Below, in pieces: positions 1 to 64,000 of a stretch of DNA of 64,000 bases; positions within the stretch are counted from its first letter, which is position 1, and every line of letters starts with the position of its first letter. The notes under the pieces were generated by a model that was given only the letters and a program-made list of their open reading frames with translations, made no database searches and was not told the DNA's origin. The stretch spans positions 868,001 to 932,000 of the forward strand of contig NZ_CP014161.1 of assembly GCF_001543175.1 (NCBI RefSeq), in the 5' to 3' direction. The position numbers and the translations under genes were made by a program. This DNA comes from Aerococcus urinae (GTDB taxonomy: Bacteria; Bacillota; Bacilli; Lactobacillales; Aerococcaceae).

Positions 1-934
1 TTTATTAACTTGTACATTAGCCGCTTGTTCCAACCAAGGCAATGAAAGTAGTAAGGATAAAGTTGATGTGGGGATCATCCAATACATGGAACATGATTCC
101 TTACAAAAAGCTAAGGAAGGTTTCCAAGATAGGCTCAAAGAAGCTGGTTATGAAGAAGGTAAGAATTTAGAGATTGAATTCCATAACTCCCAAGGTGACC
201 AGTCAAACCTGCAAAGTATTACCCAACAATTAAAAGGGAAGAAGGATTTAATTTTAAGTATTGCTACGCCAGCTGCCCAAGCCATGTTGAATACAGACAA
301 GAAGACCCCGCAATTATTTACAGCAGTTACTGATCCTGTCGGCGCTAAATTAGTTGAAAGTAAGGAAAAACCAGGTAAAAATATGACCGGCACGAGTAAC
401 TTGACCCCTGTTGGAGATGTGGTTAATTTATTATTAAAGGCTGATCCAAGTATAAAAACAATTGGTATCTTGTATAATTCAAGTGAAATGAACGCGCAAG
501 TTCAATATGAACAAGCCAAGGAATATATTGAGTCCAAGGGCTTAAAAGTCGAAAGTATGACAGTGACGTCAACTAACGATGTGCAACAAGCGACTAAAAT
601 CTTAGCTGAAAAAGTTGATGGCATCTACCTTCCAACAGATAACACCATTGCTAATACCATTCAAACCATTGGAAAGGTCCTAATGGAAACTAAGACGCCG
701 TCAGTAGCCGCTTTCGATGCCGCTATCGAAGGGTCTCTATGTGCCTATGGGGTAGACTACTATAAATTAGGTCAACAAACTGGAAATATGGCTGTTGATA
801 TCCTTAAAGGAGATAAAAAACCTGCGGACATTCCAGTAGAAATGTCTAAGGACATGGTCATTAAGGTAAACGATGAAATGGCTGCTGCCTTGGGAATGGA
901 CAGTGAGGAATTGAAGGCGCGTTTAAAAGGATAG
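1..934 (+). CDS. ABC transporter substrate-binding lipoprotein, TrpX-like (5' end outside window)
   Basis: Binding protein of the ABC_sub_bind (TrpX) family, expected to sit on the outer face of the membrane and deliver a small substrate, probably an aromatic amino acid, to a permease. The gene is cut by the window edge: the frame is open from base 2, and the first codons encode a lipobox (LAAC, Cys at 26-28), so only the start of the signal peptide is missing. By eye it differs from the complete copy at 38276-39244 at about 19 of 288 residues, while many synonymous sites differ, so both copies look selected for function. No permease or ATPase gene follows; the next gene is an unrelated PTS protein. 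Substrate is not provable from sequence. Confidence 0.9.
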   Translation, partial: LLTCTLAACSNQGNESSKDKVDVGIIQYMEHDSLQKAKEGFQDRLKEAGYEEGKNLEIEFHNSQGDQSNLQSITQQLKGKKDLILSIATPAAQAMLNTDKKTPQLFTAVTDPVGAKLVESKEKPGKNMTGTSNLTPVGDVVNLLLKADPSIKTIGILYNSSEMNAQVQYEQAKEYIESKGLKVESMTVTSTNDVQQATKILAEKVDGIYLPTDNTIANTIQTIGKVLMETKTPSVAAFDAAIEGSLCAYGVDYYKLGQQTGNMAVDILKGDKKPADIPVEMSKDMVIKVNDEMAAALGMDSEELKARLKG

Positions 935-958
935 TGAATAAAATTATTTAGAACAAAT

Positions 959-1005
959 GAAAGATAAATAGCCAGACTAGAGGAATTTAGAAGAGGTCAA
1001 GAAGA
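959..1005 (+). repeat. Remnant of duplicated operon junction
   Basis: This stretch after the binding-protein stop resembles 39277-39318, the spacer between the intact copy of the gene and its permease. Shared elements include AATAGCCAGAC and ATTTAGAAGAGGT. The similarity stops at the permease ribosome binding site, so the duplicated unit appears broken exactly before the permease start. Seen by eye; no alignment score computed. Confidence 0.6.
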
Positions 1006-1019
1006 GAAGAAAGTCAAAG

Positions 1020-1190
1020 CAATGTTAAAAGGTCTGACCTGCCGCAAACGACCAGGTAGCTTAAAAATCCTTGTAAAAGAGACCAGTCGGGTGACCTAGC
1101 GTATCGCTTTCTTATGTAAGAAGTATTGGCCTATATCTATAAGAACTGTAGCATGTGAATTAGGGCAGCCCAGAGCTGCCTTTTTAATGT
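1020..1190 (+). other. Structured non-coding stretch of unknown role ending in a terminator
   Basis: The 378-base gap between the binding-protein gene and the PTS gene has no convincing reading frame. It contains several short complementary arms: GGTCT near 1031 with AGACC near 1079, ACCTG with CAGGT inside that, and TTCTTA facing TAAGAA near 1115. It ends in the hairpin at 1164-1185. It could be a small RNA, a decayed leader or simply 3' UTR. I could not match it to a known RNA family. Confidence 0.3.
1164..1185 (+). terminator. Rho-independent terminator
   Basis: Arms GGCAGC (1164-1169) and GCTGCC (1175-1180) with a five-base loop are followed by TTTTT. It would end transcription from the binding-protein gene or from the structured stretch before it. 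Confidence 0.8.
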
Positions 1191-1256
1191 TAACTAATAA
1201 TATAAAAATAAATAATCTTTTTATATATTCAGGCATTTGTTGAAAATTTCAAGATT

Positions 1257-1276
1257 TTATCATGTTTTCATGATAA
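1257..1276. promoter_or_regulatory. Inverted repeat upstream of PTS IIC gene
   Basis: TTATCATG and CATGATAA are perfect inverted arms separated by TTTT, 36 bases upstream of the PTS start. With no U-run behind it, an operator is more likely than a terminator. The regulator is unknown. Confidence 0.4.
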
Positions 1277-1312
1277 GATGTTAAAAATACTTTAAAGAAA
1301 GAAGGTTAATTA

Positions 1313-2362
1313 ATGCAGAATTTAAAAATTAAGGATATTTTTAACCAAGTTTTAAATGGGGCGTCAACTGGTATTGTTATTGGTTTAATTCCTAGTGCTA
1401 TACTGGGCGCTTTGACCCGATCTTGGCTCAGTTCACCCGGAATTTTGGCTGACTTTGCCGGCTCAATCCAGGCCTTTCAATTTGCTGTTCCCTTTTTAGT
1501 GGGACTCTTTGCTGCCTTGCAATTAAATATGAAAGGCATGGAGATTGCTGCTATGGCAGGAGCTGCGTTTTTAGGAAGTGGGGCAGCTCGCTTAGTTGAT
1601 GGCGCTTGGGCGCTCAAGGGAACAGGAGACTTAATAAACACGATTATTACCGTATTTATTGCTGCTATTTTCATTAAACTTTATAACAATCGCTGGCAAA
1701 GTCTCAATATTGTGATTCTTCCTTTATTGGGTGGAATTTTACCTGGTTTTATCGGTCGCTTAATCCTACCTCTGGTTAGTCAACTGACTTTACTTTTAGG
1801 CCAGGGGATTGCTCATCTTACAAAGATCCAACCATTAATTATGGCAATATTAATCGCTATTGCCTTTGCCATTATCATCGTTACGCCTCTATCCAGTGTT
1901 GCTATCGCTTACGCGGTATCCATTAGTGGTCTAGCGGCTGGTGCAGCTAACTTAGGGATTGTAGCTGTTGTATTTACATTTCTCTATGCCTCTTCACGAG
2001 TTAACAGTAATGGGATTACTTTTTCATTATTATTTGCTGGGCCAAAATTATTTATGGCCAATTACTTACAAAACCTAAAAATGACCTTGCCTATTGTGAT
2101 TAATGCAGGGGTAGTTGGTTTCTTTGGTTATTTATTTAATATTCAGGGGACAACAGAATCAGCGGGCTTTGGTATCACTGGTTTATCCGGACCAATCAAC
2201 GCCTATTACTTTATGGATGGTAATGCATTGGTTAATATTCTAGTTCTCTGCCTTACCTACGTAGTAGTGCCTTTGGCGATTTCTATTATTACCCATCAGA
2301 CTTTTACCCGTATGGGGATTTATGATGAGAGCATTTATATTTACCATGCACCAGAACATTAA
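1313..2362 (+). CDS. PTS sugar transporter IIC subunit, PTS_EIIC_2-type membrane protein
   Basis: A 349-residue integral membrane protein with about nine to ten hydrophobic segments, Gly/Ala-rich loops and no cytoplasmic EIIA or EIIB domain. The overall pattern, including an N-terminal GASTGIVIGLIPSAILG stretch and a central SRVNSNGIT motif, matches the stand-alone EIIC_2 family, usually annotated as PTS transporter subunit IIC. Start is supported by AAGAAGG about eight bases upstream. It is monocistronic here, with no PTS A/B genes nearby, so its substrate and even its phosphotransferase coupling are unproven. An inverted repeat lies just upstream. Confidence 0.75.
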   Translation: MQNLKIKDIFNQVLNGASTGIVIGLIPSAILGALTRSWLSSPGILADFAGSIQAFQFAVPFLVGLFAALQLNMKGMEIAAMAGAAFLGSGAARLVDGAWALKGTGDLINTIITVFIAAIFIKLYNNRWQSLNIVILPLLGGILPGFIGRLILPLVSQLTLLLGQGIAHLTKIQPLIMAILIAIAFAIIIVTPLSSVAIAYAVSISGLAAGAANLGIVAVVFTFLYASSRVNSNGITFSLLFAGPKLFMANYLQNLKMTLPIVINAGVVGFFGYLFNIQGTTESAGFGITGLSGPINAYYFMDGNALVNILVLCLTYVVVPLAISIITHQTFTRMGIYDESIYIYHAPEH

Positions 2363-2490
2363 AAAGCCCTAGCAATAAAAGACAATCGTTTTAAGAAATG
2401 CCTTTATTGAGTCGCTTTTAAAAAATAGTTGAAAAGGCTTGTTTAATTTTTATTTATGACATATGATGAGTAAGTAAAATACTATTAATT

Positions 2491-2594
2491 AGGGGAGCCA
2501 CGGCTGAGAGGATTTATATCGACCCTTTAACCTGATCAAGGTAATGCTTGCGTAGGTAGTCTTTTTTTGTGCTCTCCTTTATCTTTTAGGAGGG
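2491..2594 (+). promoter_or_regulatory. TPP (thiamine pyrophosphate) riboswitch, likely translational
   Basis: The conserved THI-box signatures are present in order: GGGGAGCC, GCTGAGAG (2503-2510), ACCCTTTAACCTGATC and GGTAATGCTTGCGTAGG. Downstream, CTCTCCT (2572-2578) can pair with the thiW Shine-Dalgarno AGGAGGG (2588-2594; one wobble, nine-base loop). The same region, GCTCTCC at 2571-2577, can instead pair with GGGGAGC (2492-2498) of the aptamer 5' strand. The simple model is that TPP-bound aptamer releases this arm to hide the ribosome site, so thiW is off when TPP is plentiful. Confidence 0.9.
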
Positions 2595-2600
2595 AATTTT

Positions 2601-3140
2601 ATGAATAGGAAATCAAGTCCATTGATTTTAGTAACGGTAGCAATGTTTGTGGCCATTGGGGTGGTTATTTCTCCGATCTTTCGAGTAGAGGGCTTTGCCC
2701 CTACCGCCCACTTTGTTAATGTGGTTTGTTCGGTTTTATTGGGCCCTTGGTATAGTTTGTTAAATGCAATTCTGACTGCAATTATCCGGATGAGTCTTTT
2801 TTCGGTACCTCCGTTAGCGCTCACTGGCCAAGTTTTTGGTGCTGTGCTTTCGGGAATACTATATCGTCTCTTTAATGGCTCTATCCTTGCTTGTGTGCTT
2901 GGTGAAATTATCGGCACAGGGATAATCGGGGCCATTGCTTCCTATCCAGTAATGGCACTTCTATTGGGAAAAACAGGGATTACTTGGCTCTTCTATGTGC
3001 CTAGTTTTCTAGTTGCCACAATTATTGGTGGTGTCTTAGCTTATTTCTTCTTAGTCACCTTACGTCAAACCGGTTTGCTTTATAAAATGCAAAAACGCCT
3101 AGGGATCAATGTTTATGATTCTTCTAAGAAAAAGGCTTAA
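2601..3140 (+). CDS. thiW: Thiamine-related ECF transporter S component ThiW
   Basis: A 179-residue membrane protein with about five to six hydrophobic segments. The N-terminal pattern with VGVVISP-like and EGFAPTAHFVNVV motifs is typical of ThiW, the substrate-binding S component of an energy-coupling-factor transporter for a thiamine precursor, probably the thiazole moiety. The upstream TPP riboswitch independently supports a thiamine role. It has a strong AGGAGG six bases before ATG. The gene is alone: no thiM/thiE salvage genes and no ECF A/T modules lie nearby, so it presumably shares the general ECF module encoded elsewhere. Confidence 0.88.
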   Translation: MNRKSSPLILVTVAMFVAIGVVISPIFRVEGFAPTAHFVNVVCSVLLGPWYSLLNAILTAIIRMSLFSVPPLALTGQVFGAVLSGILYRLFNGSILACVLGEIIGTGIIGAIASYPVMALLLGKTGITWLFYVPSFLVATIIGGVLAYFFLVTLRQTGLLYKMQKRLGINVYDSSKKKA

Positions 3141-3252
3141 ATTAGCCACAGTTAAAGCTAAAGTACTCAACTTTTTCTGCGCCTTTAACTTTTATCTGTT
3201 ATTATAAGATCACAAGAGTGAATAAGAGATTAGAGAATTAGGAGCTTTTTTA

Positions 3253-3789
3253 ATGGATAATTTAATGGAAGAAATACTTATTCCCCAAGCGGAATTATTA
3301 AAACGTATCGAAGAATTAGCCAAGGATATTGCCCAAGAGTATCAGGATAAGAATCCTTTACTGGTTTGTGTCTTAAAGGGGGGCATGCCCTTTATGGCTG
3401 ATTTAATGAAACAAATGGATATCCTTCTTGAAATTGACTTTATGGATGTTTCTAGTTACGGCGATGCCTTTGAATCCAGTGGCGAAGTAAAAATAATAAA
3501 GGATTTATCGGTCCCTGCAAAAGGGCGTCATATATTATTTGTTGAAGATATCGTAGATACCGGGAGAACCTTAAGCTATCTGTATAAGGTCTTAAAATCC
3601 CGCCAGGCAGCTTCCATAAAAACTGTTTCTTTATTGGATAAACCGAGTCGACGCAAAAAGGATTTTCAAGCAGATTGGATCGGCTTTGAAATTCCGGATA
3701 AGTTTGTGGTCGGTTATGGTCTAGACTATAAGGGCCAATTGAGAAACTATCCTAATATAGCTGTTTTAAAAGAAGAGGTCTATTCTTAA
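3253..3789 (+). CDS. hpt: Hypoxanthine(-guanine) phosphoribosyltransferase
   Basis: A 178-residue type I phosphoribosyltransferase of normal family length. It transfers the phosphoribosyl group of PRPP to hypoxanthine or guanine in purine salvage in the cytoplasm. The LKGG loop lies near residues 41-44, the PRPP-binding motif VEDIVDTGRT at 97-106, and the C-terminal purine-site region VVGYGLDY near 156-163. AGGAG eight bases upstream supports the start at 3253 over an in-frame ATG four codons later. It is followed by its own terminator, so it is monocistronic. The organism may carry a second hpt copy near tilS/ftsH as is usual; that is outside this window. Confidence 0.9.
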   Translation: MDNLMEEILIPQAELLKRIEELAKDIAQEYQDKNPLLVCVLKGGMPFMADLMKQMDILLEIDFMDVSSYGDAFESSGEVKIIKDLSVPAKGRHILFVEDIVDTGRTLSYLYKVLKSRQAASIKTVSLLDKPSRRKKDFQADWIGFEIPDKFVVGYGLDYKGQLRNYPNIAVLKEEVYS

Positions 3790-3814
3790 CTATATATTTC
3801 TACTTAATAATGTG

Positions 3815-3839
3815 AACTGGGAATTTGTCCCAGTTTTTT
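3815..3839 (+). terminator. Rho-independent terminator after hpt
   Basis: AACTGGGA (3815-3822) pairs with TCCCAGTT (3828-3835) around a five-base loop, then a T run. Confidence 0.9.
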
Positions 3840-3978
3840 CTTATTGGCTAAATAAGCTAAAGCTATCAGGACTGATTGAAAAAGATCATGACTGGATAAG
3901 TTATCTGTGATTTATTTTCTCTTATAACTATATTATCCTGTAAGATAGAATCAATTAATATAGAAAAGAGGTCTGGAA

Positions 3979-4662
3979 ATGAAAGAAGCGCTTAAGTTTG
4001 CCTTCCCCAAAACCATCCCGATTATGATGGGGTACTTATTCTTGTCACTATCTTTTGGTTTATTAGCGACAAGTTCAGGCATTCACCCCTTATTAACCCT
4101 CTTAATGAGCCTAATTATTTATGGGGGCTCGATTCAATTTGCCGGTATTAATGTCTTGTTGGGAGCCTATGATCCCTTTGCCGCTTTTATGCTAGCTGTT
4201 ATGGTGAATGCGAGACACATGTTTTATGGCATTACCCTGTTAGAAAGTTATCAGTCCCTAGGGTGGAAAAAATACTATAGCATTTTTGCTTTGTCTGATG
4301 AAACTTTCTCGCTGACAGCTTCGGTTAATGTTCCCGATCATATTGATAAGTCTTGGGTCTACTTTTTGATCAGTTTACTCGACCAGCTTTACTGGATTGT
4401 TGGAACAGTTCTGGGGATTTTCTTAGGGAATTTTATCAGTTTCAGCTTAAGAGGAATTGAGTTTATTTTAACGGCATTATTTATAAGTATTTTTGTCGAC
4501 CAATGGCAGCAAAGTGCTAACCATAGACCACAAATTATTGCTCTAGCCACTGGAATAATTTGTTTATTGATTGTTGGGCCCAACAGCTTCTTGATTCCAG
4601 CAATGTTAATTATTATTGCCATATTCTTTTTTGTCTTTTTGCGTGAGGAGGAAGAAAGATGA
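3979..4662 (+). CDS. azlC: AzlC family branched-chain amino acid exporter, large subunit
   Basis: A 227-residue membrane protein of the AzlC family, the larger half of a two-subunit exporter for branched-chain amino acids and analogues. N-terminal P.MMGYLFLSLSFGLLA, the YGGSIQFAG motif (about residues 49-57) and the NARHMFYG motif (about 75-82) are family hallmarks. AAAAGAGG lies nine bases before ATG. The stop codon overlaps the azlD start (ATGA), which indicates translational coupling of the two subunits. Substrate assignment comes from the family only. Confidence 0.92.
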   Translation: MKEALKFAFPKTIPIMMGYLFLSLSFGLLATSSGIHPLLTLLMSLIIYGGSIQFAGINVLLGAYDPFAAFMLAVMVNARHMFYGITLLESYQSLGWKKYYSIFALSDETFSLTASVNVPDHIDKSWVYFLISLLDQLYWIVGTVLGIFLGNFISFSLRGIEFILTALFISIFVDQWQQSANHRPQIIALATGIICLLIVGPNSFLIPAMLIIIAIFFFVFLREEEER

Positions 4663-4988
4663 GCTTTAACCAACAGTTAATAACTGTCATTCTATTGGCC
4701 TTGGGAACTGCCTTAACCCGTTTTATTGTCTTTGTGGTTTTTTCGAAAAACCAAGTTCCTCCTCGCTTTGTCACTTATTTAGGTAAGGTGCTTCCTGCCG
4801 CTGCCATCAGCCTCTTAGTGGTTTATTCCCTACAATCAAGCCCCCTCTTGGCTTATCCCTATGCTTTGCCTGAGCTGATTGCTATCGTTGTGACAATCCT
4901 GCTTCAGGCTAAGACCCACCGCTCTTTAATGAGTATCGCTGGCGGAACCCTGTCTTATATGTTCTTAGTTCAAGTGGTTTTCCCGTAA
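4659..4988 (+). CDS. azlD: AzlD family branched-chain amino acid exporter, small subunit
   Basis: A 109-residue protein with four hydrophobic segments, the usual length of AzlD. The N-terminal region GTALTRFIVFVVF and the central LPAAAISLLVVYSL are typical. It overlaps azlC by four bases and is expected to form the complete exporter with it. It ends at a hairpin shared with the convergent aminotransferase gene. Confidence 0.9.
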   Translation: MSFNQQLITVILLALGTALTRFIVFVVFSKNQVPPRFVTYLGKVLPAAAISLLVVYSLQSSPLLAYPYALPELIAIVVTILLQAKTHRSLMSIAGGTLSYMFLVQVVFP

Positions 4989-5035
4989 TTCTTTAAAAGT
5001 TAAGCTAGGGAAGAGTTAATAACATAATGTAATAA

Positions 5036-5074
5036 AAAACGGAGATCCATAAAAAGTGAATCTCCGTTTTTTTA
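5036..5074. terminator. Bidirectional terminator between azlD and aminotransferase gene
   Basis: AACGGAGAT (5038-5046) pairs with ATCTCCGTT (5060-5068). A-rich sequence precedes and T-rich sequence follows, so it can serve both converging transcripts. Confidence 0.88.
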
Positions 5075-6208
5075 ATATTTTTTAGCAATGTCACTTAACA
5101 TAAACTTTTCTTCGAGTTCTCCTTGGTATTTTATACCTAAATGATGAAAGGCTTTGTCTAGGGCGTGGTACATTTTTTGGAAATATTTGACTTCCATATT
5201 ACTTCCCATATGGGCAATTCGCAGCAGCCCTTCGCCTTGGGGACCGTCGCCTTTAGTAATTAAAATACCTTCGTCCCTTACTAATTTCATCACATCCAGG
5301 CTTGCAACTGCTTCAGGGAGTAAAACACTGGTTAATGTATTTGAGGCATGGTCTTTAGCATATAGTTCAAAACCGGCCTCTTTAAATAATTGTCGGGTAG
5401 CTTCAGCCCATTTTTGATGCTTGTTGGCAAAATCACTGTCAATCGCTTGTTGAATAGCTACATCCATGGCGTAAATGGCCTGTTCATTCATTGTATAAGG
5501 AAAGTCGAAATGCGGGTCGTCAAAGCTGAGATAAGATTGGAAATTGGCGTAAAAGCTAGGGATAGGGGAATGTCGATTTTCCATATGCTCGATAGCGCGT
5601 TTAGAAAGGGTGACACTAGCCAAGCCTACAGGAGCGGAAAAGCATTTTTGACTACCACCAAGTAAGACATCCACTTTAGCTTGGTCAAAGTTAATATATT
5701 CGCCGCCAATTGCGGAAACTGAATCGACTATAGAGAGAATATCATAGCTATTTAAGATTTGACCGATGCCATGAATATCATTAGTGATGCCAGTGGGGGT
5801 TTCACAATGGACGAAAGTTGCCACCTGAAAATCGTGGTCGTCTTCTAGAAAGGCTTTTAAGTCATTTAAATCAATCCCACGGCGCCAGTCACTTTCATAA
5901 AGCACAACTCCTGCCTTAACAAAGTTGACAAAGTCTTGAAAGCCTTGACCATAAACCCCGTTACTAATCACCAAAACCCGGTCTCCTGGTTGGATGATAG
6001 AATTGACAGCAGCTTCTAGAGCCAATAGGGCTTCACCCACCATAAAAAAAGAGACAGCTTTGGTATGTAATAACTGTGATATTTTATTTTCAATCTGACG
6101 TTGATATTGGGTGTACTGGTGGTCAATATCAGGATTAGTTTTTAATTGACTATAGGCTTTAAGAACGGCTTGGGAGATATGAGTGGGTCCGGGACACAAG
6201 TTTAACAT
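5072..6208 (-). CDS. Class V aminotransferase (alanine-glyoxylate / serine-pyruvate type)
   Basis: A 378-residue PLP-dependent enzyme of the AGXT/PucG group, normal length. It begins with the hallmark N-PGPT motif (residues 6-9). VDSVSAIGG (161-169) holds the Asp that contacts PLP nitrogen, and GGSQKCF (184-190) holds the Schiff-base Lys188. Members swap amino groups between small amino acids and glyoxylate or pyruvate; the exact substrate cannot be read from sequence. It is divergent from the enoyl-CoA hydratase gene, sharing a 167-base intergenic region with a cre-like site. 2-aminoethylphosphonate aminotransferase is a less likely alternative, since no phosphonate genes are nearby. Confidence 0.8.
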   Translation of the reverse strand: MLNLCPGPTHISQAVLKAYSQLKTNPDIDHQYTQYQRQIENKISQLLHTKAVSFFMVGEALLALEAAVNSIIQPGDRVLVISNGVYGQGFQDFVNFVKAGVVLYESDWRRGIDLNDLKAFLEDDHDFQVATFVHCETPTGITNDIHGIGQILNSYDILSIVDSVSAIGGEYINFDQAKVDVLLGGSQKCFSAPVGLASVTLSKRAIEHMENRHSPIPSFYANFQSYLSFDDPHFDFPYTMNEQAIYAMDVAIQQAIDSDFANKHQKWAEATRQLFKEAGFELYAKDHASNTLTSVLLPEAVASLDVMKLVRDEGILITKGDGPQGEGLLRIAHMGSNMEVKYFQKMYHALDKAFHHLGIKYQGELEEKFMLSDIAKKY

Positions 6209-6258
6209 ACGATCATTCCTTTCTAGTGAGTAGTTATTATCTCAAGTATAGCAAAGAT

Positions 6259-6288
6259 TTGACATAAAGAAATAGTTATCGCTATACT
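6259..6288 (+). promoter_or_regulatory. Promoter of enoyl-CoA hydratase gene
   Basis: TTGACA (6259-6264) and TATACT (6283-6288) are separated by 18 bases. The spacer and -10 overlap ATAGTTATCGCTATA (6272-6286), which resembles 8262-8276 in front of the SDR operon. Confidence 0.75.
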
Positions 6289-6304
6289 AAAGAAAAGGAA
6301 TTTG

Positions 6305-6318
6305 TGAAAGGGCTTTCG
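6305..6318. promoter_or_regulatory. cre-like catabolite control site
   Basis: TGAAAGGGCTTTCG is close to the CcpA cre pattern TGAAANCGNTTNCA and is palindromic in its core. It sits just downstream of the predicted transcription start, a position where CcpA usually represses. The central CG is replaced by GG, so binding is uncertain. Confidence 0.5.
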
Positions 6319-6375
6319 CCATGAGATAATGTAGTTGTGAAAACAAACACAATATTTTTAGAAGGAGTGACTCAA

Positions 6376-7164
6376 ATGTCAGTTGTTGAGACTAAAGTTG
6401 AGAATAAAGTGGGGAAAATTATTCTAAGAAATGACCCGCTAAACATCTTGGAAATGGAACACTTACAATTGATTGAAGATGCCGTTCATGAAATGGATAA
6501 CAACGATGAAGTAAGTGTTATTTATTTCACAATGGTTATGCAAAAAGAAGGAAAAATCTTTTCTGCTGGTATGGACCTCGATGAAATGCTAGCAACTCAA
6601 GAGGAAGAAAACGGGATTGAAAATTACTGTAAAGTATCTAAACGTAACTACTCCTGCTTCTACTATGCTAAAAAACCAGTAATCTATGTTTATGATGGCA
6701 TTGTTCGCGGTGGCGGTTGTGAAATGTCACTCTTTGCTGACTACCGGATTGCTGGTGAAAAATTAAATATTGCCTTACCAGAAATCGGTATCGGTATTAT
6801 CCCTGGTGGGGGCGGTACCCAAACACTTCAACGTTTAATTGGTGTTGCTAATGCGAAATCATTAATTTATACTGGCAGACCATTGAAAGCTGAAGAAGCT
6901 AAAGAAGTTGGCTTAGTTCAAAATGTCTTTCCATCTGACAGCTTGCAAGAAGAAGCAACTAAGATTGCTGAAAAAATGGCTAAGAATTCCCCGCAAGGTT
7001 TACAAGCAGCTAAACGTGCCATTAATGATGGGGCTCACTTACCTATCGATGAAGCCCTAGCCTTTGAAACCGAAGTCTTCATTGACAACTTCAAAACTGA
7101 AGATGCTGCTGAAGGAATTAAAGCCTTTAAAGAAAAACGTGAACCTAACTATAAGAATCGTTAA
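6376..7164 (+). CDS. Enoyl-CoA hydratase / crotonase family protein
   Basis: A 262-residue crotonase-fold protein, normal length, expected to hydrate or dehydrate short 2-enoyl-/3-hydroxyacyl-CoA. The oxyanion-hole segments FSAGMDL (62-68) and RGGGCE (111-116) are present, and both catalytic-type glutamates, Glu116 and Glu136 (ALPEIGIG), are kept. ATG at 6376 is preferred because GAAGGAG lies nine bases upstream; an upstream in-frame GTG at 6337 lacks such a site. It is transcribed alone from a strong promoter but sits next to the LysR/SDR/permease/CoA-transferase/thiolase block, so crotonyl-CoA/3-hydroxybutyryl-CoA interconversion is the likely job. Other crotonase reactions are possible. 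Confidence 0.85.
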   Translation: MSVVETKVENKVGKIILRNDPLNILEMEHLQLIEDAVHEMDNNDEVSVIYFTMVMQKEGKIFSAGMDLDEMLATQEEENGIENYCKVSKRNYSCFYYAKKPVIYVYDGIVRGGGCEMSLFADYRIAGEKLNIALPEIGIGIIPGGGGTQTLQRLIGVANAKSLIYTGRPLKAEEAKEVGLVQNVFPSDSLQEEATKIAEKMAKNSPQGLQAAKRAINDGAHLPIDEALAFETEVFIDNFKTEDAAEGIKAFKEKREPNYKNR

Positions 7165-7200
7165 TGGTGTAAGACCTGATTAACAGTAAATAAACGGATA

Positions 7201-7238
7201 AAGCTCCCCAACTTTTTATAAGGTTAGGGAGCTTTTGA
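7201..7238. terminator. Bidirectional terminator between convergent genes
   Basis: AAGCTCCC (7201-7208) pairs with GGGAGCTT (7227-7234), with AAC/GTT pairing inside. A T run follows on the plus strand; it also ends the minus-strand LysR transcript. Confidence 0.85.
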
Positions 7239-7244
7239 ATTTCC

Positions 7245-8186
7245 TTATTTTGTTGAGAAGGTAAATTTAGGACTGAGTTGGCGAAGAATATCCGTTGACG
7301 ATTGAATAAATTCAACGATGGTTGGCGCTAGTGAACGATCTTGACGATGAGAGAATACATAGTCACACTTAAAAATATCACTATCAAAAACAAAGACGTT
7401 ACAATCATTAAAAGTTGGCCAAGACATGCCTGTAACCGGTACAAAGGTTGCTCCTACTCCTTTTCTTGTTAAACCGACTGCCGAATAGACAGTAGAAGTT
7501 TCCAAAATAATATGTTGTTTTAGCCTTTTACGGTTATAAAATAAATCCACTAAACGTCTTAAGCCAAAATTATGGGGGAGTAAGACAAGGGGAAGATTAT
7601 CTAATTTGTCAAGATCATAGGGGAAATGGGTGATCTCACTTCCATATTTTTCTTGATAGAGTGGGTTATTTTTAGGGACAATCAAATACATCTGGTCGCT
7701 ATAGACATAGTGGTGTTGAAAAGCATTGTTTTCCATAGGAGCCATTTCAAAAGCGATATCAATCATGTGATTTTCAATTAAAGAATCAATGGTATCGGCA
7801 TCCTCTTCATAAAATTCAAATTTAATTTCGGGATTTTTCTCAAGAAAGGGCGGAATAATTAAAGGTAAGATACTGCTGCCTAGAGCCGGATTAATTCCAA
7901 GTTTGATTTTTCCCTTTTTGTTTTTTGAGATCATATCAAATTCACTTAGCATATCAAGGTCGATTTCAGGCTTCCTGCGCAAATGATCCAAGTAACGTTC
8001 ACCGGCATAAGTAATTTGAACGGAACGTGGTAAACGGGTGAAAAATTCTAATCCGTACTCACCTTCTAAACGACTCAACATTTTACTTAAATAAGGTTGT
8101 GATACATAGAGTTTTTCTGCAGCAGCAGTGATATTACCTTCGGCGACAATTGTTTCCATGAGTACTAAGGGTGTTATGTTAGACAT
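7245..8186 (-). CDS. LysR family transcriptional regulator
   Basis: A 313-residue LysR-type regulator of normal length. The N-terminal winged helix-turn-helix covers about residues 5-64 (GNITAAAEKLYVSQPYLSK is the helix-turn-helix core), followed by the usual two-lobed effector-binding domain (from about residue 95, KGKIKLGINPALG). It is divergent from the SDR-permease-CoA-transferase-thiolase genes and convergent with the enoyl-CoA hydratase gene, the classical position for a regulator of both. Its effector may be a short-chain acyl-CoA or hydroxy acid; this is inference from context only. Confidence 0.88.
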   Translation of the reverse strand: MSNITPLVLMETIVAEGNITAAAEKLYVSQPYLSKMLSRLEGEYGLEFFTRLPRSVQITYAGERYLDHLRRKPEIDLDMLSEFDMISKNKKGKIKLGINPALGSSILPLIIPPFLEKNPEIKFEFYEEDADTIDSLIENHMIDIAFEMAPMENNAFQHHYVYSDQMYLIVPKNNPLYQEKYGSEITHFPYDLDKLDNLPLVLLPHNFGLRRLVDLFYNRKRLKQHIILETSTVYSAVGLTRKGVGATFVPVTGMSWPTFNDCNVFVFDSDIFKCDYVFSHRQDRSLAPTIVEFIQSSTDILRQLSPKFTFSTK

Positions 8187-8251
8187 TTTTAGAAACCTCC
8201 AAATAGTCAGTGCATGCTTAATGGTGGGTATAGTATAGCATAATTTTTTAG

Positions 8252-8276
8252 CTATAACAATATAGTTATTGATAGC
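8252..8276. promoter_or_regulatory. Candidate LysR operator in divergent intergenic region
   Basis: ATAAC and GTTAT are inverted around AATATA. The right-hand part ATAGTTATTGATAGC (8262-8276) resembles ATAGTTATCGCTATA (6272-6286) in the enoyl-CoA hydratase promoter. Matching elements at two promoters next to one LysR gene suggest a common operator. Confidence 0.4.
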
Positions 8277-8283
8277 GCTTTCA
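8270..8283. promoter_or_regulatory. cre-like catabolite control site
   Basis: TGATAGCGCTTTCA matches the CcpA cre consensus TGWAANCGNTNWCA at all but one position. It overlaps the candidate LysR site and lies about 45 bases upstream of the probable start of the SDR operon (-10 TATAAT at 8315-8320). Confidence 0.65.
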
Positions 8284-8406
8284 TCTATTATTTCTATTTA
8301 CCTTTCTTTTCCGATATAATAAGTATGTAAAAGAAATGGTTTGTAGTTACTTAGCTCGTTATAACTATAAATTAATACATTAGCTATTTCAAAGGAGGAA
8401 GATCGA

Positions 8407-9144
8407 ATGTTTAACGATCAAGTTGTTGTAGTTACTGGCGCTGGCCAAGGTATTGGTGCTGAAATCGCTAAAGAATTCGCTCAAGATGGTGCTCAAGTAG
8501 TCATTGTTGATTTCAATGAAGAAACGGCACAAAAGACAGCAGAAGCCATTAATGAAAATAATGGTAAAGCAGTTGCTTATCAAGCGGATGTATCTGATTT
8601 CGACCGTGCAGAGGAAATTATTGCTGATGTTGTTGAAAAATACGGAAAAGTTGATGTCTTAATCAACAATGCTGGTATTACCCGTGATGCTTCATTGAAG
8701 AAAATGACTAAAGAACAATGGGATCAAGTTATTGCAACTAACTTAACAGGTGTATTTAACTATTCTAAAGCAGCATTTATTCGCATGACTGCCGCAGGGT
8801 ACGGACGTATTGTAAACGCTTCTTCCTTAGCAGGGGTTGAAGGTAACTTCGGTCAAACCAACTATTCCGCTTCAAAAGCAGGTATTATTGGTATGACTAA
8901 GACAATCGCTCGTGAAGGTGCTGCAAAAGGGGTTACCGTTAATGCCGTTGCACCAGGTTTCATTGAAACCCCAATGACCGATGCTATTCCAGAAGAAATC
9001 AAACAAAATATGATTGATGGTATCCCAGTAAAACGTATTGGTTATCCAAAAGACATTGCCAATGCAATGAAATTCTTAGCTTCACCAGATTCAGGTTATA
9101 TCACTGGTCAATTACTACAAGTTAACGGTGGTATGAACATGTAA
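8407..9144 (+). CDS. SDR family oxidoreductase, FabG/PhaB-like (acetoacetyl-CoA reductase or 3-hydroxyacyl dehydrogenase)
   Basis: A 245-residue classical short-chain dehydrogenase. The cofactor motif TGAGQGIG is at residues 10-17, NNAG at 87-90, catalytic Ser near 140, and the YSASK box gives Tyr153 and Lys157. Sequence type is FabG/PhaB (3-oxoacyl-ACP or acetoacetyl-CoA reductase). A fatty acid synthesis cluster is absent; the downstream permease, CoA-transferase and thiolase suggest oxidation of 3-hydroxybutyryl-CoA (or free 3-hydroxybutyrate) to the 3-keto form. AAAGGAGG eight to ten bases before ATG gives strong initiation. A 30-base palindrome separates it from the permease, probably lowering downstream expression. 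Confidence 0.85.
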   Translation: MFNDQVVVVTGAGQGIGAEIAKEFAQDGAQVVIVDFNEETAQKTAEAINENNGKAVAYQADVSDFDRAEEIIADVVEKYGKVDVLINNAGITRDASLKKMTKEQWDQVIATNLTGVFNYSKAAFIRMTAAGYGRIVNASSLAGVEGNFGQTNYSASKAGIIGMTKTIAREGAAKGVTVNAVAPGFIETPMTDAIPEEIKQNMIDGIPVKRIGYPKDIANAMKFLASPDSGYITGQLLQVNGGMNM

Positions 9145-9163
9145 TGTCGCTCGCTGCATAAAA

Positions 9164-9193
9164 ATTAAAGGAACGGTTAACCGTTCCTTTAAT
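9164..9193 (+). terminator. Perfect 30-base palindrome between SDR and permease genes
   Basis: The sequence is perfectly self-complementary about the axis 9178/9179, with AAAGGAACGG in the left arm. As RNA it folds into a long hairpin. The following TCATGTTTTTT is an imperfect U tract, so partial termination or mRNA protection is likely rather than full termination. Confidence 0.65.
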
Positions 9194-9221
9194 CATGTTT
9201 TTTACAGCAAGGAGAAAATAT

Positions 9222-10562
9222 ATGGAAATTCTTGGCGTAATCGGTATATTTCTTGCGATTATCGCAATTATTTATTTATCAGTTAGAGGATTAAACATTG
9301 TTATTGCTGCTCCTCTAGCCACATTAATTGTTATTCTAACCAACCAAATGGACATCTTTGGGTCATTAATTGGTGATGCACCTTCTTATATGACCGGTCT
9401 TGCAGGTTTCTTAATTAAAAACTTTGCGATTTTCCTATTAGGTGCAGTTCTGGCTCAATATATGGAAAAAAGTAATGCAACAGTTTCTATCGCTAACTGG
9501 GTTTTGGCCAAAGTTGGTTTAGATAATCCCTTTATTGTGTTAGTAGCATTCGCAGGTATTGCAGCAATATTAACTTATGGTGGGATTAGCTTATTTGTGG
9601 TTATGTTTGCCTTAGTTCCATTAGCTCGACCAATCTTTAAAAAATTAAATGTGAATTGGTCCTTATTACCTATTCCACTATTCTTGGGAATGGCAACCGT
9701 AACTATGTCTATGCTGCCAGGGACACCTTCAGTTCAAAACGCGGTACCAACGACTTACTTAGGGACTACTTTAACAGCAGCTCCTGTGTTGAGTATGATT
9801 GGTGTTATTACTGTGGTTGCTTTTGGACTGACCTACTTAAAGTTTCAATTAAATCGGAGTCTAGCTAAAGGAGAAACTTTCTATTCTTATTTAGGTGAAG
9901 GGGAATCAGTTGGAGAAGAAGCTGACCTTGACGCTGAAACAGATGAAGATAATATTCCTCCAATTTTATTAGCTATCTTACCATTGGTTACTTTAGTAGC
10001 GATTATTTTAATCTTCAGTGATGTGCCGAATATTATTTTGATTGCTTTAACTGTGGGTATCTTATTAAGTGCCTTCTTATATCGAAAATATTTACCAAAA
10101 CAAACTTCACTATTGAATGATGGAGCTAATAGTGCTGTACCATCAGCCTTTGCTACCTCAAGCTCAGTAGCTTTTGGGTCAGTATTAACCAGTGCTCCTG
10201 GCTTCAGTGTGGTTCAAGATGCGATTATGTCTATCCCGGGTAACCCTTTAATTGGACTATCTGTAGCAACTGCTTTACTTGGCGGGATTACAGGTTCTAG
10301 TTCCGGGGCTCTGGGGATCGTTATGCAAAACTTTGCACCAACTTATTTAGAAATGGGAATTGCGCCTGAATTGATTCACCGTATTGCAGTTGTTGCATCA
10401 GCTGTGATTACAGTGGTTCCTCATTCGGGAGTGACAATCACATTTAACAATTTGACTGGCTTAAGTTTAAAAAATGCTTTCATGCATCAGTTTATAATGG
10501 TTAATGGTGGTCACTTGCTTGCCTTAATCGCTATGTTAATTGCTTCAACAATTTTATATTAA
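9222..10562 (+). CDS. GntP family permease, possible 3-hydroxybutyrate/short-chain acid transporter
   Basis: A 446-residue membrane protein with about 12 hydrophobic segments. Family features include AGIAAILTYGGISLFVV (about 110-126), MSMLPGTPSVQNAVPTTYLG (about 161-180) and a C-terminal HSGVTITFNNLTG, all typical of GntP/HbuT-type proton symporters. A charged, cytoplasmic-looking loop rich in Glu/Asp lies near residues 225-245. Start at 9222 is chosen because AAGGAG lies seven bases upstream. GntP members carry gluconate or hydroxy acids; here the CoA-transferase and thiolase neighbours favour 3-hydroxybutyrate or a similar C4 acid. Gluconate genes are not seen. Confidence 0.82.
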   Translation: MEILGVIGIFLAIIAIIYLSVRGLNIVIAAPLATLIVILTNQMDIFGSLIGDAPSYMTGLAGFLIKNFAIFLLGAVLAQYMEKSNATVSIANWVLAKVGLDNPFIVLVAFAGIAAILTYGGISLFVVMFALVPLARPIFKKLNVNWSLLPIPLFLGMATVTMSMLPGTPSVQNAVPTTYLGTTLTAAPVLSMIGVITVVAFGLTYLKFQLNRSLAKGETFYSYLGEGESVGEEADLDAETDEDNIPPILLAILPLVTLVAIILIFSDVPNIILIALTVGILLSAFLYRKYLPKQTSLLNDGANSAVPSAFATSSSVAFGSVLTSAPGFSVVQDAIMSIPGNPLIGLSVATALLGGITGSSSGALGIVMQNFAPTYLEMGIAPELIHRIAVVASAVITVVPHSGVTITFNNLTGLSLKNAFMHQFIMVNGGHLLALIAMLIASTILY

Positions 10563-10598
10563 GAAAACAAATGTATTTATAGAAAAGGAGAGAGATAA

Positions 10599-12176
10599 AT
10601 GGGTAAAAAGAAACCAGTTATTTCAAGACGTGAAGCAGCTGATTTAATTAAAGATAACGATCTATTAGCTACTTGTACTTTTGGTTTAGGGGGCTTACCT
10701 GAAGACTTACTAGTAGGGGTTAAAGAACGTTACGAAGAAGAACAACATCCTAAAGACATCACTTTCATGTGGTCATGTGGCATTGGTAACAACAAACCTG
10801 GCCGTGGAGCTGACCACTTATTAGCAGATGGTTTGGTTAAACGTATCATTGCTGGTCACGTTGGTTCTTCACCTGGTATGGTTGACAAGGTTGTTAATAA
10901 CGAAGTTGAAGCCTACTTATTACCACAAGGTGTATTTACTCAACTTTATCGTGCTATTGCTGGTAACAAACCTTTCTTAACCAAAGTTGGTTTACAAACT
11001 TATGTTGACCCTCGTTTAGAAGGGGCTAAAGCGACTGAAAAAACCACTGAAGAACTTATTGAATTAGCTGAATTTGGTGGCGAAGAATGGTTGAAATATC
11101 CAGATTTTGATATTGATGTTGCCTTCATCCGTGGATCATTTGCTGATGAAAAAGGAAATATGAATGTTGAAGATGAGACCTGTATTCTTGAACAACTTGA
11201 ATTAGCAATGGCTACCAAGAAAAAAGGTGGTACCGTTATTGCTCAAGTAAAACAAATTGTTGAAAACAACTCTCTAGATCCTAAGAGTATTGTCGTACCA
11301 GGTGGTTTAATTGACTATATTGTGGTAGCTGACCCTGAATATCACTACCAAACCATGGGAACCTATTACAGCCCAGAGCTAGCTGGGAAAATCAATGTTC
11401 CAGTGGACAGCGTTAAACCTGCACCACTTTCATCACGTAAGGTCATTGGTCGTCGTGCAGCTATGGAATTACAACCAGATTCTGTGATTAACTTAGGTAT
11501 CGGTACACCTGACATGGTGGCCTCTGTTGCCCAAGAAGAAGGCGTTGCTGACGAATATGTGACAACTCTAGAGATGGGTATCTGGGGTGGTAGTGCTGCT
11601 GGTGGTTTAGACTTTGGTGCTTCACGTAATGCTGATGCTTCTATTGCTATGGCTAATCAATTTGACTTCTACGATGGTAATGGATTAGACCTTTCTGTAT
11701 TAGGGATTGGACAAATTGACCAATATGGTAACAATAACGTTACAAAATTTGGGCCTAAAGTTCCTGGCCCAGGTGGATTCATCAACATCTCCCAAAATAC
11801 TAAGAACCTTGTCTTTGTAGGTACATTAACTGTTGGGGGTAAATCCCACATCGAAGACGGTAAATTAGTCATTGATGAACAAGGTCGTGGACCTAAATTC
11901 CTAAAAGAAGTAGAACAAGTAAGTTTCTCTGGTAAATATGCTCAAGAAAACGATCAAAATATCTTATACGTCACTGAACGTGCTGTCTTTGACTTACATG
12001 AAGGTAAAGTTCGTTTAATTGAAATTGCACCAGGAATTGACCTCCAAAAAGATGTCCTCGATCAAATGGAATTTGAACCTGAAATTGCCGAAGACTTGAA
12101 AGAAATGAATCCTGATATCTTTAAAGAAGAATGGGGCGGGCTTAAAGAAATTATTGATGCAAAATCTAAAAAATAA
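10599..12176 (+). CDS. Acyl-CoA:acetate/3-ketoacid CoA-transferase (fused alpha-beta, YdiF/Pct type)
   Basis: A 525-residue family I CoA-transferase with both subunits in one chain: alpha-like half about 1-265, beta-like half about 280-515. The catalytic glutamate that forms the glutamyl-CoA thioester is Glu325 in TLEMGIWGG. GXGGXP-like FGLGGLPEDL near 28-37 is the first CoA-loop. These enzymes move CoA from acetyl-CoA to short hydroxy or keto acids. The gene lies 36 bases after the permease with AAAGGAGAGAG as ribosome site and precedes a thiolase, so activation of imported 3-hydroxybutyrate or acetoacetate is the likely job. Propionate/lactate CoA-transferase activity is an alternative. Confidence 0.85.
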   Translation: MGKKKPVISRREAADLIKDNDLLATCTFGLGGLPEDLLVGVKERYEEEQHPKDITFMWSCGIGNNKPGRGADHLLADGLVKRIIAGHVGSSPGMVDKVVNNEVEAYLLPQGVFTQLYRAIAGNKPFLTKVGLQTYVDPRLEGAKATEKTTEELIELAEFGGEEWLKYPDFDIDVAFIRGSFADEKGNMNVEDETCILEQLELAMATKKKGGTVIAQVKQIVENNSLDPKSIVVPGGLIDYIVVADPEYHYQTMGTYYSPELAGKINVPVDSVKPAPLSSRKVIGRRAAMELQPDSVINLGIGTPDMVASVAQEEGVADEYVTTLEMGIWGGSAAGGLDFGASRNADASIAMANQFDFYDGNGLDLSVLGIGQIDQYGNNNVTKFGPKVPGPGGFINISQNTKNLVFVGTLTVGGKSHIEDGKLVIDEQGRGPKFLKEVEQVSFSGKYAQENDQNILYVTERAVFDLHEGKVRLIEIAPGIDLQKDVLDQMEFEPEIAEDLKEMNPDIFKEEWGGLKEIIDAKSKK

Positions 12177-12226
12177 TTAGATATGTTGTATAATAAAGGC
12201 CTTGAAATTAAAGGAGGATTTAGTGA

Positions 12227-13474
12227 ATGTTAAAAGCTAAAAATGAAGAAGTTGTTTTTGTCGGTGCCGCACGGACTCCTGTTGGTGCTTACCTAGGCGA
12301 CTTAAAGACTGTACCAGTTGACGAATTAGGGGTGATTTCTCTTACAGAAGCTGCTAAACGTGCTGGTGTTGCCGTTGAAGACATCGAAGAAGTTATTGTT
12401 GGTCATGTCACTGGATCACAAACAACCAATAATTTAGGTAACATTATCGGAATTGATGCAGGCGTAAAAAATACTGCAACAGGTATGACCATTAACCGCA
12501 TTTGTGGATCAGGTATTCAATCCGCTGTATCAGCTGCACAAGAATTACTATTATCCAACAAAAGTATCATTGCCGCTGGTGGGGTAGAATCTCTATCTCG
12601 TGCACCTTTCTATCTACCAGAATCCGTTCGTTATGAGGGGTTAAAAGGAGGCAACAAACCTTTAATTGATGCTAACTTAGCAGGACACAGCTCTGCTTCT
12701 GGTAAAGATTCTGGTGTTAACCACATGGGGAACACTGCAGAAAATGTTGCTCGTAAATACGGAATTACTCGTGAACGCGCTGACCAATTTGCGGTAGAAT
12801 CCCAACGTAAAGCTGCAGAAGCTATGGAAAACGGACGTTTCGCTCAAGAAATCATTCCAGTAGAAGTTAAAGGACGTAAGGGGAAAGTTAACGTCGTAGA
12901 AAAAGACGGCCATCCACGTCCAGGAACATCGATGGAATCATTAGCTAAATTACGCCCAGCTTTTGAAAAAGATGGTATTGTTACTGCAGGTAATGCTTCT
13001 GGATTAAATGATGGTGGTGCTTTTGAAATTATGACCACCAAATCAGTTGCTGAAGAACGTGGCTTAGAAATCATGGCTCGCGTCGTTGACTACCAAATTG
13101 CTGGTTGTGACCCTGCTTACATGGGATTAGGACCAGTTCAAGCCATTAAAGACATTCTTGCCCGTCAAGAAATGGACCTTAAAGAAGACATTGATATCTT
13201 AGAAATTAATGAAGCCTTTGCCGCTCAAACTATTGGTTGTCTGATCGAGCTTGGTATTGAAGAAGATACTGACTTCTACAAGAATCATTTCAACCCACAT
13301 GGTGGTGCAGTTGCTTTAGGTCACCCATTAGGCATGTCTGGTGCACGTATCATTACATCCTTATTGTATGAATTCAAGAACCATCCAGAATACCGTTATG
13401 CGATTGCTTCAGCATGTATCGGTGGGGGACAAGGTATTGCTCTCTTACTTGAAAATGGTTATTACCAAGGCTAA
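12227..13474 (+). CDS. Acetyl-CoA C-acetyltransferase (thiolase)
   Basis: A 415-residue thiolase, slightly longer than the usual 390-400. Catalytic nucleophile Cys93 lies in NRICGSG, His366 in GGAVALGHPLG and the second cysteine, Cys397, in ASACIGGGQG; all three are intact. It cleaves acetoacetyl-CoA with CoA to two acetyl-CoA, or runs the reverse condensation. AAGGAGG with good spacing precedes ATG. Position behind the CoA-transferase and permease favours the catabolic direction. The mevalonate pathway also needs such an enzyme, but no mevalonate genes are seen here. A TATAAT-like element at 12189 may add a local promoter. Confidence 0.9.
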   Translation: MLKAKNEEVVFVGAARTPVGAYLGDLKTVPVDELGVISLTEAAKRAGVAVEDIEEVIVGHVTGSQTTNNLGNIIGIDAGVKNTATGMTINRICGSGIQSAVSAAQELLLSNKSIIAAGGVESLSRAPFYLPESVRYEGLKGGNKPLIDANLAGHSSASGKDSGVNHMGNTAENVARKYGITRERADQFAVESQRKAAEAMENGRFAQEIIPVEVKGRKGKVNVVEKDGHPRPGTSMESLAKLRPAFEKDGIVTAGNASGLNDGGAFEIMTTKSVAEERGLEIMARVVDYQIAGCDPAYMGLGPVQAIKDILARQEMDLKEDIDILEINEAFAAQTIGCLIELGIEEDTDFYKNHFNPHGGAVALGHPLGMSGARIITSLLYEFKNHPEYRYAIASACIGGGQGIALLLENGYYQG

Positions 13475-13497
13475 TTTTAATCGTTAGCTTAAAATAT

Positions 13498-13527
13498 AAC
13501 TCCTAGGGACTTTTCCTAGGAGTTTTT
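13498..13527 (+). terminator. Rho-independent terminator after thiolase gene
   Basis: AACTCCTAGG (13498-13507) pairs with CCTAGGAGTT (13515-13524), seven-base loop, followed by T residues. It closes the SDR-to-thiolase operon. Confidence 0.92.
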
Positions 13528-13667
13528 GTTATTTGTAGGATCTAAATATTAGTAAGGGCAGACTTCTACATATGCGTTAAGGCTGGATATTCTATTCACT
13601 TTTACGTCGGTATGGTATAATAAATTAATTCAAAGAAGTTAATTATTTATAAAAAGTGGGTGAATTT

Positions 13668-16600
13668 ATGCGTTGGAGTATACCAACAAAAATGATTGAG
13701 GAAGGTAGGCAGCTAGTTAACCAAGACCGTGTACTAAAAGTGATTCCTAATGAAAATGAAGCTATTTGGCGCGCAGAAGTTCTTGATGATGAAAAATACA
13801 TCGTTATTTTAGATGGAACTGGTAAAGAAGAAGATATTTGTCGTTGTATCACCTGGCAACAAAAATCTTACTGCCCACATACTGTTGCAGTGGAATTGTT
13901 TTTACGTGACCATGATGTGGTCCGTGCCATGGCATATTCCAAGCGACCTCTATTTCATTATCCAGAAAATGTGATGGACCAGCATCCATCAATTGATAAA
14001 TTACTCACTTCCTACCGTGAAAGAATGGATTACCAGCTCAGTGACCAGGATCAAGTCAAGACCTATCGTTTAAAGGTTCAATTCGAAATTTACGATATGA
14101 CTGGACTCCAATATCAATTATCGAGTGAAAGACTCTTTTATTTAAGGCTAAAAGTTGGCTATGATCAACTTTACTATGTTCAAGATTTTACGGATTTTTA
14201 TCGACAACTTTTAAATGCGGGCTCATATAGGCTCTCCAACCGCCACGATAAAGCGGTCTGGCTTATTAAAGAAGCCTTTAATGCTGATACTTATGACTTG
14301 CTTTACCAATTAGCCTTGATTAAGGAAAATAACAATCACCGCCTAGAAGCAGGATTAAATATTTCTACATCTCACCAAAGCCCTCAACGAGATTTCTTAT
14401 CTCAGAAACAATTGTTCATGTTGATAGATTTTTATCAAGAGCACAGTGAATCAAATCAAGATGGCGACAACATCCAATTTTATCTCGATGATGACTTAGT
14501 TGAGCTTAACTTTTATCAAGACAAACGGCCAGTCTTACTTGAACTTCAGCACAAGGATGGAAATTACCTAGTGATCATGAATCCTAGGATGCGATTATAT
14601 AAGTTCTACCAAATGATCTTCGATGGCTACAATCTCTATAGAATTGAAGCTGACCAAAGTTATTTTGATGACTTAGAATTGTTGCAAGGGACATTTGCTG
14701 ACCATTCCTACCAGTGGCAGCTTAGTGCGGATGAGGTTGAAGAGTTTATTTCTTGTTTTGGCTACCAAATTCTTGCTCATGGTCTTATCAATAATATTGT
14801 ATTGTTAAGTTTTGCTTCAGGAATGGGCCCATTGAAAGTAGAGATATCCCTAGATGTCAGTGATCGTTTCTTACAAGCTGATTTAATCTATCATTATGGC
14901 CAGTACCAGTTATCTGATACTCCAGGAGAAAATATTTTGCCAGAAAAGGGCATTATCTTAAGAGATATTAAGGGCGAAATTCAATCCGAGCAACAACTTA
15001 TCAAATTAGCCTTTGAAAAATCAGATAATCAATTTATTAGTCAATTTGATAATTTTAATCAAACCATGGAAGCGTTAAACGATTGTCAGAAATTCTTCCC
15101 TAAGGATTGGACGGTGACTTATAGTCAACAATTAGAGGAATGGCAAAATAACGATAAGCAATTAAAAGTAGAAACTGGTAAAAATGAAGAGAATCGTTTC
15201 TTAACGATTAATTTCACCCTGGATGATGTTGATGACGATGAAGTCAATGAAATTTTAAAGGCTATCGAGCAAAACGACCAATACCTGCAGTTAGATAGTG
15301 GAAAAATTATTGATTTGAAGAAAATCATTACTCCTCAACAGAATAAAATGTTAAAACAGCTGCGTTCTGGCAATACACATTGGGAAAATGGTGGACAAGT
15401 TCCTGCCTACCAGAGCCTAAAATATGCAGATGCTCTAGGTCAGGCAGTGGATTTTGAACAGTTCTACCAAGATATTATTCACCCAGCTCGGTCAGATTAC
15501 CAAAGCAATCCAGGCTTAAAAACTGAATTAGCCCCTTATCAGAAATATGCTGTTCAGTGGTTAGGTCAATTGGCTAAATATAACCTTGGTGGACTATTAG
15601 CTGATGAAATGGGACTAGGAAAAACGGTTCAAACCGTGGCTTTCTTGCTGGATTACTTTGATAAACTGCCTCAAGCCAATGTGCTCATTTTAGCCCCAGC
15701 TTCTGTTATCTATAATTGGAAATATGAAATTCAACGCTTTGCACCAGAGGTGAAGGTTGTGGTATTAGATGGTAGTGTTGAGGAAAGAGAAAAAATCCGT
15801 CAGGAAAATCCCAAGGCTATTTGGATTTGCTCTTACCATTCCTACCGTAATGACCAGGAAGCCTACCACCAAGAATATTTTGATGTCTTGATTCTAGATG
15901 AAGCTCAAGCACTCAAGAATGAACGCACGGTTTTATACCAATCAGTCGTTAACCAAGATAGTGGTATGCGGATCGGATTATCGGGGACTCCTTTAGAGAA
16001 TAATTTAAATGAATTTTGGGCTTTGGTGCAAATGATTTTACCAGGTCTATTACCACAGAAGAAAGAATTTCAAGCCATGTCCATTGAAAGTATTCGTAAA
16101 TTGGTTAGCCCCTTTGTCTTACGTCGAACCAAACAGGAAGTTCAATTGGAATTGCCTGATAAGTCCGTCCATAATCGCTATGCTAGCTTAGAATCAAATC
16201 AAAAGGCGGTTTATCTTGCTTACTTGGAAGATATCCGCGATCGCCTAAAAGATAATGATGTCAATGGTTCTCACAAACACATGGAAATGCTGGCAGCAAT
16301 TACTCGTTTAAGACAAATTTGTTGCCATCCAGCTCTAGTGAATGCTGACTACCAAGGAACGAGTGGAAAATTTGAATATTTCAAGCGGATGTTAGAACGG
16401 GCCTTAAGTAATAATCGTAGAATATTGGTCTTTTCACAATTTACATCGATGCTAGCCATCATGCAGGATTATTTAGACCAAGAGGGAATTAACTATTTTA
16501 TTATTGAAGGAAAAACCAATAAAGAAAAACGCCAAGATCAAGTCAACCGCTTCAACCAAGGTGAAGGCTCCGTCTTTTTAATCTCCCTAAGAGCTGGCGG

Positions 16601-16886
16601 GGTAGGAATTAATCTGACCGGTGCGGATACTGTCTTTCTTTATGATCTGTGGTGGAATCCCTCTGTTGAAGAACAAGCTATCGGCAGGGCCCACCGAATC
16701 GGTCAGACCAAAGATGTTGAGGTATACCGATTCATTACAGAAGGAACGATTGAAGAGCGCATTGCTGAATTACAAGAAGAAAAGCGCCATCTTTTCGATG
16801 AACTCTTCCAAGATGAGGAAATGGGAGAAAGTTCCCACTTAACCATGGATGACTTACGCTTTATTTTAGATATGCCAGCTAGTTAA
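13668..16886 (+). CDS. SWIM zinc-finger SNF2 family helicase
   Basis: A 1072-residue Swi2/Snf2 ATPase. An N-terminal SWIM zinc finger is formed by Cys58, Cys60, Cys69 and His71. A long middle region without clear motifs precedes the ATPase: Walker A LADEMGLGKT with Lys652, the DEAQ box at 744-747, SGTPLENN, and the C-terminal helicase half ending in QAIGRAHRIGQ. Such proteins translocate on double-stranded DNA or remodel protein-DNA complexes; the cellular role in Firmicutes is poorly known. ATG at 13668 is chosen; a GTG four codons upstream is possible, and the ribosome site is weak for both. CapA-like gene follows after 36 bases. Confidence 0.9.
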   Translation: MRWSIPTKMIEEGRQLVNQDRVLKVIPNENEAIWRAEVLDDEKYIVILDGTGKEEDICRCITWQQKSYCPHTVAVELFLRDHDVVRAMAYSKRPLFHYPENVMDQHPSIDKLLTSYRERMDYQLSDQDQVKTYRLKVQFEIYDMTGLQYQLSSERLFYLRLKVGYDQLYYVQDFTDFYRQLLNAGSYRLSNRHDKAVWLIKEAFNADTYDLLYQLALIKENNNHRLEAGLNISTSHQSPQRDFLSQKQLFMLIDFYQEHSESNQDGDNIQFYLDDDLVELNFYQDKRPVLLELQHKDGNYLVIMNPRMRLYKFYQMIFDGYNLYRIEADQSYFDDLELLQGTFADHSYQWQLSADEVEEFISCFGYQILAHGLINNIVLLSFASGMGPLKVEISLDVSDRFLQADLIYHYGQYQLSDTPGENILPEKGIILRDIKGEIQSEQQLIKLAFEKSDNQFISQFDNFNQTMEALNDCQKFFPKDWTVTYSQQLEEWQNNDKQLKVETGKNEENRFLTINFTLDDVDDDEVNEILKAIEQNDQYLQLDSGKIIDLKKIITPQQNKMLKQLRSGNTHWENGGQVPAYQSLKYADALGQAVDFEQFYQDIIHPARSDYQSNPGLKTELAPYQKYAVQWLGQLAKYNLGGLLADEMGLGKTVQTVAFLLDYFDKLPQANVLILAPASVIYNWKYEIQRFAPEVKVVVLDGSVEEREKIRQENPKAIWICSYHSYRNDQEAYHQEYFDVLILDEAQALKNERTVLYQSVVNQDSGMRIGLSGTPLENNLNEFWALVQMILPGLLPQKKEFQAMSIESIRKLVSPFVLRRTKQEVQLELPDKSVHNRYASLESNQKAVYLAYLEDIRDRLKDNDVNGSHKHMEMLAAITRLRQICCHPALVNADYQGTSGKFEYFKRMLERALSNNRRILVFSQFTSMLAIMQDYLDQEGINYFIIEGKTNKEKRQDQVNRFNQGEGSVFLISLRAGGVGINLTGADTVFLYDLWWNPSVEEQAIGRAHRIGQTKDVEVYRFITEGTIEERIAELQEEKRHLFDELFQDEEMGESSHLTMDDLRFILDMPAS

Positions 16887-16922
16887 AAGCGAATAAGCAA
16901 GCATAAATAGAGGAGGTAGACG

Positions 16923-18137
16923 ATGAATATCAAAGGATTGTTAAAAGCGCTTTTAGGTGTTTTCTTTGCCCTATTAATTGTTATTTCAGGAGCATTTCTT
17001 TATCAAGAATTAAAGCATTCTAAGGATGACCAAAGTTGGGAGTTTAGCTTAAAGCCTAAAAATAATTCTTCAAAAGCAAATACTGCTCGCATTTTTTGTA
17101 ATGGGGACCTACTTTATCACGATATCGTTTATTGGTCTGCTGAGCAGGGAGATGGGACTTATGATTTTAATAATAACTTCCGTTACGTTAAAGATTGGTT
17201 AGGCCAGGGAGATTTGGTGATTGGAGATTACGAAGGCACCATCACACCAGGACGTGAGTTAACCGGCTATCCCATGTTTAATGCTCCAGTGGAAGTTGCT
17301 TCAGCCATAAAGAATGCTGGCTACGATGTGATGGCTTTAGCAAATAATCATATTTTGGATATGGGGTTAGAAGGAGTCGCTTCAACTCAAAAAGCCTTTA
17401 ATGATTTAGGGATCGATACTATCGGAGTTTATACCAAGGCACCACGCTCCACTGATCAACTCTTAATTAAAGAGGTTAATGGCATTAAAATAGCCATTTT
17501 GAATTATGCTTATGGCTACAACGGTATGGAACAAAATCTGTCCCAAAAAGAATATGAGGCTTCCATGAGTGACCTTGATGAAGAGAAAATGAAGGAAGAG
17601 ATTAACTTTGCTGAGGAAAATGCGGATATAACTATTGTAATGCCACACATGGGTATCGAATATCAATTACAACCCAATGAAGAACAGAAAGCGCTTTACC
17701 ATAAGATGATTGACTGGGGGGCCGATCTCATCTTTGGGGGCCATCCTCATGTCATTCAACCAAGTGAAGTCGTTAACCACAATGGTGAAAATAAGTTTAT
17801 TATCTATTCCATGGGGAATTTCCTCTCTAATCAACGGATCGAAACCGTTGACAACCCTTGGACGGAAAGAGGGGTGCTGATGGATGTTAGCTTGACTAAG
17901 CAGGGAGACACCACCAAGATTGAAACTATTCAAGCCCATCCTACCTGGGTTAATCGTACACCCAATGGAAAAAGAGGGCACGGCTTCGATCTATATGACT
18001 ACACAGTTTATGTCTTAGAAGATTGGGTTCAAGGCGGGAAGTACTATGGTCAATTAGATCATGCGACTCAAGCTAGAGTGGATCGCGCTTACCAAGAAAC
18101 GCTTGACCATGTCAATTTACAATGGCCTAAGGAATAA
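16923..18137 (+). CDS. CapA family protein (metallophosphatase-fold, cell-surface)
   Basis: A 404-residue protein with one N-terminal transmembrane or uncleaved signal segment (about residues 7-27), then a CapA/PGA_cap domain. Metal-site style motifs are visible: NGDLLYHD (about 60-67), GDYEGT, ANNHILDMG, PHMGIEYQ and GGHPHVIQ. CapA was named for poly-gamma-glutamate capsule synthesis, but most homologues outside capsule operons have no proven role, and no capBC genes are present here. It starts at an AGGAGG-preceded ATG and is followed 13 bases later by a sugar acetyltransferase gene, so the two are probably co-transcribed. A surface polymer function is inference. Confidence 0.85.
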   Translation: MNIKGLLKALLGVFFALLIVISGAFLYQELKHSKDDQSWEFSLKPKNNSSKANTARIFCNGDLLYHDIVYWSAEQGDGTYDFNNNFRYVKDWLGQGDLVIGDYEGTITPGRELTGYPMFNAPVEVASAIKNAGYDVMALANNHILDMGLEGVASTQKAFNDLGIDTIGVYTKAPRSTDQLLIKEVNGIKIAILNYAYGYNGMEQNLSQKEYEASMSDLDEEKMKEEINFAEENADITIVMPHMGIEYQLQPNEEQKALYHKMIDWGADLIFGGHPHVIQPSEVVNHNGENKFIIYSMGNFLSNQRIETVDNPWTERGVLMDVSLTKQGDTTKIETIQAHPTWVNRTPNGKRGHGFDLYDYTVYVLEDWVQGGKYYGQLDHATQARVDRAYQETLDHVNLQWPKE

Positions 18138-18150
18138 AAAGGAAGGTAAA

Positions 18151-18729
18151 ATGTCTGAACGCAAAAAAATGCAAGCTGGTCAATGGTATGACGCTAATTA
18201 TGATGAAGAATTATTAGTTATGCGCCAAAAGGCCCAGCTCTTAGCTAAAAAATATAATGATTATGTAGCTGAAGAACCTCAGCAAAAGGAAGCCTTCTTA
18301 CGACAAATATTTGCCCACTTTGGGAATAATTCTCAGCTACTGGCTCCTTTTTATGTTGACTATGGGACTAATGTTAGTATCGGAGATGATTGCTTTATCA
18401 ATTATTCTGCTTACTTTATGGACGGGGCCCCTATTACTATAGGAGACCACTGTTTTATTGGCCCCTTTTGTGGTTTCTATACGGCACAGCACCACCTACA
18501 AATTAAAAAGCGTAACCAGGGCCTAGAGCGGGCTCTACCAATTATAGTTGGGGCAAATTGTTGGTTAGGAGCTAATGTTTCAGTGATGCCTGGAGTAAGT
18601 ATTGGTTCTGGTGCAGTGATTGGAGCCGGAAGCGTGGTCACTAAGGATATTCCGGACAACGCCTTAGCAGTCGGAGTCCCTGCGAAGATTATTCGCTATA
18701 TCAACCAGGATGAGGGTTATGATGAGTAA
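18151..18729 (+). CDS. Sugar O-acetyltransferase, maltose acetyltransferase-like
   Basis: A 192-residue left-handed beta-helix acetyltransferase (Maa/LacA group). An N-terminal Mac-domain region (GQWYDANYDEELL) is followed by hexapeptide repeats: VSIGDDCFIN, ITIGDHCFIG, SIGSGAVIGAGSVVTKDI. The histidine in YTAQHHLQ corresponds to the catalytic base of the family, and the closing VGVPAKII is typical. It uses acetyl-CoA to acetylate a sugar hydroxyl in the cytoplasm; physiological substrate unknown. Start at 18151 is fixed by AAGGAAGG; an upstream in-frame start would overlap the CapA gene by 77 bases and has no ribosome site. Confidence 0.88.
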   Translation: MSERKKMQAGQWYDANYDEELLVMRQKAQLLAKKYNDYVAEEPQQKEAFLRQIFAHFGNNSQLLAPFYVDYGTNVSIGDDCFINYSAYFMDGAPITIGDHCFIGPFCGFYTAQHHLQIKKRNQGLERALPIIVGANCWLGANVSVMPGVSIGSGAVIGAGSVVTKDIPDNALAVGVPAKIIRYINQDEGYDE

Positions 18730-18748
18730 CAAAAATAGCATTAGGCCC

Positions 18749-18777
18749 TTGTATTATTTCCAATAATGATATATAAT
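18749..18777 (+). promoter_or_regulatory. Promoter of rpsB-tsf-pyrH-frr operon
   Basis: TTGTAT (18749-18754) and TATAAT (18772-18777) with a 17-base spacer. The predicted transcript has an unusually long leader of about 115 bases before rpsB. Confidence 0.75.
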
Positions 18778-18784
18778 AGGCCAG

Positions 18785-18900
18785 TATGTGTTCAACATAT
18801 ATTTATTTCACACTGCGTGGATTGAAACGCCAGGTGCTCTAGCATGAGTAGCGTTTCTTGGAAGCGTAGGCGGAAAAATAACCAAATGGAGGTAATAGAT
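18785..18900 (+). promoter_or_regulatory. Structured rpsB leader, candidate autoregulatory element
   Basis: Between the promoter and rpsB the RNA can form a hairpin with outer arms GAAACGC (18824-18830) and GCGTTTC (18851-18857) and inner arms GTGCTC and GAGTAGC-like. Leaders of this kind upstream of rpsB bind ribosomal protein S2 in several bacteria. I cannot assign this one to a named family by eye. Confidence 0.4.
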
Positions 18901-19686
18901 ATGTCACAAGTGACTATGAAACAATTATTAGAAGCAGGGGTTCACTTCGGTCACCAAACCCGTCGTTGGAATCCTAAAATGGACCGTTACATTTTTACCG
19001 AACGTAATGGCATTTATATTATTGACTTACAACAAACCGTTAAATTATTAGACAAGGCTTACAACGTGGTTCGTGATATTGCCGCTAACGGTGGTAACAT
19101 CCTATTTGTTGGGACCAAAAAGCAAGCTCAACAAGCCATTGAAGAAGAAGCATTACGTTGTGGACAATACTATGTTAACCATCGTTGGTTAGGTGGTTTA
19201 TTAACTAACTGGGACACCATTCAAAAGAGTATCCAACGCATGCGTGATATTGACCGCATGGAAGAAGACGGCACTTTTGATGTCCTACCTAAAAAAGAAG
19301 TTTCTGAATTAAATAAAGAACGTGAAAAATTAGAAAACAACCTTGGTGGGATGGCAGATATGCCTAGCTTACCAGATGCAATTTTTGTGGTAGACCCACG
19401 TAAGGAAGAAATTGCAGTCAATGAAGCTAAGAAACTAAACATTCCAATCATCGCTATGGTCGACACTAACTGTGACCCAGATGATATTGATTATGTCATT
19501 CCTTCAAACGATGACGCCATTCGTGCGATTCGTCTAATTGCAAGTACTTTAGCTGATGCTGTACTTGAAGGTAACCAAGGTGAAGATGACGAAGACGCAA
19601 GCGAAGAATTAGCAACAGACGAAGATTTAGAAAAAGTTGCTGCCCAATTTGCTAGTGAAAACGAAGAAGCAGAAGGCCAAGAATAA
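18901..19686 (+). CDS. rpsB: 30S ribosomal protein S2
   Basis: A 261-residue S2 protein. It starts with the conserved [22 protein letters not shown] region and carries FVGTKKQA and [11 protein letters not shown] motifs; the C-terminus is an acidic tail. It binds the back of the small subunit near the mRNA exit and is required for S1 recruitment. ATG at 18901 is chosen because ATGGAGG lies eight bases before it and the protein then aligns with the family start; an in-frame ATG 19 codons upstream falls in the structured leader. First gene of the rpsB-tsf-pyrH-frr group. Confidence 0.97.
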
Positions 19687-19737
19687 TCTAAATCGGTTGC
19701 AGTAAAACGCTAAAAATAGTAAGATATAAAAGAGTAG

Positions 19738-19802
19738 ATAGCTATCTTCTTAGGTAACTCAAGCTTCAAGTAGCTTTTACTTATGAGATAGCTATTTTTT
19801 TG
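19738..19802 (+). terminator. Hairpin with T run between rpsB and tsf
   Basis: ATAGCTATCT (19738-19747) pairs with AGATAGCTAT (19786-19795), followed by seven T residues. It probably attenuates rather than blocks, giving more rpsB than tsf message, unless tsf has its own promoter. Confidence 0.7.
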
Positions 19803-19833
19803 AAATGAATTCACTCTAGGAGGAAAATAAAAT

Positions 19834-20709
19834 ATGGCAATTAGTGCAAAGTTAGTTAAACAATTACGTGATCAAACTGGCGTGGGTATGATGGACGCTA
19901 AGAAGGCTCTTCAAGAAACTGATGGGGACATCGATAAGGCTGTCGACTACTTACGTGAATCTGGTCAAATGAAAGCTGCTAAGAAGGCGGATCGTGTTGC
20001 TGCTGAAGGTTTGGCAAAGATTTATATTGAAGGCAATACTGCAGCTATTTTAGAAGTAAATACTGAAACTGATTTTGCTGCAAAAAATGATAAGTTCACT
20101 GAAATCATCGATGAAATTGGTCATGCCTTAGTACAATATAAGCCACAAGATATGGAAGAAGCTAAGGAAAAAGTTGAAATTAACGGTGAATCCTTAGAAG
20201 ACTACCTTACTCAAAAGACTGCGATTATTGGTGAACGGATTAACTTCCGTCGTTTCACTGTTTTTGAAAAAACTGATGACCAAGTATTCGGACAATATGT
20301 CCACATGGGTGGGAAAATTGCTACACTTGTTTTAGTAAACAGTTCTGATGACCAGTTAGCTTTAAATCTTGCCTTACATGTTAGTGGGATTGCACCTAAA
20401 TATGTTAGTGAAGAGCAAATTCCCCAAGAAGAACGTGATCATGAACGTGAAGTCTTGACTGAACAAGCTAAAAATGAAGGTAAGCCTGAAAAGATTATCG
20501 AAAAAATGGTTGAAGGTCGTATGCACAAATTCTATGCTGAAGTTTGTTTAAATGACCAAGACTACTTACTCGATGACAGCATGACTGTTAAAGAATTATT
20601 AGACAAAGAAGATGCTTCTGTAGAAGATTTCCGTCGCTACGCTGTTGGTGAAGGAATTGAAAGAAAAGAAGAAGATTTCGCAGCTGAAGTTCAAAGTCAA
20701 ATGCGTTAA
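19834..20709 (+). CDS. tsf: Elongation factor Ts
   Basis: A 291-residue EF-Ts of normal length. The N-terminal UBA-like domain holds KQLRDQTGVGMMDAKKAL, and the nucleotide-exchange core includes the TDFAAKND motif (about residues 77-84). It releases GDP from EF-Tu during translation elongation. AGGAGG nine bases before ATG supports the start. The gene lies between two intrinsic hairpins, so levels of rpsB, tsf and pyrH are probably set by partial termination. Confidence 0.97.
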   Translation: MAISAKLVKQLRDQTGVGMMDAKKALQETDGDIDKAVDYLRESGQMKAAKKADRVAAEGLAKIYIEGNTAAILEVNTETDFAAKNDKFTEIIDEIGHALVQYKPQDMEEAKEKVEINGESLEDYLTQKTAIIGERINFRRFTVFEKTDDQVFGQYVHMGGKIATLVLVNSSDDQLALNLALHVSGIAPKYVSEEQIPQEERDHEREVLTEQAKNEGKPEKIIEKMVEGRMHKFYAEVCLNDQDYLLDDSMTVKELLDKEDASVEDFRRYAVGEGIERKEEDFAAEVQSQMR

Positions 20710-20743
20710 TCATCCAGCAATACTTTGTTGGAAAATACTAATA

Positions 20744-20767
20744 GGTTGGGTTAAGCCCAGCCTTTTT
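20744..20767 (+). terminator. Rho-independent terminator-like hairpin between tsf and pyrH
   Basis: GGTTGGG (20744-20750) pairs with GCCCAGCC-type sequence (20755-20762) around TTAA, one mismatch, then TTTTT. It lies only about 25 bases before pyrH. Confidence 0.75.
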
Positions 20768-20790
20768 ATTAGAAGGTTAAGGAGCGAATC

Positions 20791-21507
20791 ATGTCTACAA
20801 AATATAAACGTATCGTTTTAAAATTGAGTGGGGAAGCCTTAGCAGGCGATAATAATTTTGGAATTGACCCTAAAACAATGAAAAAAATTGCCCAAGAACT
20901 CAAGGATGTCTACCAATTAGGGGTTGAAATAGCCATTGTCTGTGGTGGCGGAAATATTTGGCGTGGAAAAACTGGTGAAGAAATTGGTATGGAACGGGCT
21001 CAAGCAGATTATATGGGTATGCTAGCGACGATAATGAATGCCCTAGGATTGCAAGATGCCCTAGAAAACCTAGAAGTGCCTACCCGGGTCCAAACTTCTA
21101 TTGAAATGCGCCAAATTGCTGAACCTTATATTCGTCGCAAAGCCGTGCGCCATTTAGAAAAAGATCGGGTAGTCATCTTTGCTGGCGGAACAGGGAACCC
21201 ATATTTTTCCACAGACACAGCTGCTGCCTTACGCGCTGCAGAAATTGAAGCGGACGTTATTTTAATGGCTAAAAATGGAGTAGACGGTGTTTATACAGCT
21301 GATCCAAAAGTCGATCAAAATGCAGAGAAATTCTCAGAACTTTCTCACACAGAAGTGATTACCAAGGGCTTACAGGTCATGGATGCAACAGCAAGTTCTT
21401 TGAGTATGGATAATGATATTCCGATTGTCGTCTTTAACCTTAACGAACGTGGAAATATTCGTCGTGTTGTTGAAGGGGAAGAAATCGGAACAACGGTAAG
21501 GGGTTAG
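20791..21507 (+). CDS. pyrH: Uridylate (UMP) kinase
   Basis: A 238-residue UMP kinase of the amino-acid-kinase fold, phosphorylating UMP to UDP with ATP. KLSGEAL near residues 10-16, CGGGNIWRG near 51-59, and [20 protein letters not shown] near 131-150 are all family signatures. AAGGAGCG precedes ATG. The stop codon is five bases from the frr start, so the two are co-transcribed and probably co-translated, the order usual in Firmicutes. Confidence 0.97.
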
Positions 21508-21511
21508 GATA

Positions 21512-22072
21512 ATGGATATTAATAACTTGTTTACGGAAACAAAAAACCGTATGAAGAAGAGCGAGCAATCATTGCAAAATGAACTCGGCAAAATTCGTGC
21601 TGGTGTAGCCAATGCCAGTTTATTGAATGGTATCTATGTCGAATATTATGGGGTTGATACGCCTTTAAATCAAATCGCATCAATTACCATTCCAGAGCCA
21701 AGAATGTTAATGGTGACTCCATATGACCGGAGTGCCTTAGACAATATTGATCGTGCCATTCAAATGTCAGATATTGGTATAGCTCCTACTAATGATGGGG
21801 AAAAAATTCGTTTAGTCATTCCTGCGCTAACTCAGGAACGTCGTCAAGAACTGTCTAAGTTAGTTGGTCGTGATTTAGAAGACGCCAAAATTGCAATTCG
21901 AAACATTCGTCGTGATGCTAATGATACCATTAAGAAAGCAGAAAAAGACGGAGAAATCACTGAAGACGATGCTCGTCGTAATGAAAAGGAAGTCCAAAAA
22001 ATTACTGATGAAGTAACTGAACGTTTGGAAAAAATTGCTAGCGATAAAGAAGATGAAATTTTAAATAGTTAA
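21512..22072 (+). CDS. frr: Ribosome recycling factor
   Basis: A 186-residue RRF, the normal length. It splits post-termination ribosomes together with EF-G. The conserved KIRAGVANASLL (near 27-38), P.RMLMVTPYDRSALD (about 68-82) and the C-terminal RRDAND.I...K.G..T.DD...E..VQ region are present. Its own weak ribosome site (GGGGTTAGG) overlaps the end of pyrH, suggesting coupling. It is followed by a large imperfect hairpin. Confidence 0.97.
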   Translation: MDINNLFTETKNRMKKSEQSLQNELGKIRAGVANASLLNGIYVEYYGVDTPLNQIASITIPEPRMLMVTPYDRSALDNIDRAIQMSDIGIAPTNDGEKIRLVIPALTQERRQELSKLVGRDLEDAKIAIRNIRRDANDTIKKAEKDGEITEDDARRNEKEVQKITDEVTERLEKIASDKEDEILNS

Positions 22073-22090
22073 TCCTTACTTATTGCTTGA

Positions 22091-22152
22091 ATTAGTGACT
22101 TTTTATTCCTTCTTTATATTTTAAAGAGGTGAATATTAAGTCACTTTTTCTT
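22091..22152 (+). terminator. Terminator after frr
   Basis: AGTGACTT (about 22091-22098) pairs with AAGTCACT (about 22136-22143), with TATTC/GAATA pairing inside, followed by TTTTTC. The loop is large, so strength is uncertain. The remainder of the gap up to uppS holds a promoter. Confidence 0.6.
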
Positions 22153-22262
22153 TTATTAGTCCTATTGTTAGCGATTAGAATCCAGCTTGATACTTTTAAG
22201 TAATTCTTCCCCGCTTCTTTCTCCTTACATGTTAAAATAGGTATTAATTTGAGAAATGAGAT

Positions 22263-22291
22263 TTACAAAATTCCTGACTAATCGGTACAAT
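22263..22291 (+). promoter_or_regulatory. Candidate promoter of uppS-cdsA-rseP
   Basis: TTACAA (22263-22268) and TACAAT (22286-22291) with a 17-base spacer, about 34 bases before uppS. The -35 is weak. Confidence 0.5.
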
Positions 22292-22324
22292 ATAACTAGT
22301 ATTTATATTTGAGGTGGAAACATT

Positions 22325-23065
22325 ATGAACGAAACGCATCCTTTTGACCCTAATTTAGAAATTCCCCAGCATGTTGCAATTATCATGGATGGTAACGGTC
22401 GTTGGGCGAAGGAACGTGGCTTAAAGCGCACTGATGGACACCATGAGGGCCTAAAAGCCATTCGCCGCGTCGCTGTAGCGGCCAGTCAAATCGGCGTCAA
22501 GATATTAACTGTATATGCCTTTTCTACCGAAAATTGGAAACGCCCTCGTAGTGAAGTGTCTTATCTCATGAAATTGCCTAATTTAATGGAAGCAGAACTC
22601 TTGCCCGAATTGATAGAGAATAATGTTCAGGTTAAAATTATGGGGGATAAAGGCTCAGTACCTAAATACACTATCCAATCTATTGACAATGCTATAGATA
22701 AGACTAAGGAAAACACTGGCTTAATTCTCAATATTGCCTTTAATTATGGGAGTAGAGCTGAGATAGTTGAGGCGGTAAAGGAAATCGCCGGTGAAGTTAA
22801 ATTTGGGCATTTAGATCCTGACTCGATAGATGAAGACACGATCAGCCATCATCTCATGACCCAACAACTTGCCCCCTACAATGACCCTGATTTTTTAATT
22901 CGCTCGAGTGGGGAAGTCCGATTAAGTAATTATTTACTTTGGCAATTGGCCTATAGTGAAATGTATTTTATTGATACTAAGTGGCCTGATTTTGACAAAA
23001 AAACCTTTTTATCATGTATTGGCGAATACCAAAGCCGTCAAAGACGCTACGGGGGCCTAAAATAG
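22325..23065 (+). CDS. uppS: Isoprenyl transferase (undecaprenyl diphosphate synthase)
   Basis: A 246-residue cis-prenyltransferase that builds the C55 lipid carrier used for peptidoglycan and teichoic acids. IIMDGNGRWAK with catalytic Asp22, YAFSTENWKRP, NIAFNYGSRAEI and the C-terminal DFLIRSSGEVRLSNYLLWQLAYSE stretch are complete. GAGGTGG precedes ATG. It leads the three-gene set uppS-cdsA-rseP with spacings of nine and twelve bases. Confidence 0.97.
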   Translation: MNETHPFDPNLEIPQHVAIIMDGNGRWAKERGLKRTDGHHEGLKAIRRVAVAASQIGVKILTVYAFSTENWKRPRSEVSYLMKLPNLMEAELLPELIENNVQVKIMGDKGSVPKYTIQSIDNAIDKTKENTGLILNIAFNYGSRAEIVEAVKEIAGEVKFGHLDPDSIDEDTISHHLMTQQLAPYNDPDFLIRSSGEVRLSNYLLWQLAYSEMYFIDTKWPDFDKKTFLSCIGEYQSRQRRYGGLK

Positions 23066-23074
23066 AATGGATGT

Positions 23075-23872
23075 ATGACTATGAAGACGCGTACGATTAC
23101 TGCAATTATCGCTTTAGTAATTTTTATACCTTTCTTATTTATTGGAGGAGGGTATTTTGAAGCTTTAGTTGTCTTGTTAGGAATCGTTAGTTTGAGTGAA
23201 TTACTAAAAATGATGAATGTCCCGCTTTTTTCTTTTGAGGGGCTGGTTACCCAGTTGATGATGTTGGTCGTCTTACTTCCTGACCGGGTCCTATCTTTTA
23301 TTCCACATTCTCTAACGGTAATGGATCTCTTCTATGCTGGTATCATTTTTTTGTTTATAGCCATGGTTTATTTTCCTGAACAAATGGATTTTAAGCGCCT
23401 ATGTGCTTTAGCCGTTTCAGCCGTTTATGTAGGCATTGGTTATCATTATATGATTATGACACGACGGTTAGGCCTTTTTGCTGTTATTTTTGCCTTTGGT
23501 ATTATATGGTTTAATGATAGTTTTGCTTATCTAGCGGGCGTTCATTTTGGCCGCCATAAGTTAGCGCCTAAGATATCACCTAATAAAACCATTGAAGGCT
23601 CAATCGGTGGGATATTGGCAGGGATCATCTATAGTTTGTGCCTGAATTTTTTCGATGGTAGTTTGGGCTTACCACTTTTATCAGTGATTATCCTTGCTAC
23701 TGCTCTTTGTCTCTTAGGCCAGTTTGGCGACCTGATTGAATCAGCTATTAAACGTTACTTTAAAGTGAAAGATAGTGGAAAAATTTTACCAGGGCACGGC
23801 GGCTTACTGGACCGATTTGATAGTCTACTGATTGTTCTACCAATGTTTCATTATTTAGTGGCATTTTTGTAG
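23075..23872 (+). CDS. cdsA: Phosphatidate cytidylyltransferase
   Basis: A 265-residue polytopic membrane enzyme making CDP-diacylglycerol from phosphatidate and CTP, the branch point of phospholipid synthesis. About seven to eight hydrophobic segments are followed by the C-terminal CDS signature (S...KR..K.KD.G..LPGHGG.LDR.D), here near residues 225-250, with conserved Asp residues present. The start is either 23075 or the ATG two codons later; the ribosome site is weak for both, so coupling to uppS translation is likely. Confidence 0.95.
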   Translation: MTMKTRTITAIIALVIFIPFLFIGGGYFEALVVLLGIVSLSELLKMMNVPLFSFEGLVTQLMMLVVLLPDRVLSFIPHSLTVMDLFYAGIIFLFIAMVYFPEQMDFKRLCALAVSAVYVGIGYHYMIMTRRLGLFAVIFAFGIIWFNDSFAYLAGVHFGRHKLAPKISPNKTIEGSIGGILAGIIYSLCLNFFDGSLGLPLLSVIILATALCLLGQFGDLIESAIKRYFKVKDSGKILPGHGGLLDRFDSLLIVLPMFHYLVAFL

Positions 23873-23884
23873 TAAGGAGTTTCT

Positions 23885-25147
23885 ATGAAAGCAATTATCG
23901 TTTTTATTATTATTTTCAGTGTTATCGTGATATTCCATGAATTTGGCCACTTTATCATGGCTAAACGGTCAGGAATTATGGTTCGTGAGTTTGCTATTGG
24001 TATGGGACCACGTATTTTTCATTATGAAGGAGAAGAAACCACTTATACCTTACGTCTTTTACCAATTGGTGGCTATGTGCGTATGGCTGGTCTTGAAGAT
24101 ATGGATGAAGTCATTGAACCAGGACGACAAATTAAAGTCGGCTTTAATGATGACCAAGTGATTGATTTAATTTGCTTAGACAGTAACGAGGAAGATATTG
24201 AGGCTCTCCCATTGGAAGTAATGGATAGTGATTTGTCTGAGTCTATGTATATTCGTGGGGTTCCATTTGGTGAAACTGAATCAAAAAAATATACTGTTAG
24301 CCCAGAAGCCTATATTTTGGAAGAAAATGGTAGCCTAGTGAAAATTGCTCCGCTTGACAAACAGTTCCAATCAGCACCCTTAATTAACCGCCTGTTAACT
24401 AATATCATGGGGCCAATCAACAATTTTATTTTAGGGATCTTGGCCTTTATTCTTATCGCCTTTCTTCAAGGTGGTGTTTATAGCAATGCTCCGGTCTTAG
24501 GGGAAATGGTTGACAATTCAGTGGCCCAAGAAGCAGGATTAGAAAGCGGAGACCGGGTCATCAAGATTAATGATGAGAAAATTGATAGCTTTACCGATAT
24601 GCAAAAAATTGTCAGTCAACACCCGGGTCAAGAAGTCAATTTTACCGTTGAACGTGACCAAGAGCAAAAATCCATCGCTGTTCAAGTGGGAGCAGTCGAA
24701 ACGAATAAAGGTCAAAAAATCGGGCAAATTGGTGTACGCGCACCGCAAAATAAATCTTTTGGAGCAAAGATTGCTTATGGATTTAAAGCGACTTGGGCGA
24801 TTATCGTTGGGATTATTAGTGCTATAGCGTCGATGGTCGTAAATGGTTTTGATATTAATAACTTTGGTGGTCCGGTTTATATGTACCAAGCGACTTCTCA
24901 AACTGTAGAAGTCGGCTTTATTGCCGTTCTACAGTTAATGGCTTATCTGACTGTGAATTTAGGCATAGTGAACCTCCTGCCTTTCCCAGCCCTTGATGGG
25001 GGCAAAGCCTTCCTTAATATCATTGAAGCCATACGTGGAAAAGCTTTAAGTGTGCGGACAGAGGGAATTATTAATTTGATTGGTTTTGTCTTATTAATGG
25101 TCTTAATGATTGCCGTGACCTGGAATGATATCTTACGATTATTTTAA
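23885..25147 (+). CDS. rseP: RIP metalloprotease RseP (site-2 protease)
   Basis: A 420-residue M50 intramembrane zinc protease. The zinc motif HEFGH is at residues 18-22 in the first membrane helix; a PDZ domain lies near residues 205-285, and the LDGGK motif with the third zinc ligand near 364-369 is in a later helix. It cuts membrane-anchored regulators and remnant signal peptides. AGGAG precedes ATG. In many Firmicutes proS lies between rseP and polC; here a terminator and polC follow directly. Confidence 0.96.
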   Translation: MKAIIVFIIIFSVIVIFHEFGHFIMAKRSGIMVREFAIGMGPRIFHYEGEETTYTLRLLPIGGYVRMAGLEDMDEVIEPGRQIKVGFNDDQVIDLICLDSNEEDIEALPLEVMDSDLSESMYIRGVPFGETESKKYTVSPEAYILEENGSLVKIAPLDKQFQSAPLINRLLTNIMGPINNFILGILAFILIAFLQGGVYSNAPVLGEMVDNSVAQEAGLESGDRVIKINDEKIDSFTDMQKIVSQHPGQEVNFTVERDQEQKSIAVQVGAVETNKGQKIGQIGVRAPQNKSFGAKIAYGFKATWAIIVGIISAIASMVVNGFDINNFGGPVYMYQATSQTVEVGFIAVLQLMAYLTVNLGIVNLLPFPALDGGKAFLNIIEAIRGKALSVRTEGIINLIGFVLLMVLMIAVTWNDILRLF

Positions 25148-25155
25148 ATAAAAAG

Positions 25156-25180
25156 AGAAGCCCTTTTGAGGGTTTCTTTA
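25156..25180 (+). terminator. Terminator after rseP
   Basis: AGAAGCCC (25156-25163) and GGGTTTCT (25170-25177) pair with one wobble, then TTTATTTT. It sits only about 20 bases before polC, so polC is separately expressed or partly attenuated. Confidence 0.75.
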
Positions 25181-25198
25181 TTTTGAAGGGAGAATGAA

Positions 25199-28100
25199 AT
25201 GCTTTCTAACGAAGAGATGTTTCAAACTTTACTTAGGCAAATGCATTGGCAGAGTGATGATGAAAATATTAAGCAGGGATCTATTGAAGAGGTGATTGTT
25301 CACCAAGTCTCTCGCTGCTATCAATTCAATATTCGTTTCCCAGAACGCTTACCTTTTTCTGCTTATCAACTTTTTTATGCCCAGTTAACCAATACTTTTC
25401 AAGCCATAGCCAAAGTAAAATTGAAAGTTATTATCAGTCAAGTAAGTACAGCTAGTGACCAAGAAGTGAGTGCTTATTGGCCAGTGATTTTGGAATGCTT
25501 GAATTTGTCAGATGGCATGGCTCAACAAGTTTTATATGCTAATCCTCCTAAAATTAACCAGGGGAAGATGTTCCTTTATGTAGAAAATGCCCCCATTCGA
25601 GAATATGTTGAAACTAACTACGTTCAGGCGATCCTGGATTGCTATCAGCGCCACGGCTTCGATAAGCTAAGTCTTAAGGTTATTGTTGATCAAGACAGGG
25701 CGAATGAGCGGCAAGAGCAATACCAGTCTAGACGTCAAGCGCTAGAGAAGGAAGAACAAGAAAAAGCCAAGCTTGTCCAGGAGCGTAGTGAGCAACCCCC
25801 TTCAAATGCTAAGCAAGTTAAATCTCCAGATCAAATTCGAATCGGTCGGTCTATTCCTAGTGACCAAGTTCAGATGATGAAAAGCTATACTGAAGAGCAG
25901 CGTCGTGCTGTAATGGAGGGTGTTGTTTTTGATGTTGAGATACGGGAATTAAGAACGGGGCGCTGCATTCTTGTCTTAAAAATGTCAGATTATACCTCGG
26001 CCTTTATTGTACAAAAATTCTCTAATACTGACGCTGATATTGCCATCTTCAATAGTATCAAGGAAGGTATGTGGCTACGTGTTCGAGGTGATATCCAAAT
26101 GGATGACCGCTTTGCTAGAGACCTCGTTGTTAATGCACGTGACCTGGAAGCCATTGAAAAGGAACCACGTCAAGATACCATGCCGGAAGATCAAAAACGA
26201 GTAGAGCTTCACTTACACACGAATATGAGTGCCCTGGATGCTACGAATTCTGTGACTGATTTTGTCAAGCAAGCGGCCGCATGGGGGCACAAAGCTATCG
26301 CTGTTACTGACCATGGTAATGTCCAGGCTTTTCCTGAAGCTAGTCAAGCAGCTAAAGACACTGGGGTCAAGCTGATTTATGGTATGGAAGCCTATGTCGT
26401 TGATGATGGAGTCCCCATTGCCTATAATCCCGGCCACGTTGAATTAGAAAATGCGACTTATGTTATTTTTGACGTGGAGACGACCGGATTATCGGCAGTT
26501 TATAACACGATTATTGAAATTGGTGCGGTAAAAATGCATAAAGGAAATGTGGTCGGAGAATTTTCTGAGTTCTTAAATCCAGGCCATCACTTATCTAGTT
26601 TTACCACCGAATTGACAGGCATTACCGACAGTATGGTAGCTAATGCCCGTCCTGAACCCGAAGTCATGCAGGATTTCTTGGACTTCTGTCAAGGAACGAT
26701 TTTAGTCGCTCATAATGCCAGCTTTGATGTTGGCTTTATTGATGCTGCCTACCAAAGAAATGGCTTACCTACCATAGAAAATCCTGTGATTGATACCTTG
26801 GAATTAGCTCGCTACCTTTACCCCCATTTGAAATCCTTCCGTTTAAACACCTTGTCCAAGCATTTTAACGTTTCTCTAGAACACCACCACCGGGCGATTT
26901 ACGATGCGACTTCAACGGGTGCTTTGGCATGGATTTTTGTTAAGGAAGCTAAAGAATCTCATGATATGGTTTACCATGATCAGTTGAACCGTGATATAGG
27001 TCAAGGAGATGCCTATAAAAAGGGACGCCCCTTCCATGCGACCATCTTAGCCAAAAATCAAAAGGGGCTTAAGGACTTATTTAAATTAGTGAGTGCCTCT
27101 AATGTTGACTATTTTCACCGGGTTCCGCGTATTCCTCGCTCGCTCCTAAAAGAACACCGTGAGCATCTATTGATTGGTTCCGCTTGTTCAGAAGGAGAAG
27201 TCTTTACTGCTGCCATGCAGAAAGGAAAGGAAACCGCTAAGAAATTTGCTGAGTTTTACGATTACCTTGAAATTCAACCCAAAGCATCTTATGAGCCTCT
27301 TTTACGTAATCAAGATATTATCAATAATGAGGCTTTAGAAAATATTATTAACGATTTAGTGGACATTGGAGATGAACTTGGTATTACAGTGGTAGCGACA
27401 GGAGATGCGCATTATCTTAACCCCGAAGATAAGATTTACCGAGAAATTTTGATCAATTCGATAAAATCTAATCGCTCTAAATATTTTCCTAGAGCCCATT
27501 TCAGGACGACCAAAGAAATGCTCGATGATTTTGCCTTTTTGGGTGAAGAGAAAGCCTTTGAATTAGTCGTCACTAATTCTAATGCCATAGCTGATTCCAT
27601 TGAATTTGTGGAACCTATTCACGATAAGTTGTATACACCCCATATCGATGGTGCTGAAGAGTCCATTCGTAATGATGCTTTTACTAAGGCTCATGAAATT
27701 TACGGTGAGAATTTACCTGAACTGATCGAAGAAAGATTAGAAAGGGAATTGGACAGTATTATTGGTAACGGTTTTGCGGTGATCTATTACATTGCGCAAA
27801 AGTTAGTGTGGAAATCGAATGAAGATGGCTATATTGTTGGTTCTCGGGGTTCGGTGGGCTCTTCCTTTGCTGCCACCATGTTAGGCATTACTGAAGTTAA
27901 TCCCCTTCCACCACACTATGTCTGCCTGAACTGCCATTACAGTCATTTCTATATCCATGGCGAAATTGGGTCTGGTTTTGACTTAGAAGATAAGGATTGT
28001 CCCGAATGTGGTCAGCCATTGTCTAAGGATGGTCATGATATTCCTTTTGAAACTTTCTTAGGTTTTAATGGAGACAAGGTTCCTGATATCGACCTTAACT

Positions 28101-29512
28101 TCTCCGGAGAATATCAAGCTCAAGCCCATAACTATACTAAGGTCCTTTTTGGGGAGGACCACGTTTATAAAGCGGGAACCATCTCTACTGTTGCTGATAA
28201 AACCGCTTTTGGTTATGTTTTAGGTTATGACCGAGACCATAATTTAAACTTAAGGCAAACCGAAAAAGATTTTCTAGCCAAAGGGGCTACCGGGGTAAAA
28301 CGGACAACTGGACAACACCCGGGTGGGATTATTGTAATTCCAGAAAACATGGACGTTTATGATTTTACCCCGATCCAATACCCTGCCGATGAGCAAACGG
28401 CTGATTGGCGAACTACCCACTTTGATTTCCATTCCATTCATGACAATGTCTTGAAATTAGACTGTTTGGGTCACGATGATCCTACGGTTATTCGTAAATT
28501 ACAGGATCTGTCGGGAATTGAGCCGACAGATATCCCAATGGACGATCTCGAAGTTTATAAACTATTTAATGGAACCGAATCCCTTGGGGTGTCTCCAGAG
28601 CAAATTTTTTCCAAAACCGGAACCCTGGGTATTCCTGAATTTGGTACGCCATTCGTTAGACAGATGCTAGAAGCGACTCACCCTAGCACTTTTGCCGAAT
28701 TACTACAAATTTCCGGTCTTTCTCATGGTACTGATGTTTGGCTGGGAAATGCGGAAACTTTGGTTAGTGAAAAGGGCATGGAATTAAAGGATGTTATTGG
28801 TTGTCGGGACGACATTATGATGGATTTGATTCATATGGGAGTTCCTAAGAGCGATTCCTTCCAAATTATGGAAAAGGTAAGAAAGGGGAAAGGGCTGTCA
28901 CCTGAACACCAAGCGATCATGAAAGAGCATGAGGTACCAGAATGGTACATGGATTCCTGCCAAAAAATTAAGTATATGTTTCCTAAAGCCCATGCGGCTG
29001 CTTATGTGATTAATGCCTTGCGAGTAGCTTGGTTCAAAGTGCACCATCCTATTTGGTACTATTGTGCCTATCTCAGTGTCAGGGCTGAAGATTTTGATTT
29101 GAAAGCCATGGCAGGAGGTTTAGAATCGAACAAGGACCGCCTTAAAGAGATAAAGGCTAAAGGGAATGATGCCAGTGCCAAAGAAAAGGCCCTACAAATT
29201 GTGCTAGAATTAGTCAATGAAATGTGGGAGCGTGGTTTGAAATTTAAGATGGTTGATTTAGATAAATCAGATGCCAAAGACTTTGTTATCGAAGGAGAGG
29301 ATACCTTAATTGCTCCATTCCGTGCTGTTTCTGGATTAGGTGTCAGCGTGGCTCAACAAGTCGTTAAAGCCAGAGAAGAATCTCCTTTCTTATCAAAAGA
29401 AGATCTGAAGATTCGTGGTAAGGTCAGCCAATCAGTTATCGACCATTTAGATGAATGCAATGCACTGAATGGCTTACCGGAAGAAAATCAATTGTCCCTA
29501 TTTGATTTTTAA
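25199..29512 (+). CDS. polC: DNA polymerase III alpha subunit, Gram-positive PolC type
   Basis: A 1437-residue PolC, the essential replicative polymerase of low-GC Gram-positives, with its own 3'-5' exonuclease. Order seen: N-terminal domain, OB-fold region, PHP domain starting at HLHTN (His338), DEDDh exonuclease inserted in the PHP domain (FDVETTG with Asp425 and Glu427), then the polymerase core including a four-cysteine zinc region (CLNCHYSH...CPECGQ), the PDIDLNFSGE catalytic motif and C-terminal helix-hairpin-helix region ending LSLFDF. Length is normal. GAAGGGAG precedes ATG. Confidence 0.98.
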   Translation: MLSNEEMFQTLLRQMHWQSDDENIKQGSIEEVIVHQVSRCYQFNIRFPERLPFSAYQLFYAQLTNTFQAIAKVKLKVIISQVSTASDQEVSAYWPVILECLNLSDGMAQQVLYANPPKINQGKMFLYVENAPIREYVETNYVQAILDCYQRHGFDKLSLKVIVDQDRANERQEQYQSRRQALEKEEQEKAKLVQERSEQPPSNAKQVKSPDQIRIGRSIPSDQVQMMKSYTEEQRRAVMEGVVFDVEIRELRTGRCILVLKMSDYTSAFIVQKFSNTDADIAIFNSIKEGMWLRVRGDIQMDDRFARDLVVNARDLEAIEKEPRQDTMPEDQKRVELHLHTNMSALDATNSVTDFVKQAAAWGHKAIAVTDHGNVQAFPEASQAAKDTGVKLIYGMEAYVVDDGVPIAYNPGHVELENATYVIFDVETTGLSAVYNTIIEIGAVKMHKGNVVGEFSEFLNPGHHLSSFTTELTGITDSMVANARPEPEVMQDFLDFCQGTILVAHNASFDVGFIDAAYQRNGLPTIENPVIDTLELARYLYPHLKSFRLNTLSKHFNVSLEHHHRAIYDATSTGALAWIFVKEAKESHDMVYHDQLNRDIGQGDAYKKGRPFHATILAKNQKGLKDLFKLVSASNVDYFHRVPRIPRSLLKEHREHLLIGSACSEGEVFTAAMQKGKETAKKFAEFYDYLEIQPKASYEPLLRNQDIINNEALENIINDLVDIGDELGITVVATGDAHYLNPEDKIYREILINSIKSNRSKYFPRAHFRTTKEMLDDFAFLGEEKAFELVVTNSNAIADSIEFVEPIHDKLYTPHIDGAEESIRNDAFTKAHEIYGENLPELIEERLERELDSIIGNGFAVIYYIAQKLVWKSNEDGYIVGSRGSVGSSFAATMLGITEVNPLPPHYVCLNCHYSHFYIHGEIGSGFDLEDKDCPECGQPLSKDGHDIPFETFLGFNGDKVPDIDLNFSGEYQAQAHNYTKVLFGEDHVYKAGTISTVADKTAFGYVLGYDRDHNLNLRQTEKDFLAKGATGVKRTTGQHPGGIIVIPENMDVYDFTPIQYPADEQTADWRTTHFDFHSIHDNVLKLDCLGHDDPTVIRKLQDLSGIEPTDIPMDDLEVYKLFNGTESLGVSPEQIFSKTGTLGIPEFGTPFVRQMLEATHPSTFAELLQISGLSHGTDVWLGNAETLVSEKGMELKDVIGCRDDIMMDLIHMGVPKSDSFQIMEKVRKGKGLSPEHQAIMKEHEVPEWYMDSCQKIKYMFPKAHAAAYVINALRVAWFKVHHPIWYYCAYLSVRAEDFDLKAMAGGLESNKDRLKEIKAKGNDASAKEKALQIVLELVNEMWERGLKFKMVDLDKSDAKDFVIEGEDTLIAPFRAVSGLGVSVAQQVVKAREESPFLSKEDLKIRGKVSQSVIDHLDECNALNGLPEENQLSLFDF

Positions 29513-29544
29513 AAGAGATAAGCAATTGAAAGGCGTAATACTTA

Positions 29545-29577
29545 ACAAGGCTGTTATTTTCGACAGCCTTGTTTTAT
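29545..29577 (+). terminator. Rho-independent terminator after polC
   Basis: ACAAGGCTGT (29545-29554) pairs with ACAGCCTTGT (29563-29572), eight-base loop, then TTTATT. Confidence 0.92.
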
Positions 29578-29720
29578 TATATTGTATCTTCTATCTTTTC
29601 TAGTAGGGAGCCTTTTACTAGCTAATCGCTAGATTGCTATGTTACGATCAAAGTAAACTTATTTTTATTTGTTCATATTCACTTTTAAAGTGACTGAATC
29701 TTTTGAAGAGAGGAGCTGTT

Positions 29721-30035
29721 ATGATGCAAGAAATGATTATTACCATTGTTGACCATAAATATGGTCGCGATGTGATCAAAACTGCCCGGGAAGCGGGAGC
29801 TGTTGGAGCTACTGTCGTTAAGGGACGTGGAGCGGGTTACAGAGATTATGAAGCCGCCTTTGATGTCACCATCGAAGAAGAAAAGGATATTGTCTTAATG
29901 GTGGTAGATAGTGAAAAGGTAAGTGCCATTTCCCAGGCTATTGTAGAAAAAATGAACCTGAGATCACCAAATTCAGGAATTACCTTTTCCCTACCTGTCA
30001 ATAATACGACTGGTTTATTGCGTGAAATTGAATAA
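29721..30035 (+). CDS. PII-like (GlnB-superfamily) regulatory protein, single domain
   Basis: A 104-residue protein with the PII-type beta-alpha-beta pattern: MIITIVDHKYGRDVIKTAREAGAVGATVVKGRGAG at the N-terminus and NSGITFSLPVNNTTGL at the C-terminus. Canonical PII proteins bind nucleotides and 2-oxoglutarate and gate transporters or enzymes. The region corresponding to the T-loop (around residues 35-50) does not show the usual uridylylated tyrosine context, so its ligand is open. Two adjacent ATGs (29721, 29724) share AGGAG at 29711-29715; spacing favours the second. It precedes a DUF1538 membrane protein by 24 bases, and a tandem PII-like protein follows that. Confidence 0.75.
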   Translation: MMQEMIITIVDHKYGRDVIKTAREAGAVGATVVKGRGAGYRDYEAAFDVTIEEEKDIVLMVVDSEKVSAISQAIVEKMNLRSPNSGITFSLPVNNTTGLLREIE

Positions 30036-30059
30036 AATCTGAAAGAAAGGAGAGCGTCT

Positions 30060-31520
30060 ATGGATGTTTTAATTGATAGTTTTAAAGAAACAGCTTACTC
30101 GGTATTACCTGTGGTGGCTATTGTATTAGTGCTATCATTTTTTGTGGTTGATGTGCCAGCTAATATGTTGCTCGCTTTTATTATTGGGGCGATTTTACTC
30201 ATGTTAGGATTGACGATTTTTTTAACTGGTATTGATGTGGGGATGACCCCAATTGGAAATCACTTAGGTCACTATGTTGCCGGGAATAGTTCAGTTAAGG
30301 TCATTGCAGTGATCAGTTTTATTATTGGTTTTGCAGTGACTATCGCTGAGCCAGACTTATTGATACTGGGTCTGCAAATTCAAGAGGCGACCTCAGGTGC
30401 CTTGAGTCAGCAACTAGTCGTCTTATCAGTCTCTATTGGTGTGGGGATCATGATTGCTTTTGGAGTTTTTCGACTCTTGAAACGAATTGCTTTAAAGCAT
30501 TTCTTTGCACTTGTTTACGGAATTATTTTAATACTGGCTATTTTTTCTGAAGACTCTAACATTGCTATGGGATTTGACGCTTCTGGGGCGACAACAGGAG
30601 CATTAACCACTCCCTTTATTTTAGCCTTGTCAGGTTCCCTTGCCCAAAGGATGGGGGGGAAAGATGCTGAAGACAACGCCTTTGGTCTAGTCGGAGCCAT
30701 GAGTACTGGACCGATCTTAGCGACACTTTTACTGATTCTATTATCGCAAAGTAATATTCAACCGGCTGAATCGGTGGTTGAACCGACACAAAATGTGTTT
30801 TATGCCATTGTATCCAGTTTTCTACCGACTCTAGTTGAATCGATCATTGCCCTTATCCCGATTGTTCTCTTATTTATTTATATGAACTGGAGACATTTCC
30901 AACTTGATAAAGAAGAATTGATGGATATTTTTAAAGGAATTATTTATACGGTGATTGGTTTAACTATTTTCCTAGTTGGTGTCCATGAAGGTTTCATGGA
31001 TATGGGGAAATTCCTTGGCCAAGCCATGGCTGAAAGAGGAAATCTGTGGTTAATAATTACTGGCTTTATTCTCGGCCTAGTGGTTGTTTTAGCTGAGCCT
31101 GCTGTCCATGTCTTGGGAGATCAAGTCGAGGATGTTACGGGTGGATATATTCCTAATAAAATCCTTATGATTGCGCTATCCATAGGGGTGGCTCTAGCAG
31201 TCGGTTTATCCATGTTACGAATTTCCAGTGACCAGTTAATGGTCTGGCACTTCCTCTTACCTGGTTTTGCTTTGGCAATTCTCTTGTCTTACCAAGTCCC
31301 TAATCTATTTACTGGGATCGCCTTTGATGCTGGTGGGGTAGCCTCTGGTCCGATGACAGCTACTTTTATTTTAGCCTTTGCCCAAGGAGCAGCTGACTAT
31401 CTTCCCAATGCAAATGCCTTAGATGCCTTTGGTGTGATTGCTTTTGTTGCTATGATTCCAGTGATCATGGTAGAATTACTCGGATTAATATTTAAGATTC
31501 AAACAAAGACAAGTGATTAA
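30060..31520 (+). CDS. DUF1538 family membrane protein, internally duplicated putative transporter
   Basis: A 486-residue protein with about 12 to 14 hydrophobic segments. Two homologous halves are visible: GFAVTIAEPDLLILGLQIQEATSG in the first half matches LGLVVVLAEPAVHVLGDQVEDVTGG in the second, and GFDASGATTGALTTPFILA matches AFDAGGVASGPMTATFILA. Conserved acidic residues in membrane segments (AEP, FDA) suggest ion or solute transport. Function is unknown (DUF1538). It lies between two PII-like genes with short gaps, which suggests PII-type control as for AmtB-GlnK; that is inference. AGGAGAGCG precedes ATG. Confidence 0.8.
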   Translation: MDVLIDSFKETAYSVLPVVAIVLVLSFFVVDVPANMLLAFIIGAILLMLGLTIFLTGIDVGMTPIGNHLGHYVAGNSSVKVIAVISFIIGFAVTIAEPDLLILGLQIQEATSGALSQQLVVLSVSIGVGIMIAFGVFRLLKRIALKHFFALVYGIILILAIFSEDSNIAMGFDASGATTGALTTPFILALSGSLAQRMGGKDAEDNAFGLVGAMSTGPILATLLLILLSQSNIQPAESVVEPTQNVFYAIVSSFLPTLVESIIALIPIVLLFIYMNWRHFQLDKEELMDIFKGIIYTVIGLTIFLVGVHEGFMDMGKFLGQAMAERGNLWLIITGFILGLVVVLAEPAVHVLGDQVEDVTGGYIPNKILMIALSIGVALAVGLSMLRISSDQLMVWHFLLPGFALAILLSYQVPNLFTGIAFDAGGVASGPMTATFILAFAQGAADYLPNANALDAFGVIAFVAMIPVIMVELLGLIFKIQTKTSD

Positions 31521-31552
31521 GTATAAGCGCTGATGGAGAAAGGGGAATAAAA

Positions 31553-32212
31553 GTGAATAAAGAACCGGTTTTATTTTTAGCCATTGTTAAAGAAGGTATG
31601 GCTAGCCGTCTATTGAAGCGTGCCAAACAAGCTGGTGCATCAGGTGGAACGATTATTAGAGCCTATGGGACTGTTCAAAGCAACTTATTGCGGTCCTTGG
31701 GTTTACAAGGAGCTGAACGTGAAATCTTTTTAACCATTGTTCCAAAAGAAAAAGAAGCGGATATTCATGCCCATTTAGAAGATGCCTTGAAATTAAAGAA
31801 AAAAGGGACAGGTGTTCTATTTTCGTTTGATGTGTCTTCTTATTTAGGTAATCAAAACCATAGCTATCTCTTTAATGAGGCAGACCAGGGAAGCAAAGAC
31901 CAGCTCCTGGTAACCATAGTACAAAGGGATTTAGCTGATCAAGTGGTTGATGCTGCCCGTGATGAAGGGGCTAAGGGAGCGACGATTTTACATGGTCGTG
32001 GAAGTGGTGCCCATGAAAAATCCACCATTTTTTCCATTCAAATTGAACCCGAAAAAGAAATTGTTTGGATGGTTCTTCCCGCTAATAAAATTAAACAAGT
32101 TACAGATAATATTTCAGAGACTATGAAAATTACGGAGCCGGGCCATGGCCTAATTTTTTCCTTGCCGATCTCAAGTGTCAGTGGCTTGATAGGTCAGGGC
32201 AAAAAAGCCTAG
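31553..32212 (+). CDS. Tandem PII-like protein (two PII-type domains fused)
   Basis: A 219-residue protein made of two PII-like halves. The first, about residues 1-100, runs from LFLAIVKEGMASRLLKRAKQAGASGGTIIRAYG to GVLFSFDVSSYLG; the second, about 115-215, runs from LLVTIVQRDLADQVVDAARDEGAKGATILHGRG to LIFSLPISSVSGL. The second half closely resembles the single-domain protein encoded upstream. Start is GTG at 31553 with AAAGGGG upstream. PII proteins are trimers, so a fused pair implies an altered assembly, possibly a mixed complex with the single-domain partner. Third gene of the PII/DUF1538 cassette. Confidence 0.72.
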   Translation: MNKEPVLFLAIVKEGMASRLLKRAKQAGASGGTIIRAYGTVQSNLLRSLGLQGAEREIFLTIVPKEKEADIHAHLEDALKLKKKGTGVLFSFDVSSYLGNQNHSYLFNEADQGSKDQLLVTIVQRDLADQVVDAARDEGAKGATILHGRGSGAHEKSTIFSIQIEPEKEIVWMVLPANKIKQVTDNISETMKITEPGHGLIFSLPISSVSGLIGQGKKA

Positions 32213-32215
32213 CTA

Positions 32216-32244
32216 TTGCTAGTTAATGAAAAATATGCTAATAT
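32216..32244 (+). promoter_or_regulatory. Candidate promoter of rimP-nusA operon
   Basis: TTGCTA (32216-32221) and TAATAT (32239-32244) with a 17-base spacer, starting right after the tandem-PII stop codon. The predicted start, near 32251, lies upstream of the hairpin at 32269-32295. Confidence 0.5.
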
Positions 32245-32268
32245 AAAAGTGTTGTATAGGAAAGGAAG

Positions 32269-32295
32269 GAGTGAGCGCTAGCGCTCACTCTTTTT
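32269..32295 (+). terminator. Perfect-palindrome terminator in the leader of rimP-nusA
   Basis: A 22-base perfect palindrome (arms GAGTGAGCGC-type, axis at 32279/32280) is followed by TTTTT. It ends readthrough from the PII cassette. If the promoter at 32216-32244 is real, it also acts as a leader attenuator for the rimP-nusA-infB operon. Confidence 0.88.
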
Positions 32296-32318
32296 CATGA
32301 GTAGAAAGTGAGGGAAGT

Positions 32319-32792
32319 ATGGCTAAAGTTACTGACCAAGTGAAAGCATTAATTGAAGCTGATATTAATGAAATGGGATATCAATTATTTGATATTACTT
32401 TTTCCAAAGAGGGTAAGGATTGGTATTTACGCATCTACATCGATAAGAATGACGGCATAACGATCGCTGATTGTGTCAAAGCGAGCGAAAAGATTTCTGA
32501 AATCTTAGATAATGTCGAAGACGACCCTATTCCCCAAGCTTACTACCTAGAAGTGTCTTCTCCTGGAGCGGAACGTCCTTTGAATAATGACAATGCTATC
32601 CAACAAGCAATTGGTAAATGGGTTCATTTAAATTTCTATCATGAAATCGATGGTAGTAAATTTGTTGAAGGACGTCTTTTAGAAGCTAGTGAACAATACT
32701 TTACTTTAGAAGTAAAAGATAAGACCCGATGGTTAGTTCAAGACTTTCCGCGTAAAAGCGTGTCTTTAATTCGTTTAGCAATAGAATTTTAA
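32319..32792 (+). CDS. rimP: Ribosome maturation factor RimP
   Basis: A 157-residue RimP needed for 30S subunit assembly. N-terminal domain with LEVSSPGAERPL near residues 77-88 is the family signature, and the C-terminal SH3-like domain follows (FVEGRLLEASEQYFTLEVKD). First gene of the rimP-nusA-ylxR-rplGA-infB-rbfA operon; it ends 12 bases before nusA. Confidence 0.95.
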   Translation: MAKVTDQVKALIEADINEMGYQLFDITFSKEGKDWYLRIYIDKNDGITIADCVKASEKISEILDNVEDDPIPQAYYLEVSSPGAERPLNNDNAIQQAIGKWVHLNFYHEIDGSKFVEGRLLEASEQYFTLEVKDKTRWLVQDFPRKSVSLIRLAIEF

Positions 32793-32804
32793 AGAGGGAT
32801 AGAA

Positions 32805-34172
32805 ATGAGCAAACAACTAATTCAAGCCTTTGAAATGTTAGAACAAGAAAAAGGAATATCTAAGGATACCATCATTGACGCAGTGCAATCAGCGCTGGTC
32901 TTTGCCTACAAGCGAAATTTTGACCAGGCACAAAATGTCGAAGTTGTTTTTGATGATAAAAAGGGGAGTTTCCACGTTTATTCAGTGAAAGAAGTTGTGG
33001 AAACGGTGATGGACTCTAATTTAGAAGTTTCCCTAGAGGATGCCTTGGAAATCAATCGTGGTTACGAAATTGGTGATAAAATTCGCTTTGAAGTCACACC
33101 AGAAGATTTTGGACGTATCGCTGCACAAACAGCTAAGCAGGTCATTACCCAACGTTTACGTGAAGCAGAACGTGAAATCATTTATGAAGAATTTATCGAT
33201 TATGAAGATGACTTGTTAACTGGGACAGTGGAAAGACAAGACCGGCGGTATATCTATGTGAATTTAGGTAAAATTGAGGCAGTTTTAACCCCTGAGGGAC
33301 AAATCCCTGGAGAGTATTTCCAACCCCATGACCGTATCCAAGTTTATGTGGAAAGGGTTGAAAATACTACAAAGGGACCTCAAATTTACGTGAGTCGTAC
33401 CCATCCTAATATGCTAAAACGCTTATTTGAGCAGGAAGTGCCAGAAATTTACGATGGAACCGTTGAAATTCGGGCAATTGCTAGAGAAGCAGGCGATCGG
33501 TCCAAGCTAGCCGTTTATTCTAATGACCCTAATGTGGATCCGGTGGGAACCTGTGTGGGTCCTAGAGGTAGCCGGGTGCAAACAGTGGTTAATGAACTAA
33601 AGGGTGAAAATATGGATATTATCGAATGGGATGAGGATCCTGCGGTTCTTATTGCCAATGCTTTAAATCCTGCTGATGTTCTCGCTGTTCACTTTGTTCC
33701 TAATGAACAGGCTTGTGTAGTCGTTGTTCCGGATAATCATTTGTCTTTAGCCATTGGTAAGCGGGGGCAAAACGCTCGTCTAGCAGCTAAGTTAACGGGT
33801 TATAAGATTGATATTAAGTCTGAAACCGAGTATGAAGACTATCAAGATTCTGAAGAATACAAAGAAAAATTTTTACAAGATCAAAATTCTGAAGCTGAAA
33901 GTGAAGAAGTCGAAAGCCTCTTAAACGATGTTAATGTAGAGGAAGAACTCATGAGTGATCCGGCTGCTCTAGCTAGTGATTCTCTTGTTAGCGAGGAAAC
34001 TGATCCTTTATTATCAGAAGTCTCTGCAGATGACCAAGCTGGCTTCGAAAATTATGATGAAGAAAATATCCATCCTGATGATATGGAAGAAATTGTTTCA
34101 GATGTTGAGGAATCCGATGAAGTGACTTACGATGAATTGTTGGATGAAGGTCAAGATCTTGAAAAAGAATAG
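32805..34172 (+). CDS. nusA: Transcription termination/antitermination factor NusA, with acidic C-terminal extension
   Basis: A 455-residue NusA. RNA-polymerase-binding N-terminal domain about 1-125, S1 domain (TGTVERQDRRYIYVNLG, about 138-154), then KH1 and KH2 (VGTCVGPRGSRVQTVVNEL about 246-264 and LSLAIGKRGQNARLAAKL about 311-328). Gram-positive NusA is usually about 350-400 residues and stops soon after KH2. Here about 105 further residues form a strongly acidic, Gln-poor tail without tryptophan or cysteine. NusA stimulates pausing and intrinsic termination, which is relevant to the leader hairpin of its own operon. Confidence 0.96.
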   Translation: MSKQLIQAFEMLEQEKGISKDTIIDAVQSALVFAYKRNFDQAQNVEVVFDDKKGSFHVYSVKEVVETVMDSNLEVSLEDALEINRGYEIGDKIRFEVTPEDFGRIAAQTAKQVITQRLREAEREIIYEEFIDYEDDLLTGTVERQDRRYIYVNLGKIEAVLTPEGQIPGEYFQPHDRIQVYVERVENTTKGPQIYVSRTHPNMLKRLFEQEVPEIYDGTVEIRAIAREAGDRSKLAVYSNDPNVDPVGTCVGPRGSRVQTVVNELKGENMDIIEWDEDPAVLIANALNPADVLAVHFVPNEQACVVVVPDNHLSLAIGKRGQNARLAAKLTGYKIDIKSETEYEDYQDSEEYKEKFLQDQNSEAESEEVESLLNDVNVEEELMSDPAALASDSLVSEETDPLLSEVSADDQAGFENYDEENIHPDDMEEIVSDVEESDEVTYDELLDEGQDLEKE

Positions 34173-34183
34173 AGGGGATATTT

Positions 34184-34480
34184 ATGAAAAAGCGCAAAAT
34201 ACCGATGCGTCGGTGTGTTGTGTCTAATGAGCAATTTCCAAAAAAAGAGTTAATTCGGGTTGTCCGTACACCAGAGGGCGAAGTCGCTATTGACCCGAGT
34301 GGGAAAATGAATGGACGAGGTGCCTATGTCGCTACTGACCCTGACTTAGTTCAAAAGGCATGGGATAAGCACATACTAGATAAGCACTTGGAAGTTGCTA
34401 TTGATGACGCTTTTTATAGTGAATTAAAAGATTACGCTGACCATATGCAAGCTAGAAAAGAGCTATATGGCAATGAATAA
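34184..34480 (+). CDS. ylxR: YlxR family RNA-binding protein (RnpM)
   Basis: A 98-residue YlxR-fold protein. MRRCVVSNEQFPKKELIRVVRTPEG near the N-terminus and GRGAYVA (about 45-51) are the family motifs. Family members bind RNA and in B. subtilis a homologue modulates RNase P. Its 3' end overlaps the start of rplGA by 14 bases. Confidence 0.92.
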   Translation: MKKRKIPMRRCVVSNEQFPKKELIRVVRTPEGEVAIDPSGKMNGRGAYVATDPDLVQKAWDKHILDKHLEVAIDDAFYSELKDYADHMQARKELYGNE

Positions 34481-34754
34481 ACGCTTAAATCTTTTAGGAC
34501 TTGCCCAGGTTGCTGGTGGTTTGATCAGTGGAGAAAGCAGTGTTATTGAAGCCGTTCAAAACGGCAAGGCCCGTCACGTCATCGCAGCGACAGATTTAAG
34601 TGAGCGTTCATTAAAAGCCATTAAGAACAAATGTGATTTTTACCAAGTTCCCTTGAGTTTAGAATTTACCCAAGCAGAGATAAGCCAAGCCCTCGGTAAG
34701 AAGCGGTCAGTTTGCGCTTTTACTAACCAAGGCTTTGCTAAAAAATTTAATTGA
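34467..34754 (+). CDS. rplGA: L7Ae family ribosomal-like protein (YlxQ)
   Basis: A 95-residue L7Ae/L30e/S12e-fold protein, member of the kink-turn-binding family. LGLAQVAGGLISGESSVIEAVQNGKARHVIAATDLSE is typical of YlxQ. It overlaps ylxR; a second ATG two codons in is an alternative start. Standard place in the nusA-infB operon; function in the cell is not well established. Confidence 0.9.
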   Translation: MAMNKRLNLLGLAQVAGGLISGESSVIEAVQNGKARHVIAATDLSERSLKAIKNKCDFYQVPLSLEFTQAEISQALGKKRSVCAFTNQGFAKKFN

Positions 34755-34825
34755 TTGTGTTTCAAGTGATATTTCTTATAGGAGAGAACAAATCATGAAG
34801 CGATAAGATTAAGGAAGGTGATGAC

Positions 34826-37093
34826 ATGTCAAAAAAACGTGTCTATGAATATGCAAAAGAAAAAAATATTTCTAGTAAGGAGTTATTAGCTAGCGCTAAA
34901 AAGGCTGGATTATCCTACACTAGCCATATGTCTTCGATGACTGATGAAGACATCCAAACTATGGAAAAGTATTTTGAAAAGGAAAAAAGTCAGCCAAAGC
35001 AAAAAGAGTCTAGCCAAGAGAAACAAGGCAATAAGCCATCTCAGTCTGAAAAAGCTGGTAAGAGACAAGAAAAGCATAGTAATCCTAACAAAGGCGAGAA
35101 AAAACCAGCGAATAAGCAAGAAGAAAAAGGTCAAGACCATAAAAAGAAAGACGGTCAATCCGGCAAGAATAGCCAAACAAATGCTAATAAAAAGGCTAAT
35201 AAGAAAAACAATAAAAAGAATCGCCGTAAAAATAACAAGCAATCAAAATATGAAGACAAGCATTTAAAACATAATCAACGTAAAAAAGTGCAACATAATA
35301 ATTCTTCAGCCCCCAACCGCAAGAAAAAAGAAAGTCCAGAAAAAATTGAATTTACTGATGGCATGACCGTCGCTGAGTTAGCTAAAAAAATCAAACGATC
35401 TCCAGCTGATATCATTAAGAGTTTGATGATGCTTGGTGTCATGGCCAACCAAAACCAAGCTTTGGATTCAGATACCATTCAATTAATTTTAGCTGAATAT
35501 GGCATTGAAGCTGAAGAAAAGGTTATTATTGACCCAACTGACTTCGACCATTATTTCGAAGAGGCTAAAGAGGAAAAAGCAGATAATTTAGAAGAACGTC
35601 CAGCTGTTGTAACCATCATGGGACACGTTGACCATGGGAAAACTACCTTACTAGATTACTTAAGACACGCCAACGTGGTTGAAGGGGAAGCTGGTGGCAT
35701 TACCCAACATATTGGTGCCTACCAAGTCCATGCTAATGACAAAGAAATTACCTTCTTAGATACTCCGGGGCATGCGGCCTTTACTACTATGCGTTCACGT
35801 GGAGCTGACGTCACCGATATTGTCGTCATTGTTGTAGCAGCTGATGATGGTGTTATGCCACAAACTGTTGAAGCCATTAACCATGCAAAGGCAGCCGAAG
35901 TCCCTATTATCGTGGCAGTTAATAAAATTGATAAACCACAAGCTAACCCTGACCGTGTTAAACAAGAATTAACCGAGTATGAGTTGATTCCAGAAGAGTG
36001 GGGTGGCGATACCATTTTTGTTAATATTTCAGCTAAGTTTGGTGAAAATATTGATGAATTACTTGAAATGATTCTCTTAGTGGCTGAAGTTGAAGAACTT
36101 AAAGCTAACCCTAATCGCAACGCCCTTGGTTCTGTGATTGAAGCGGAATTAGATGCCCATCGTGGTGCTGTAGCGACTATTTTGGTTCAAGAAGGAACTT
36201 TACACCAAGGAGACGCTATTGTTGTAGGGGATACTTACGGCCGGGTTCGTACGATGACTAACGATCAAGGTCGTCGAATTAAGTCAGCTGGTCCTTCAAC
36301 GCCAATTGAAATTACCGGTCTACAAGAAGCCCCTCAAGCAGGCGACCGTTTTGTGGTCTTTGATGATGAAAAGACTGCTAGAAATATTGGTGAACGTCGT
36401 GCTCAACAAGCTCAAGAATTACGCCGCCATCAAACCCATAAGGTGACCCTCGATAATCTGTTTGATACGATTAAAGAAGGCGAAATGAAGACCGTTAATA
36501 TTATTATTAAGGCCGATGTCCAAGGCTCTGTTGAAGCCATCGCCTCCAGTATGAAGAAAATTGATGTTGAAGGTGTTAAGGTTGATATTATTCATGGCGC
36601 TGTCGGTGCTATTAACGAGAGTGATGTATCCTTAGCGGCAGCTTCTAATGCAGTTATTATTGGTTTCAATGTCAGACCAACGCCAACAGCTAAGACCCAA
36701 GCCCAAGAAGAAGAAGTCGAAATTCGTCTTCATAACGTGATCTACAATGCGCTTCAAGAAGTTGAAGACGCAATGAAAGGTCAGTTAGATCCAGAATATA
36801 AAGAAGAAATTACGGGTTATGTAACCATTCGGGAAACCTACCATGTTTCTAAATTAGGAACTATCGGTGGAGGTTATGTCACGGATGGTTATATCGAAAG
36901 AAACAGTAAAATTCGTTTAATTCGCGATAATATTGTTATCTACGAAGGCCAATTATCTTCCCTACGTCGTTTCCAAGACGATGTTAAACAAGTTAACAAA
37001 GGCTATGAATGTGGGTTAATGATTGAAGACTATAACGATATTAAAGTGGATGATCAAATCGAAGCCTACCATATGGTAGAAGTGAAGCGTTAA
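34826..37093 (+). CDS. infB: Translation initiation factor IF-2
   Basis: A 755-residue IF-2. The N-terminus has an IF2N fold (about 1-50), then a Lys/Asn/Gln-rich low-complexity linker (about 52-165) and a second IF2N domain (about 170-230). The G domain has GHVDHGKTT with Lys272, DTPGHAAF and NKID; domains II, III and the C-terminal fMet-tRNA-binding domain ([17 protein letters not shown]) follow. It positions initiator tRNA on the 30S subunit. The linker is highly variable between species and gives long antisense and shifted open frames that are not genes. Confidence 0.98.
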
Positions 37094-37114
37094 TAGTTAA
37101 CAAGGAGAGATTTT

Positions 37115-37468
37115 ATGTCTACAAATCGTCGCGTAGAGCGAGTTAGCCAAGAAATCTTACGCGAAGTTAACTCGATTCTGCGTAAAGAAGTTAAAGATCC
37201 TCGTGTCAAAAATATTACCATTACTGATGTTGATTTAACTGGTGATTTACAAAACGCTACTATCTATTATTCCACCTTATCCGATTCACAAAGTGAGCAT
37301 GAAAAAGTACAAAAGGGACTTGATAAGGTCAGCGGCTTAGTACGTTCGTTGTTAGGTCAGCGTTTACGTATTTATAAAACTCCAGAAGTGGTTTTTAAGC
37401 GTGATGAATCCATTGAATATGGTCAACGTATTGACCAGTTATTGGCTCAGTTAAATAAAGAAGATTGA
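37115..37468 (+). CDS. rbfA: Ribosome-binding factor A
   Basis: A 117-residue KH-fold protein acting in 16S rRNA 5' end maturation. RVERVSQEILREVNSILRKEVKDPRV at the N-terminus and PEVVFKRDESIEYGQRIDQLL near the C-terminus are diagnostic. ACAAGGAGAG precedes ATG. It is the last gene of the operon here; in many relatives truB and ribF follow directly, but here they are about 7 kb away. Confidence 0.96.
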   Translation: MSTNRRVERVSQEILREVNSILRKEVKDPRVKNITITDVDLTGDLQNATIYYSTLSDSQSEHEKVQKGLDKVSGLVRSLLGQRLRIYKTPEVVFKRDESIEYGQRIDQLLAQLNKED

Positions 37469-37600
37469 TATTCTTCGAATAGAGTCTGATAAGCGCGTCA
37501 AAAGGCAATACCGCTGGAAGAAAAGGGTGGCAAAATTTCCAAAGAGAAGTTTCCATCACTTTCTAAAGTGAATGTTTGCTCAGTGCTTGAAATATATTTT

Positions 37601-37640
37601 GAAAAGAGGCTGTATATCTGTACGGCCTCTTTTCTTATTT
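37601..37640 (+). terminator. Rho-independent terminator after rbfA
   Basis: GAAAAGAGGC (37601-37610) pairs with GCCTCTTTTC (37625-37634), then TTATTT. The 132 bases before it show no gene; the stretch 37641-37857 is AT-rich and shows nothing recognisable. Confidence 0.88.
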
Positions 37641-37857
37641 CAAACTGAAACTTAGAAATAAAATTTTAATAAAAGACTAGCAAGGTGGATTAAAAAATCA
37701 AAGTTTATATTGAATTAATGAACACAAATGATCAAAATATCAGATCAACTTTGTAATAAAAGCTTCAAGATTACGCTTAAATAAGTCTTTTTGCCTTATT
37801 ATTTATTAAATGAGAATTTAAATTTATAAAACATAAACTTATATTTTAAATTAAGTG

Positions 37858-37886
37858 TTGACTTTATCTTAAAAATTGTTTAACAT
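37858..37886 (+). promoter_or_regulatory. Promoter of the leader-controlled trpXYZ-like operon
   Basis: TTGACT (37858-37863) and TAACAT (37881-37886) with an ideal 17-base spacer. Predicted start near 37893 leaves a short 5' end before the leader-peptide ribosome site AAAGGAG at 37904-37910. Confidence 0.75.
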
Positions 37887-37919
37887 TACTTCAACAGCTT
37901 AAGAAAGGAGCATGTGATC

Positions 37920-38000
37920 ATGTTAGTTAAATACCTTATCAATCAGAGCGCATGCTCTACTTATCAAAATGTACGATTTTACTTTAGCTATTTTAGATAG
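37920..38000 (+). CDS. Aromatic-rich leader peptide (26 codons)
   Basis: ATG at 37920 is preceded by a full Shine-Dalgarno AAAGGAG with nine-base spacing, in a region with no longer gene. The 26-residue product has four Tyr (5, 15, 21, 24) and three Phe (20, 22, 25), five aromatic residues within positions 20-25, no Trp, and ends in TAG at 37998-38000. The codons sit just before a chain of alternative hairpins and a terminator that precede an ABC transporter of the aromatic amino acid type. This is the layout of a classical attenuation leader peptide sensing charged Tyr/Phe tRNA. Seen directly: frame, ribosome site, codon content. Inferred: sensing role. Confidence 0.75.
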   Translation: MLVKYLINQSACSTYQNVRFYFSYFR

Positions 38001-38001
38001 C

Positions 38002-38182
38002 GTTTGTACTATGAAACATCATAGATACAAACGTCAAACTCAAGTTTGTATCTATGATGGCTAAGGATCTTAAGCATGTCTAGCCCTCATAGAATGGATA
38101 AATTCTAAATGGGCTATACCACTATTAATATATGCTATTAATAAGCCCATTTAGTTTTGTCCAAACTAGGTGGGCTTTTTTT
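38002..38182 (+). promoter_or_regulatory. Seven-segment cascading attenuator
   Basis: Segments: 1 = 38002-38013; 2 = 38017-38032; 3 = 38044-38063; 4 = 38081-38092; 5 = 38107-38116; 6 = 38144-38157; 7 = 38163-38176. Pairings checked by hand: 1:2 twelve pairs with one bulge; 2:3 sixteen perfect pairs; 3:4 eleven pairs and one mismatch; 4:5 six pairs plus inner AGAAT/ATTCT; 5:6 nine pairs plus inner eight; 6:7 fourteen pairs with two wobbles and a T run (terminator). Neighbouring pairings exclude each other, so folding alternates between 1:2, 3:4, 5:6 (open) and 2:3, 4:5, 6:7 (terminated). Confidence 0.78.
38144..38182 (+). terminator. Conditional intrinsic terminator of the leader
   Basis: AGCCCATTTAGTTT (38144-38157) pairs with AAACTAGGTGGGCT (38163-38176) around a five-base loop, followed by a T run at 38177-38182. 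The left arm can instead pair with AAATGGGCT (38107-38115), which would prevent termination. Confidence 0.9.
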
Positions 38183-38275
38183 ATACCTTTTGGGGGAGTG
38201 GTAGTATGGAAGGTCCGTTTAACAGTCAAAAACAATAGAAAATCAACTGTGTTTATTTAGTGTTATGGAGGAAAA

Positions 38276-39244
38276 ATGATGAAAAAATATTTACGTTATA
38301 TTACAGCAGGTTTATTAACATGTGTATTAGCCGCTTGTTCCAATCAAGGTAATGAAAGCAGTACTAAAAAGGTCGATGTGGGGATTATCCAATATATGGA
38401 ACACGATTCCCTACAAAGAGCTAAGGAAGGCTTCCAAGATAGTCTGAAAGAAGCTGGCTATGAAGAAGGAAAGAATTTAGCGATTGAATTCCATAATTCT
38501 CAAGGCGACCAATCCAACTTGCAAAGCATTACCCAACAATTAAAGGGTAAAAAGGACCTGATTTTAAGTATAGCTACTCCTGCTGCCCAAGCTATGCTAA
38601 ACACTGACAAGGAGACCCCGCAATTATTTACGGCTGTTACTGATCCGGTCGGCGCTAAATTAGTCGAGAGTATGGAAAAACCGGGTAAAAATATGACCGG
38701 TACCAGTGATATGGCCCCGGTTGCTGATGTCGTTGATTTATTATTAAAGGCTGATCCATCCATTAAAACCATTGGGATTTTATATAATTCAAGTGAAGTA
38801 AACTCAGAAGTCCAATATGAACAAGCTAAAGAATATATCGAATCCAAGGGCTTAAAAGTCGAAAGTATGACAGTGACATCAACTAATGACGTGCAACAAG
38901 CAACTAAAATCTTAGCAGAAAAAGTAGATGGTATCTACCTACCAACCGATAATACCATTGCTAATACCATTCAAACTATTGGTAAGGTCCTAATGGAGAC
39001 CAAGACGCCATCAGTTGCTGCTTTCGATGCTGCTATCGAAGGTTCCCTATGTGCCTATGGGGTAGATTACTATAAATTAGGACAACAAACAGGGAACATG
39101 GCAGTAGAAATTCTTAAGGACAATAAAAAACCAGAAGACATCCCAGTGGAAATGTCTAAGGACCTAGTCGTTAAAGTAAATGATGAAATGGCTGCTGCCT
39201 TAGGCATGGACAGTGAAGAATTGAAGGCGCGTTTGAAAGGCTAG
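38276..39244 (+). CDS. trpX: ABC transporter substrate-binding lipoprotein, TrpX-like
   Basis: A 322-residue ABC_sub_bind protein with a complete signal peptide and lipobox LAAC (Cys21), so it is predicted to be anchored to the outer membrane face. The two-lobed periplasmic-binding fold runs through the rest. It heads the operon with permease and ATPase genes, as in TrpXYZ systems that import tryptophan or related compounds; the upstream leader peptide has Tyr and Phe but no Trp codons, so tyrosine/phenylalanine is a better guess for this system. A near-duplicate lies at 1-934. GGAGG serves either of two adjacent ATGs, 38276 or 38279. Confidence 0.9.
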   Translation: MMKKYLRYITAGLLTCVLAACSNQGNESSTKKVDVGIIQYMEHDSLQRAKEGFQDSLKEAGYEEGKNLAIEFHNSQGDQSNLQSITQQLKGKKDLILSIATPAAQAMLNTDKETPQLFTAVTDPVGAKLVESMEKPGKNMTGTSDMAPVADVVDLLLKADPSIKTIGILYNSSEVNSEVQYEQAKEYIESKGLKVESMTVTSTNDVQQATKILAEKVDGIYLPTDNTIANTIQTIGKVLMETKTPSVAAFDAAIEGSLCAYGVDYYKLGQQTGNMAVEILKDNKKPEDIPVEMSKDLVVKVNDEMAAALGMDSEELKARLKG

Positions 39245-39325
39245 TAGCTAAAGTAATTAATAATTATTAAAAGAATTGAAAGATCAATAGCCAGACCAGG
39301 CATATTTAGAAGAGGTGCAAAAAGA

Positions 39326-40210
39326 ATGGATTTAATGATATCTAGTGTTTCACAGGGAATGATGTGGTCAATTTTGGCCATTGGAGTATATATTACTTTT
39401 AGAATCTTAGGCTTAGCCGACTTATCCGCAGAGGGAAGTTTCCCTCTGGGAGCGGCAGTCTGTGCTAAATTATTAGTTAGCCAAGTTCATCCCTTTTTAG
39501 CGGTTTTAGCGGCTCTTCTAGCTGGCGCTCTGGCTGGTTTCTTAACTGGTTTTATGACGACAAAGATGAAAATTCCGGCTCTCTTAGCAGGGATCTTGAC
39601 CATGACTGGTCTTTATTCCATCAACTTAAGAGTCATGGGTCAAGCCAATACTCCCTTACTAGGAGAAAAAACCTTGTTAACTTTCTTGGAAAACATGGGT
39701 CTATCAACAACTTGGTCACCCTTCTTACTGGGCTTATTAACTGTCGTTCTTATTGTTTTAATCCTTGTGATTTTTATGGGAACGGAGTACGGATTGAGTT
39801 TGATAGCAACTGGAGATAATGCTTTGATGGCTGAAGCTAACGGGATTCGAACAGACCACGTTCAATTAGTTGGCTATATGATTTCAAATGCCCTCATCGC
39901 TCTATCGGGAGCTTTAATTGCTCAATATAACGGCTACGGGGATTTATCGATGGGGACAGGAACGATCGTTATTGGACTAGCTGCTATTGTGATCGGCGAA
40001 GTTTTATTAAAACAAGTCAAGCTTCCTGTACGTTTACTATCCATTGTTTTAGGAGCGATTATCTATCGGGTGATTATCGACTTGATCATGAAATATATTC
40101 CAATTTTGCCAAGTGACATTAAGATCCTATCAGCCATCGTCTTAGCGATTATCCTCTGGGGACCACAAGTAGAATGGAAGACTAAAAAAAGCCCGAGCTT
40201 AAATCATTAA
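39326..40210 (+). CDS. trpY: ABC transporter permease, TrpY-like
   Basis: A 294-residue inner-membrane permease of the branched-chain/TrpY type with about eight to nine hydrophobic segments. GLADLSAEGSFPLGAAVCA near residues 30-48 and GMMW..LAIGVYITFRIL at the N-terminus are typical, and the EYGLSLIATGDNALMAEANGI region (about 152-172) is the ATPase-coupling loop. AGAAGAGG lies about eleven bases before ATG. Works with the binding protein upstream and the ATPase downstream. Confidence 0.9.
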   Translation: MDLMISSVSQGMMWSILAIGVYITFRILGLADLSAEGSFPLGAAVCAKLLVSQVHPFLAVLAALLAGALAGFLTGFMTTKMKIPALLAGILTMTGLYSINLRVMGQANTPLLGEKTLLTFLENMGLSTTWSPFLLGLLTVVLIVLILVIFMGTEYGLSLIATGDNALMAEANGIRTDHVQLVGYMISNALIALSGALIAQYNGYGDLSMGTGTIVIGLAAIVIGEVLLKQVKLPVRLLSIVLGAIIYRVIIDLIMKYIPILPSDIKILSAIVLAIILWGPQVEWKTKKSPSLNH

Positions 40211-40226
40211 GGAAAGGAAAATTAAC

Positions 40227-41033
40227 ATGAATGAATTAGTTCAATTAAAGAATTTAAATAAGGTATTTCAAACTCAATCTAGTAAAGCTCATCAAGTCAT
40301 TAAAGATTTAAATCTTTCGATTAAGGATAATGATTTTATCAGTGTTATTGGCAGTAATGGTGCCGGAAAATCAACCATGATGAATCTTATTGCCGGAACG
40401 ATTCCCTTAAGCTCAGGGCAGATTTATTTAGCCGATCGTGAAATTTCTACTTTACCAGCTTATAAACGGGCAAAAATGATTAGTCGGGTCTTCCAAGACC
40501 CACAAATGGGAACAGCCAAGTCTTTAAGCGTAGAAGAAAACTTAGCCATTGCTTATAAGCGAGGACACAAGCGCAGCTTCCAAACATCTATTACAAAAGA
40601 TATGCGTGAAGAATTCCGTTCTCGTCTAAGCACCCTAGGTATGGGCTTAGAGAACCGCATGCAAGAACGGGTAAGCTCCTTATCAGGGGGTCAACGCCAA
40701 GTCTTAACTTTACTTATGGCTGTTTTACAAACTCCAAAACTTTTACTTCTTGACGAGCATACGGCTGCCTTAGATCCTCGCACGAGTGCAATGGTAATGT
40801 CTTTAACCCAAGACTTGGTCAGCCAATATCAACTGACTACTCTGATGATTACTCATGATATGAATGATGCTCTATCATATGGCAATCGTTTAATCATGCT
40901 TCATGACGGTCAAGTAGTCGTTGATATCTCTGGAGAAGAGAAAGAAAATTGTAGCATTGACGACTTACTACAACTTTTCCATCATAATGTAGGTGAAAGC
41001 CTTAATAATGATGAGTTATTATTAGCTAACTAA
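40227..41033 (+). CDS. trpZ: ABC transporter ATP-binding protein, TrpZ-like
   Basis: A 268-residue ABC ATPase. Walker A GSNGAGKST near residues 43-51, signature LSGGQRQ near 152-158, Walker B LLLLDEHTAALD near 171-182 and the switch His in ITHDM near 210 are intact. It powers the TrpXYZ-type importer and is 16 bases from the permease gene. GGAAAGGAAA precedes ATG. No obvious terminator follows; the aldehyde dehydrogenase gene has a separate ribosome site and a cre-like element in front. Confidence 0.93.
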   Translation: MNELVQLKNLNKVFQTQSSKAHQVIKDLNLSIKDNDFISVIGSNGAGKSTMMNLIAGTIPLSSGQIYLADREISTLPAYKRAKMISRVFQDPQMGTAKSLSVEENLAIAYKRGHKRSFQTSITKDMREEFRSRLSTLGMGLENRMQERVSSLSGGQRQVLTLLMAVLQTPKLLLLDEHTAALDPRTSAMVMSLTQDLVSQYQLTTLMITHDMNDALSYGNRLIMLHDGQVVVDISGEEKENCSIDDLLQLFHHNVGESLNNDELLLAN

Positions 41034-41053
41034 GAAAAATCAAATTCTTTTAA

Positions 41054-41067
41054 TGAAAGCGCTTTTT
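41054..41067. promoter_or_regulatory. cre-like site upstream of aldehyde dehydrogenase
   Basis: TGAAAGCGCTTTTT matches the core of the CcpA cre consensus (TGAAAGCGCTTTCA) except in the last two bases. It lies 55-68 bases before the aldehyde dehydrogenase start. Confidence 0.5.
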
Positions 41068-41121
41068 AGGTATACTGAGATTACATTTTTAACTGTATTC
41101 TGAAATGAAAGGGAGATAACA

Positions 41122-42603
41122 ATGGATATAAAAGACCTTAAACTTGAAAAGCGTTATCAATTGTTAATCAATGGTGAATGGACTAATGGCAGTGGTCAAG
41201 AGACCATTGAAGATTATAGCCCGGCAAATGGCGAAAAATTAGCTGAAATTACCGATGCCACTGAGGAAGATGTTAATCAAGCCGTTGTAGCTGCCCGCCG
41301 AGCCTTTCCTAAATGGGGAAGAACGGATGTCAAAGAAAGAGCCCAAATTCTTAATCAGATTGCTGATCTTATCGAAGCTAACCAAGAGCGTCTGGCTCTA
41401 ATTGAAACCATGGATAATGGTAAGCCGATTCGAGAAACCCAAGGAGCTGATATTCCTTTAGCGGCTGATCATTTTCGTTACTTTGCTAGTGTTATTCGTA
41501 GCGAAGAAGATCACTTTAAAATGCTTGACGACAATACTTTATCCATGGTCCTACGGGAACCGATTGGTGTTGTCGGACAGATTATCCCTTGGAACTTTCC
41601 CTTTTTAATGGCAGCTTGGAAAATAGCGCCAGCCTTAGCAGCAGGGGATACTATTGTATTAAAACCATCCTCTTCTACTTCTCTAAGCATTTTAGAGTTA
41701 GCTAAGTTAATCAATGATCTCTTACCCAAGGGCGTTTTAAATATTATTACTGGGAGTGGTTCAAAGAGTGGGGAATACCTTCAACATCATCCAGATATTG
41801 ATAAAATTGCCTTTACTGGGTCAACCTCTGTGGGCCGTCAAGTAGGGATTTCAGCCGCTGAAAATCTTATCCCAGCTACCCTGGAATTAGGAGGAAAATC
41901 GGCCAATATTTTCTTTGAAGATATGGATATGGAACAAGCCTTAGAGGGCGCTCAATTAGGAATTCTTTTCAACCAAGGGGAAGTCTGCTCAGCAGGTTCG
42001 CGTATTTTAGTCCAAGAATCGATTTATGATGAATTTATCGGTCGCTTGAAAGAAGAATTTAAGAAAGTAAAAGTTGGCTTACCTTGGGAAAAAGAAACCC
42101 AATTAGGCGCTCAAGCTAGTCAAGCCCAACATCAAAAGGTGAGCGAATATATCCAAGTGGCTTTAGATGAAGGAGCTGAAATTATAACCGGTGGCCATTC
42201 AGCTTCAGAAGGAGACCTTGAAAAGGGCTATTATTTCCAACCAACTTTACTCTTAGCAGATAATTCTATGCGGGTGGCTCGAGAAGAAATCTTTGGTCCC
42301 GTTGCTACTGTGATTAAATTCAAAGATGTCGACGATGCCATCCGTATTGCTAATGATAGTGATTATGGTTTAGCAGGCGGTGTTTTCACTAAAAACTTAG
42401 ACACAGCCTTTAAGGTAGCTCGTGGAGTAAGAACAGGACGAATTTGGATTAATACCTATAATAGCTTTGAAGCCGGGGCACCGTTTGGTGGCTATAAGGA
42501 TTCAGGTATTGGCCGAGAAACCCATAAAATAATTCTCAATGCCTATACCCAAGCGAAAAATATCTATATTAATTTCGCTGATGGCAGATCGGGAATGTAT
42601 TAA
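41122..42603 (+). CDS. NAD(P)-dependent aldehyde dehydrogenase
   Basis: A 493-residue ALDH of normal length, oxidising an aldehyde to its acid. PWNFPFLMAAWKIAPALAAG near 157-176 is the cofactor-site region, FTGSTSVG follows, and the catalytic pair is Glu255 (LELGGKS) and Cys289 (NQGEVCSAGS). It resembles acetaldehyde/betaine-aldehyde types (AcoD/ExaC group); substrate is unknown. AAAGGGAG precedes ATG and a cre-like site suggests carbon catabolite control. It sits between the transporter and recQ with no functional link visible. Confidence 0.9.
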   Translation: MDIKDLKLEKRYQLLINGEWTNGSGQETIEDYSPANGEKLAEITDATEEDVNQAVVAARRAFPKWGRTDVKERAQILNQIADLIEANQERLALIETMDNGKPIRETQGADIPLAADHFRYFASVIRSEEDHFKMLDDNTLSMVLREPIGVVGQIIPWNFPFLMAAWKIAPALAAGDTIVLKPSSSTSLSILELAKLINDLLPKGVLNIITGSGSKSGEYLQHHPDIDKIAFTGSTSVGRQVGISAAENLIPATLELGGKSANIFFEDMDMEQALEGAQLGILFNQGEVCSAGSRILVQESIYDEFIGRLKEEFKKVKVGLPWEKETQLGAQASQAQHQKVSEYIQVALDEGAEIITGGHSASEGDLEKGYYFQPTLLLADNSMRVAREEIFGPVATVIKFKDVDDAIRIANDSDYGLAGGVFTKNLDTAFKVARGVRTGRIWINTYNSFEAGAPFGGYKDSGIGRETHKIILNAYTQAKNIYINFADGRSGMY

Positions 42604-42665
42604 TCATTGGCTCACTTGATCTATGCAGAGCTAGTAAAGCTAATTAAACATTAAATCAATAAAGG

Positions 42666-42724
42666 CTAGAAATTGCTACTTCACTTGTTCAAGAGACAAG
42701 GCCTAGTACTTCTAGTCTTTTTTC
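42666..42724 (+). terminator. Terminator after aldehyde dehydrogenase
   Basis: A long interrupted hairpin: CTAGAA (42666-42671) with TTCTAG (42710-42715), TACT with AGTA and CTTGT with ACAAG inside, followed by TCTTTTTT. Confidence 0.75.
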
Positions 42725-42767
42725 TTTGCAGCAAAAACGTGAAATATTCCTATGCTACTTGAAAATT

Positions 42768-42776
42768 TGTTATAAT
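42768..42776 (+). promoter_or_regulatory. Extended -10 element upstream of recQ
   Basis: TGTTATAAT is an extended -10 (TGn before TATAAT) about 30 bases before the recQ start. No good -35 is visible, which is usual for extended -10 promoters. Confidence 0.5.
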
Positions 42777-42805
42777 GAATGGACGTGATGGAGAGGGAGG
42801 TCTTT

Positions 42806-44596
42806 ATGCAGATTGAGCAAGATTTAGAAAAATATTTTGGCTATAAAACTTTTCGTCCTGGACAAAAGGAACTTATTGAGAGTATTTTGACTGGTCGCGA
42901 TAGTTTGGGGATTCTACCCACTGGCGGGGGCAAATCAATTTGCTATCAATTACCTGCTTTAATCTTACCTGGTATTACTTTAGTAATCTCTCCTTTAATA
43001 TCATTAATGAAGGACCAAGTAGATAGTCTTAACGAGCATGGTATTCATAGTGTTTATCTCAACTCCAGTCTATCCAGTGAAGATTATTTTGCTGTGCTGG
43101 ATAGGATTAACTCTGGACAAGTCAAGCTGATTTATGTATCACCAGAAAGATTAAAGAGCGAGTCTTTTCTACAATTAGCTAATGACTTACCCTTAGATCA
43201 AATAGCCATTGATGAAGCCCACTGTGTTTCCCAATGGGGACACGACTTTAGAGCCTCTTACCGAGAAATTGCTACTTTTATTGATCAATTAAGTGAGCGG
43301 CCAGTCGTTTCTGCCTTTACAGCCACAGCTACCAATCGGGTTCAAGAGGATATTATTCATCAATTGGCTCTTGAGAACCCCTATGTCCTCATTAATTCCT
43401 TTGATCGTCCCAATCTGACCTTTGAGGTTATGGAACCAGAATCAAAGAAGAAGACTGTAATTGATTTAATAGATAAAGAAGAAGCAGCTATCATTTATGC
43501 TTCTTCTCGAAAAACTGTTGACCGTTTGAGTGAATGGTTAAGAGACCAAGGCCTACCGGTGAGCGCTTATCATGCGGGAATGAGTCCAGCAGACCGTATG
43601 GCTTCGCAAAATGACTTCATCTATGAGCGTACTAATATTATTGTGGCAACCAATGCCTTTGGGATGGGAATTGATAAACCTGATGTTCGGCAGGTGATCC
43701 ATTACAACTTGCCCACTAATTTAGAGAGTTACTACCAAGAAGCAGGCCGGGCAGGCAGAGACGGCTTGCCGGCTAGAGCTATTCTTCTCTACAGCCCCAA
43801 GGATATCTTGACCGCAAAATTTTTGATTAGTCAAAGCAATGATCCCACTAGTGAAGGTCGCTTAAATGATATGATTAATTATGCAACGACCTCTTCCTGC
43901 TTGAGACAACACATTTTAGCCTACTTCGGTCAGGAAGCTCCTGACCATTGCCAAAATTGCTCCAATTGTTTGCAGCAAGTCAAAAAGGTTGATGTCAGCC
44001 GAGAAGGACAAATGATCCTCTCTTGTATTGTTAGAATGGCTTATCCTTATGGCATGACCCTAGTCACAGATGTCTTAAAAGGAAAAAAACTTCAAAAAAT
44101 TAAGGACAAACATTTTGACCAATTATCAACCTACGCTTTATTAAAAGATATGAATGTGCAAACAATTAAGAATATTATTTCTCAATTAATTTCTGAAGGG
44201 GCCTTGGCGGTTAATGAATATAAGGGACTTAGTCTTACGGAAAAGGCGCTCCCAATTCTAAAAGGAAATAAGTGCCTTTATATCAAAGAATCTGCCTATA
44301 TTCGATCAGAAAATAAAACGAAGATTAGTCAGAAAGCTCAATCACTGACTGATCATTTATCGCCAGAAGATGAAGAATTATTTGAAGCACTTCGTGAATT
44401 ACGCTATAGTTTAGCTAGTGAAGAAAATGTCCCTGCCTATATTATTTTTAATAACCAGAGTCTCCTTGATATGGTGGAAATAAAGCCTAAGAACTATCAG
44501 GAATTTCTTGATATTAGCGGAGTAGGTCCAGTAAAGGCAGATAAATATGCAGATGACTTCTGTCAGTTAATTGAAGATTTTGTAAGTATTAAATAA
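42806..44596 (+). CDS. recQ: ATP-dependent DNA helicase RecQ
   Basis: A 597-residue RecQ helicase, 3'-5' unwinding in recombination and repair. Walker A PTGGGKS with Lys43, the DEAH box at 136-139, the aromatic-rich loop SQWGHDFR right after it, the GRAGRDG motif, the RQC zinc site (Cys in SSCLRQHILAYFG...CQNCSNC) and a C-terminal HRDC domain (VEIKPKNYQEFLDISGVGPVKADKY) are all present. ATG at 42806 is preferred, with GGGAGG five to six bases upstream; an in-frame ATG nine codons earlier has no ribosome site. truB follows after 14 bases. Confidence 0.95.
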   Translation: MQIEQDLEKYFGYKTFRPGQKELIESILTGRDSLGILPTGGGKSICYQLPALILPGITLVISPLISLMKDQVDSLNEHGIHSVYLNSSLSSEDYFAVLDRINSGQVKLIYVSPERLKSESFLQLANDLPLDQIAIDEAHCVSQWGHDFRASYREIATFIDQLSERPVVSAFTATATNRVQEDIIHQLALENPYVLINSFDRPNLTFEVMEPESKKKTVIDLIDKEEAAIIYASSRKTVDRLSEWLRDQGLPVSAYHAGMSPADRMASQNDFIYERTNIIVATNAFGMGIDKPDVRQVIHYNLPTNLESYYQEAGRAGRDGLPARAILLYSPKDILTAKFLISQSNDPTSEGRLNDMINYATTSSCLRQHILAYFGQEAPDHCQNCSNCLQQVKKVDVSREGQMILSCIVRMAYPYGMTLVTDVLKGKKLQKIKDKHFDQLSTYALLKDMNVQTIKNIISQLISEGALAVNEYKGLSLTEKALPILKGNKCLYIKESAYIRSENKTKISQKAQSLTDHLSPEDEELFEALRELRYSLASEENVPAYIIFNNQSLLDMVEIKPKNYQEFLDISGVGPVKADKYADDFCQLIEDFVSIK

Positions 44597-44610
44597 TAGG
44601 AGGTGAAGCC

Positions 44611-45522
44611 ATGGATGGCATAATTCCTTTATGGAAGGAAAGAGGGATGACTAGTCACGATTGTGTCAATGCCTTACGTAAATTGTTAAAGACCAGACGG
44701 GTGGGCCATACCGGTACCTTGGATCCCAATGTGAGCGGCGTATTACCAATTTGTGTGAATAAGGCGACAAAAATGGCTAATTGGATCACTGATAAGGAAA
44801 AGGTCTATCAAGGAGAAATTACCCTAGGCTTTCAAACAGAAACAGAAGATTTGGACGGGGAAATTGTTCGTCAAACACCTGTCAAAGAAGCTGTCGATGG
44901 ACAGCTTATTCAAAAAGCTATGGATAGCATGTTAGGCACAATTACTCAAGTCCCTCCCATGTATTCTGCTGTCAAGGTCAATGGTCGTAAGCTATATGAA
45001 TATGCTCGCAAGGGTGAAGAAGTAGAGCGCCCTAAAAGAAAGGTTCAAGTTTATAAATTTGACTTAGTAGAGCCTTGTCTTTACGACAAAGACCAGCAAC
45101 TTCAAACCTTTCATTTCCGTGTTCGCTGTGGCAAGGGCACCTATGTGAGGACCCTAGCATCTGATCTAGGGAAAAAATTAGGCTTTGCTGCGACCATGAC
45201 CGACCTTACGCGCATAGCTTCTAGTCCCTTTACCCAATCACAATGCTTTACTTTATCTGAAATTGAAGATCAAATTAGTCAAGGAAAAAATGATTTTATT
45301 TTTCCCATCGATTTTTTGATCCAAGACTTAGCTCATATTGAGATTAGTGGCCAATTAGAAAAACTCGTCAGCAATGGAGCAGTTCTAAACAAAAATAATT
45401 TGGCCGAAGAACATCGAGACCAATTGCCGGTGGCTTTTTATGGCCAGCAAGGACTTATAGCTATTTATGGACAACATCCCAGTGATGAAGAACAAATGAA
45501 ACCGTTAAGAATGCTAATATAA
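44611..45522 (+). CDS. truB: tRNA pseudouridine(55) synthase
   Basis: A 303-residue TruB converting U55 in the T-loop of tRNAs to pseudouridine. Catalytic Asp38 lies in GHTGTLDPNVSGVLP; KVYQGEITLGFQTETEDLDGEI and RCGKGTYVRTLASDLG are conserved. AGGAGGTG precedes ATG. It lies right behind recQ and four bases before a possible ribF frame, so recQ-truB-ribF are probably co-transcribed. Confidence 0.96.
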   Translation: MDGIIPLWKERGMTSHDCVNALRKLLKTRRVGHTGTLDPNVSGVLPICVNKATKMANWITDKEKVYQGEITLGFQTETEDLDGEIVRQTPVKEAVDGQLIQKAMDSMLGTITQVPPMYSAVKVNGRKLYEYARKGEEVERPKRKVQVYKFDLVEPCLYDKDQQLQTFHFRVRCGKGTYVRTLASDLGKKLGFAATMTDLTRIASSPFTQSQCFTLSEIEDQISQGKNDFIFPIDFLIQDLAHIEISGQLEKLVSNGAVLNKNNLAEEHRDQLPVAFYGQQGLIAIYGQHPSDEEQMKPLRMLI

Positions 45523-45549
45523 CTGATGACTTTAACAATGAGGTGTCTT

Positions 45550-46506
45550 ATGCAAGTAATAACCATTCATCATCCCATAGACCAGAATCTTAAAAATAAT
45601 GAGGGCATCGTTTTAGCTTTGGGTTTTTTTGATGGCGTCCATCGTGGCCATCAAGCAGTGATTAAAGCTGCAAGGAAGGAAGCCTTCAAACGCAAGCTTC
45701 CATTAGCTGTGATGACATTTAATATTTCACCTTTAATTGTTAATCAAAACCTTCACCCTAATCAAATGAAGTACCTGACTCAAAATCAAGAAAAGATGCT
45801 TTTACTTGAGAAATTTGGGGTAGACCGGGTTTACTTAGTTGATTATACCAGCGCTTTTTCTAATCAAAGTCCTAAAGCTTTCGTGGATAATTATCTGGTT
45901 GGCTTAAATGCTAAGGTAGTTGTTGCGGGCTTCGATTATACCTATGGAGCTAAAGCCATAGCCAATATGAAAAACTTACCAGACTATGCTGAAGATCGCT
46001 TCAAAATTATTGAAGTCCCCGTATTGAATGAAAATAATAATAAAATTGCTTCCAAACATATTCGCAAGGAACTGACCGAGGGATCGCTGGAAGAAGCTAA
46101 CCAGGCTCTGGGCTATCCTTATTTCTTCCGTGGTTTAGTCATTAATGGCTTTAAACGTGGTCGTACCCTAGGCTTTCCAACGGCTAATATCTTTACCCAG
46201 GTCAGTACTTTAATTCCCAAAGTCGGTGTTTATTTGGTTCAATGTCAAATCAACCATCAGCTATTCTGGGGGATGGCTTCCATTGGATATAATGTCACTT
46301 TTGGTGATGATAATGACAAGACCATTGAAATTAACTTGTTTGATTTTGAGTCAGAAATTTATGGTGAAGAAATGCTGGTCTTTTGGTACGAATATTTACG
46401 AGGTGAAAAGAAGTTTTCCAGTGTAGAGGCTATGGTGGAACAGTTGAATCAAGATAAAAGTGACTGTCTAAGTCGTCTACAAAAATATGAAAATTATCAA
46501 AATTAA
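45550..46506 (+). CDS. ribF: Bifunctional riboflavin kinase / FAD synthetase
   Basis: A 318-residue RibF making FMN then FAD from riboflavin. The N-terminal nucleotidyltransferase half has GFFDGVHRGHQAV (about 25-37) and VVAGFDYTYGAKA; the C-terminal kinase half begins near 185 with GLVINGFKRGRTLGFPTANI. ATG at 45550 has GAGGTG nine bases upstream; an in-frame ATG eight codons earlier is less well placed. A terminator follows directly. Confidence 0.95.
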   Translation: MQVITIHHPIDQNLKNNEGIVLALGFFDGVHRGHQAVIKAARKEAFKRKLPLAVMTFNISPLIVNQNLHPNQMKYLTQNQEKMLLLEKFGVDRVYLVDYTSAFSNQSPKAFVDNYLVGLNAKVVVAGFDYTYGAKAIANMKNLPDYAEDRFKIIEVPVLNENNNKIASKHIRKELTEGSLEEANQALGYPYFFRGLVINGFKRGRTLGFPTANIFTQVSTLIPKVGVYLVQCQINHQLFWGMASIGYNVTFGDDNDKTIEINLFDFESEIYGEEMLVFWYEYLRGEKKFSSVEAMVEQLNQDKSDCLSRLQKYENYQN

Positions 46507-46513
46507 ATTCTCT

Positions 46514-46547
46514 AAAAGTTGGTGTCAATTTTGCCAACTTTTTTTAT
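46514..46547 (+). terminator. Rho-independent terminator after ribF
   Basis: AAAAGTTGG (46514-46522) pairs with CCAACTTTT (46534-46542), followed by a T run. The rest of the 301-base gap up to hrcA holds nothing recognisable until the heat-shock promoter. Confidence 0.9.
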
Positions 46548-46729
46548 TTTGTCATTTTTGTATGAGGCTAGGGACCGATCCAAGGTAAACGTTGAGTCGC
46601 TAGTAAGTCATCACTGCGTTACTACTAAGTAAGGGCTATCTATTAACTTTTCTATGAAATTGTTTTGCTAAAGGTCAAAATAGGAATTGGAATAACTAGG
46701 AAATTCTTTGAAAAACAGTTTGACTTTTA

Positions 46730-46758
46730 TTGACATATGCACTTAACCATGTTAGTAT
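46730..46758 (+). promoter_or_regulatory. Promoter of hrcA-grpE-dnaK-dnaJ operon
   Basis: Consensus TTGACA (46730-46735) and TAGTAT (46753-46758) with a 17-base spacer, a vegetative sigma-A type promoter directly upstream of a CIRCE-like element. Confidence 0.8.
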
Positions 46759-46767
46759 ATAGGTATG

Positions 46768-46794
46768 TTAGCAGAAGGAGCTGTCAAGTGCTAA
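46768..46794. promoter_or_regulatory. Degenerate CIRCE operator (HrcA binding site)
   Basis: TTAGCA (46768-46773) and TGCTAA (46789-46794) are the outer six bases of each CIRCE arm, with the exact 27-base total length of consensus TTAGCACTC-N9-GAGTGCTAA. The inner three bases of the left arm (GAA for CTC) and most of those of the right arm are altered. Location at the transcription start of hrcA supports the call. Confidence 0.75.
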
Positions 46795-46807
46795 AAGAGG
46801 TGATAAG

Positions 46808-47878
46808 ATGTTAAGTAAAAGACAGATTATTGTTTTAAAAGCGATTATTGACGCCTATAGTCAAAGTGAGGAACCGATTGGCTCTAAATCGATTCTAAAA
46901 CTGACTGGCCTTGAGGCAAGTTCTGCAACTATTAGAAATGATATGGCAAAACTTGAAAAACTTGATTTGATTAAAAAGATGCACTCTTCTTCCGGAAGAG
47001 TTCCCACTGAAGCCGGCTATCGTTTCTACATTAATTATATTCTTCCCAAGAACGGTGGAATTATCGATAGTGGATTAAGTGAAGCGGAAAATGAAAAGGT
47101 GAGTGAAATATTTCAATCACCTTACTTGGCCTTAGATGAAATTGTCAATCGCTCAACTGAACTTTTAGCTGAGCTAACTAACTATGTGGCGATTTCTTTA
47201 GGACCTGACGCTTACCATTATCATTTAGCTGGCTTTCGCTTTGTACCGGTAACTAGCCGGCAAGTGATGCTTGTCTTAGTGACAGAAGAAGGAACAGTGG
47301 AAACGCAAATCTATCGTTTGCCAGACAGTGTATCTATGGAAGCTTTAGAGGATATGGCAAATATTATTAACCGTGATTTAATTGGTTTAAGTCTTCCTAG
47401 CGTTCTTGTACGCCTTAAAAGTAACTATATGTCCTATTTTGATGAATCAATTCGACGTTTACTTTATGAAGGAAGTATAATCGAAGATTTACTTAAAAAA
47501 ATGGATGCCTCACGCGTCTTTGTTAAAGGTAAGGCAAATCTTTATAACCATCTCTATCAAAGTGATGCTTATCAACAGGTAGAGAATTTAAACCGTCTAT
47601 TTGCTAATCCTAACTTATTAGATACACTCATTGATCCGGGTGATCAAGGGATTCAAGTGAAGGTGGGTAAGGATATGCAGGCTGATGGCCTCAATCATTT
47701 ATCTATTATGGCTACCAATTTTGTTGGTGGTAATAATGACCAACAAACGATTTCTGTGGCTATTCTCGGCCCAGAAAATATGTCTTACCTGCGTATGGCT
47801 CAACTATTTCAAGGTGTGAGACTACAGCTCAATCACTATATCGATTCATATTATAAAAATGATAAAGAGGAGGGGTAA
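46808..47878 (+). CDS. hrcA: Heat-inducible transcription repressor HrcA
   Basis: A 356-residue HrcA. N-terminal winged helix with LSKRQIIVLKAIIDAYSQSEEPIGSKSI and ATIRNDMAKLEKL, then the linker motif HSSSGRVPTEAGYRFY near residues 59-74, then the GAF-like and dimer regions. It binds CIRCE and is held active by GroEL; here it leads the operon it represses. AAAGAGGTG precedes ATG. Confidence 0.96.
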   Translation: MLSKRQIIVLKAIIDAYSQSEEPIGSKSILKLTGLEASSATIRNDMAKLEKLDLIKKMHSSSGRVPTEAGYRFYINYILPKNGGIIDSGLSEAENEKVSEIFQSPYLALDEIVNRSTELLAELTNYVAISLGPDAYHYHLAGFRFVPVTSRQVMLVLVTEEGTVETQIYRLPDSVSMEALEDMANIINRDLIGLSLPSVLVRLKSNYMSYFDESIRRLLYEGSIIEDLLKKMDASRVFVKGKANLYNHLYQSDAYQQVENLNRLFANPNLLDTLIDPGDQGIQVKVGKDMQADGLNHLSIMATNFVGGNNDQQTISVAILGPENMSYLRMAQLFQGVRLQLNHYIDSYYKNDKEEG

Positions 47879-47882
47879 ACAG

Positions 47883-48551
47883 ATGAGCAAAGTTCATGAT
47901 AAGAACAATCAGGATGTTGACCCAGAAAATATACATGAAGATGAAAAGTCAGTCCAGGATAAAAACAAGGCTCAAGATTTGGAACAAAATCAAAATAATA
48001 AAGCCGATGTCGATAAGGATAATGAGTCAGAAAACCTGGCTGATGATGAGAAAAATAAAATCGCAGATGAAGATAAAGAAGTCCATGAGAATGATAAAGA
48101 TAGTGAACTTCAAAGTATAAAGAAAGAACTTGAAGAAAAAAATGATCAAATTCTTCGCTTATCTGCGGAAATTAAGAATATTCAAAGAAGAAATAATAAG
48201 GAAAGACAAGATGCTGCGAAGTACCGTTCCCAACATTTAGCTGAAAAACTCTTAGGTGCAGTTGATAACTTAGAACGGGCCTTGACTATTGAAGCAGATG
48301 ATGAAGCGAGTCGCAGTATGAAACGCGGCATTGAAATGGTATTGGAAAGTATTCAAAGTGCCTTTAATGATGAAGAAATTAAAGCGATTGATCCTAAAGG
48401 CGAAAAGTTCGATCCTAACTTCCACCAATCTGTTTCATCTGTTCCTGCCAATGATGGTCAAGAATCAGATACTATAGTTGAAGTCTATCAAAAAGGCTAT
48501 GTCATCAAAGACCGTGTCTTAAGACCAGCTATGGTAGTCGTTGCACAATAA
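47883..48551 (+). CDS. grpE: Nucleotide exchange factor GrpE
   Basis: A 222-residue GrpE that releases ADP from DnaK. The first 75 or so residues are unusually long, charged and rich in Asp/Asn/Lys/Glu with no fold signature; a coiled coil follows (LKKELEEKNDQILRLSAEIKNIQRR region), then the conserved beta domain (GEKFDPNFHQSV...VYQKGYVIKDRVLRPAMVVV). AGAGGAGGGG supports ATG at 47883, four bases after the hrcA stop. Confidence 0.95.
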   Translation: MSKVHDKNNQDVDPENIHEDEKSVQDKNKAQDLEQNQNNKADVDKDNESENLADDEKNKIADEDKEVHENDKDSELQSIKKELEEKNDQILRLSAEIKNIQRRNNKERQDAAKYRSQHLAEKLLGAVDNLERALTIEADDEASRSMKRGIEMVLESIQSAFNDEEIKAIDPKGEKFDPNFHQSVSSVPANDGQESDTIVEVYQKGYVIKDRVLRPAMVVVAQ

Positions 48552-48569
48552 TAAAAAAGGAGATAATAA

Positions 48570-50393
<1,824 letters not shown>

Positions 50394-50408
50394 TCGACTA
50401 TAGTAGGC

Positions 50409-50434
50409 TTGTCCCTGTCTTAAGGCAGGGACAA
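50409..50434 (+). other. Strong hairpin without U tract between dnaK and dnaJ
   Basis: TTGTCCCTG (50409-50417) pairs perfectly with CAGGGACAA (50426-50434) around an eight-base loop. No T run follows, so it looks like an mRNA processing or stabilising element rather than a terminator. Confidence 0.6.
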
Positions 50435-50464
50435 ACTATTGTATCGAGGATAAGGGGGTAAAAT

Positions 50465-51625
50465 ATGGCTAAAGGAGATTACTATGACATTTTAGGTGTC
50501 AGTAAAGACGCCAGCCAGAAAGATATCAAGCGTGCTTACCGTAAACTAGCAAAAAAATACCATCCTGACTTAAACCATGATCCCGGTGCTGAAGAAAAAT
50601 ATAAAGAAGTAACGGAAGCATATGAAGTTTTAAGTGATGAAAACAAACGAAAACAATACGATCAGTTTGGTCATGCTGGTGCAAATGGTGGCTTCGGTGG
50701 CTTTGGCAATGGAAGTTATCAATCTTACTCAGGACAAGGTTTCTCTGGCTTTGAAGATATCTTTGATCAGTTCTTTGGTGGTCAAGGTGGCTTCGGTGGC
50801 TTTGGCTCGTCTGCTAGTCAACGGTCTAGGACTGCACCTCGCCGTGGGGACGACTTACAATACACCATGGATTTAAGCTTTGAAGAAGCAATCTTTGGTA
50901 AAGAAGAAACCATTTCCTATAAACGCGAAGAAGCTTGCCAGGTTTGTGAAGGCTCTGGTGCTAAGCCGGGAACGTCCAAGAAAACTTGTCCAACCTGTAA
51001 TGGCCAAGGGGTAGTTCAACAAGTAAGAAATACCCCATTTGGACAAATGGCTAGTCAAACCACCTGTAGCCAGTGTCAAGGTGAAGGTAAGATTATCGAA
51101 GACCCATGTACTAATTGCCAAGGAAGCGGTCGAGAAGAGAAGACCCATACGGTTAAAGTGAAGGTTCCAGCCGGTGTAGAAGATGGGCAATCGATACGTC
51201 TTTCCGGACAAGGTTCAGCTGGCTACAATAAGGGGCCAGCCGGTGACCTCTATGTGGTCTTCCGGGTAGCTAAAAGTAATATCTTCCAAAGAAAAGGGTC
51301 GCAAATCAGTATTGACTTGCCTCTAAACTTTGCCCAAGCTGCTCTGGGTGATGAAGTTGAGGTTCCAACCGTTCACGGCAAAGTGAACCTTAAAATTCCT
51401 GCTGGTACACAAAGTGGCGATACCATCCGTTTACGTGGCAAAGGCGCCCCAGTATTAAACCGTGACCGCAATGGAGACCAATTGGTCAATATTAAGATCA
51501 TTACACCTAAACATCTCAATGACAAACAAAAGGCAGCTCTTCGCGACTATGCTAAGGCATCAGGGAATAATGTCACTGAAGAAGAGAAGAATTTCTTTGA
51601 TAAAATTAAAGATGCCTTTTCATAA
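50465..51625 (+). CDS. dnaJ: Chaperone DnaJ (Hsp40)
   Basis: A 386-residue type I Hsp40. The J domain covers about residues 3-70 with HPD in [10 protein letters not shown], a Gly/Phe-rich region follows (about 75-120), and the zinc region has four CxxCxGxG repeats ([32 protein letters not shown]). It stimulates DnaK ATP hydrolysis and delivers clients. AAGGGGGT precedes ATG; a strong terminator follows. Confidence 0.97.
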
Positions 51626-51664
51626 GCAAATGAGGTTGAACTTTTTAACTGATTTTAGTCATCT

Positions 51665-51704
51665 AAAAACCGTAATCTTCTGCCTAGGAAGGTTACGGTT
51701 TTTG
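51665..51704 (+). terminator. Rho-independent terminator after dnaJ
   Basis: AAAAACCGTAA with CTTC (51665-51680) pairs with GGAAG and TTACGGTTTTT (51688-51703), giving a long stem ending in T residues. Confidence 0.92.
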
Positions 51705-51770
51705 CTCTAGCTTTACTAGAACTTTTTTAACGCTTTGTTTTAGATATCATCTGATCTCTGGATGGCTATA

Positions 51771-51779
51771 TGTTATAAT
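51771..51779 (+). promoter_or_regulatory. Extended -10 upstream of lepA
   Basis: TGTTATAAT, about 45 bases before the lepA start, with no clear -35; the same nine bases as at the recQ promoter. Confidence 0.5.
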
Positions 51780-51824
51780 GAAGGGTGAACTCTTTATAGA
51801 TTAGATAAGGAAGTGAGCAAACGA

Positions 51825-53663
51825 GTGACAAAAGCAATTGATATGAATGATTTAAAAGAAAGACAGAAACGCATTAGAAATTTTTCGATTGTGGCCCATA
51901 TTGACCACGGTAAGTCAACCTTAGCTGACCGTATTTTGCAAAAAACTGGGACGGTTTCTGACCGGGAAATGCATGATCAACTACTAGATTCCATGGATTT
52001 AGAGCAAGAACGTGGCATCACTATTAAACTAAATGCCGTTGAATTAGAGTACCAAGCAGAAGATGGCCAAGAATATATCTTCCATTTGATCGATACTCCT
52101 GGACACGTCGATTTTGCCTATGAAGTATCACGGAGTCTGCAAGCCTGTGAAGGGGCGCTTTTGGTGGTTGATGCGGCTCAGGGGATTGAAGCTCAAACTT
52201 TGGCAAATGCTTATTTAGCAGTGGATAATGATTTAGAGTTAGTGCCAGTCATCAATAAGATCGATCTACCTGCAGCTAATCCTGAATATGTCAGAACTGA
52301 AATTGAGGATATTATTGGTATTGATGCCAGCGAGGCGGTCTTGTGTAGTGCTAAGACTGGGATTGGTATTGAGGAAATCCTGGAACAAATTGTAACTAAA
52401 ATACCTGCTCCCCAAGGGGATATCGAAGCACCTCTCCAGGCATTGATTTTCGACTCCGTCTATGATTCTTATCGGGGAGTCGTTTTGAGTGTGCGAATTG
52501 AAAACGGCATAGTAAAACCTGGCGATACCATTGAATTGATGAGTAATGGTAAGCAGTTTGATGTCACTGACCTAGGAATTATGTCGCCTCACCCCATTAG
52601 TCGGGATTATTTAATGGCAGGGGATGTTGGCTATATTACTGCAAGTATCAAGACTATCCAAGATACTAAGGTGGGCGATACTGTGACTTTAGCGGATCGT
52701 CCTGCAGCAGAAGCTTTACCTGGTTATCGTCCCATGATGCCTATGGTATATAGTGGTCTATATCCGGTAGATTCTGCTGATTATGTTGCGCTTAGAGAAG
52801 CCTTAGAAAAGCTGCAATTAAATGACGCCTCTCTAACCTTTGAGCCGGAATCTTCTCAAGCTTTAGGTTTTGGCTATCGGTGTGGTTTCTTAGGTATGCT
52901 CCATATGGATGTTACTCAAGAACGACTCGAACGTGATTTCAATCTTGATTTAATCATGACTGCACCATCGGTTATTTACCATGTTTATAAAACCGATGGG
53001 GAAATGGTAGAAGTCTCCAATCCTTCTGAAATGCCAGATAATACCCAAATTGATTGGATTGAAGAGCCTTACGTCCGTGCTGAAATTATGGTACCTAAGG
53101 ATTTTGTTGGAAATGTCATGGAACTTGCCCAACAAAAGCGAGGGAATTTTATCAACATGGAATACCTGGATGATATTCGAGTAAACATTATTTATGAAAT
53201 GCCCCTGAATGAAGTGATTTTTGACTTCTTTGACCGTCTAAAATCCGGCACCAAGGGCTATGCTTCGCTTGACTATCAACTGATTGGTTATCAAAAGAGC
53301 AATTTAGTCAAACTCGATATCTTACTGAGCGGAGAACCTGTCGACGCCTTGAGTACTATCGTCCACCGTGATTTTGCCTATGATCGCGGGCGTAAACTAG
53401 CCGAAAAATTAAAAGAAGTGATTCCCCGGCAAATGTTTGAAGTGCCTGTTCAAGCAGCTATTGGCAATAAAATTATTGCCCGTACCACGATCAAAGCTTA
53501 CCGAAAAGATGTTACTGCCAAGTTATACGGTGGGGACGTCACCAGAAGACAGAAGCTGTTGAAGAAACAAAAAGAAGGTAAGAAGCGCATGAAGGCAGTA
53601 GGATCTGTTGAAGTGCCTCAGGAAGCCTTCCTGGCCATCTTGGATATGGATGATGAGAAATAG
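51825..53663 (+). CDS. lepA: Elongation factor 4 (LepA), ribosomal back-translocase GTPase
   Basis: A 612-residue translational GTPase. AHIDHGKST (G1), DTPGHVDF (G3) and NKIDLPAA (G4) are intact, and the C-terminal LepA-specific domain with [29 protein letters not shown] ends the protein. It remodels stalled ribosomes, especially at high ionic strength. Start codon choice is uncertain: GTG at 51825 has AAGGAAG about eleven bases upstream; GTG at 51813 is too close to it, and ATG at 51843 lacks a ribosome site. Confidence 0.95.
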
Positions 53664-53670
53664 AGTTAAA

Positions 53671-53700
53671 GAAAAAAGACTGCTTGGGCGGTCTTTTTTC
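53671..53700 (+). terminator. Rho-independent terminator after lepA
   Basis: GAAAAAAGAC (53671-53680) and GTCTTTTTTC (53691-53700) are perfect inverted arms around a ten-base loop, with the T run in the right arm. Confidence 0.88.
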
Positions 53701-53732
53701 ACATGAAGAATTAAACTTGAGGAGGCTAAATT

Positions 53733-53954
53733 TTGGATTTAAAAATTATTCACACTGAAGAGGGGCCTGCTTTACTGCTGCCAAATGAAGAAATATTTAA
53801 AGAATATAGTCAATGGACTTTAAAGGAAAATGACGACCAAGAAGATAGCTTTATTTTACTCCCTCGGGTAGATAACCCTTATCGTCATGCTTGTGATGGG
53901 GAATTTTACCTGGGAGAGGCCTGGGATGATTACGATCATAAGGAGGTGGACTGA
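53733..53954 (+). CDS. MazE-like antitoxin
   Basis: A 73-residue acidic protein preceding a MazF-type toxin gene. Residues 1-45 (DLKIIHTEEGPALLLPNEEIFKEY) resemble a divergent MazE/AbrB swapped-hairpin domain; residues 49-73 are strongly acidic with GEFYLGEAWDDYDHKE, like the MazF-binding tails of MazE proteins. Start is TTG at 53733 with GAGGAGG eight bases upstream; no ATG is available. Its last base overlaps the toxin start region, so the two are translationally coupled. Family assignment leans on the partner; confidence moderate. Confidence 0.72.
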   Translation: MDLKIIHTEEGPALLLPNEEIFKEYSQWTLKENDDQEDSFILLPRVDNPYRHACDGEFYLGEAWDDYDHKEVD

Positions 53955-54295
53955 TGGCCTACCAACCACGGCAAAAAGACATTGTCTGGATTAATTTTAA
54001 CCCTTCCAAGGGTCACGAAATTCAAAAACGCCGGCCAGCTTTAATCGTTTCCTCCGATGACTACAACTATGCCACCCATTTTGTCATTGTCTGCCCGATA
54101 ACCAATACAAAAAGGAAACTTAAAACTCATTTAAGACTTAAGGGTTACCAAACTACAGGTCAAGTGATGACCCAGCAAATGTATTCTTTAGATGTGACTG
54201 AAGCGGGTGGAAGAGAAATTCAATACATCGAAAGATTGTCTAAGAAAGATTTCCATCTTATTAAACAACTGATTCAATATAATTTTGAGTTTTAA
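53954..54295 (+). CDS. Type II toxin, MazF/PemK family mRNA interferase
   Basis: A 113-residue MazF/PemK-fold endoribonuclease. QKDIVWINFNPSKGHEIQKRRPALIVSSD (about 7-35) carries the conserved G-E/K-RPALV-type active-site Arg, and PITNTKRKLKTHLRL plus MTQQMYSLD with the catalytic Thr/Ser region follow. It would cut cellular mRNA when the antitoxin is degraded. ATAAGGAGGTGG gives a very strong ribosome site within the antitoxin end. The pair lies alone between lepA and a baeRF gene. Confidence 0.88.
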   Translation: MAYQPRQKDIVWINFNPSKGHEIQKRRPALIVSSDDYNYATHFVIVCPITNTKRKLKTHLRLKGYQTTGQVMTQQMYSLDVTEAGGREIQYIERLSKKDFHLIKQLIQYNFEF

Positions 54296-54396
54296 CCATT
54301 TGATTATTTTAAAGTAAACCTTTCCGTTAGTAAAAAGCCAATATTTATTTTATAGTAGATATAGAAGTAGAAGCGCTTAAGGGAAAGGAGACTACT

Positions 54397-55467
54397 ATGA
54401 CTGTCGACAAACGTTTATATCGTGTAGTTAAAGCCAATGCTGAAAAGGGGAGCCCGAAAATTTCATTGTATATGCCAACCCATCGAGCTGCTCCGGAAAA
54501 TCAGCAAGATCCTATCCGTTATGAAAATTTACTCAATGAAGTCAAGACTCAATTAGAGACTAATTATCCCGATGGAGATTGGCAAAGGACTTTTGATCAC
54601 TTAGCCAAGTTAATTGATGAAAAAGTTGATTTTTGGCAAAAAAATAAAGAGGGCTTGGTGATATTAGCTAGTGATCAGTTGATTGAGATCTTTAGATTAC
54701 GGCAAGAGCAAGAGGAAATCGCCTATGTAGGAGATTATTTCCATTTGGTTCCTTTATTAGCTTACTATGAGGAAGCTTTTGATGTGATTTTGGCCGATAT
54801 TGCTAAAGACCAAGTCCAATTATACTTAGCTGACCAGTATTCTTATGAACCGACTGAAATTGACGAAATCAAAAGTTCATTTTACGATATTTATGATGAT
54901 AATGATTCCGAAAACAAGCAAACGACATCTAGGGGTCAAGGGTCTATTCATTCTAATCAAAGCAAATCAGCCCAAGTCGAAAGAGATCGTGATAAATATT
55001 TCAGCTACCTAGATCAAGAATTTGACAAACTGGCTAAGGAAGTGGAAAGAAAAATATTATTAGCTGGAACCAAGGAGAATATTGCTGCCTTTAAAAAGGA
55101 ATCTTCATCGAAGGTTTACTTGGATACAGCGATTGAGCAGCCCATTAGCGGCGAAAACCACCAAAGAATTAAAGAGCTTTTAGCTGAGACTCTTTCACCA
55201 CTAGCCAAAGACAATGTTAAAGCCATAGAAGATAATATTGAAGAGGCTAGGGGAGCTTCTCTTCTTATGGAAGAAGTTGAGGATATTCAGCTTGCCGCTA
55301 AAGAAGGGCGGATTGCTGAGCTAGTAATATTCTATGGGGAGTCGTCGACTTATGCGAGTTTGATTGATGAATTAATCCATCAAACCATTATCAATGGTGG
55401 GGAGATTTCAGTTGTTCCTGCTAGCTCTGTTACAGAGACCTCTACTTATGCCTTGTTACGTTATTAG
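54397..55467 (+). CDS. baeRF family protein (bacterial release-factor-like)
   Basis: A 356-residue protein with the layout of bacterial archaeo-eukaryotic release factor (baeRF) homologues: an N-terminal eRF1-like region (KISLYMPTHRAAPENQQDPIRYENLL, about 21-46), a central domain with a polar, Ser/Gln-rich insertion near 180-205, and a C-terminal L7Ae-like region (about 290-356). These proteins are predicted to act on ribosomes, possibly in rescue or hibernation, but no bacterial member has a firmly established role known to me. AAAGGAG precedes ATG; monocistronic with a strong terminator. Confidence 0.7.
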   Translation: MTVDKRLYRVVKANAEKGSPKISLYMPTHRAAPENQQDPIRYENLLNEVKTQLETNYPDGDWQRTFDHLAKLIDEKVDFWQKNKEGLVILASDQLIEIFRLRQEQEEIAYVGDYFHLVPLLAYYEEAFDVILADIAKDQVQLYLADQYSYEPTEIDEIKSSFYDIYDDNDSENKQTTSRGQGSIHSNQSKSAQVERDRDKYFSYLDQEFDKLAKEVERKILLAGTKENIAAFKKESSSKVYLDTAIEQPISGENHQRIKELLAETLSPLAKDNVKAIEDNIEEARGASLLMEEVEDIQLAAKEGRIAELVIFYGESSTYASLIDELIHQTIINGGEISVVPASSVTETSTYALLRY

Positions 55468-55515
55468 GAGAATGAGCTTATCAATACGGACTAACTTTAA
55501 CCGAATATGAAATTT

Positions 55516-55558
55516 TGGTGTTGATTGAGGATTAAAACTCCTCGTCGACACCATTTTT
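55516..55558 (+). terminator. Rho-independent terminator after baeRF gene
   Basis: TGGTGTTGA (55516-55524) pairs with TCGACACCA (55545-55553) with one wobble, AGGA/TCCT inside, then TTTTT. Confidence 0.9.
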
Positions 55559-55715
55559 CTTGGTTAATACGCTAGCTAGAATAGGGTCTCTATTCCCTGA
55601 TAGAAATAGTCAAAGCTTAAATTTTTAATTATAAAATAGAAAATTATTTTCTTAAGGCTCAAGTTAAATTCCTATAGTATAATTTAACTATTAAGCAGTG
55701 AAATGAGGTTATAAC

Positions 55716-57398
55716 ATGTTAACGGATATCGAAATTGCACAAGCTAATAAGTCTTTACCTATTAAAGAGATTGCTCAAACAGTCAACCTAAGCGAAGAAG
55801 ATCTGATTCCTTATGGCCATGACAAGGCTAAAATTAACCATCAAGCCCTTGAAAAATTAAAAGATAATAAAAAGGGAAAGTTAATTCTCGTGACATCGAT
55901 TAATCCTACCCCTGCAGGCGAGGGAAAATCGACCTTGACCATTGGCTTAGGCGATGCCCTAAGACGCTTAGATAGAAAAGCCATGATTGCTCTAAGAGAA
56001 CCCTCCTTGGGACCGACAATGGGATTAAAAGGCGGCGCTGCTGGTGGAGGCTATGCCCAAGTTGTGCCTATGGAAGATATTAACTTACATTTTACCGGTG
56101 ATCTACACGCAATTACCCAAGCAAATAATCTTCTATCAGCAATTATTGATAACCACATTCAACAAGGTAACCAATTAGGCATCGATAGCCGACGCATTAC
56201 TTGGAAGCGGGTCATGGATATGAATGACCGGGTGCTACGCCATATTGTGGTCGGTCTGGGGAGTCCTGGTAATGGCTATGTACGCGAAGATGGTTTTGAT
56301 ATTACCGTTGCCTCAGAGATTATGGCAATCCTTTGCCTTTCTAGAAATCTTGATGAATTACGTCAACGCTTCGATAAAATTGTGATTGGCTATACTCGAG
56401 ACCAAGAAGCGATTACAGTAAAAGATTTAGGCTGTTCTGGTGCCATGGCCTTATTAATGAAGGATGCTATTTTACCTAATTTAGTGCAAACTCTAGAACA
56501 TACGCCAGCATTGATCCATGGAGGACCTTTTGCTAATATTGCCCACGGCTGTAATTCAGTGATTGCAACCGATACAGCTCTTCGTTTAGCAGATTATGTG
56601 ATAACTGAAGCTGGCTTTGGAGCTGACTTAGGTGCTGAAAAATTCATGGATATTAAGGTTCCTATCTTAGAAAAATCTCCCGACGCCGTAGTTATCGTGG
56701 CTACTGCAAGGGCTCTAAAACATCACGGCAATCCTGATTTGGAAAAAAATGCCGCTTTAGAGGATAGACTCGAGGCAGTTAGAAAAGGCTTCGCTAACCT
56801 AGGTCGACATATTCAAATTATGAAATCCTACCAAGTCCCTGTTTTAGTAGCTATTAATCACTTTAAGGACGATACTGATGAAGAGATTGAACTGATAAAA
56901 GAGCTCTGTCAAAAAGAGGAGACGCCTTCTTACTTGGCAGATGTCTGGGAAAAAGGAGGCCAAGGGGCGCTTGACCTTGGCCAAGCCGTGATCGACTCCA
57001 TTGATGGAGAGCAAAATTCTCACTTCCACCCCCTTTATCAAGCTGATCAAAAGAGTATTGAAGAAAAAATTCAAGTAATTAATCAAAAAATTTACGGCGG
57101 GGAGGGTGTTGAATATTCAGCAGAGGCTAAGAAACAATTAGCGGCTATTAAGAAAAACGGCTGGGATCATTTACCGATATGTATGGCAAAAACTCAATAT
57201 TCCCTGAGTGATGATCCTAAATTGCTAGGCGCTCCAGAGAAATTCACCCTGCATATTCGCGAGTTAGTTCCCAAGCTAGGGGCAGGCTTCATTGTTGCTT
57301 TGACGGGTAATGTTTTAACCATGCCAGGTTTACCTAAGCAACCAGCTGCTCTCAAGATGTCCATTGATAATCAAGGAAAGATTAGTGGACTTTTCTAG
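55716..57398 (+). CDS. fhs: Formate-tetrahydrofolate ligase
   Basis: A 560-residue enzyme of normal length making 10-formyl-tetrahydrofolate from formate, THF and ATP for purine and formyl-Met-tRNA synthesis. The ATP loop TPAGEGKST is at residues 65-73; [24 protein letters not shown] and the C-terminal [16 protein letters not shown] are family signatures. TATAAT at 55678-55683 is the likely -10. It lies upstream of thyA and dfrA, also folate enzymes, though an ABC-F gene intervenes. Confidence 0.97.
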
Positions 57399-57470
57399 TA
57401 ATTCGCTGACTATGCCCAAGTCAATGAGTTGTGCTAGAATGAAACAGAAGTTAAAAGAGGAGCGATTATT

Positions 57471-59387
57471 TTGCAAGATTACTTAGCTAAAAATTGGAGT
57501 AAAACCTATGGCATCAAGCAGTTACTTGATGATGTATCTTTTTTAATTCGTGAAGGCGACCATATTGCCTTGATCGGCCCCAATGGATCAGGGAAGTCTA
57601 CCTTATTAAAAATTTTAGCCGGTAAGGATCATCTGGATAGCGGAACGATCGAACATAGTAACGATTATTCCATCGGTTTAGTTAGTCAAAACCCGGATTT
57701 GGATGATCAGCAAAGCCTCTTTGAAGCGGTTTATTCTGGAGATAGTCCCTTAGTCAAAACAGTTAAAGCCTATGAACAAGCCACACAGGCTCTGTCTCAA
57801 GATCCTAATGATGAAAAGAAACAAAAGGAATTTTCACATTGGGAGAGCGAAATGAATCGTTTAGATGCGTGGCAGTTAGATACTAATATTCAAACCATCC
57901 TTAATAAGTTGGAACTCAATGACCTCTACCAAAAGGTCGGACATCTCAGTGGAGGACAAAAACGTCGGTTGGGATTAGCCAAAGTCCTGATCGATGAACC
58001 TGATCTTTTATTATTGGATGAACCGACTAACCACATGGATTTTGAAATGGTCAAGTGGCTAGAAAATTATATAAATAACTATAAAAAATCAGTGGTTATT
58101 GTTACTCATGACCGTTACTTCTTAGATACGGTAGCCCAACGGGTATTTGCCTTAGATAGAGGGAAACTGACTGAATACCAGGGAAATTATCAAGATTACT
58201 TGAACAAACGTGCTGTTGAGTTAGATGTTGAAGCCGCTAATCAAGCGAAGCAAAAAAAATTGTATAAGCAGGAGTTGGCCTGGATGCGCCAAGGGGCTAA
58301 GGCCAGATCTACCAAACAGCAGGCCCGTATTAATCGGTTTAATGATCTTAAAGAGGACTTAAATCAGCACCGGTCTCTTCAAGGGTCCGTTCAACTAGAC
58401 TTTGATCAAGAACGACTAGGAAAAAAAGTCATTTCTTTGAAGAATGTGAGCGTGGGTTATGATGGTCGCCAGCCTTTACTTAAAGATATTGACCTCTTAA
58501 TCCAAAATCGCGACCGCATCGGTATTATTGGAGAAAATGGTGTCGGTAAGACCAGCTTACTAAATACCATTGCGGGAATCATCCCTCCTTTAAGCGGTCA
58601 GATTGACATTGGCCCTACTGTTAAGATAGCTTATTTTCAACAAGTGCCCACTGATTTACCAGAAGATAAGCGGCTAATTAACTATATTAGTGAAGTCGCT
58701 GAAGAAATTGTCTATGATGATGGACGTAAACTGTCAGCATCGCAAATGTTAGAAACTTTTTTATTTAATCGGGAAAGCCATGGACAGTTAATTGCTAAAT
58801 TATCCGGTGGGGAAAAGAAACGTTTGTATCTATTGCGCTTATTAATGGAACGGCCTAATGTTTTATTCCTAGACGAACCCACTAACGACTTAGATATTGA
58901 TACCTTAACAGTCTTAGAGGATTACTTGGCTCAATTTCCAGGAGCCATGTTGACGGTTAGCCATGACCGCTACTTTTTAGATAAAACGGTTGATAAATTA
59001 TTAATTGTTCATAAGGACAAATCTTGCCAACTTTTTTTTGGAAATTTTACTGACTACGAGAGGGAGTATAAGGAAAAAAACAAATCTAGCCATTCTCCAA
59101 AACAAAGTCAAGGACAAAAAAGTGAAGATTCACATAAAAGTAATGCCTCTGAGACTAGTCAAAGTAGTAAGAAAAGAATGACCTATAAAGAAAAGCAAGA
59201 TTGGCAAGTTATTGAGAGTCAAATTGACCAGTTAGAGCGTGATATCCAAAGAATAGATAACGATATGCTGGCAAATGGATCTGACTACGGAAAGTTATCT
59301 GAATTGCAAAAAGAAAAAGAAAGCAAAGAAAATGATTTGCTAGAAAAAATGGAATATTGGGACTATCTGAGTGAACTGAAACCTTAG
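57471..59387 (+). CDS. ABC-F family ATPase, Uup-like
   Basis: A 638-residue cytoplasmic protein with two ABC domains and no membrane segments. First domain: GPNGSGKST, HLSGGQKRR, LLLLDEPTNHMD; second: GENGVGKTS, KLSGGEKKR, LFLDEPTNDLD. The interdomain linker (about 235-320) is Lys/Arg/Gln rich, and a C-terminal coiled coil (about 575-635) typical of Uup follows a Ser/Lys/Gln-rich spacer. ABC-F proteins act on ribosomes or on DNA-related processes, not transport. Start is TTG at 57471 with AGAGGAG eight bases upstream. The Uup type is housekeeping rather than a clear resistance factor. Confidence 0.88.
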   Translation: MQDYLAKNWSKTYGIKQLLDDVSFLIREGDHIALIGPNGSGKSTLLKILAGKDHLDSGTIEHSNDYSIGLVSQNPDLDDQQSLFEAVYSGDSPLVKTVKAYEQATQALSQDPNDEKKQKEFSHWESEMNRLDAWQLDTNIQTILNKLELNDLYQKVGHLSGGQKRRLGLAKVLIDEPDLLLLDEPTNHMDFEMVKWLENYINNYKKSVVIVTHDRYFLDTVAQRVFALDRGKLTEYQGNYQDYLNKRAVELDVEAANQAKQKKLYKQELAWMRQGAKARSTKQQARINRFNDLKEDLNQHRSLQGSVQLDFDQERLGKKVISLKNVSVGYDGRQPLLKDIDLLIQNRDRIGIIGENGVGKTSLLNTIAGIIPPLSGQIDIGPTVKIAYFQQVPTDLPEDKRLINYISEVAEEIVYDDGRKLSASQMLETFLFNRESHGQLIAKLSGGEKKRLYLLRLLMERPNVLFLDEPTNDLDIDTLTVLEDYLAQFPGAMLTVSHDRYFLDKTVDKLLIVHKDKSCQLFFGNFTDYEREYKEKNKSSHSPKQSQGQKSEDSHKSNASETSQSSKKRMTYKEKQDWQVIESQIDQLERDIQRIDNDMLANGSDYGKLSELQKEKESKENDLLEKMEYWDYLSELKP

Positions 59388-59460
59388 GTTAAGATACGAA
59401 GTTTTAGGGGAGACTCTGTGGTACTATAAAGCCTTAGTATGACTATTGGAGGGAAAAGTA

Positions 59461-60402
59461 GTGAAGCAATATTTAGACTTGTTACAGACCATTTTAGAAA
59501 GGGGACATGACAAGTCCGACCGTACAGGTGTTGGCACGCGCTCAATTTTTGGTTATCAAATGCGTTTTGATCTAAGAGAAGGTTTTCCTATTTTGACGAC
59601 TAAAAAGGTGGCCTTTGGACTGATAAAGAGTGAACTTCTCTGGTTTTTAAGAGGAGACACTAATATTCGTTATCTATTAGAAAATAATAACCACATTTGG
59701 GATGAGTGGGCCTTTGAAAACTGGATCAATAGTGAGGACTATCAGGGGCCTGATATGACTAATTTTGGTTTGCGGGCAGAAAAGGACCCAGAATTTAAAG
59801 CAAAATATTTGAACGTTAAAGAAGACTTTTGTCAAAGGATTCTTAATGACGAGAATTTTGCTAAAAAATATGGTGAATTAGGTAATGTCTATGGCAAACA
59901 GTGGCGGGATTGGGAGACTCGTGATGGGGGCTCTATCGATCAAATTGCGAATATTCTAGAGCAACTTAAAAATACCCCTGATTCCCGTCGAATCATCTTA
60001 TCCGCCTGGAATCCAGAAGATATCCCTAATATGGCCTTGCCTCCCTGTCATACCTTAAGTCAATTTTACGTTAATGATGGCAAGCTTTCCTGCCAACTCT
60101 ACCAAAGAAGTGGCGATGTCTTTTTAGGGGTTCCTTTTAATATTACTTCCTATGCTTTATTAACCCATTTAATTGCTCGTGAAGTTGGCTTGGAAGTCGG
60201 AGACTTTGTTCATACTTTTGGTGATGTTCATATCTATAATAATCATTTCGACCAAGTAAAAGAACAATTAAGTCGTCAACCTGGTCAATTACCCCAGCTT
60301 GAAATTAAAAGTGACAAATCCATGTTTGACCTTGAAAAGGATGATATTGTATTGAATAATTATCATCCTCAGGCACCGATAAAGGCTCCAGTGGCCGTAT
60401 AG
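59461..60402 (+). CDS. thyA: Thymidylate synthase
   Basis: A 313-residue ThyA of the longer type with an insertion near residues 85-140, like the Lactobacillus casei enzyme. It methylates dUMP with methylene-THF. Catalytic Cys196 is in [19 protein letters not shown] and [13 protein letters not shown] are intact. Start is GTG at 59461 with TTGGAGGG upstream. It heads the run thyA-dfrA-ypmS-yozE-ctpA-lepB. Confidence 0.97.
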
Positions 60403-60443
60403 ATTTAGTCTGAATGAAAATGAATGGATAAAAGGAGGCTAAC

Positions 60444-60944
60444 ATGTTAATAGCTATATGGGCCCATGCCGCTAATGGTATCATAGGAAAAAATAACCAA
60501 CTTCCTTGGCATATTAGTGAAGATATGAAATTTTTTAAGCAAGAAACCCTGCATAAGACTGTAGTTATGGGCCGAAAAACCTTTGAATCAATGGGAAACC
60601 GCCCACTAAAGGAGCGGAAAAATTACATTTTGACCCGTAAGAAAAGCTTACCGGGGGTTAAGGCTGATAATAAGGATCAGGTTCAAATCGTTAACCAGAT
60701 GGATGAGATTATCGAGCTAGCTAAAGCAGAAGATGTTATGGTTATCGGAGGAGCAGAAATTTACCGCTTGTTCTGGCCTTATTTGGACGAGCTTCGCATT
60801 ACTAATATCGCTGAAAATGTTGAAGGGGATACTAGCTTTAATCCTGATCTGAGCCAATTTAGACGCTATGCGGTTGTTGACCAAGATCTTAATAGCGAAT
60901 CGAAATATCATTATCAGTTTGAATTTTGGGAAAGAAAGAAATGA
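60444..60944 (+). CDS. dfrA: Dihydrofolate reductase
   Basis: A 166-residue DHFR, the trimethoprim target, regenerating THF from the dihydrofolate made by ThyA. LPWHISEDMKFFK (20-32) carries the substrate-site Asp27, MGRKTFESMG follows, and VIGGAEIYRLF (about 96-106) is the cofactor motif. AAAAGGAGG precedes ATG, 41 bases after thyA, the common thyA-dfrA pairing. Confidence 0.96.
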   Translation: MLIAIWAHAANGIIGKNNQLPWHISEDMKFFKQETLHKTVVMGRKTFESMGNRPLKERKNYILTRKKSLPGVKADNKDQVQIVNQMDEIIELAKAEDVMVIGGAEIYRLFWPYLDELRITNIAENVEGDTSFNPDLSQFRRYAVVDQDLNSESKYHYQFEFWERKK

Positions 60945-60962
60945 GACTAGGGAGGTTCTACG

Positions 60963-61589
60963 GTGGAGAATAAAAAGAAGCAAAGAAATCCATGGAAAAT
61001 TGCATTTTTAAGCTTGCTTGCCTTTTTGGCGCTCTTATTTGCTTCTGCTTATTTTTATATTCATCAAAATAGTCAAGCAAATACCTACCAGGACCAGGTG
61101 AATCAGCCCAAATCTTCTGACCAGGCAATGGTTCCAGTAAAGCTGACGCTGACTGTTGACCACTTGGTCCGTCTTCTCAACCAAGAAGACCTGCCTTTTC
61201 TTTTGGAAAATAATCAGGATGTGATCGTTATTAAAGGGAAAATTCAGCTTTTAAACCAATCGATTCCTTACACCTTAACTACTCGTCCTGAGGTTCACTC
61301 CAGTGGCAATCTTAGTTTGAAAGTGGTTAATTTCTCAATACTATCCTTAGATCTTCCTTTAAATATCTTTTTACCCATTCTTTCTCAGATTATTCCTAGT
61401 GACCTGCCTTTAGCGATCGATTCTGAATCAGAATCGATCATTATTTCAATAAAAGAATTACTAGCTCAAGAGGGGATTCAATTTGAAGTTGAGGCGATAG
61501 ATTTGACTAATGATCAAATTGCTTTACAATTAGCAGTTCCTGAACAGAAAATTAGCCAAATGATAGACCAGTTGGGAGAGGATAATTAA
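60963..61589 (+). CDS. ypmS: YpmS family (DUF2140) membrane-anchored protein
   Basis: A 208-residue protein with one N-terminal transmembrane segment (about residues 13-33) and an extracellular domain with alternating hydrophobic strands (ILSLDLPLNIFLPILSQIIP), typical of DUF2140/YpmS. Function is not established. Start is GTG at 60963 with GGGAGGTT upstream. It is one base from yozE, so the genes form one unit. Confidence 0.85.
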   Translation: MENKKKQRNPWKIAFLSLLAFLALLFASAYFYIHQNSQANTYQDQVNQPKSSDQAMVPVKLTLTVDHLVRLLNQEDLPFLLENNQDVIVIKGKIQLLNQSIPYTLTTRPEVHSSGNLSLKVVNFSILSLDLPLNIFLPILSQIIPSDLPLAIDSESESIIISIKELLAQEGIQFEVEAIDLTNDQIALQLAVPEQKISQMIDQLGEDN

Positions 61590-61590
61590 A

Positions 61591-61812
61591 GTGAAACCAT
61601 TTTATCAGTATATCCAAAAACATCGAAATAGCAGTGGGACTAACCATGATCCTAAGAGCCAATTGGCTGAATTAATCTATCTTGATGGAGATTTCCCTAA
61701 AACTGCTACTGATTTTGCTAGTATTAGTAATTACATTGAGTTAAATAGTCGCTACTCTCAATGGGTTTCTCTATTTGATGAATTGTGGCAAGCTTATCTC
61801 AACAATGACTAA
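61591..61812 (+). CDS. yozE: YozE family (UPF0346) small protein
   Basis: A 73-residue SAM-like helical protein. FYQYIQKHR at the N-terminus, AELIYLDGDFPKTATDF in the middle and YIELNSRY near residue 50 match YozE. The role is unknown. GTG start at 61591; GGGAGAGG just upstream overlaps the ypmS end. In B. subtilis ypmS and yozE-type genes are conserved among Firmicutes, here directly adjacent. Confidence 0.88.
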   Translation: MKPFYQYIQKHRNSSGTNHDPKSQLAELIYLDGDFPKTATDFASISNYIELNSRYSQWVSLFDELWQAYLNND

Positions 61813-61830
61813 TGACTAGGAAGTGAAAAT

Positions 61831-63453
61831 ATGACGGATGAAAATAGAAAACCAGCAGATAACCAAGACAATAATAATAATGAAATAAATAAAGCAGAAG
61901 ATGGTCAATCAGGCCCTACTTCAAAAAGTCAAGAAAACCATGAAATAAAAGAGAAAATTGTGCTAGAACATGAAGAAATTCCTGATAAGTTAAACGTTAA
62001 AGGTCAATTTAGCACTAAACCATCTTGGAAGCGATTCTTATCAACCTTATTAGCTATCGCTATAACAGCTTTAGTGACTTTCTTTGTCACTAATTATCTG
62101 ACCACAGGACGATTACCTTGGCAAATTCACGCTCAAAATACCATGTCTACCCAGGAAATTAATAAACTACAAAAAACATTTTCATTAATTACAGAAGGCT
62201 ATATTGGTGACGTTGACCGAGAAAAATTAATTGATGGTGCCTTAAAAGGAATGACGGAAGCCGTTGATGACCCCTATACGACTTACTTGCATGGCGATGA
62301 ATCTTCTCAATTAGACCAAGCCATTGAGGCTAATTTTGAAGGTATTGGCGCGCAAATTACAGTAAGGGATAATCAAATTGTGGTTATTAGCCCCATTAAG
62401 GGCAGTCCAGCTGAAAAGGCAGGCATACAAACCGACGATATCATTAAAAGTGTTAATGGTGAGTCCTTGGAAGGAAAAAATGCCCAAGAAGCTGCTAATA
62501 TGATCCGAGGAGAAGCGGGAAGTCAGGTCCAATTAGTGATTGAACGCGCTGGCAAACAGCGAGAGATGACCTTAACCCGAGAAAAAATTCCCCTGCAAAC
62601 GGTCTATAGTCATCAAATTGAAGGCCATCCCGAAATTGGTCTCATTCAAATTTCTTCTTTCTCTGAACCTACCGCTAAAGATGTCCAGGAAACGGTTAAG
62701 AGCATGCGCGAGGAAGGTGTTAAATCCTTTATCTTCGATGTTCGTGGCAATCCTGGGGGCTTACTCAGTTCAGCAATTCAAATTTCAAATTACTTCTTAT
62801 CCGACGGAGATACTATTGTTCAAATTGAAGATAGCCAGGGCAATCGGAAGAAGATTCAAGCCGATAAAAGCAAGATGGGGGACTTTAAAATTGATGAACC
62901 CAGTGTCCTCTTGATTGATAAGGGGAGTGCAAGTGCTTCTGAGATTCTAGCAGGTGCCTTACAGCAATCTGCCCATATTCCAGTCATTGGCAGTCAAAGT
63001 TTTGGTAAGGGTACCGTCCAAACAGTGGTCAAATTGGATGATAAGGACCAATTAAAAATAACTTATGCTCATTGGTTAACTCCTGATGGGTCTTGGATCC
63101 ATAAGCAAGGCATTAGCCCAAATATCGAAGCCAAACTCCCTGATTATTCAGAACTTTCCTTAGTTGATGGCAGTCAAAATTACCAATTAGGGGAAGAATC
63201 TGATAAAATAAAAAATATCCAAGCGCAACTTGCCTTATTAGGCTATCTGGAATCTGATCAAGTACAAGGAAAATTTGATGAACAGACTCAGATAGCCCTG
63301 AAGGCTTTCCAAGCAGATCATGAGCTTGAAAAAACTGGTCAAGTGAATGATGAAACTGCGCAAGCCTTAACTCGTGTGTTAAGAGACTATATTTTAGCCC
63401 ACGATACCCAAAAAGATAAAGCTGTTGACTATTTACTTGAGCATGCACAATAG
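61831..63453 (+). CDS. S41 family C-terminal processing peptidase (CtpA/CtpB-like)
   Basis: A 540-residue exported serine protease. A long acidic/Asn-rich cytoplasmic N-terminus (about 1-60) precedes one membrane segment (about 70-92); a PDZ domain (about 165-245), the S41 catalytic domain with GSASASE at 365-371 (Ser368) and SFGKG (Lys393, 25 residues later as expected), and a C-terminal peptidoglycan-binding domain (about 455-520) follow. It probably processes or degrades envelope proteins. TAGGAAG precedes ATG. Confidence 0.92.
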   Translation: MTDENRKPADNQDNNNNEINKAEDGQSGPTSKSQENHEIKEKIVLEHEEIPDKLNVKGQFSTKPSWKRFLSTLLAIAITALVTFFVTNYLTTGRLPWQIHAQNTMSTQEINKLQKTFSLITEGYIGDVDREKLIDGALKGMTEAVDDPYTTYLHGDESSQLDQAIEANFEGIGAQITVRDNQIVVISPIKGSPAEKAGIQTDDIIKSVNGESLEGKNAQEAANMIRGEAGSQVQLVIERAGKQREMTLTREKIPLQTVYSHQIEGHPEIGLIQISSFSEPTAKDVQETVKSMREEGVKSFIFDVRGNPGGLLSSAIQISNYFLSDGDTIVQIEDSQGNRKKIQADKSKMGDFKIDEPSVLLIDKGSASASEILAGALQQSAHIPVIGSQSFGKGTVQTVVKLDDKDQLKITYAHWLTPDGSWIHKQGISPNIEAKLPDYSELSLVDGSQNYQLGEESDKIKNIQAQLALLGYLESDQVQGKFDEQTQIALKAFQADHELEKTGQVNDETAQALTRVLRDYILAHDTQKDKAVDYLLEHAQ

Positions 63454-63470
63454 AAGAAGGTTTTAGATTA

Positions 63471-63998
63471 ATGAAGAAATTTCTTAGTGGTATTGGAGAA
63501 ATCATTATTATTGTAGCGGTTGCCCTCCTACTCTATCTAGGGATTCGCCATTTCATCGGTTTTCAATTTACTGTTAGAGGGGCCTCTATGAATCCCACAA
63601 CCGAGGATGGCCAGCATCTCATCGTTAGCCGCCTGGGGGATGTGGACCGTTTTGATATCGTTGTATTAGATGCTCCGGATAATAGCGGGGATAAATATAT
63701 CAAAAGAGTTATAGGTATGCCAGGAGACAAGGTGGAGTATCGTGATAATCAATTATATATTAATGACCAAGCGTACGATGAGCCTTATCTCAATGAATTA
63801 AAAGCCGAAAATCCTGGGAAATTAGTGACTGAGAATTTTACTATTGAAAAAGTTCCCGAAGATTCCTATTTTGTAATGGGAGATAATCGACCAGTTTCAA
63901 AGGACAGCCGTGCTTTTGGGCCAGTAGCTGGTGATCTCATTTACGGAGAAGTTAATTGGAGGATTTGGCCTTTTGATGAAGCCGGTCGAATTGAGTAA
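63471..63998 (+). CDS. lepB: Signal peptidase I
   Basis: A 175-residue Gram-positive type I signal peptidase with one N-terminal membrane anchor (about 7-25). Catalytic Ser39 is in RGASMNPT and Lys78 in YIKRVIGMPGD; the closing MGDNRPVSKDSRAFGPV box is complete. It removes signal peptides of secreted proteins. GAAGAAGG precedes ATG, 17 bases after the S41 peptidase gene, so both secretion-related genes are probably co-transcribed. The stop codon lies two bases before the window end. Confidence 0.95.
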   Translation: MKKFLSGIGEIIIIVAVALLLYLGIRHFIGFQFTVRGASMNPTTEDGQHLIVSRLGDVDRFDIVVLDAPDNSGDKYIKRVIGMPGDKVEYRDNQLYINDQAYDEPYLNELKAENPGKLVTENFTIEKVPEDSYFVMGDNRPVSKDSRAFGPVAGDLIYGEVNWRIWPFDEAGRIE

Positions 63999-64000
63999 TA

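What the first reader, a model, noticed from the sequence alone, without database searches (positions are those of the whole stretch)
38002..38182. Domino attenuator: seven RNA segments with mutually exclusive neighbour pairings
Each segment can pair with the previous or the next one: 1:2, 2:3 (16 perfect pairs), 3:4, 4:5, 5:6 and 6:7, the last being an intrinsic terminator. Classical amino acid attenuators use four segments. Here a state set at the leader peptide would be passed through three switches to a terminator about 150 bases downstream. An odd number of segments means masking segment 1 selects the terminated fold (2:3, 4:5, 6:7), while leaving it free selects the open fold (1:2, 3:4, 5:6).
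Basis: seen in the sequence. Interest (0 to 1): 0.88.

Follow-up and report, generated by a model that had tools for sequence, protein, structure and literature searches.

The report
Aromatic amino acid relay RNA switch
This is a leader RNA that probably senses a shortage of phenylalanine and tyrosine through a stalled ribosome and passes that signal down a chain of competing hairpins to a transcription stop signal; related RNAs occur in many lactic acid bacteria and their kin and had been catalogued as a small RNA.

Summary
Seven segments with mutually exclusive neighbour pairings lie at 38000-38177 behind a 26-codon leader ORF (MLVKYLINQSACSTYQNVRFYFSYFR*), upstream of a TrpX-like ABC transporter operon. 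It belongs to a large family: a covariance model built here hits 253 of 395 sampled genomes of the order. In fetched loci, 133 of 145 matches precede shikimate-pathway genes or aromatic-type transporters. 5:6 complementarity is locus-specific; compensatory changes are clear for 0:3b, 1:2 and 4:5, thin for 2:3 and 3:4. Segment 1 alone therefore does not decide. In computed folds the first switch opens only when segment 0 is covered and segment 1 is free, as with a ribosome stalled on the Phe/Tyr codons. Rfam holds this RNA as RF02863 'Enterococcus sRNA 2410'; the window scores 60.5 bits, cut-off 61. His-operon leaders already have six such segments, so this is a longer variant of a known kind. 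For this window's own copy, folding does not show switching at the terminator, and some energies run against the model. Nothing here is experimental.

The parts
37858..37886 (+). promoter-like site (TTGACT - 17 - TAACAT)
   Evidence: 9 of 12 matches; 5 such sites found in 37500-38500 against 5.1 expected in shuffles, so weak
37904..37910 (+). Shine-Dalgarno AAAGGAG of the leader ORF
   Evidence: read from sequence; in loci found through segment 3, 58 of 60 have an in-frame ATG plus SD, 0 of 60 in either other frame
37920..38000 (+). leader ORF, 26 aa MLVKYLINQSACSTYQNVRFYFSYFR*, run of Phe/Tyr codons before the stop
   Evidence: family consensus QLNN[YF][YF]FSYFR
37982..37990 (+). segment 0 (CUUUAGCUA), inside Tyr-Phe-Ser-Tyr codons; pairs with 38058-38066
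   Evidence: 9 pairs in the window; 98.7% of cells paired in A1, with C-G in 52 and U-A in 4 loci at the third base of the preceding Tyr/Phe codon
38000..38014 (+). segment 1, directly after (and including the last base of) the leader stop codon; pairs with 2
38017..38033 (+). segment 2; pairs with 1 or 3
38044..38066 (+). segment 3 and its tail; pairs with 2 (38044-38059), 4 (38052-38063) or, by its tail, with 0 (38058-38066)
   Evidence: pattern of its 20-nt core in 108 of 395 genomes of the order
38081..38095 (+). segment 4; pairs with 3 or 5
38102..38116 (+). segment 5; pairs with 4 or 6
38143..38159 (+). segment 6, 5' arm of the terminator; pairs with 5 or 7
38162..38182 (+). segment 7, 3' arm of the intrinsic terminator, and U run
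   Evidence: stem 38143-38177, 15 pairs, then U run
38276..39244 (+). substrate-binding lipoprotein, TrpX-like
   Evidence: NF041285 ABC_SBP_TrpX 319.5 bits, below its cut-off of 390
39326..40210 (+). ABC permease
   Evidence: weak matches to other ABC permeases, all below cut-off
40227..41033 (+). ABC ATPase
   Evidence: matches to ABC ATPase models, those shown all below cut-off

Best explanation
It is a ribosome-mediated transcription attenuator that senses Phe/Tyr-tRNA charging and controls aromatic amino acid transport (here) or biosynthesis (in many relatives). A leader ORF ends in Phe/Tyr codons. (a) No ribosome: segment 0 pairs with the tail of 3 around hairpin 1:2, 4 is left to 5, and terminator 6:7 forms: off. 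(b) Ribosome that reaches the stop codon: it covers 0 and 1, 2:3 forms, then 4:5 and 6:7: off. (c) Ribosome stalled on the aromatic codons: it covers 0 but leaves 1 free, so 1:2, 3:4 and 5:6 form and the terminator is pre-empted: on. In some relatives 4:5 carries its own U run and looks like a first terminator, so one relay would open two terminators. Shown here by computation: the ORF signature, the pairings and their conservation, gene context, and the mask dependence of the first switches in most of the 54 relatives tested. Inferred: that stalling by low Phe/Tyr charging is the signal, and that the last steps discriminate in the cell.
For: Leader ORF: 58 of 60 loci found through segment 3 have in-frame ATG plus SD, 0 of 60 in each other frame; Phe or Tyr at each of -3, -2, -1, +1, +2 around a Ser codon in 55 to 60 of 61 distinct leader strings, one of which (L170) is a chance match. 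Context: of 145 element matches, 57 precede a TrpX-like SBP, 53 aroE, 10 DAHP synthase, 6 aroB, 3 aroC, 3 an NSS symporter, 1 aroK; 12 unassigned (L011 genes named). Pairing, 54 loci: own-locus 5:6 -14.8 against -10.35 kcal/mol cross-locus (p<=1e-4), 4:5 and 6:7 likewise, no excess for 5:7, 4:6, 3:6. Covariation: for 0:3b, 1:2 and 4:5 together 15 pairs changed on both sides against 7.5 +/- 1.5 shuffled and 6-9 when slid. Coordinated exchange at alignment columns 38, 55, 97 and 134 (segments 1, 2, 3 and 4) in L011 and L104. L208, found by the model: leader AAUAACCAU and tail AUGGUUAUU both replaced, pairing kept (by eye). Ribosome masks: stalled minus stop gives 3:4 up in 45, down in 1 of 54 and 5:6 up in 34, down in 5 of 54; 3:4 forms in 52 of 54 with 0 masked and 1 free. 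Kinetic model, 17 loci: 3:4 at least 0.5 before segment 6 in 11 of 17 when stalled, 0 of 17 without ribosome, 0 of 17 at stop. Two terminated products would fit the two transcripts of E. faecium sRNA_2410 in Northern blots (PMC5593968 section 6), if that is the cause.
Against: Full-length equilibrium folds show no difference in 6:7 between stalled and stop. Once segment 5 is present, 4:5 wins at equilibrium in 51 of 54 loci even with segment 0 masked, so the relay needs kinetic persistence or the arrival of segment 6. In the window's copy 3:4 forms (0.97) in the stalled kinetic run and is then displaced by 4:5, and forced folds favour the wrong outcome when stalled and at stop. L001 (window) and L003 (copy 3) terminate in all states in the kinetic model; L011 and L015 at stop, L010, L013, L024, L040 and L052 do not follow the model cleanly. 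Covariation at 2:3 and 3:4 is thin: 2 both-sided pairs each, reached by 22 and 33 of 500 shuffles. In the duplex test 4:7 also shows a small excess (-9.13 against -8.42, p 0.0012) and 3:4 only a small one. Segment 3 variants L165/L166 and L171-L174 are not compensated at segment 4 by my reading. The 87 loci behind these tests were selected for segment 3 and leader similarity and contain none of 21 Streptococcus loci checked. No expression data for this organism.
Confidence: 0.8

Rival explanations
1. The leader peptide is an arrest or hold peptide: the nascent chain QLNN..YFSYFR slows the ribosome at or near the stop (perhaps sensing free aromatic amino acid), and codon starvation is secondary.
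For: Amino-acid-level conservation beyond control codons: Leu at -6 in 51 of 61 distinct leader strings, spelled CTG 28, TTG 12, TTA 6, CTA 5; Asn at -5 in 54; Arg at +3 in 59 (AGA 56, AGG 3).
Against: Several invariant codons (TTT AGC TAY) are also explained by segment 0 pairing. The window's copy and the Streptococcus leaders seen lack QLNN. No arrest assay.
Confidence: 0.15
2. It is a trans-acting small RNA, as Rfam names it (Enterococcus sRNA 2410).
For: RF02863 matches at or above cut-off in 12 of 24 loci scanned (4 of 4, 8 of 20); E. faecium sRNA_2410 was seen by RNA-seq and Northern (PMC5593968, passages and section 6).
Against: In 133 of 145 matches it lies before an aromatic amino acid type gene in the same direction; it begins inside an ORF that looks translated; conserved alternative pairings end in a terminator. 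A terminated leader would look like an sRNA.
Confidence: 0.04
3. The family works as proposed but this window's copy is weak or locked, for instance drifted after duplication (three copies in the genome).
For: Window copy: 5:6 forms in all states at equilibrium, 6:7 forms in all states in the kinetic model, forced folds favour the wrong outcome when stalled and at stop; copies at G000:C1:867582 (95%) and 945489 (80% over part) exist.
Against: First step behaves as predicted in the window (3:4 11.0 pairs with 0 masked, 0.1 to 1.8 otherwise); copies 1 and 2 are 95% identical over 308 nt and copy 2 passes the Rfam cut-off.
Confidence: 0.25
4. A T-box or another tRNA- or protein-binding antiterminator.
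For: A T-box controls the related trpX gene in S. suis strain 10 (PMC9382623, passages).
Against: No T-box match in the window; the only Rfam match at cut-off is a TPP riboswitch at 2481-2575, and no T-box among weak matches of 37840-38280. A binding protein was not tested.
Confidence: 0.01

Closest known systems
Rfam RF02863 sRNA_2410 (Enterococcus sRNA 2410)
   Same: Same RNA: copy 2 of this genome scores 63.4 and matching relatives 61.8 to 90 bits, cut-off 61; its consensus already draws stems that correspond to 0:3b, 1:2 and 4:5.
   Different: Named a small RNA; the model as shown has no leader ORF, no alternative pairings and ends before terminator 6:7. 12 of 24 loci scanned, and the window's own copy (60.5), fall below its cut-off.
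his operon attenuator of enteric bacteria (segments A-F)
   Same: Leader peptide with control codons, relay of more than one switch (AB/CD/EF against BC/DE), stronger attenuation without the translating ribosome (PMC10989985, passages).
   Different: Six segments; there the ribosome covers A to give readthrough. Here eight segments, and the on state needs 0 covered and 1 free. Different amino acid and phylum.
His-leader attenuators of Firmicutes
   Same: Leader-peptide attenuators in Firmicutes, predicted by comparative genomics (PMC2965389 and PMC9413887, passages).
   Different: His codons; no Phe/Tyr leader and no relay of this length in the passages seen.
uORFC-13-1 motif (Acholeplasma aroF)
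   Same: Predicted Phe uORF before an aromatic pathway gene with a terminator (PMC8632094, passages).
   Different: Reported only in Acholeplasma and environmental sequences; I did not compare the sequences.

Membership tests
Ribosome-mediated transcription attenuator | translated leader ORF with codons of the regulated amino acid | tested here: met
   SD+ATG in frame 58 of 60, other frames 0 of 60; Phe/Tyr run. Translation itself is inferred from this signature
Ribosome-mediated transcription attenuator | mutually exclusive terminator and antiterminator | tested here: met
Ribosome-mediated transcription attenuator | downstream genes of the same amino acid | tested here: met
   (133 of 145), for named genes; the substrate of the TrpX-like transporter is not proven
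Ribosome-mediated transcription attenuator | ribosome position changes the terminator outcome | tested here: inconclusive
   yes for 3:4 and 5:6 in most of 54 relatives and in part of 17 kinetic runs; not for full-length 6:7 at equilibrium nor for the window's copy
Ribosome-mediated transcription attenuator | induction on amino acid limitation | not testable with these tools
   needs experiment
Rfam RF02863 sRNA_2410 | covariance model score at or above the gathering cut-off of 61 bits | tested here: inconclusive
   window 60.5, its 95% copy 63.4, 12 of 24 scanned loci at 61.8 to 90, the other 12 below
Rfam RF02863 sRNA_2410 | acts as a trans-acting sRNA | not testable with these tools
   the passages seen report expression only
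T-box leader | match to RF00230 | tested here: not met
Arrest-peptide leader | amino-acid-level conservation of the nascent chain | tested here: inconclusive
   QLN, S and R conserved in most distinct leaders but QLNN absent in the window and in Streptococcus leaders seen
Arrest-peptide leader | ribosome arrest by the peptide | not testable with these tools
   needs toeprinting

The most novel reading that the evidence does not exclude
An order-wide Phe/Tyr control element in lactic acid bacteria and kin that works as an AND gate (segment 0 covered and segment 1 free) feeding a relay that was lengthened by tandem duplication of its terminator (4 resembles 6 and 5 resembles 7, which makes 5:6 automatically; a one-terminator form is seen in L208), with a leader peptide whose own sequence helps to time the ribosome at the stop codon.
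Probability: 0.25. Interest if true: 0.82.

Novelty: new variant of a known kind. Interest (0 to 1): 0.68.

Why it matters
It would give a function to an Rfam family named only as a small RNA and supply a candidate Phe/Tyr sensor for an order that includes food bacteria, commensals and pathogens. It would also be a natural attenuator with more switches than the his leader, in which one base change is matched across four segments, so it is a clean system to ask how long a co-transcriptional RNA relay can be and how such relays grow.

Tried and rejected
T-box: no match. Trans sRNA: see rivals. Mobile or repeat element as the reason for three copies: copies 1 and 2 each precede an SBP paralogue and copy 3 precedes a full SBP-permease-ATPase set, so gene-plus-leader duplication is simpler. 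'Phage' origin: of 5 phage-collection hits I opened two; these unannotated wastewater contigs carry rpoB and ABC transporter genes (L010) or aroE to aroC (L011), so they look like bacterial DNA. Equilibrium folding of the whole leader as the test of the switch: no discrimination in 6:7, kept as evidence against. Tandem duplication of the terminator: 4~6 and 5~7 similarity is higher within loci, but pairing of 5 with both 4 and 6 would force that too. Spread over the phylum: 4 of 398 sampled genomes, 3 of them in the own order and one of these the window's own genome. Weak model hits in the order (E 1e-5 to 1e-8) were not inspected one by one. The automatic 4:5 finder gave nothing in 7 of 87 loci and visibly wrong hairpins in several more; one search used a motif anchor instead. 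One of the 61 leader strings (L170) proved a chance match.

Full report
WHAT IS THERE. The finding ends 93 nt before an ABC transporter operon (SBP 38276-39244, permease, ATPase). The SBP matches the TrpX model at 319.5 bits, below that model's cut-off of 390, so it is TrpX-like with an unproven substrate. A 26-codon ORF at 37920-38000 with an AAAGGAG at 37904-37910 ends in FYFSYFR*. In the window alone the long stems (16 and 15 bp) exceed what 300 shuffles give (longest 14), although the number of stems of 8 bp or more does not (7 against mean 4.5, maximum 10).

RELATIVES. The window genome has three copies: this one, a 95% copy just before the window start upstream of an SBP paralogue, and a diverged one (80% over 133 nt) upstream of another SBP-permease-ATPase set. 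A pattern for segment 3 alone, which does not look at the leader, hit 108 of 395 genomes of the order in 31 of 80 genera; the reversed control hit one genome by my reading of the table, and one of the hits (G268, L170) is a chance match. A covariance model from 59 loci hit 253 of 395 genomes (61 of 80 genera) at E <= 1e-4 per genome, and 4 of 398 genomes across the phylum, one of them the window's own; the weaker hits were not inspected.

WHICH LOCI WERE TESTED. The tests below use 87 distinct loci with segment 3 (4 mismatches or fewer, no gaps) and the leader motif (2 or fewer) among those fetched by then, reduced to 54 (80% identity) or 59 (88%). This selection favours similarity and leaves Streptococcus out (0 of 21 checked); one Streptococcus-like locus (L207) was read by eye and shows the same order of segments.

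GENE CONTEXT. Of 145 matches in fetched loci, the first recognisable gene among the next ORFs is a TrpX-like SBP in 57, aroE in 53, DAHP synthase in 10, aroB in 6, aroC in 3, an NSS symporter in 3, aroK in 1. The 12 unassigned are, by my reading, 8 antisense matches of this near-palindromic element, 2 at contig ends (L035, L041), one before a BrnQ-like carrier (L044) and one before another SBP (L136). The class labels rest on BLAST to representatives; the L011 genes (aroE, DAHP synthase, aroB, aroC) were named by curated models. Jeotgalicoccus loci L048 and L075 precede what reads like pheA (by eye).

THE LEADER LOOKS TRANSLATED. In loci found through segment 3, 58 of 60 have an in-frame ATG preceded by a Shine-Dalgarno sequence; in each of the two other frames 0 of 60 do. 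The consensus is QLNN[YF][YF]FSYFR, then a stop at once in 41 of 61 leader strings, three codons later in 19, the last one being the chance match L170. Leu at -6 is spelled four ways (CTG 28, TTG 12, TTA 6, CTA 5), so the amino acid, not the RNA, is kept there; codon-based attenuation does not explain this and it is left open.

AN EIGHTH SEGMENT. The codons TTT AGC TAY are kept at the nucleotide level. They form CUUUAGCUA (37982-37990), which pairs with UGGCUARRG, the tail of segment 3 (38058-38066). In the 59-sequence alignment 98.7% of cells pair, and the third base of the preceding Tyr/Phe codon changes with its partner, C-G in 52 and U-A in 4, 2 unpaired, 1 gap. A distant locus found by the model (L208, before an NSS symporter) has a different leader (AAUAACCAU) and a matching tail (AUGGUUAUU). 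Rfam's RF02863 consensus already contains an outer stem in this place.

COVARIATION AND LOCUS-SPECIFIC PAIRING. For 0:3b, 1:2 and 4:5 together, 15 pairs show changes on both sides (shuffled 7.5 +/- 1.5; slid 6 to 9). 2:3 and 3:4 are paired in 96.0 and 98.5% of cells but with only 2 both-sided pairs each, a number reached by 22 and 33 of 500 shuffles; variation in segment 2 is mostly A to G opposite U, which suits both partners. In L011 and L104, which precede different genes, a G to A in segment 3 goes with C to U in segment 4, C to U in segment 2 and G to A in segment 1 (columns 97, 134, 55, 38). Among further segment 3 variants fetched afterwards, L167 (close to L104) and, by a shifted bulge, L168 are compensated at segment 4, while L165/L166 and the change next to the bulge in L171-L174 are not (by eye). 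Segment 5 pairs better with its own segment 6 than with that of other loci (-14.8 against -10.35 kcal/mol, 54 loci, p <= 1e-4); 5:7, 4:6 and 3:6 show no excess, while 4:7 shows a small one (-9.13 against -8.42, p 0.0012) and 3:4 a small one (-14.83 against -14.51, p 0.0013). Shared ancestry is not removed by this permutation; the controls argue that it is not the whole cause.

HOW IT MOST LIKELY WORKS. With ribosome footprints imposed on 54 loci and RNA up to mid-terminator, mean pairs are: no ribosome 0:3b 8.3, 1:2 12.2, 3:4 1.6, 4:5 7.1, 5:6 6.5; stalled on the Tyr codon after AGC 1:2 9.5, 3:4 8.0, 4:5 3.3, 5:6 11.4; at stop 2:3 14.2, 3:4 1.7, 4:5 7.0, 5:6 6.8. Masking the two segments separately shows an AND gate: with RNA to the end of segment 4, 3:4 forms in 52 of 54 loci when 0 is covered and 1 is free, in 7 with nothing covered, 0 with 1 covered, 13 with both covered. 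A ribosome stalled on the Phe/Tyr codons is what covers 0 and leaves 1 free. Against this: once segment 5 is out, 4:5 wins at equilibrium in 51 of 54 even with 0 covered, and full-length 6:7 does not differ between states, so the outcome would have to be kinetic. A coarse kinetic model on 17 loci gives 3:4 of at least 0.5 before segment 6 in 11 of 17 when stalled and 0 of 17 in each other state; mean final 6:7 is 0.33 stalled, 0.83 without ribosome, 0.71 at stop (from the printed values). L022, L032 and L136 switch cleanly; L001 (this window) and L003 (copy 3) terminate in all states; L010, L011, L013, L015, L024, L040 and L052 do not follow the model cleanly.

THE WINDOW'S OWN COPY. The first step behaves as predicted (3:4 11.0 pairs with 0 covered, 0.1 to 1.8 otherwise). 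In the stalled kinetic run 3:4 reaches 0.97 and is then displaced by 4:5. Forced full folds give: no ribosome, open -75.8 and terminated -75.2; stalled, relay-open -59.6 and terminated -62.6; at stop, 2:3 with 5:6 -64.1 and terminated -62.6. The last two run against the model.

DOUBLE TERMINATORS AND GROWTH OF THE RELAY. In 23 of 54 loci segment 5 is followed directly by a U run, so there the relay would open two terminators at once. Segments 4 and 6, and 5 and 7, are more alike within loci than between them; L043 and L044 have nearly identical tandem hairpins and L208 has only one by eye. Tandem duplication of a terminator would create 5:6 at once. This is a reading, since double pairing of 5 also forces the similarity.

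COMPARISON. The his attenuators use AB/CD/EF against BC/DE (PMC10989985, passages), so a relay longer than four segments is known. Firmicute His leaders are described (PMC2965389, PMC9413887, passages). The RNA itself is Rfam RF02863, named after E. faecium sRNA_2410, 195 nt, seen by RNA-seq and as two transcripts on Northern blots (PMC5593968, passages and section 6); the strings leader and attenuat do not occur in that main text. Ten searches of open-licence PMC papers gave, in the listings and passages that I saw, no description of this element as an attenuator; subscription journals are not covered, including the 2003 paper of Panina and colleagues on aromatic amino acid regulation in Gram-positive bacteria, which I know only from recall and from a reference list.

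VERDICT.

Noticed in passing
window 2481-2575: TPP riboswitch (55.8 bits, cut-off 54.3), upstream of a membrane protein ORF at 2601-3140 that reads like a thiamine transport component.
   Followed up: no
window 68-934 and G000:C1:867582-867890 (L002, L135): A second copy of the leader (95%) precedes an SBP paralogue; no permease or ATPase of this type is among the next ORFs listed to window 8000 (by eye). The SBP and its leader seem to have been duplicated as a unit.
   Followed up: partly
L010, L011 (OR846821.1, OR846630.1): Records filed as Listeria and Enterococcus phages from wastewater carry rpoB and ABC transporter genes, or aroE to aroC, and look like bacterial chromosome fragments.
   Followed up: no
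L135-L204 leaders: The leader peptide keeps Gln-Leu-Asn upstream of the aromatic run with synonymous Leu codons, a peptide-level constraint that codon-based attenuation does not need.
   Followed up: partly
L144-L154 and others: In 19 of 61 distinct leader strings the stop comes three codons later, inside segment 1, giving ends such as SYFRSCL*; the ribosome at stop would then lie deeper in segment 1.
   Followed up: no
window 38018-38185: Weak match to RF04312 'trpB ncRNA motif' (38.2 bits, cut-off 59, E 0.0007), possibly a related leader family.
   Followed up: no
L061, L063 (Streptococcus suis strains): FY-type leaders precede a TrpX-like SBP in these strains, while a published S. suis strain has a Trp T-box at trpX; paralogues or strains may differ in sensor.
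   Followed up: no
window 37601-37634: Strong intrinsic-terminator-like hairpin (15 pairs) after the ORF at 37115-37468 that reads like rbfA, separating the upstream genes from the leader.
   Followed up: no
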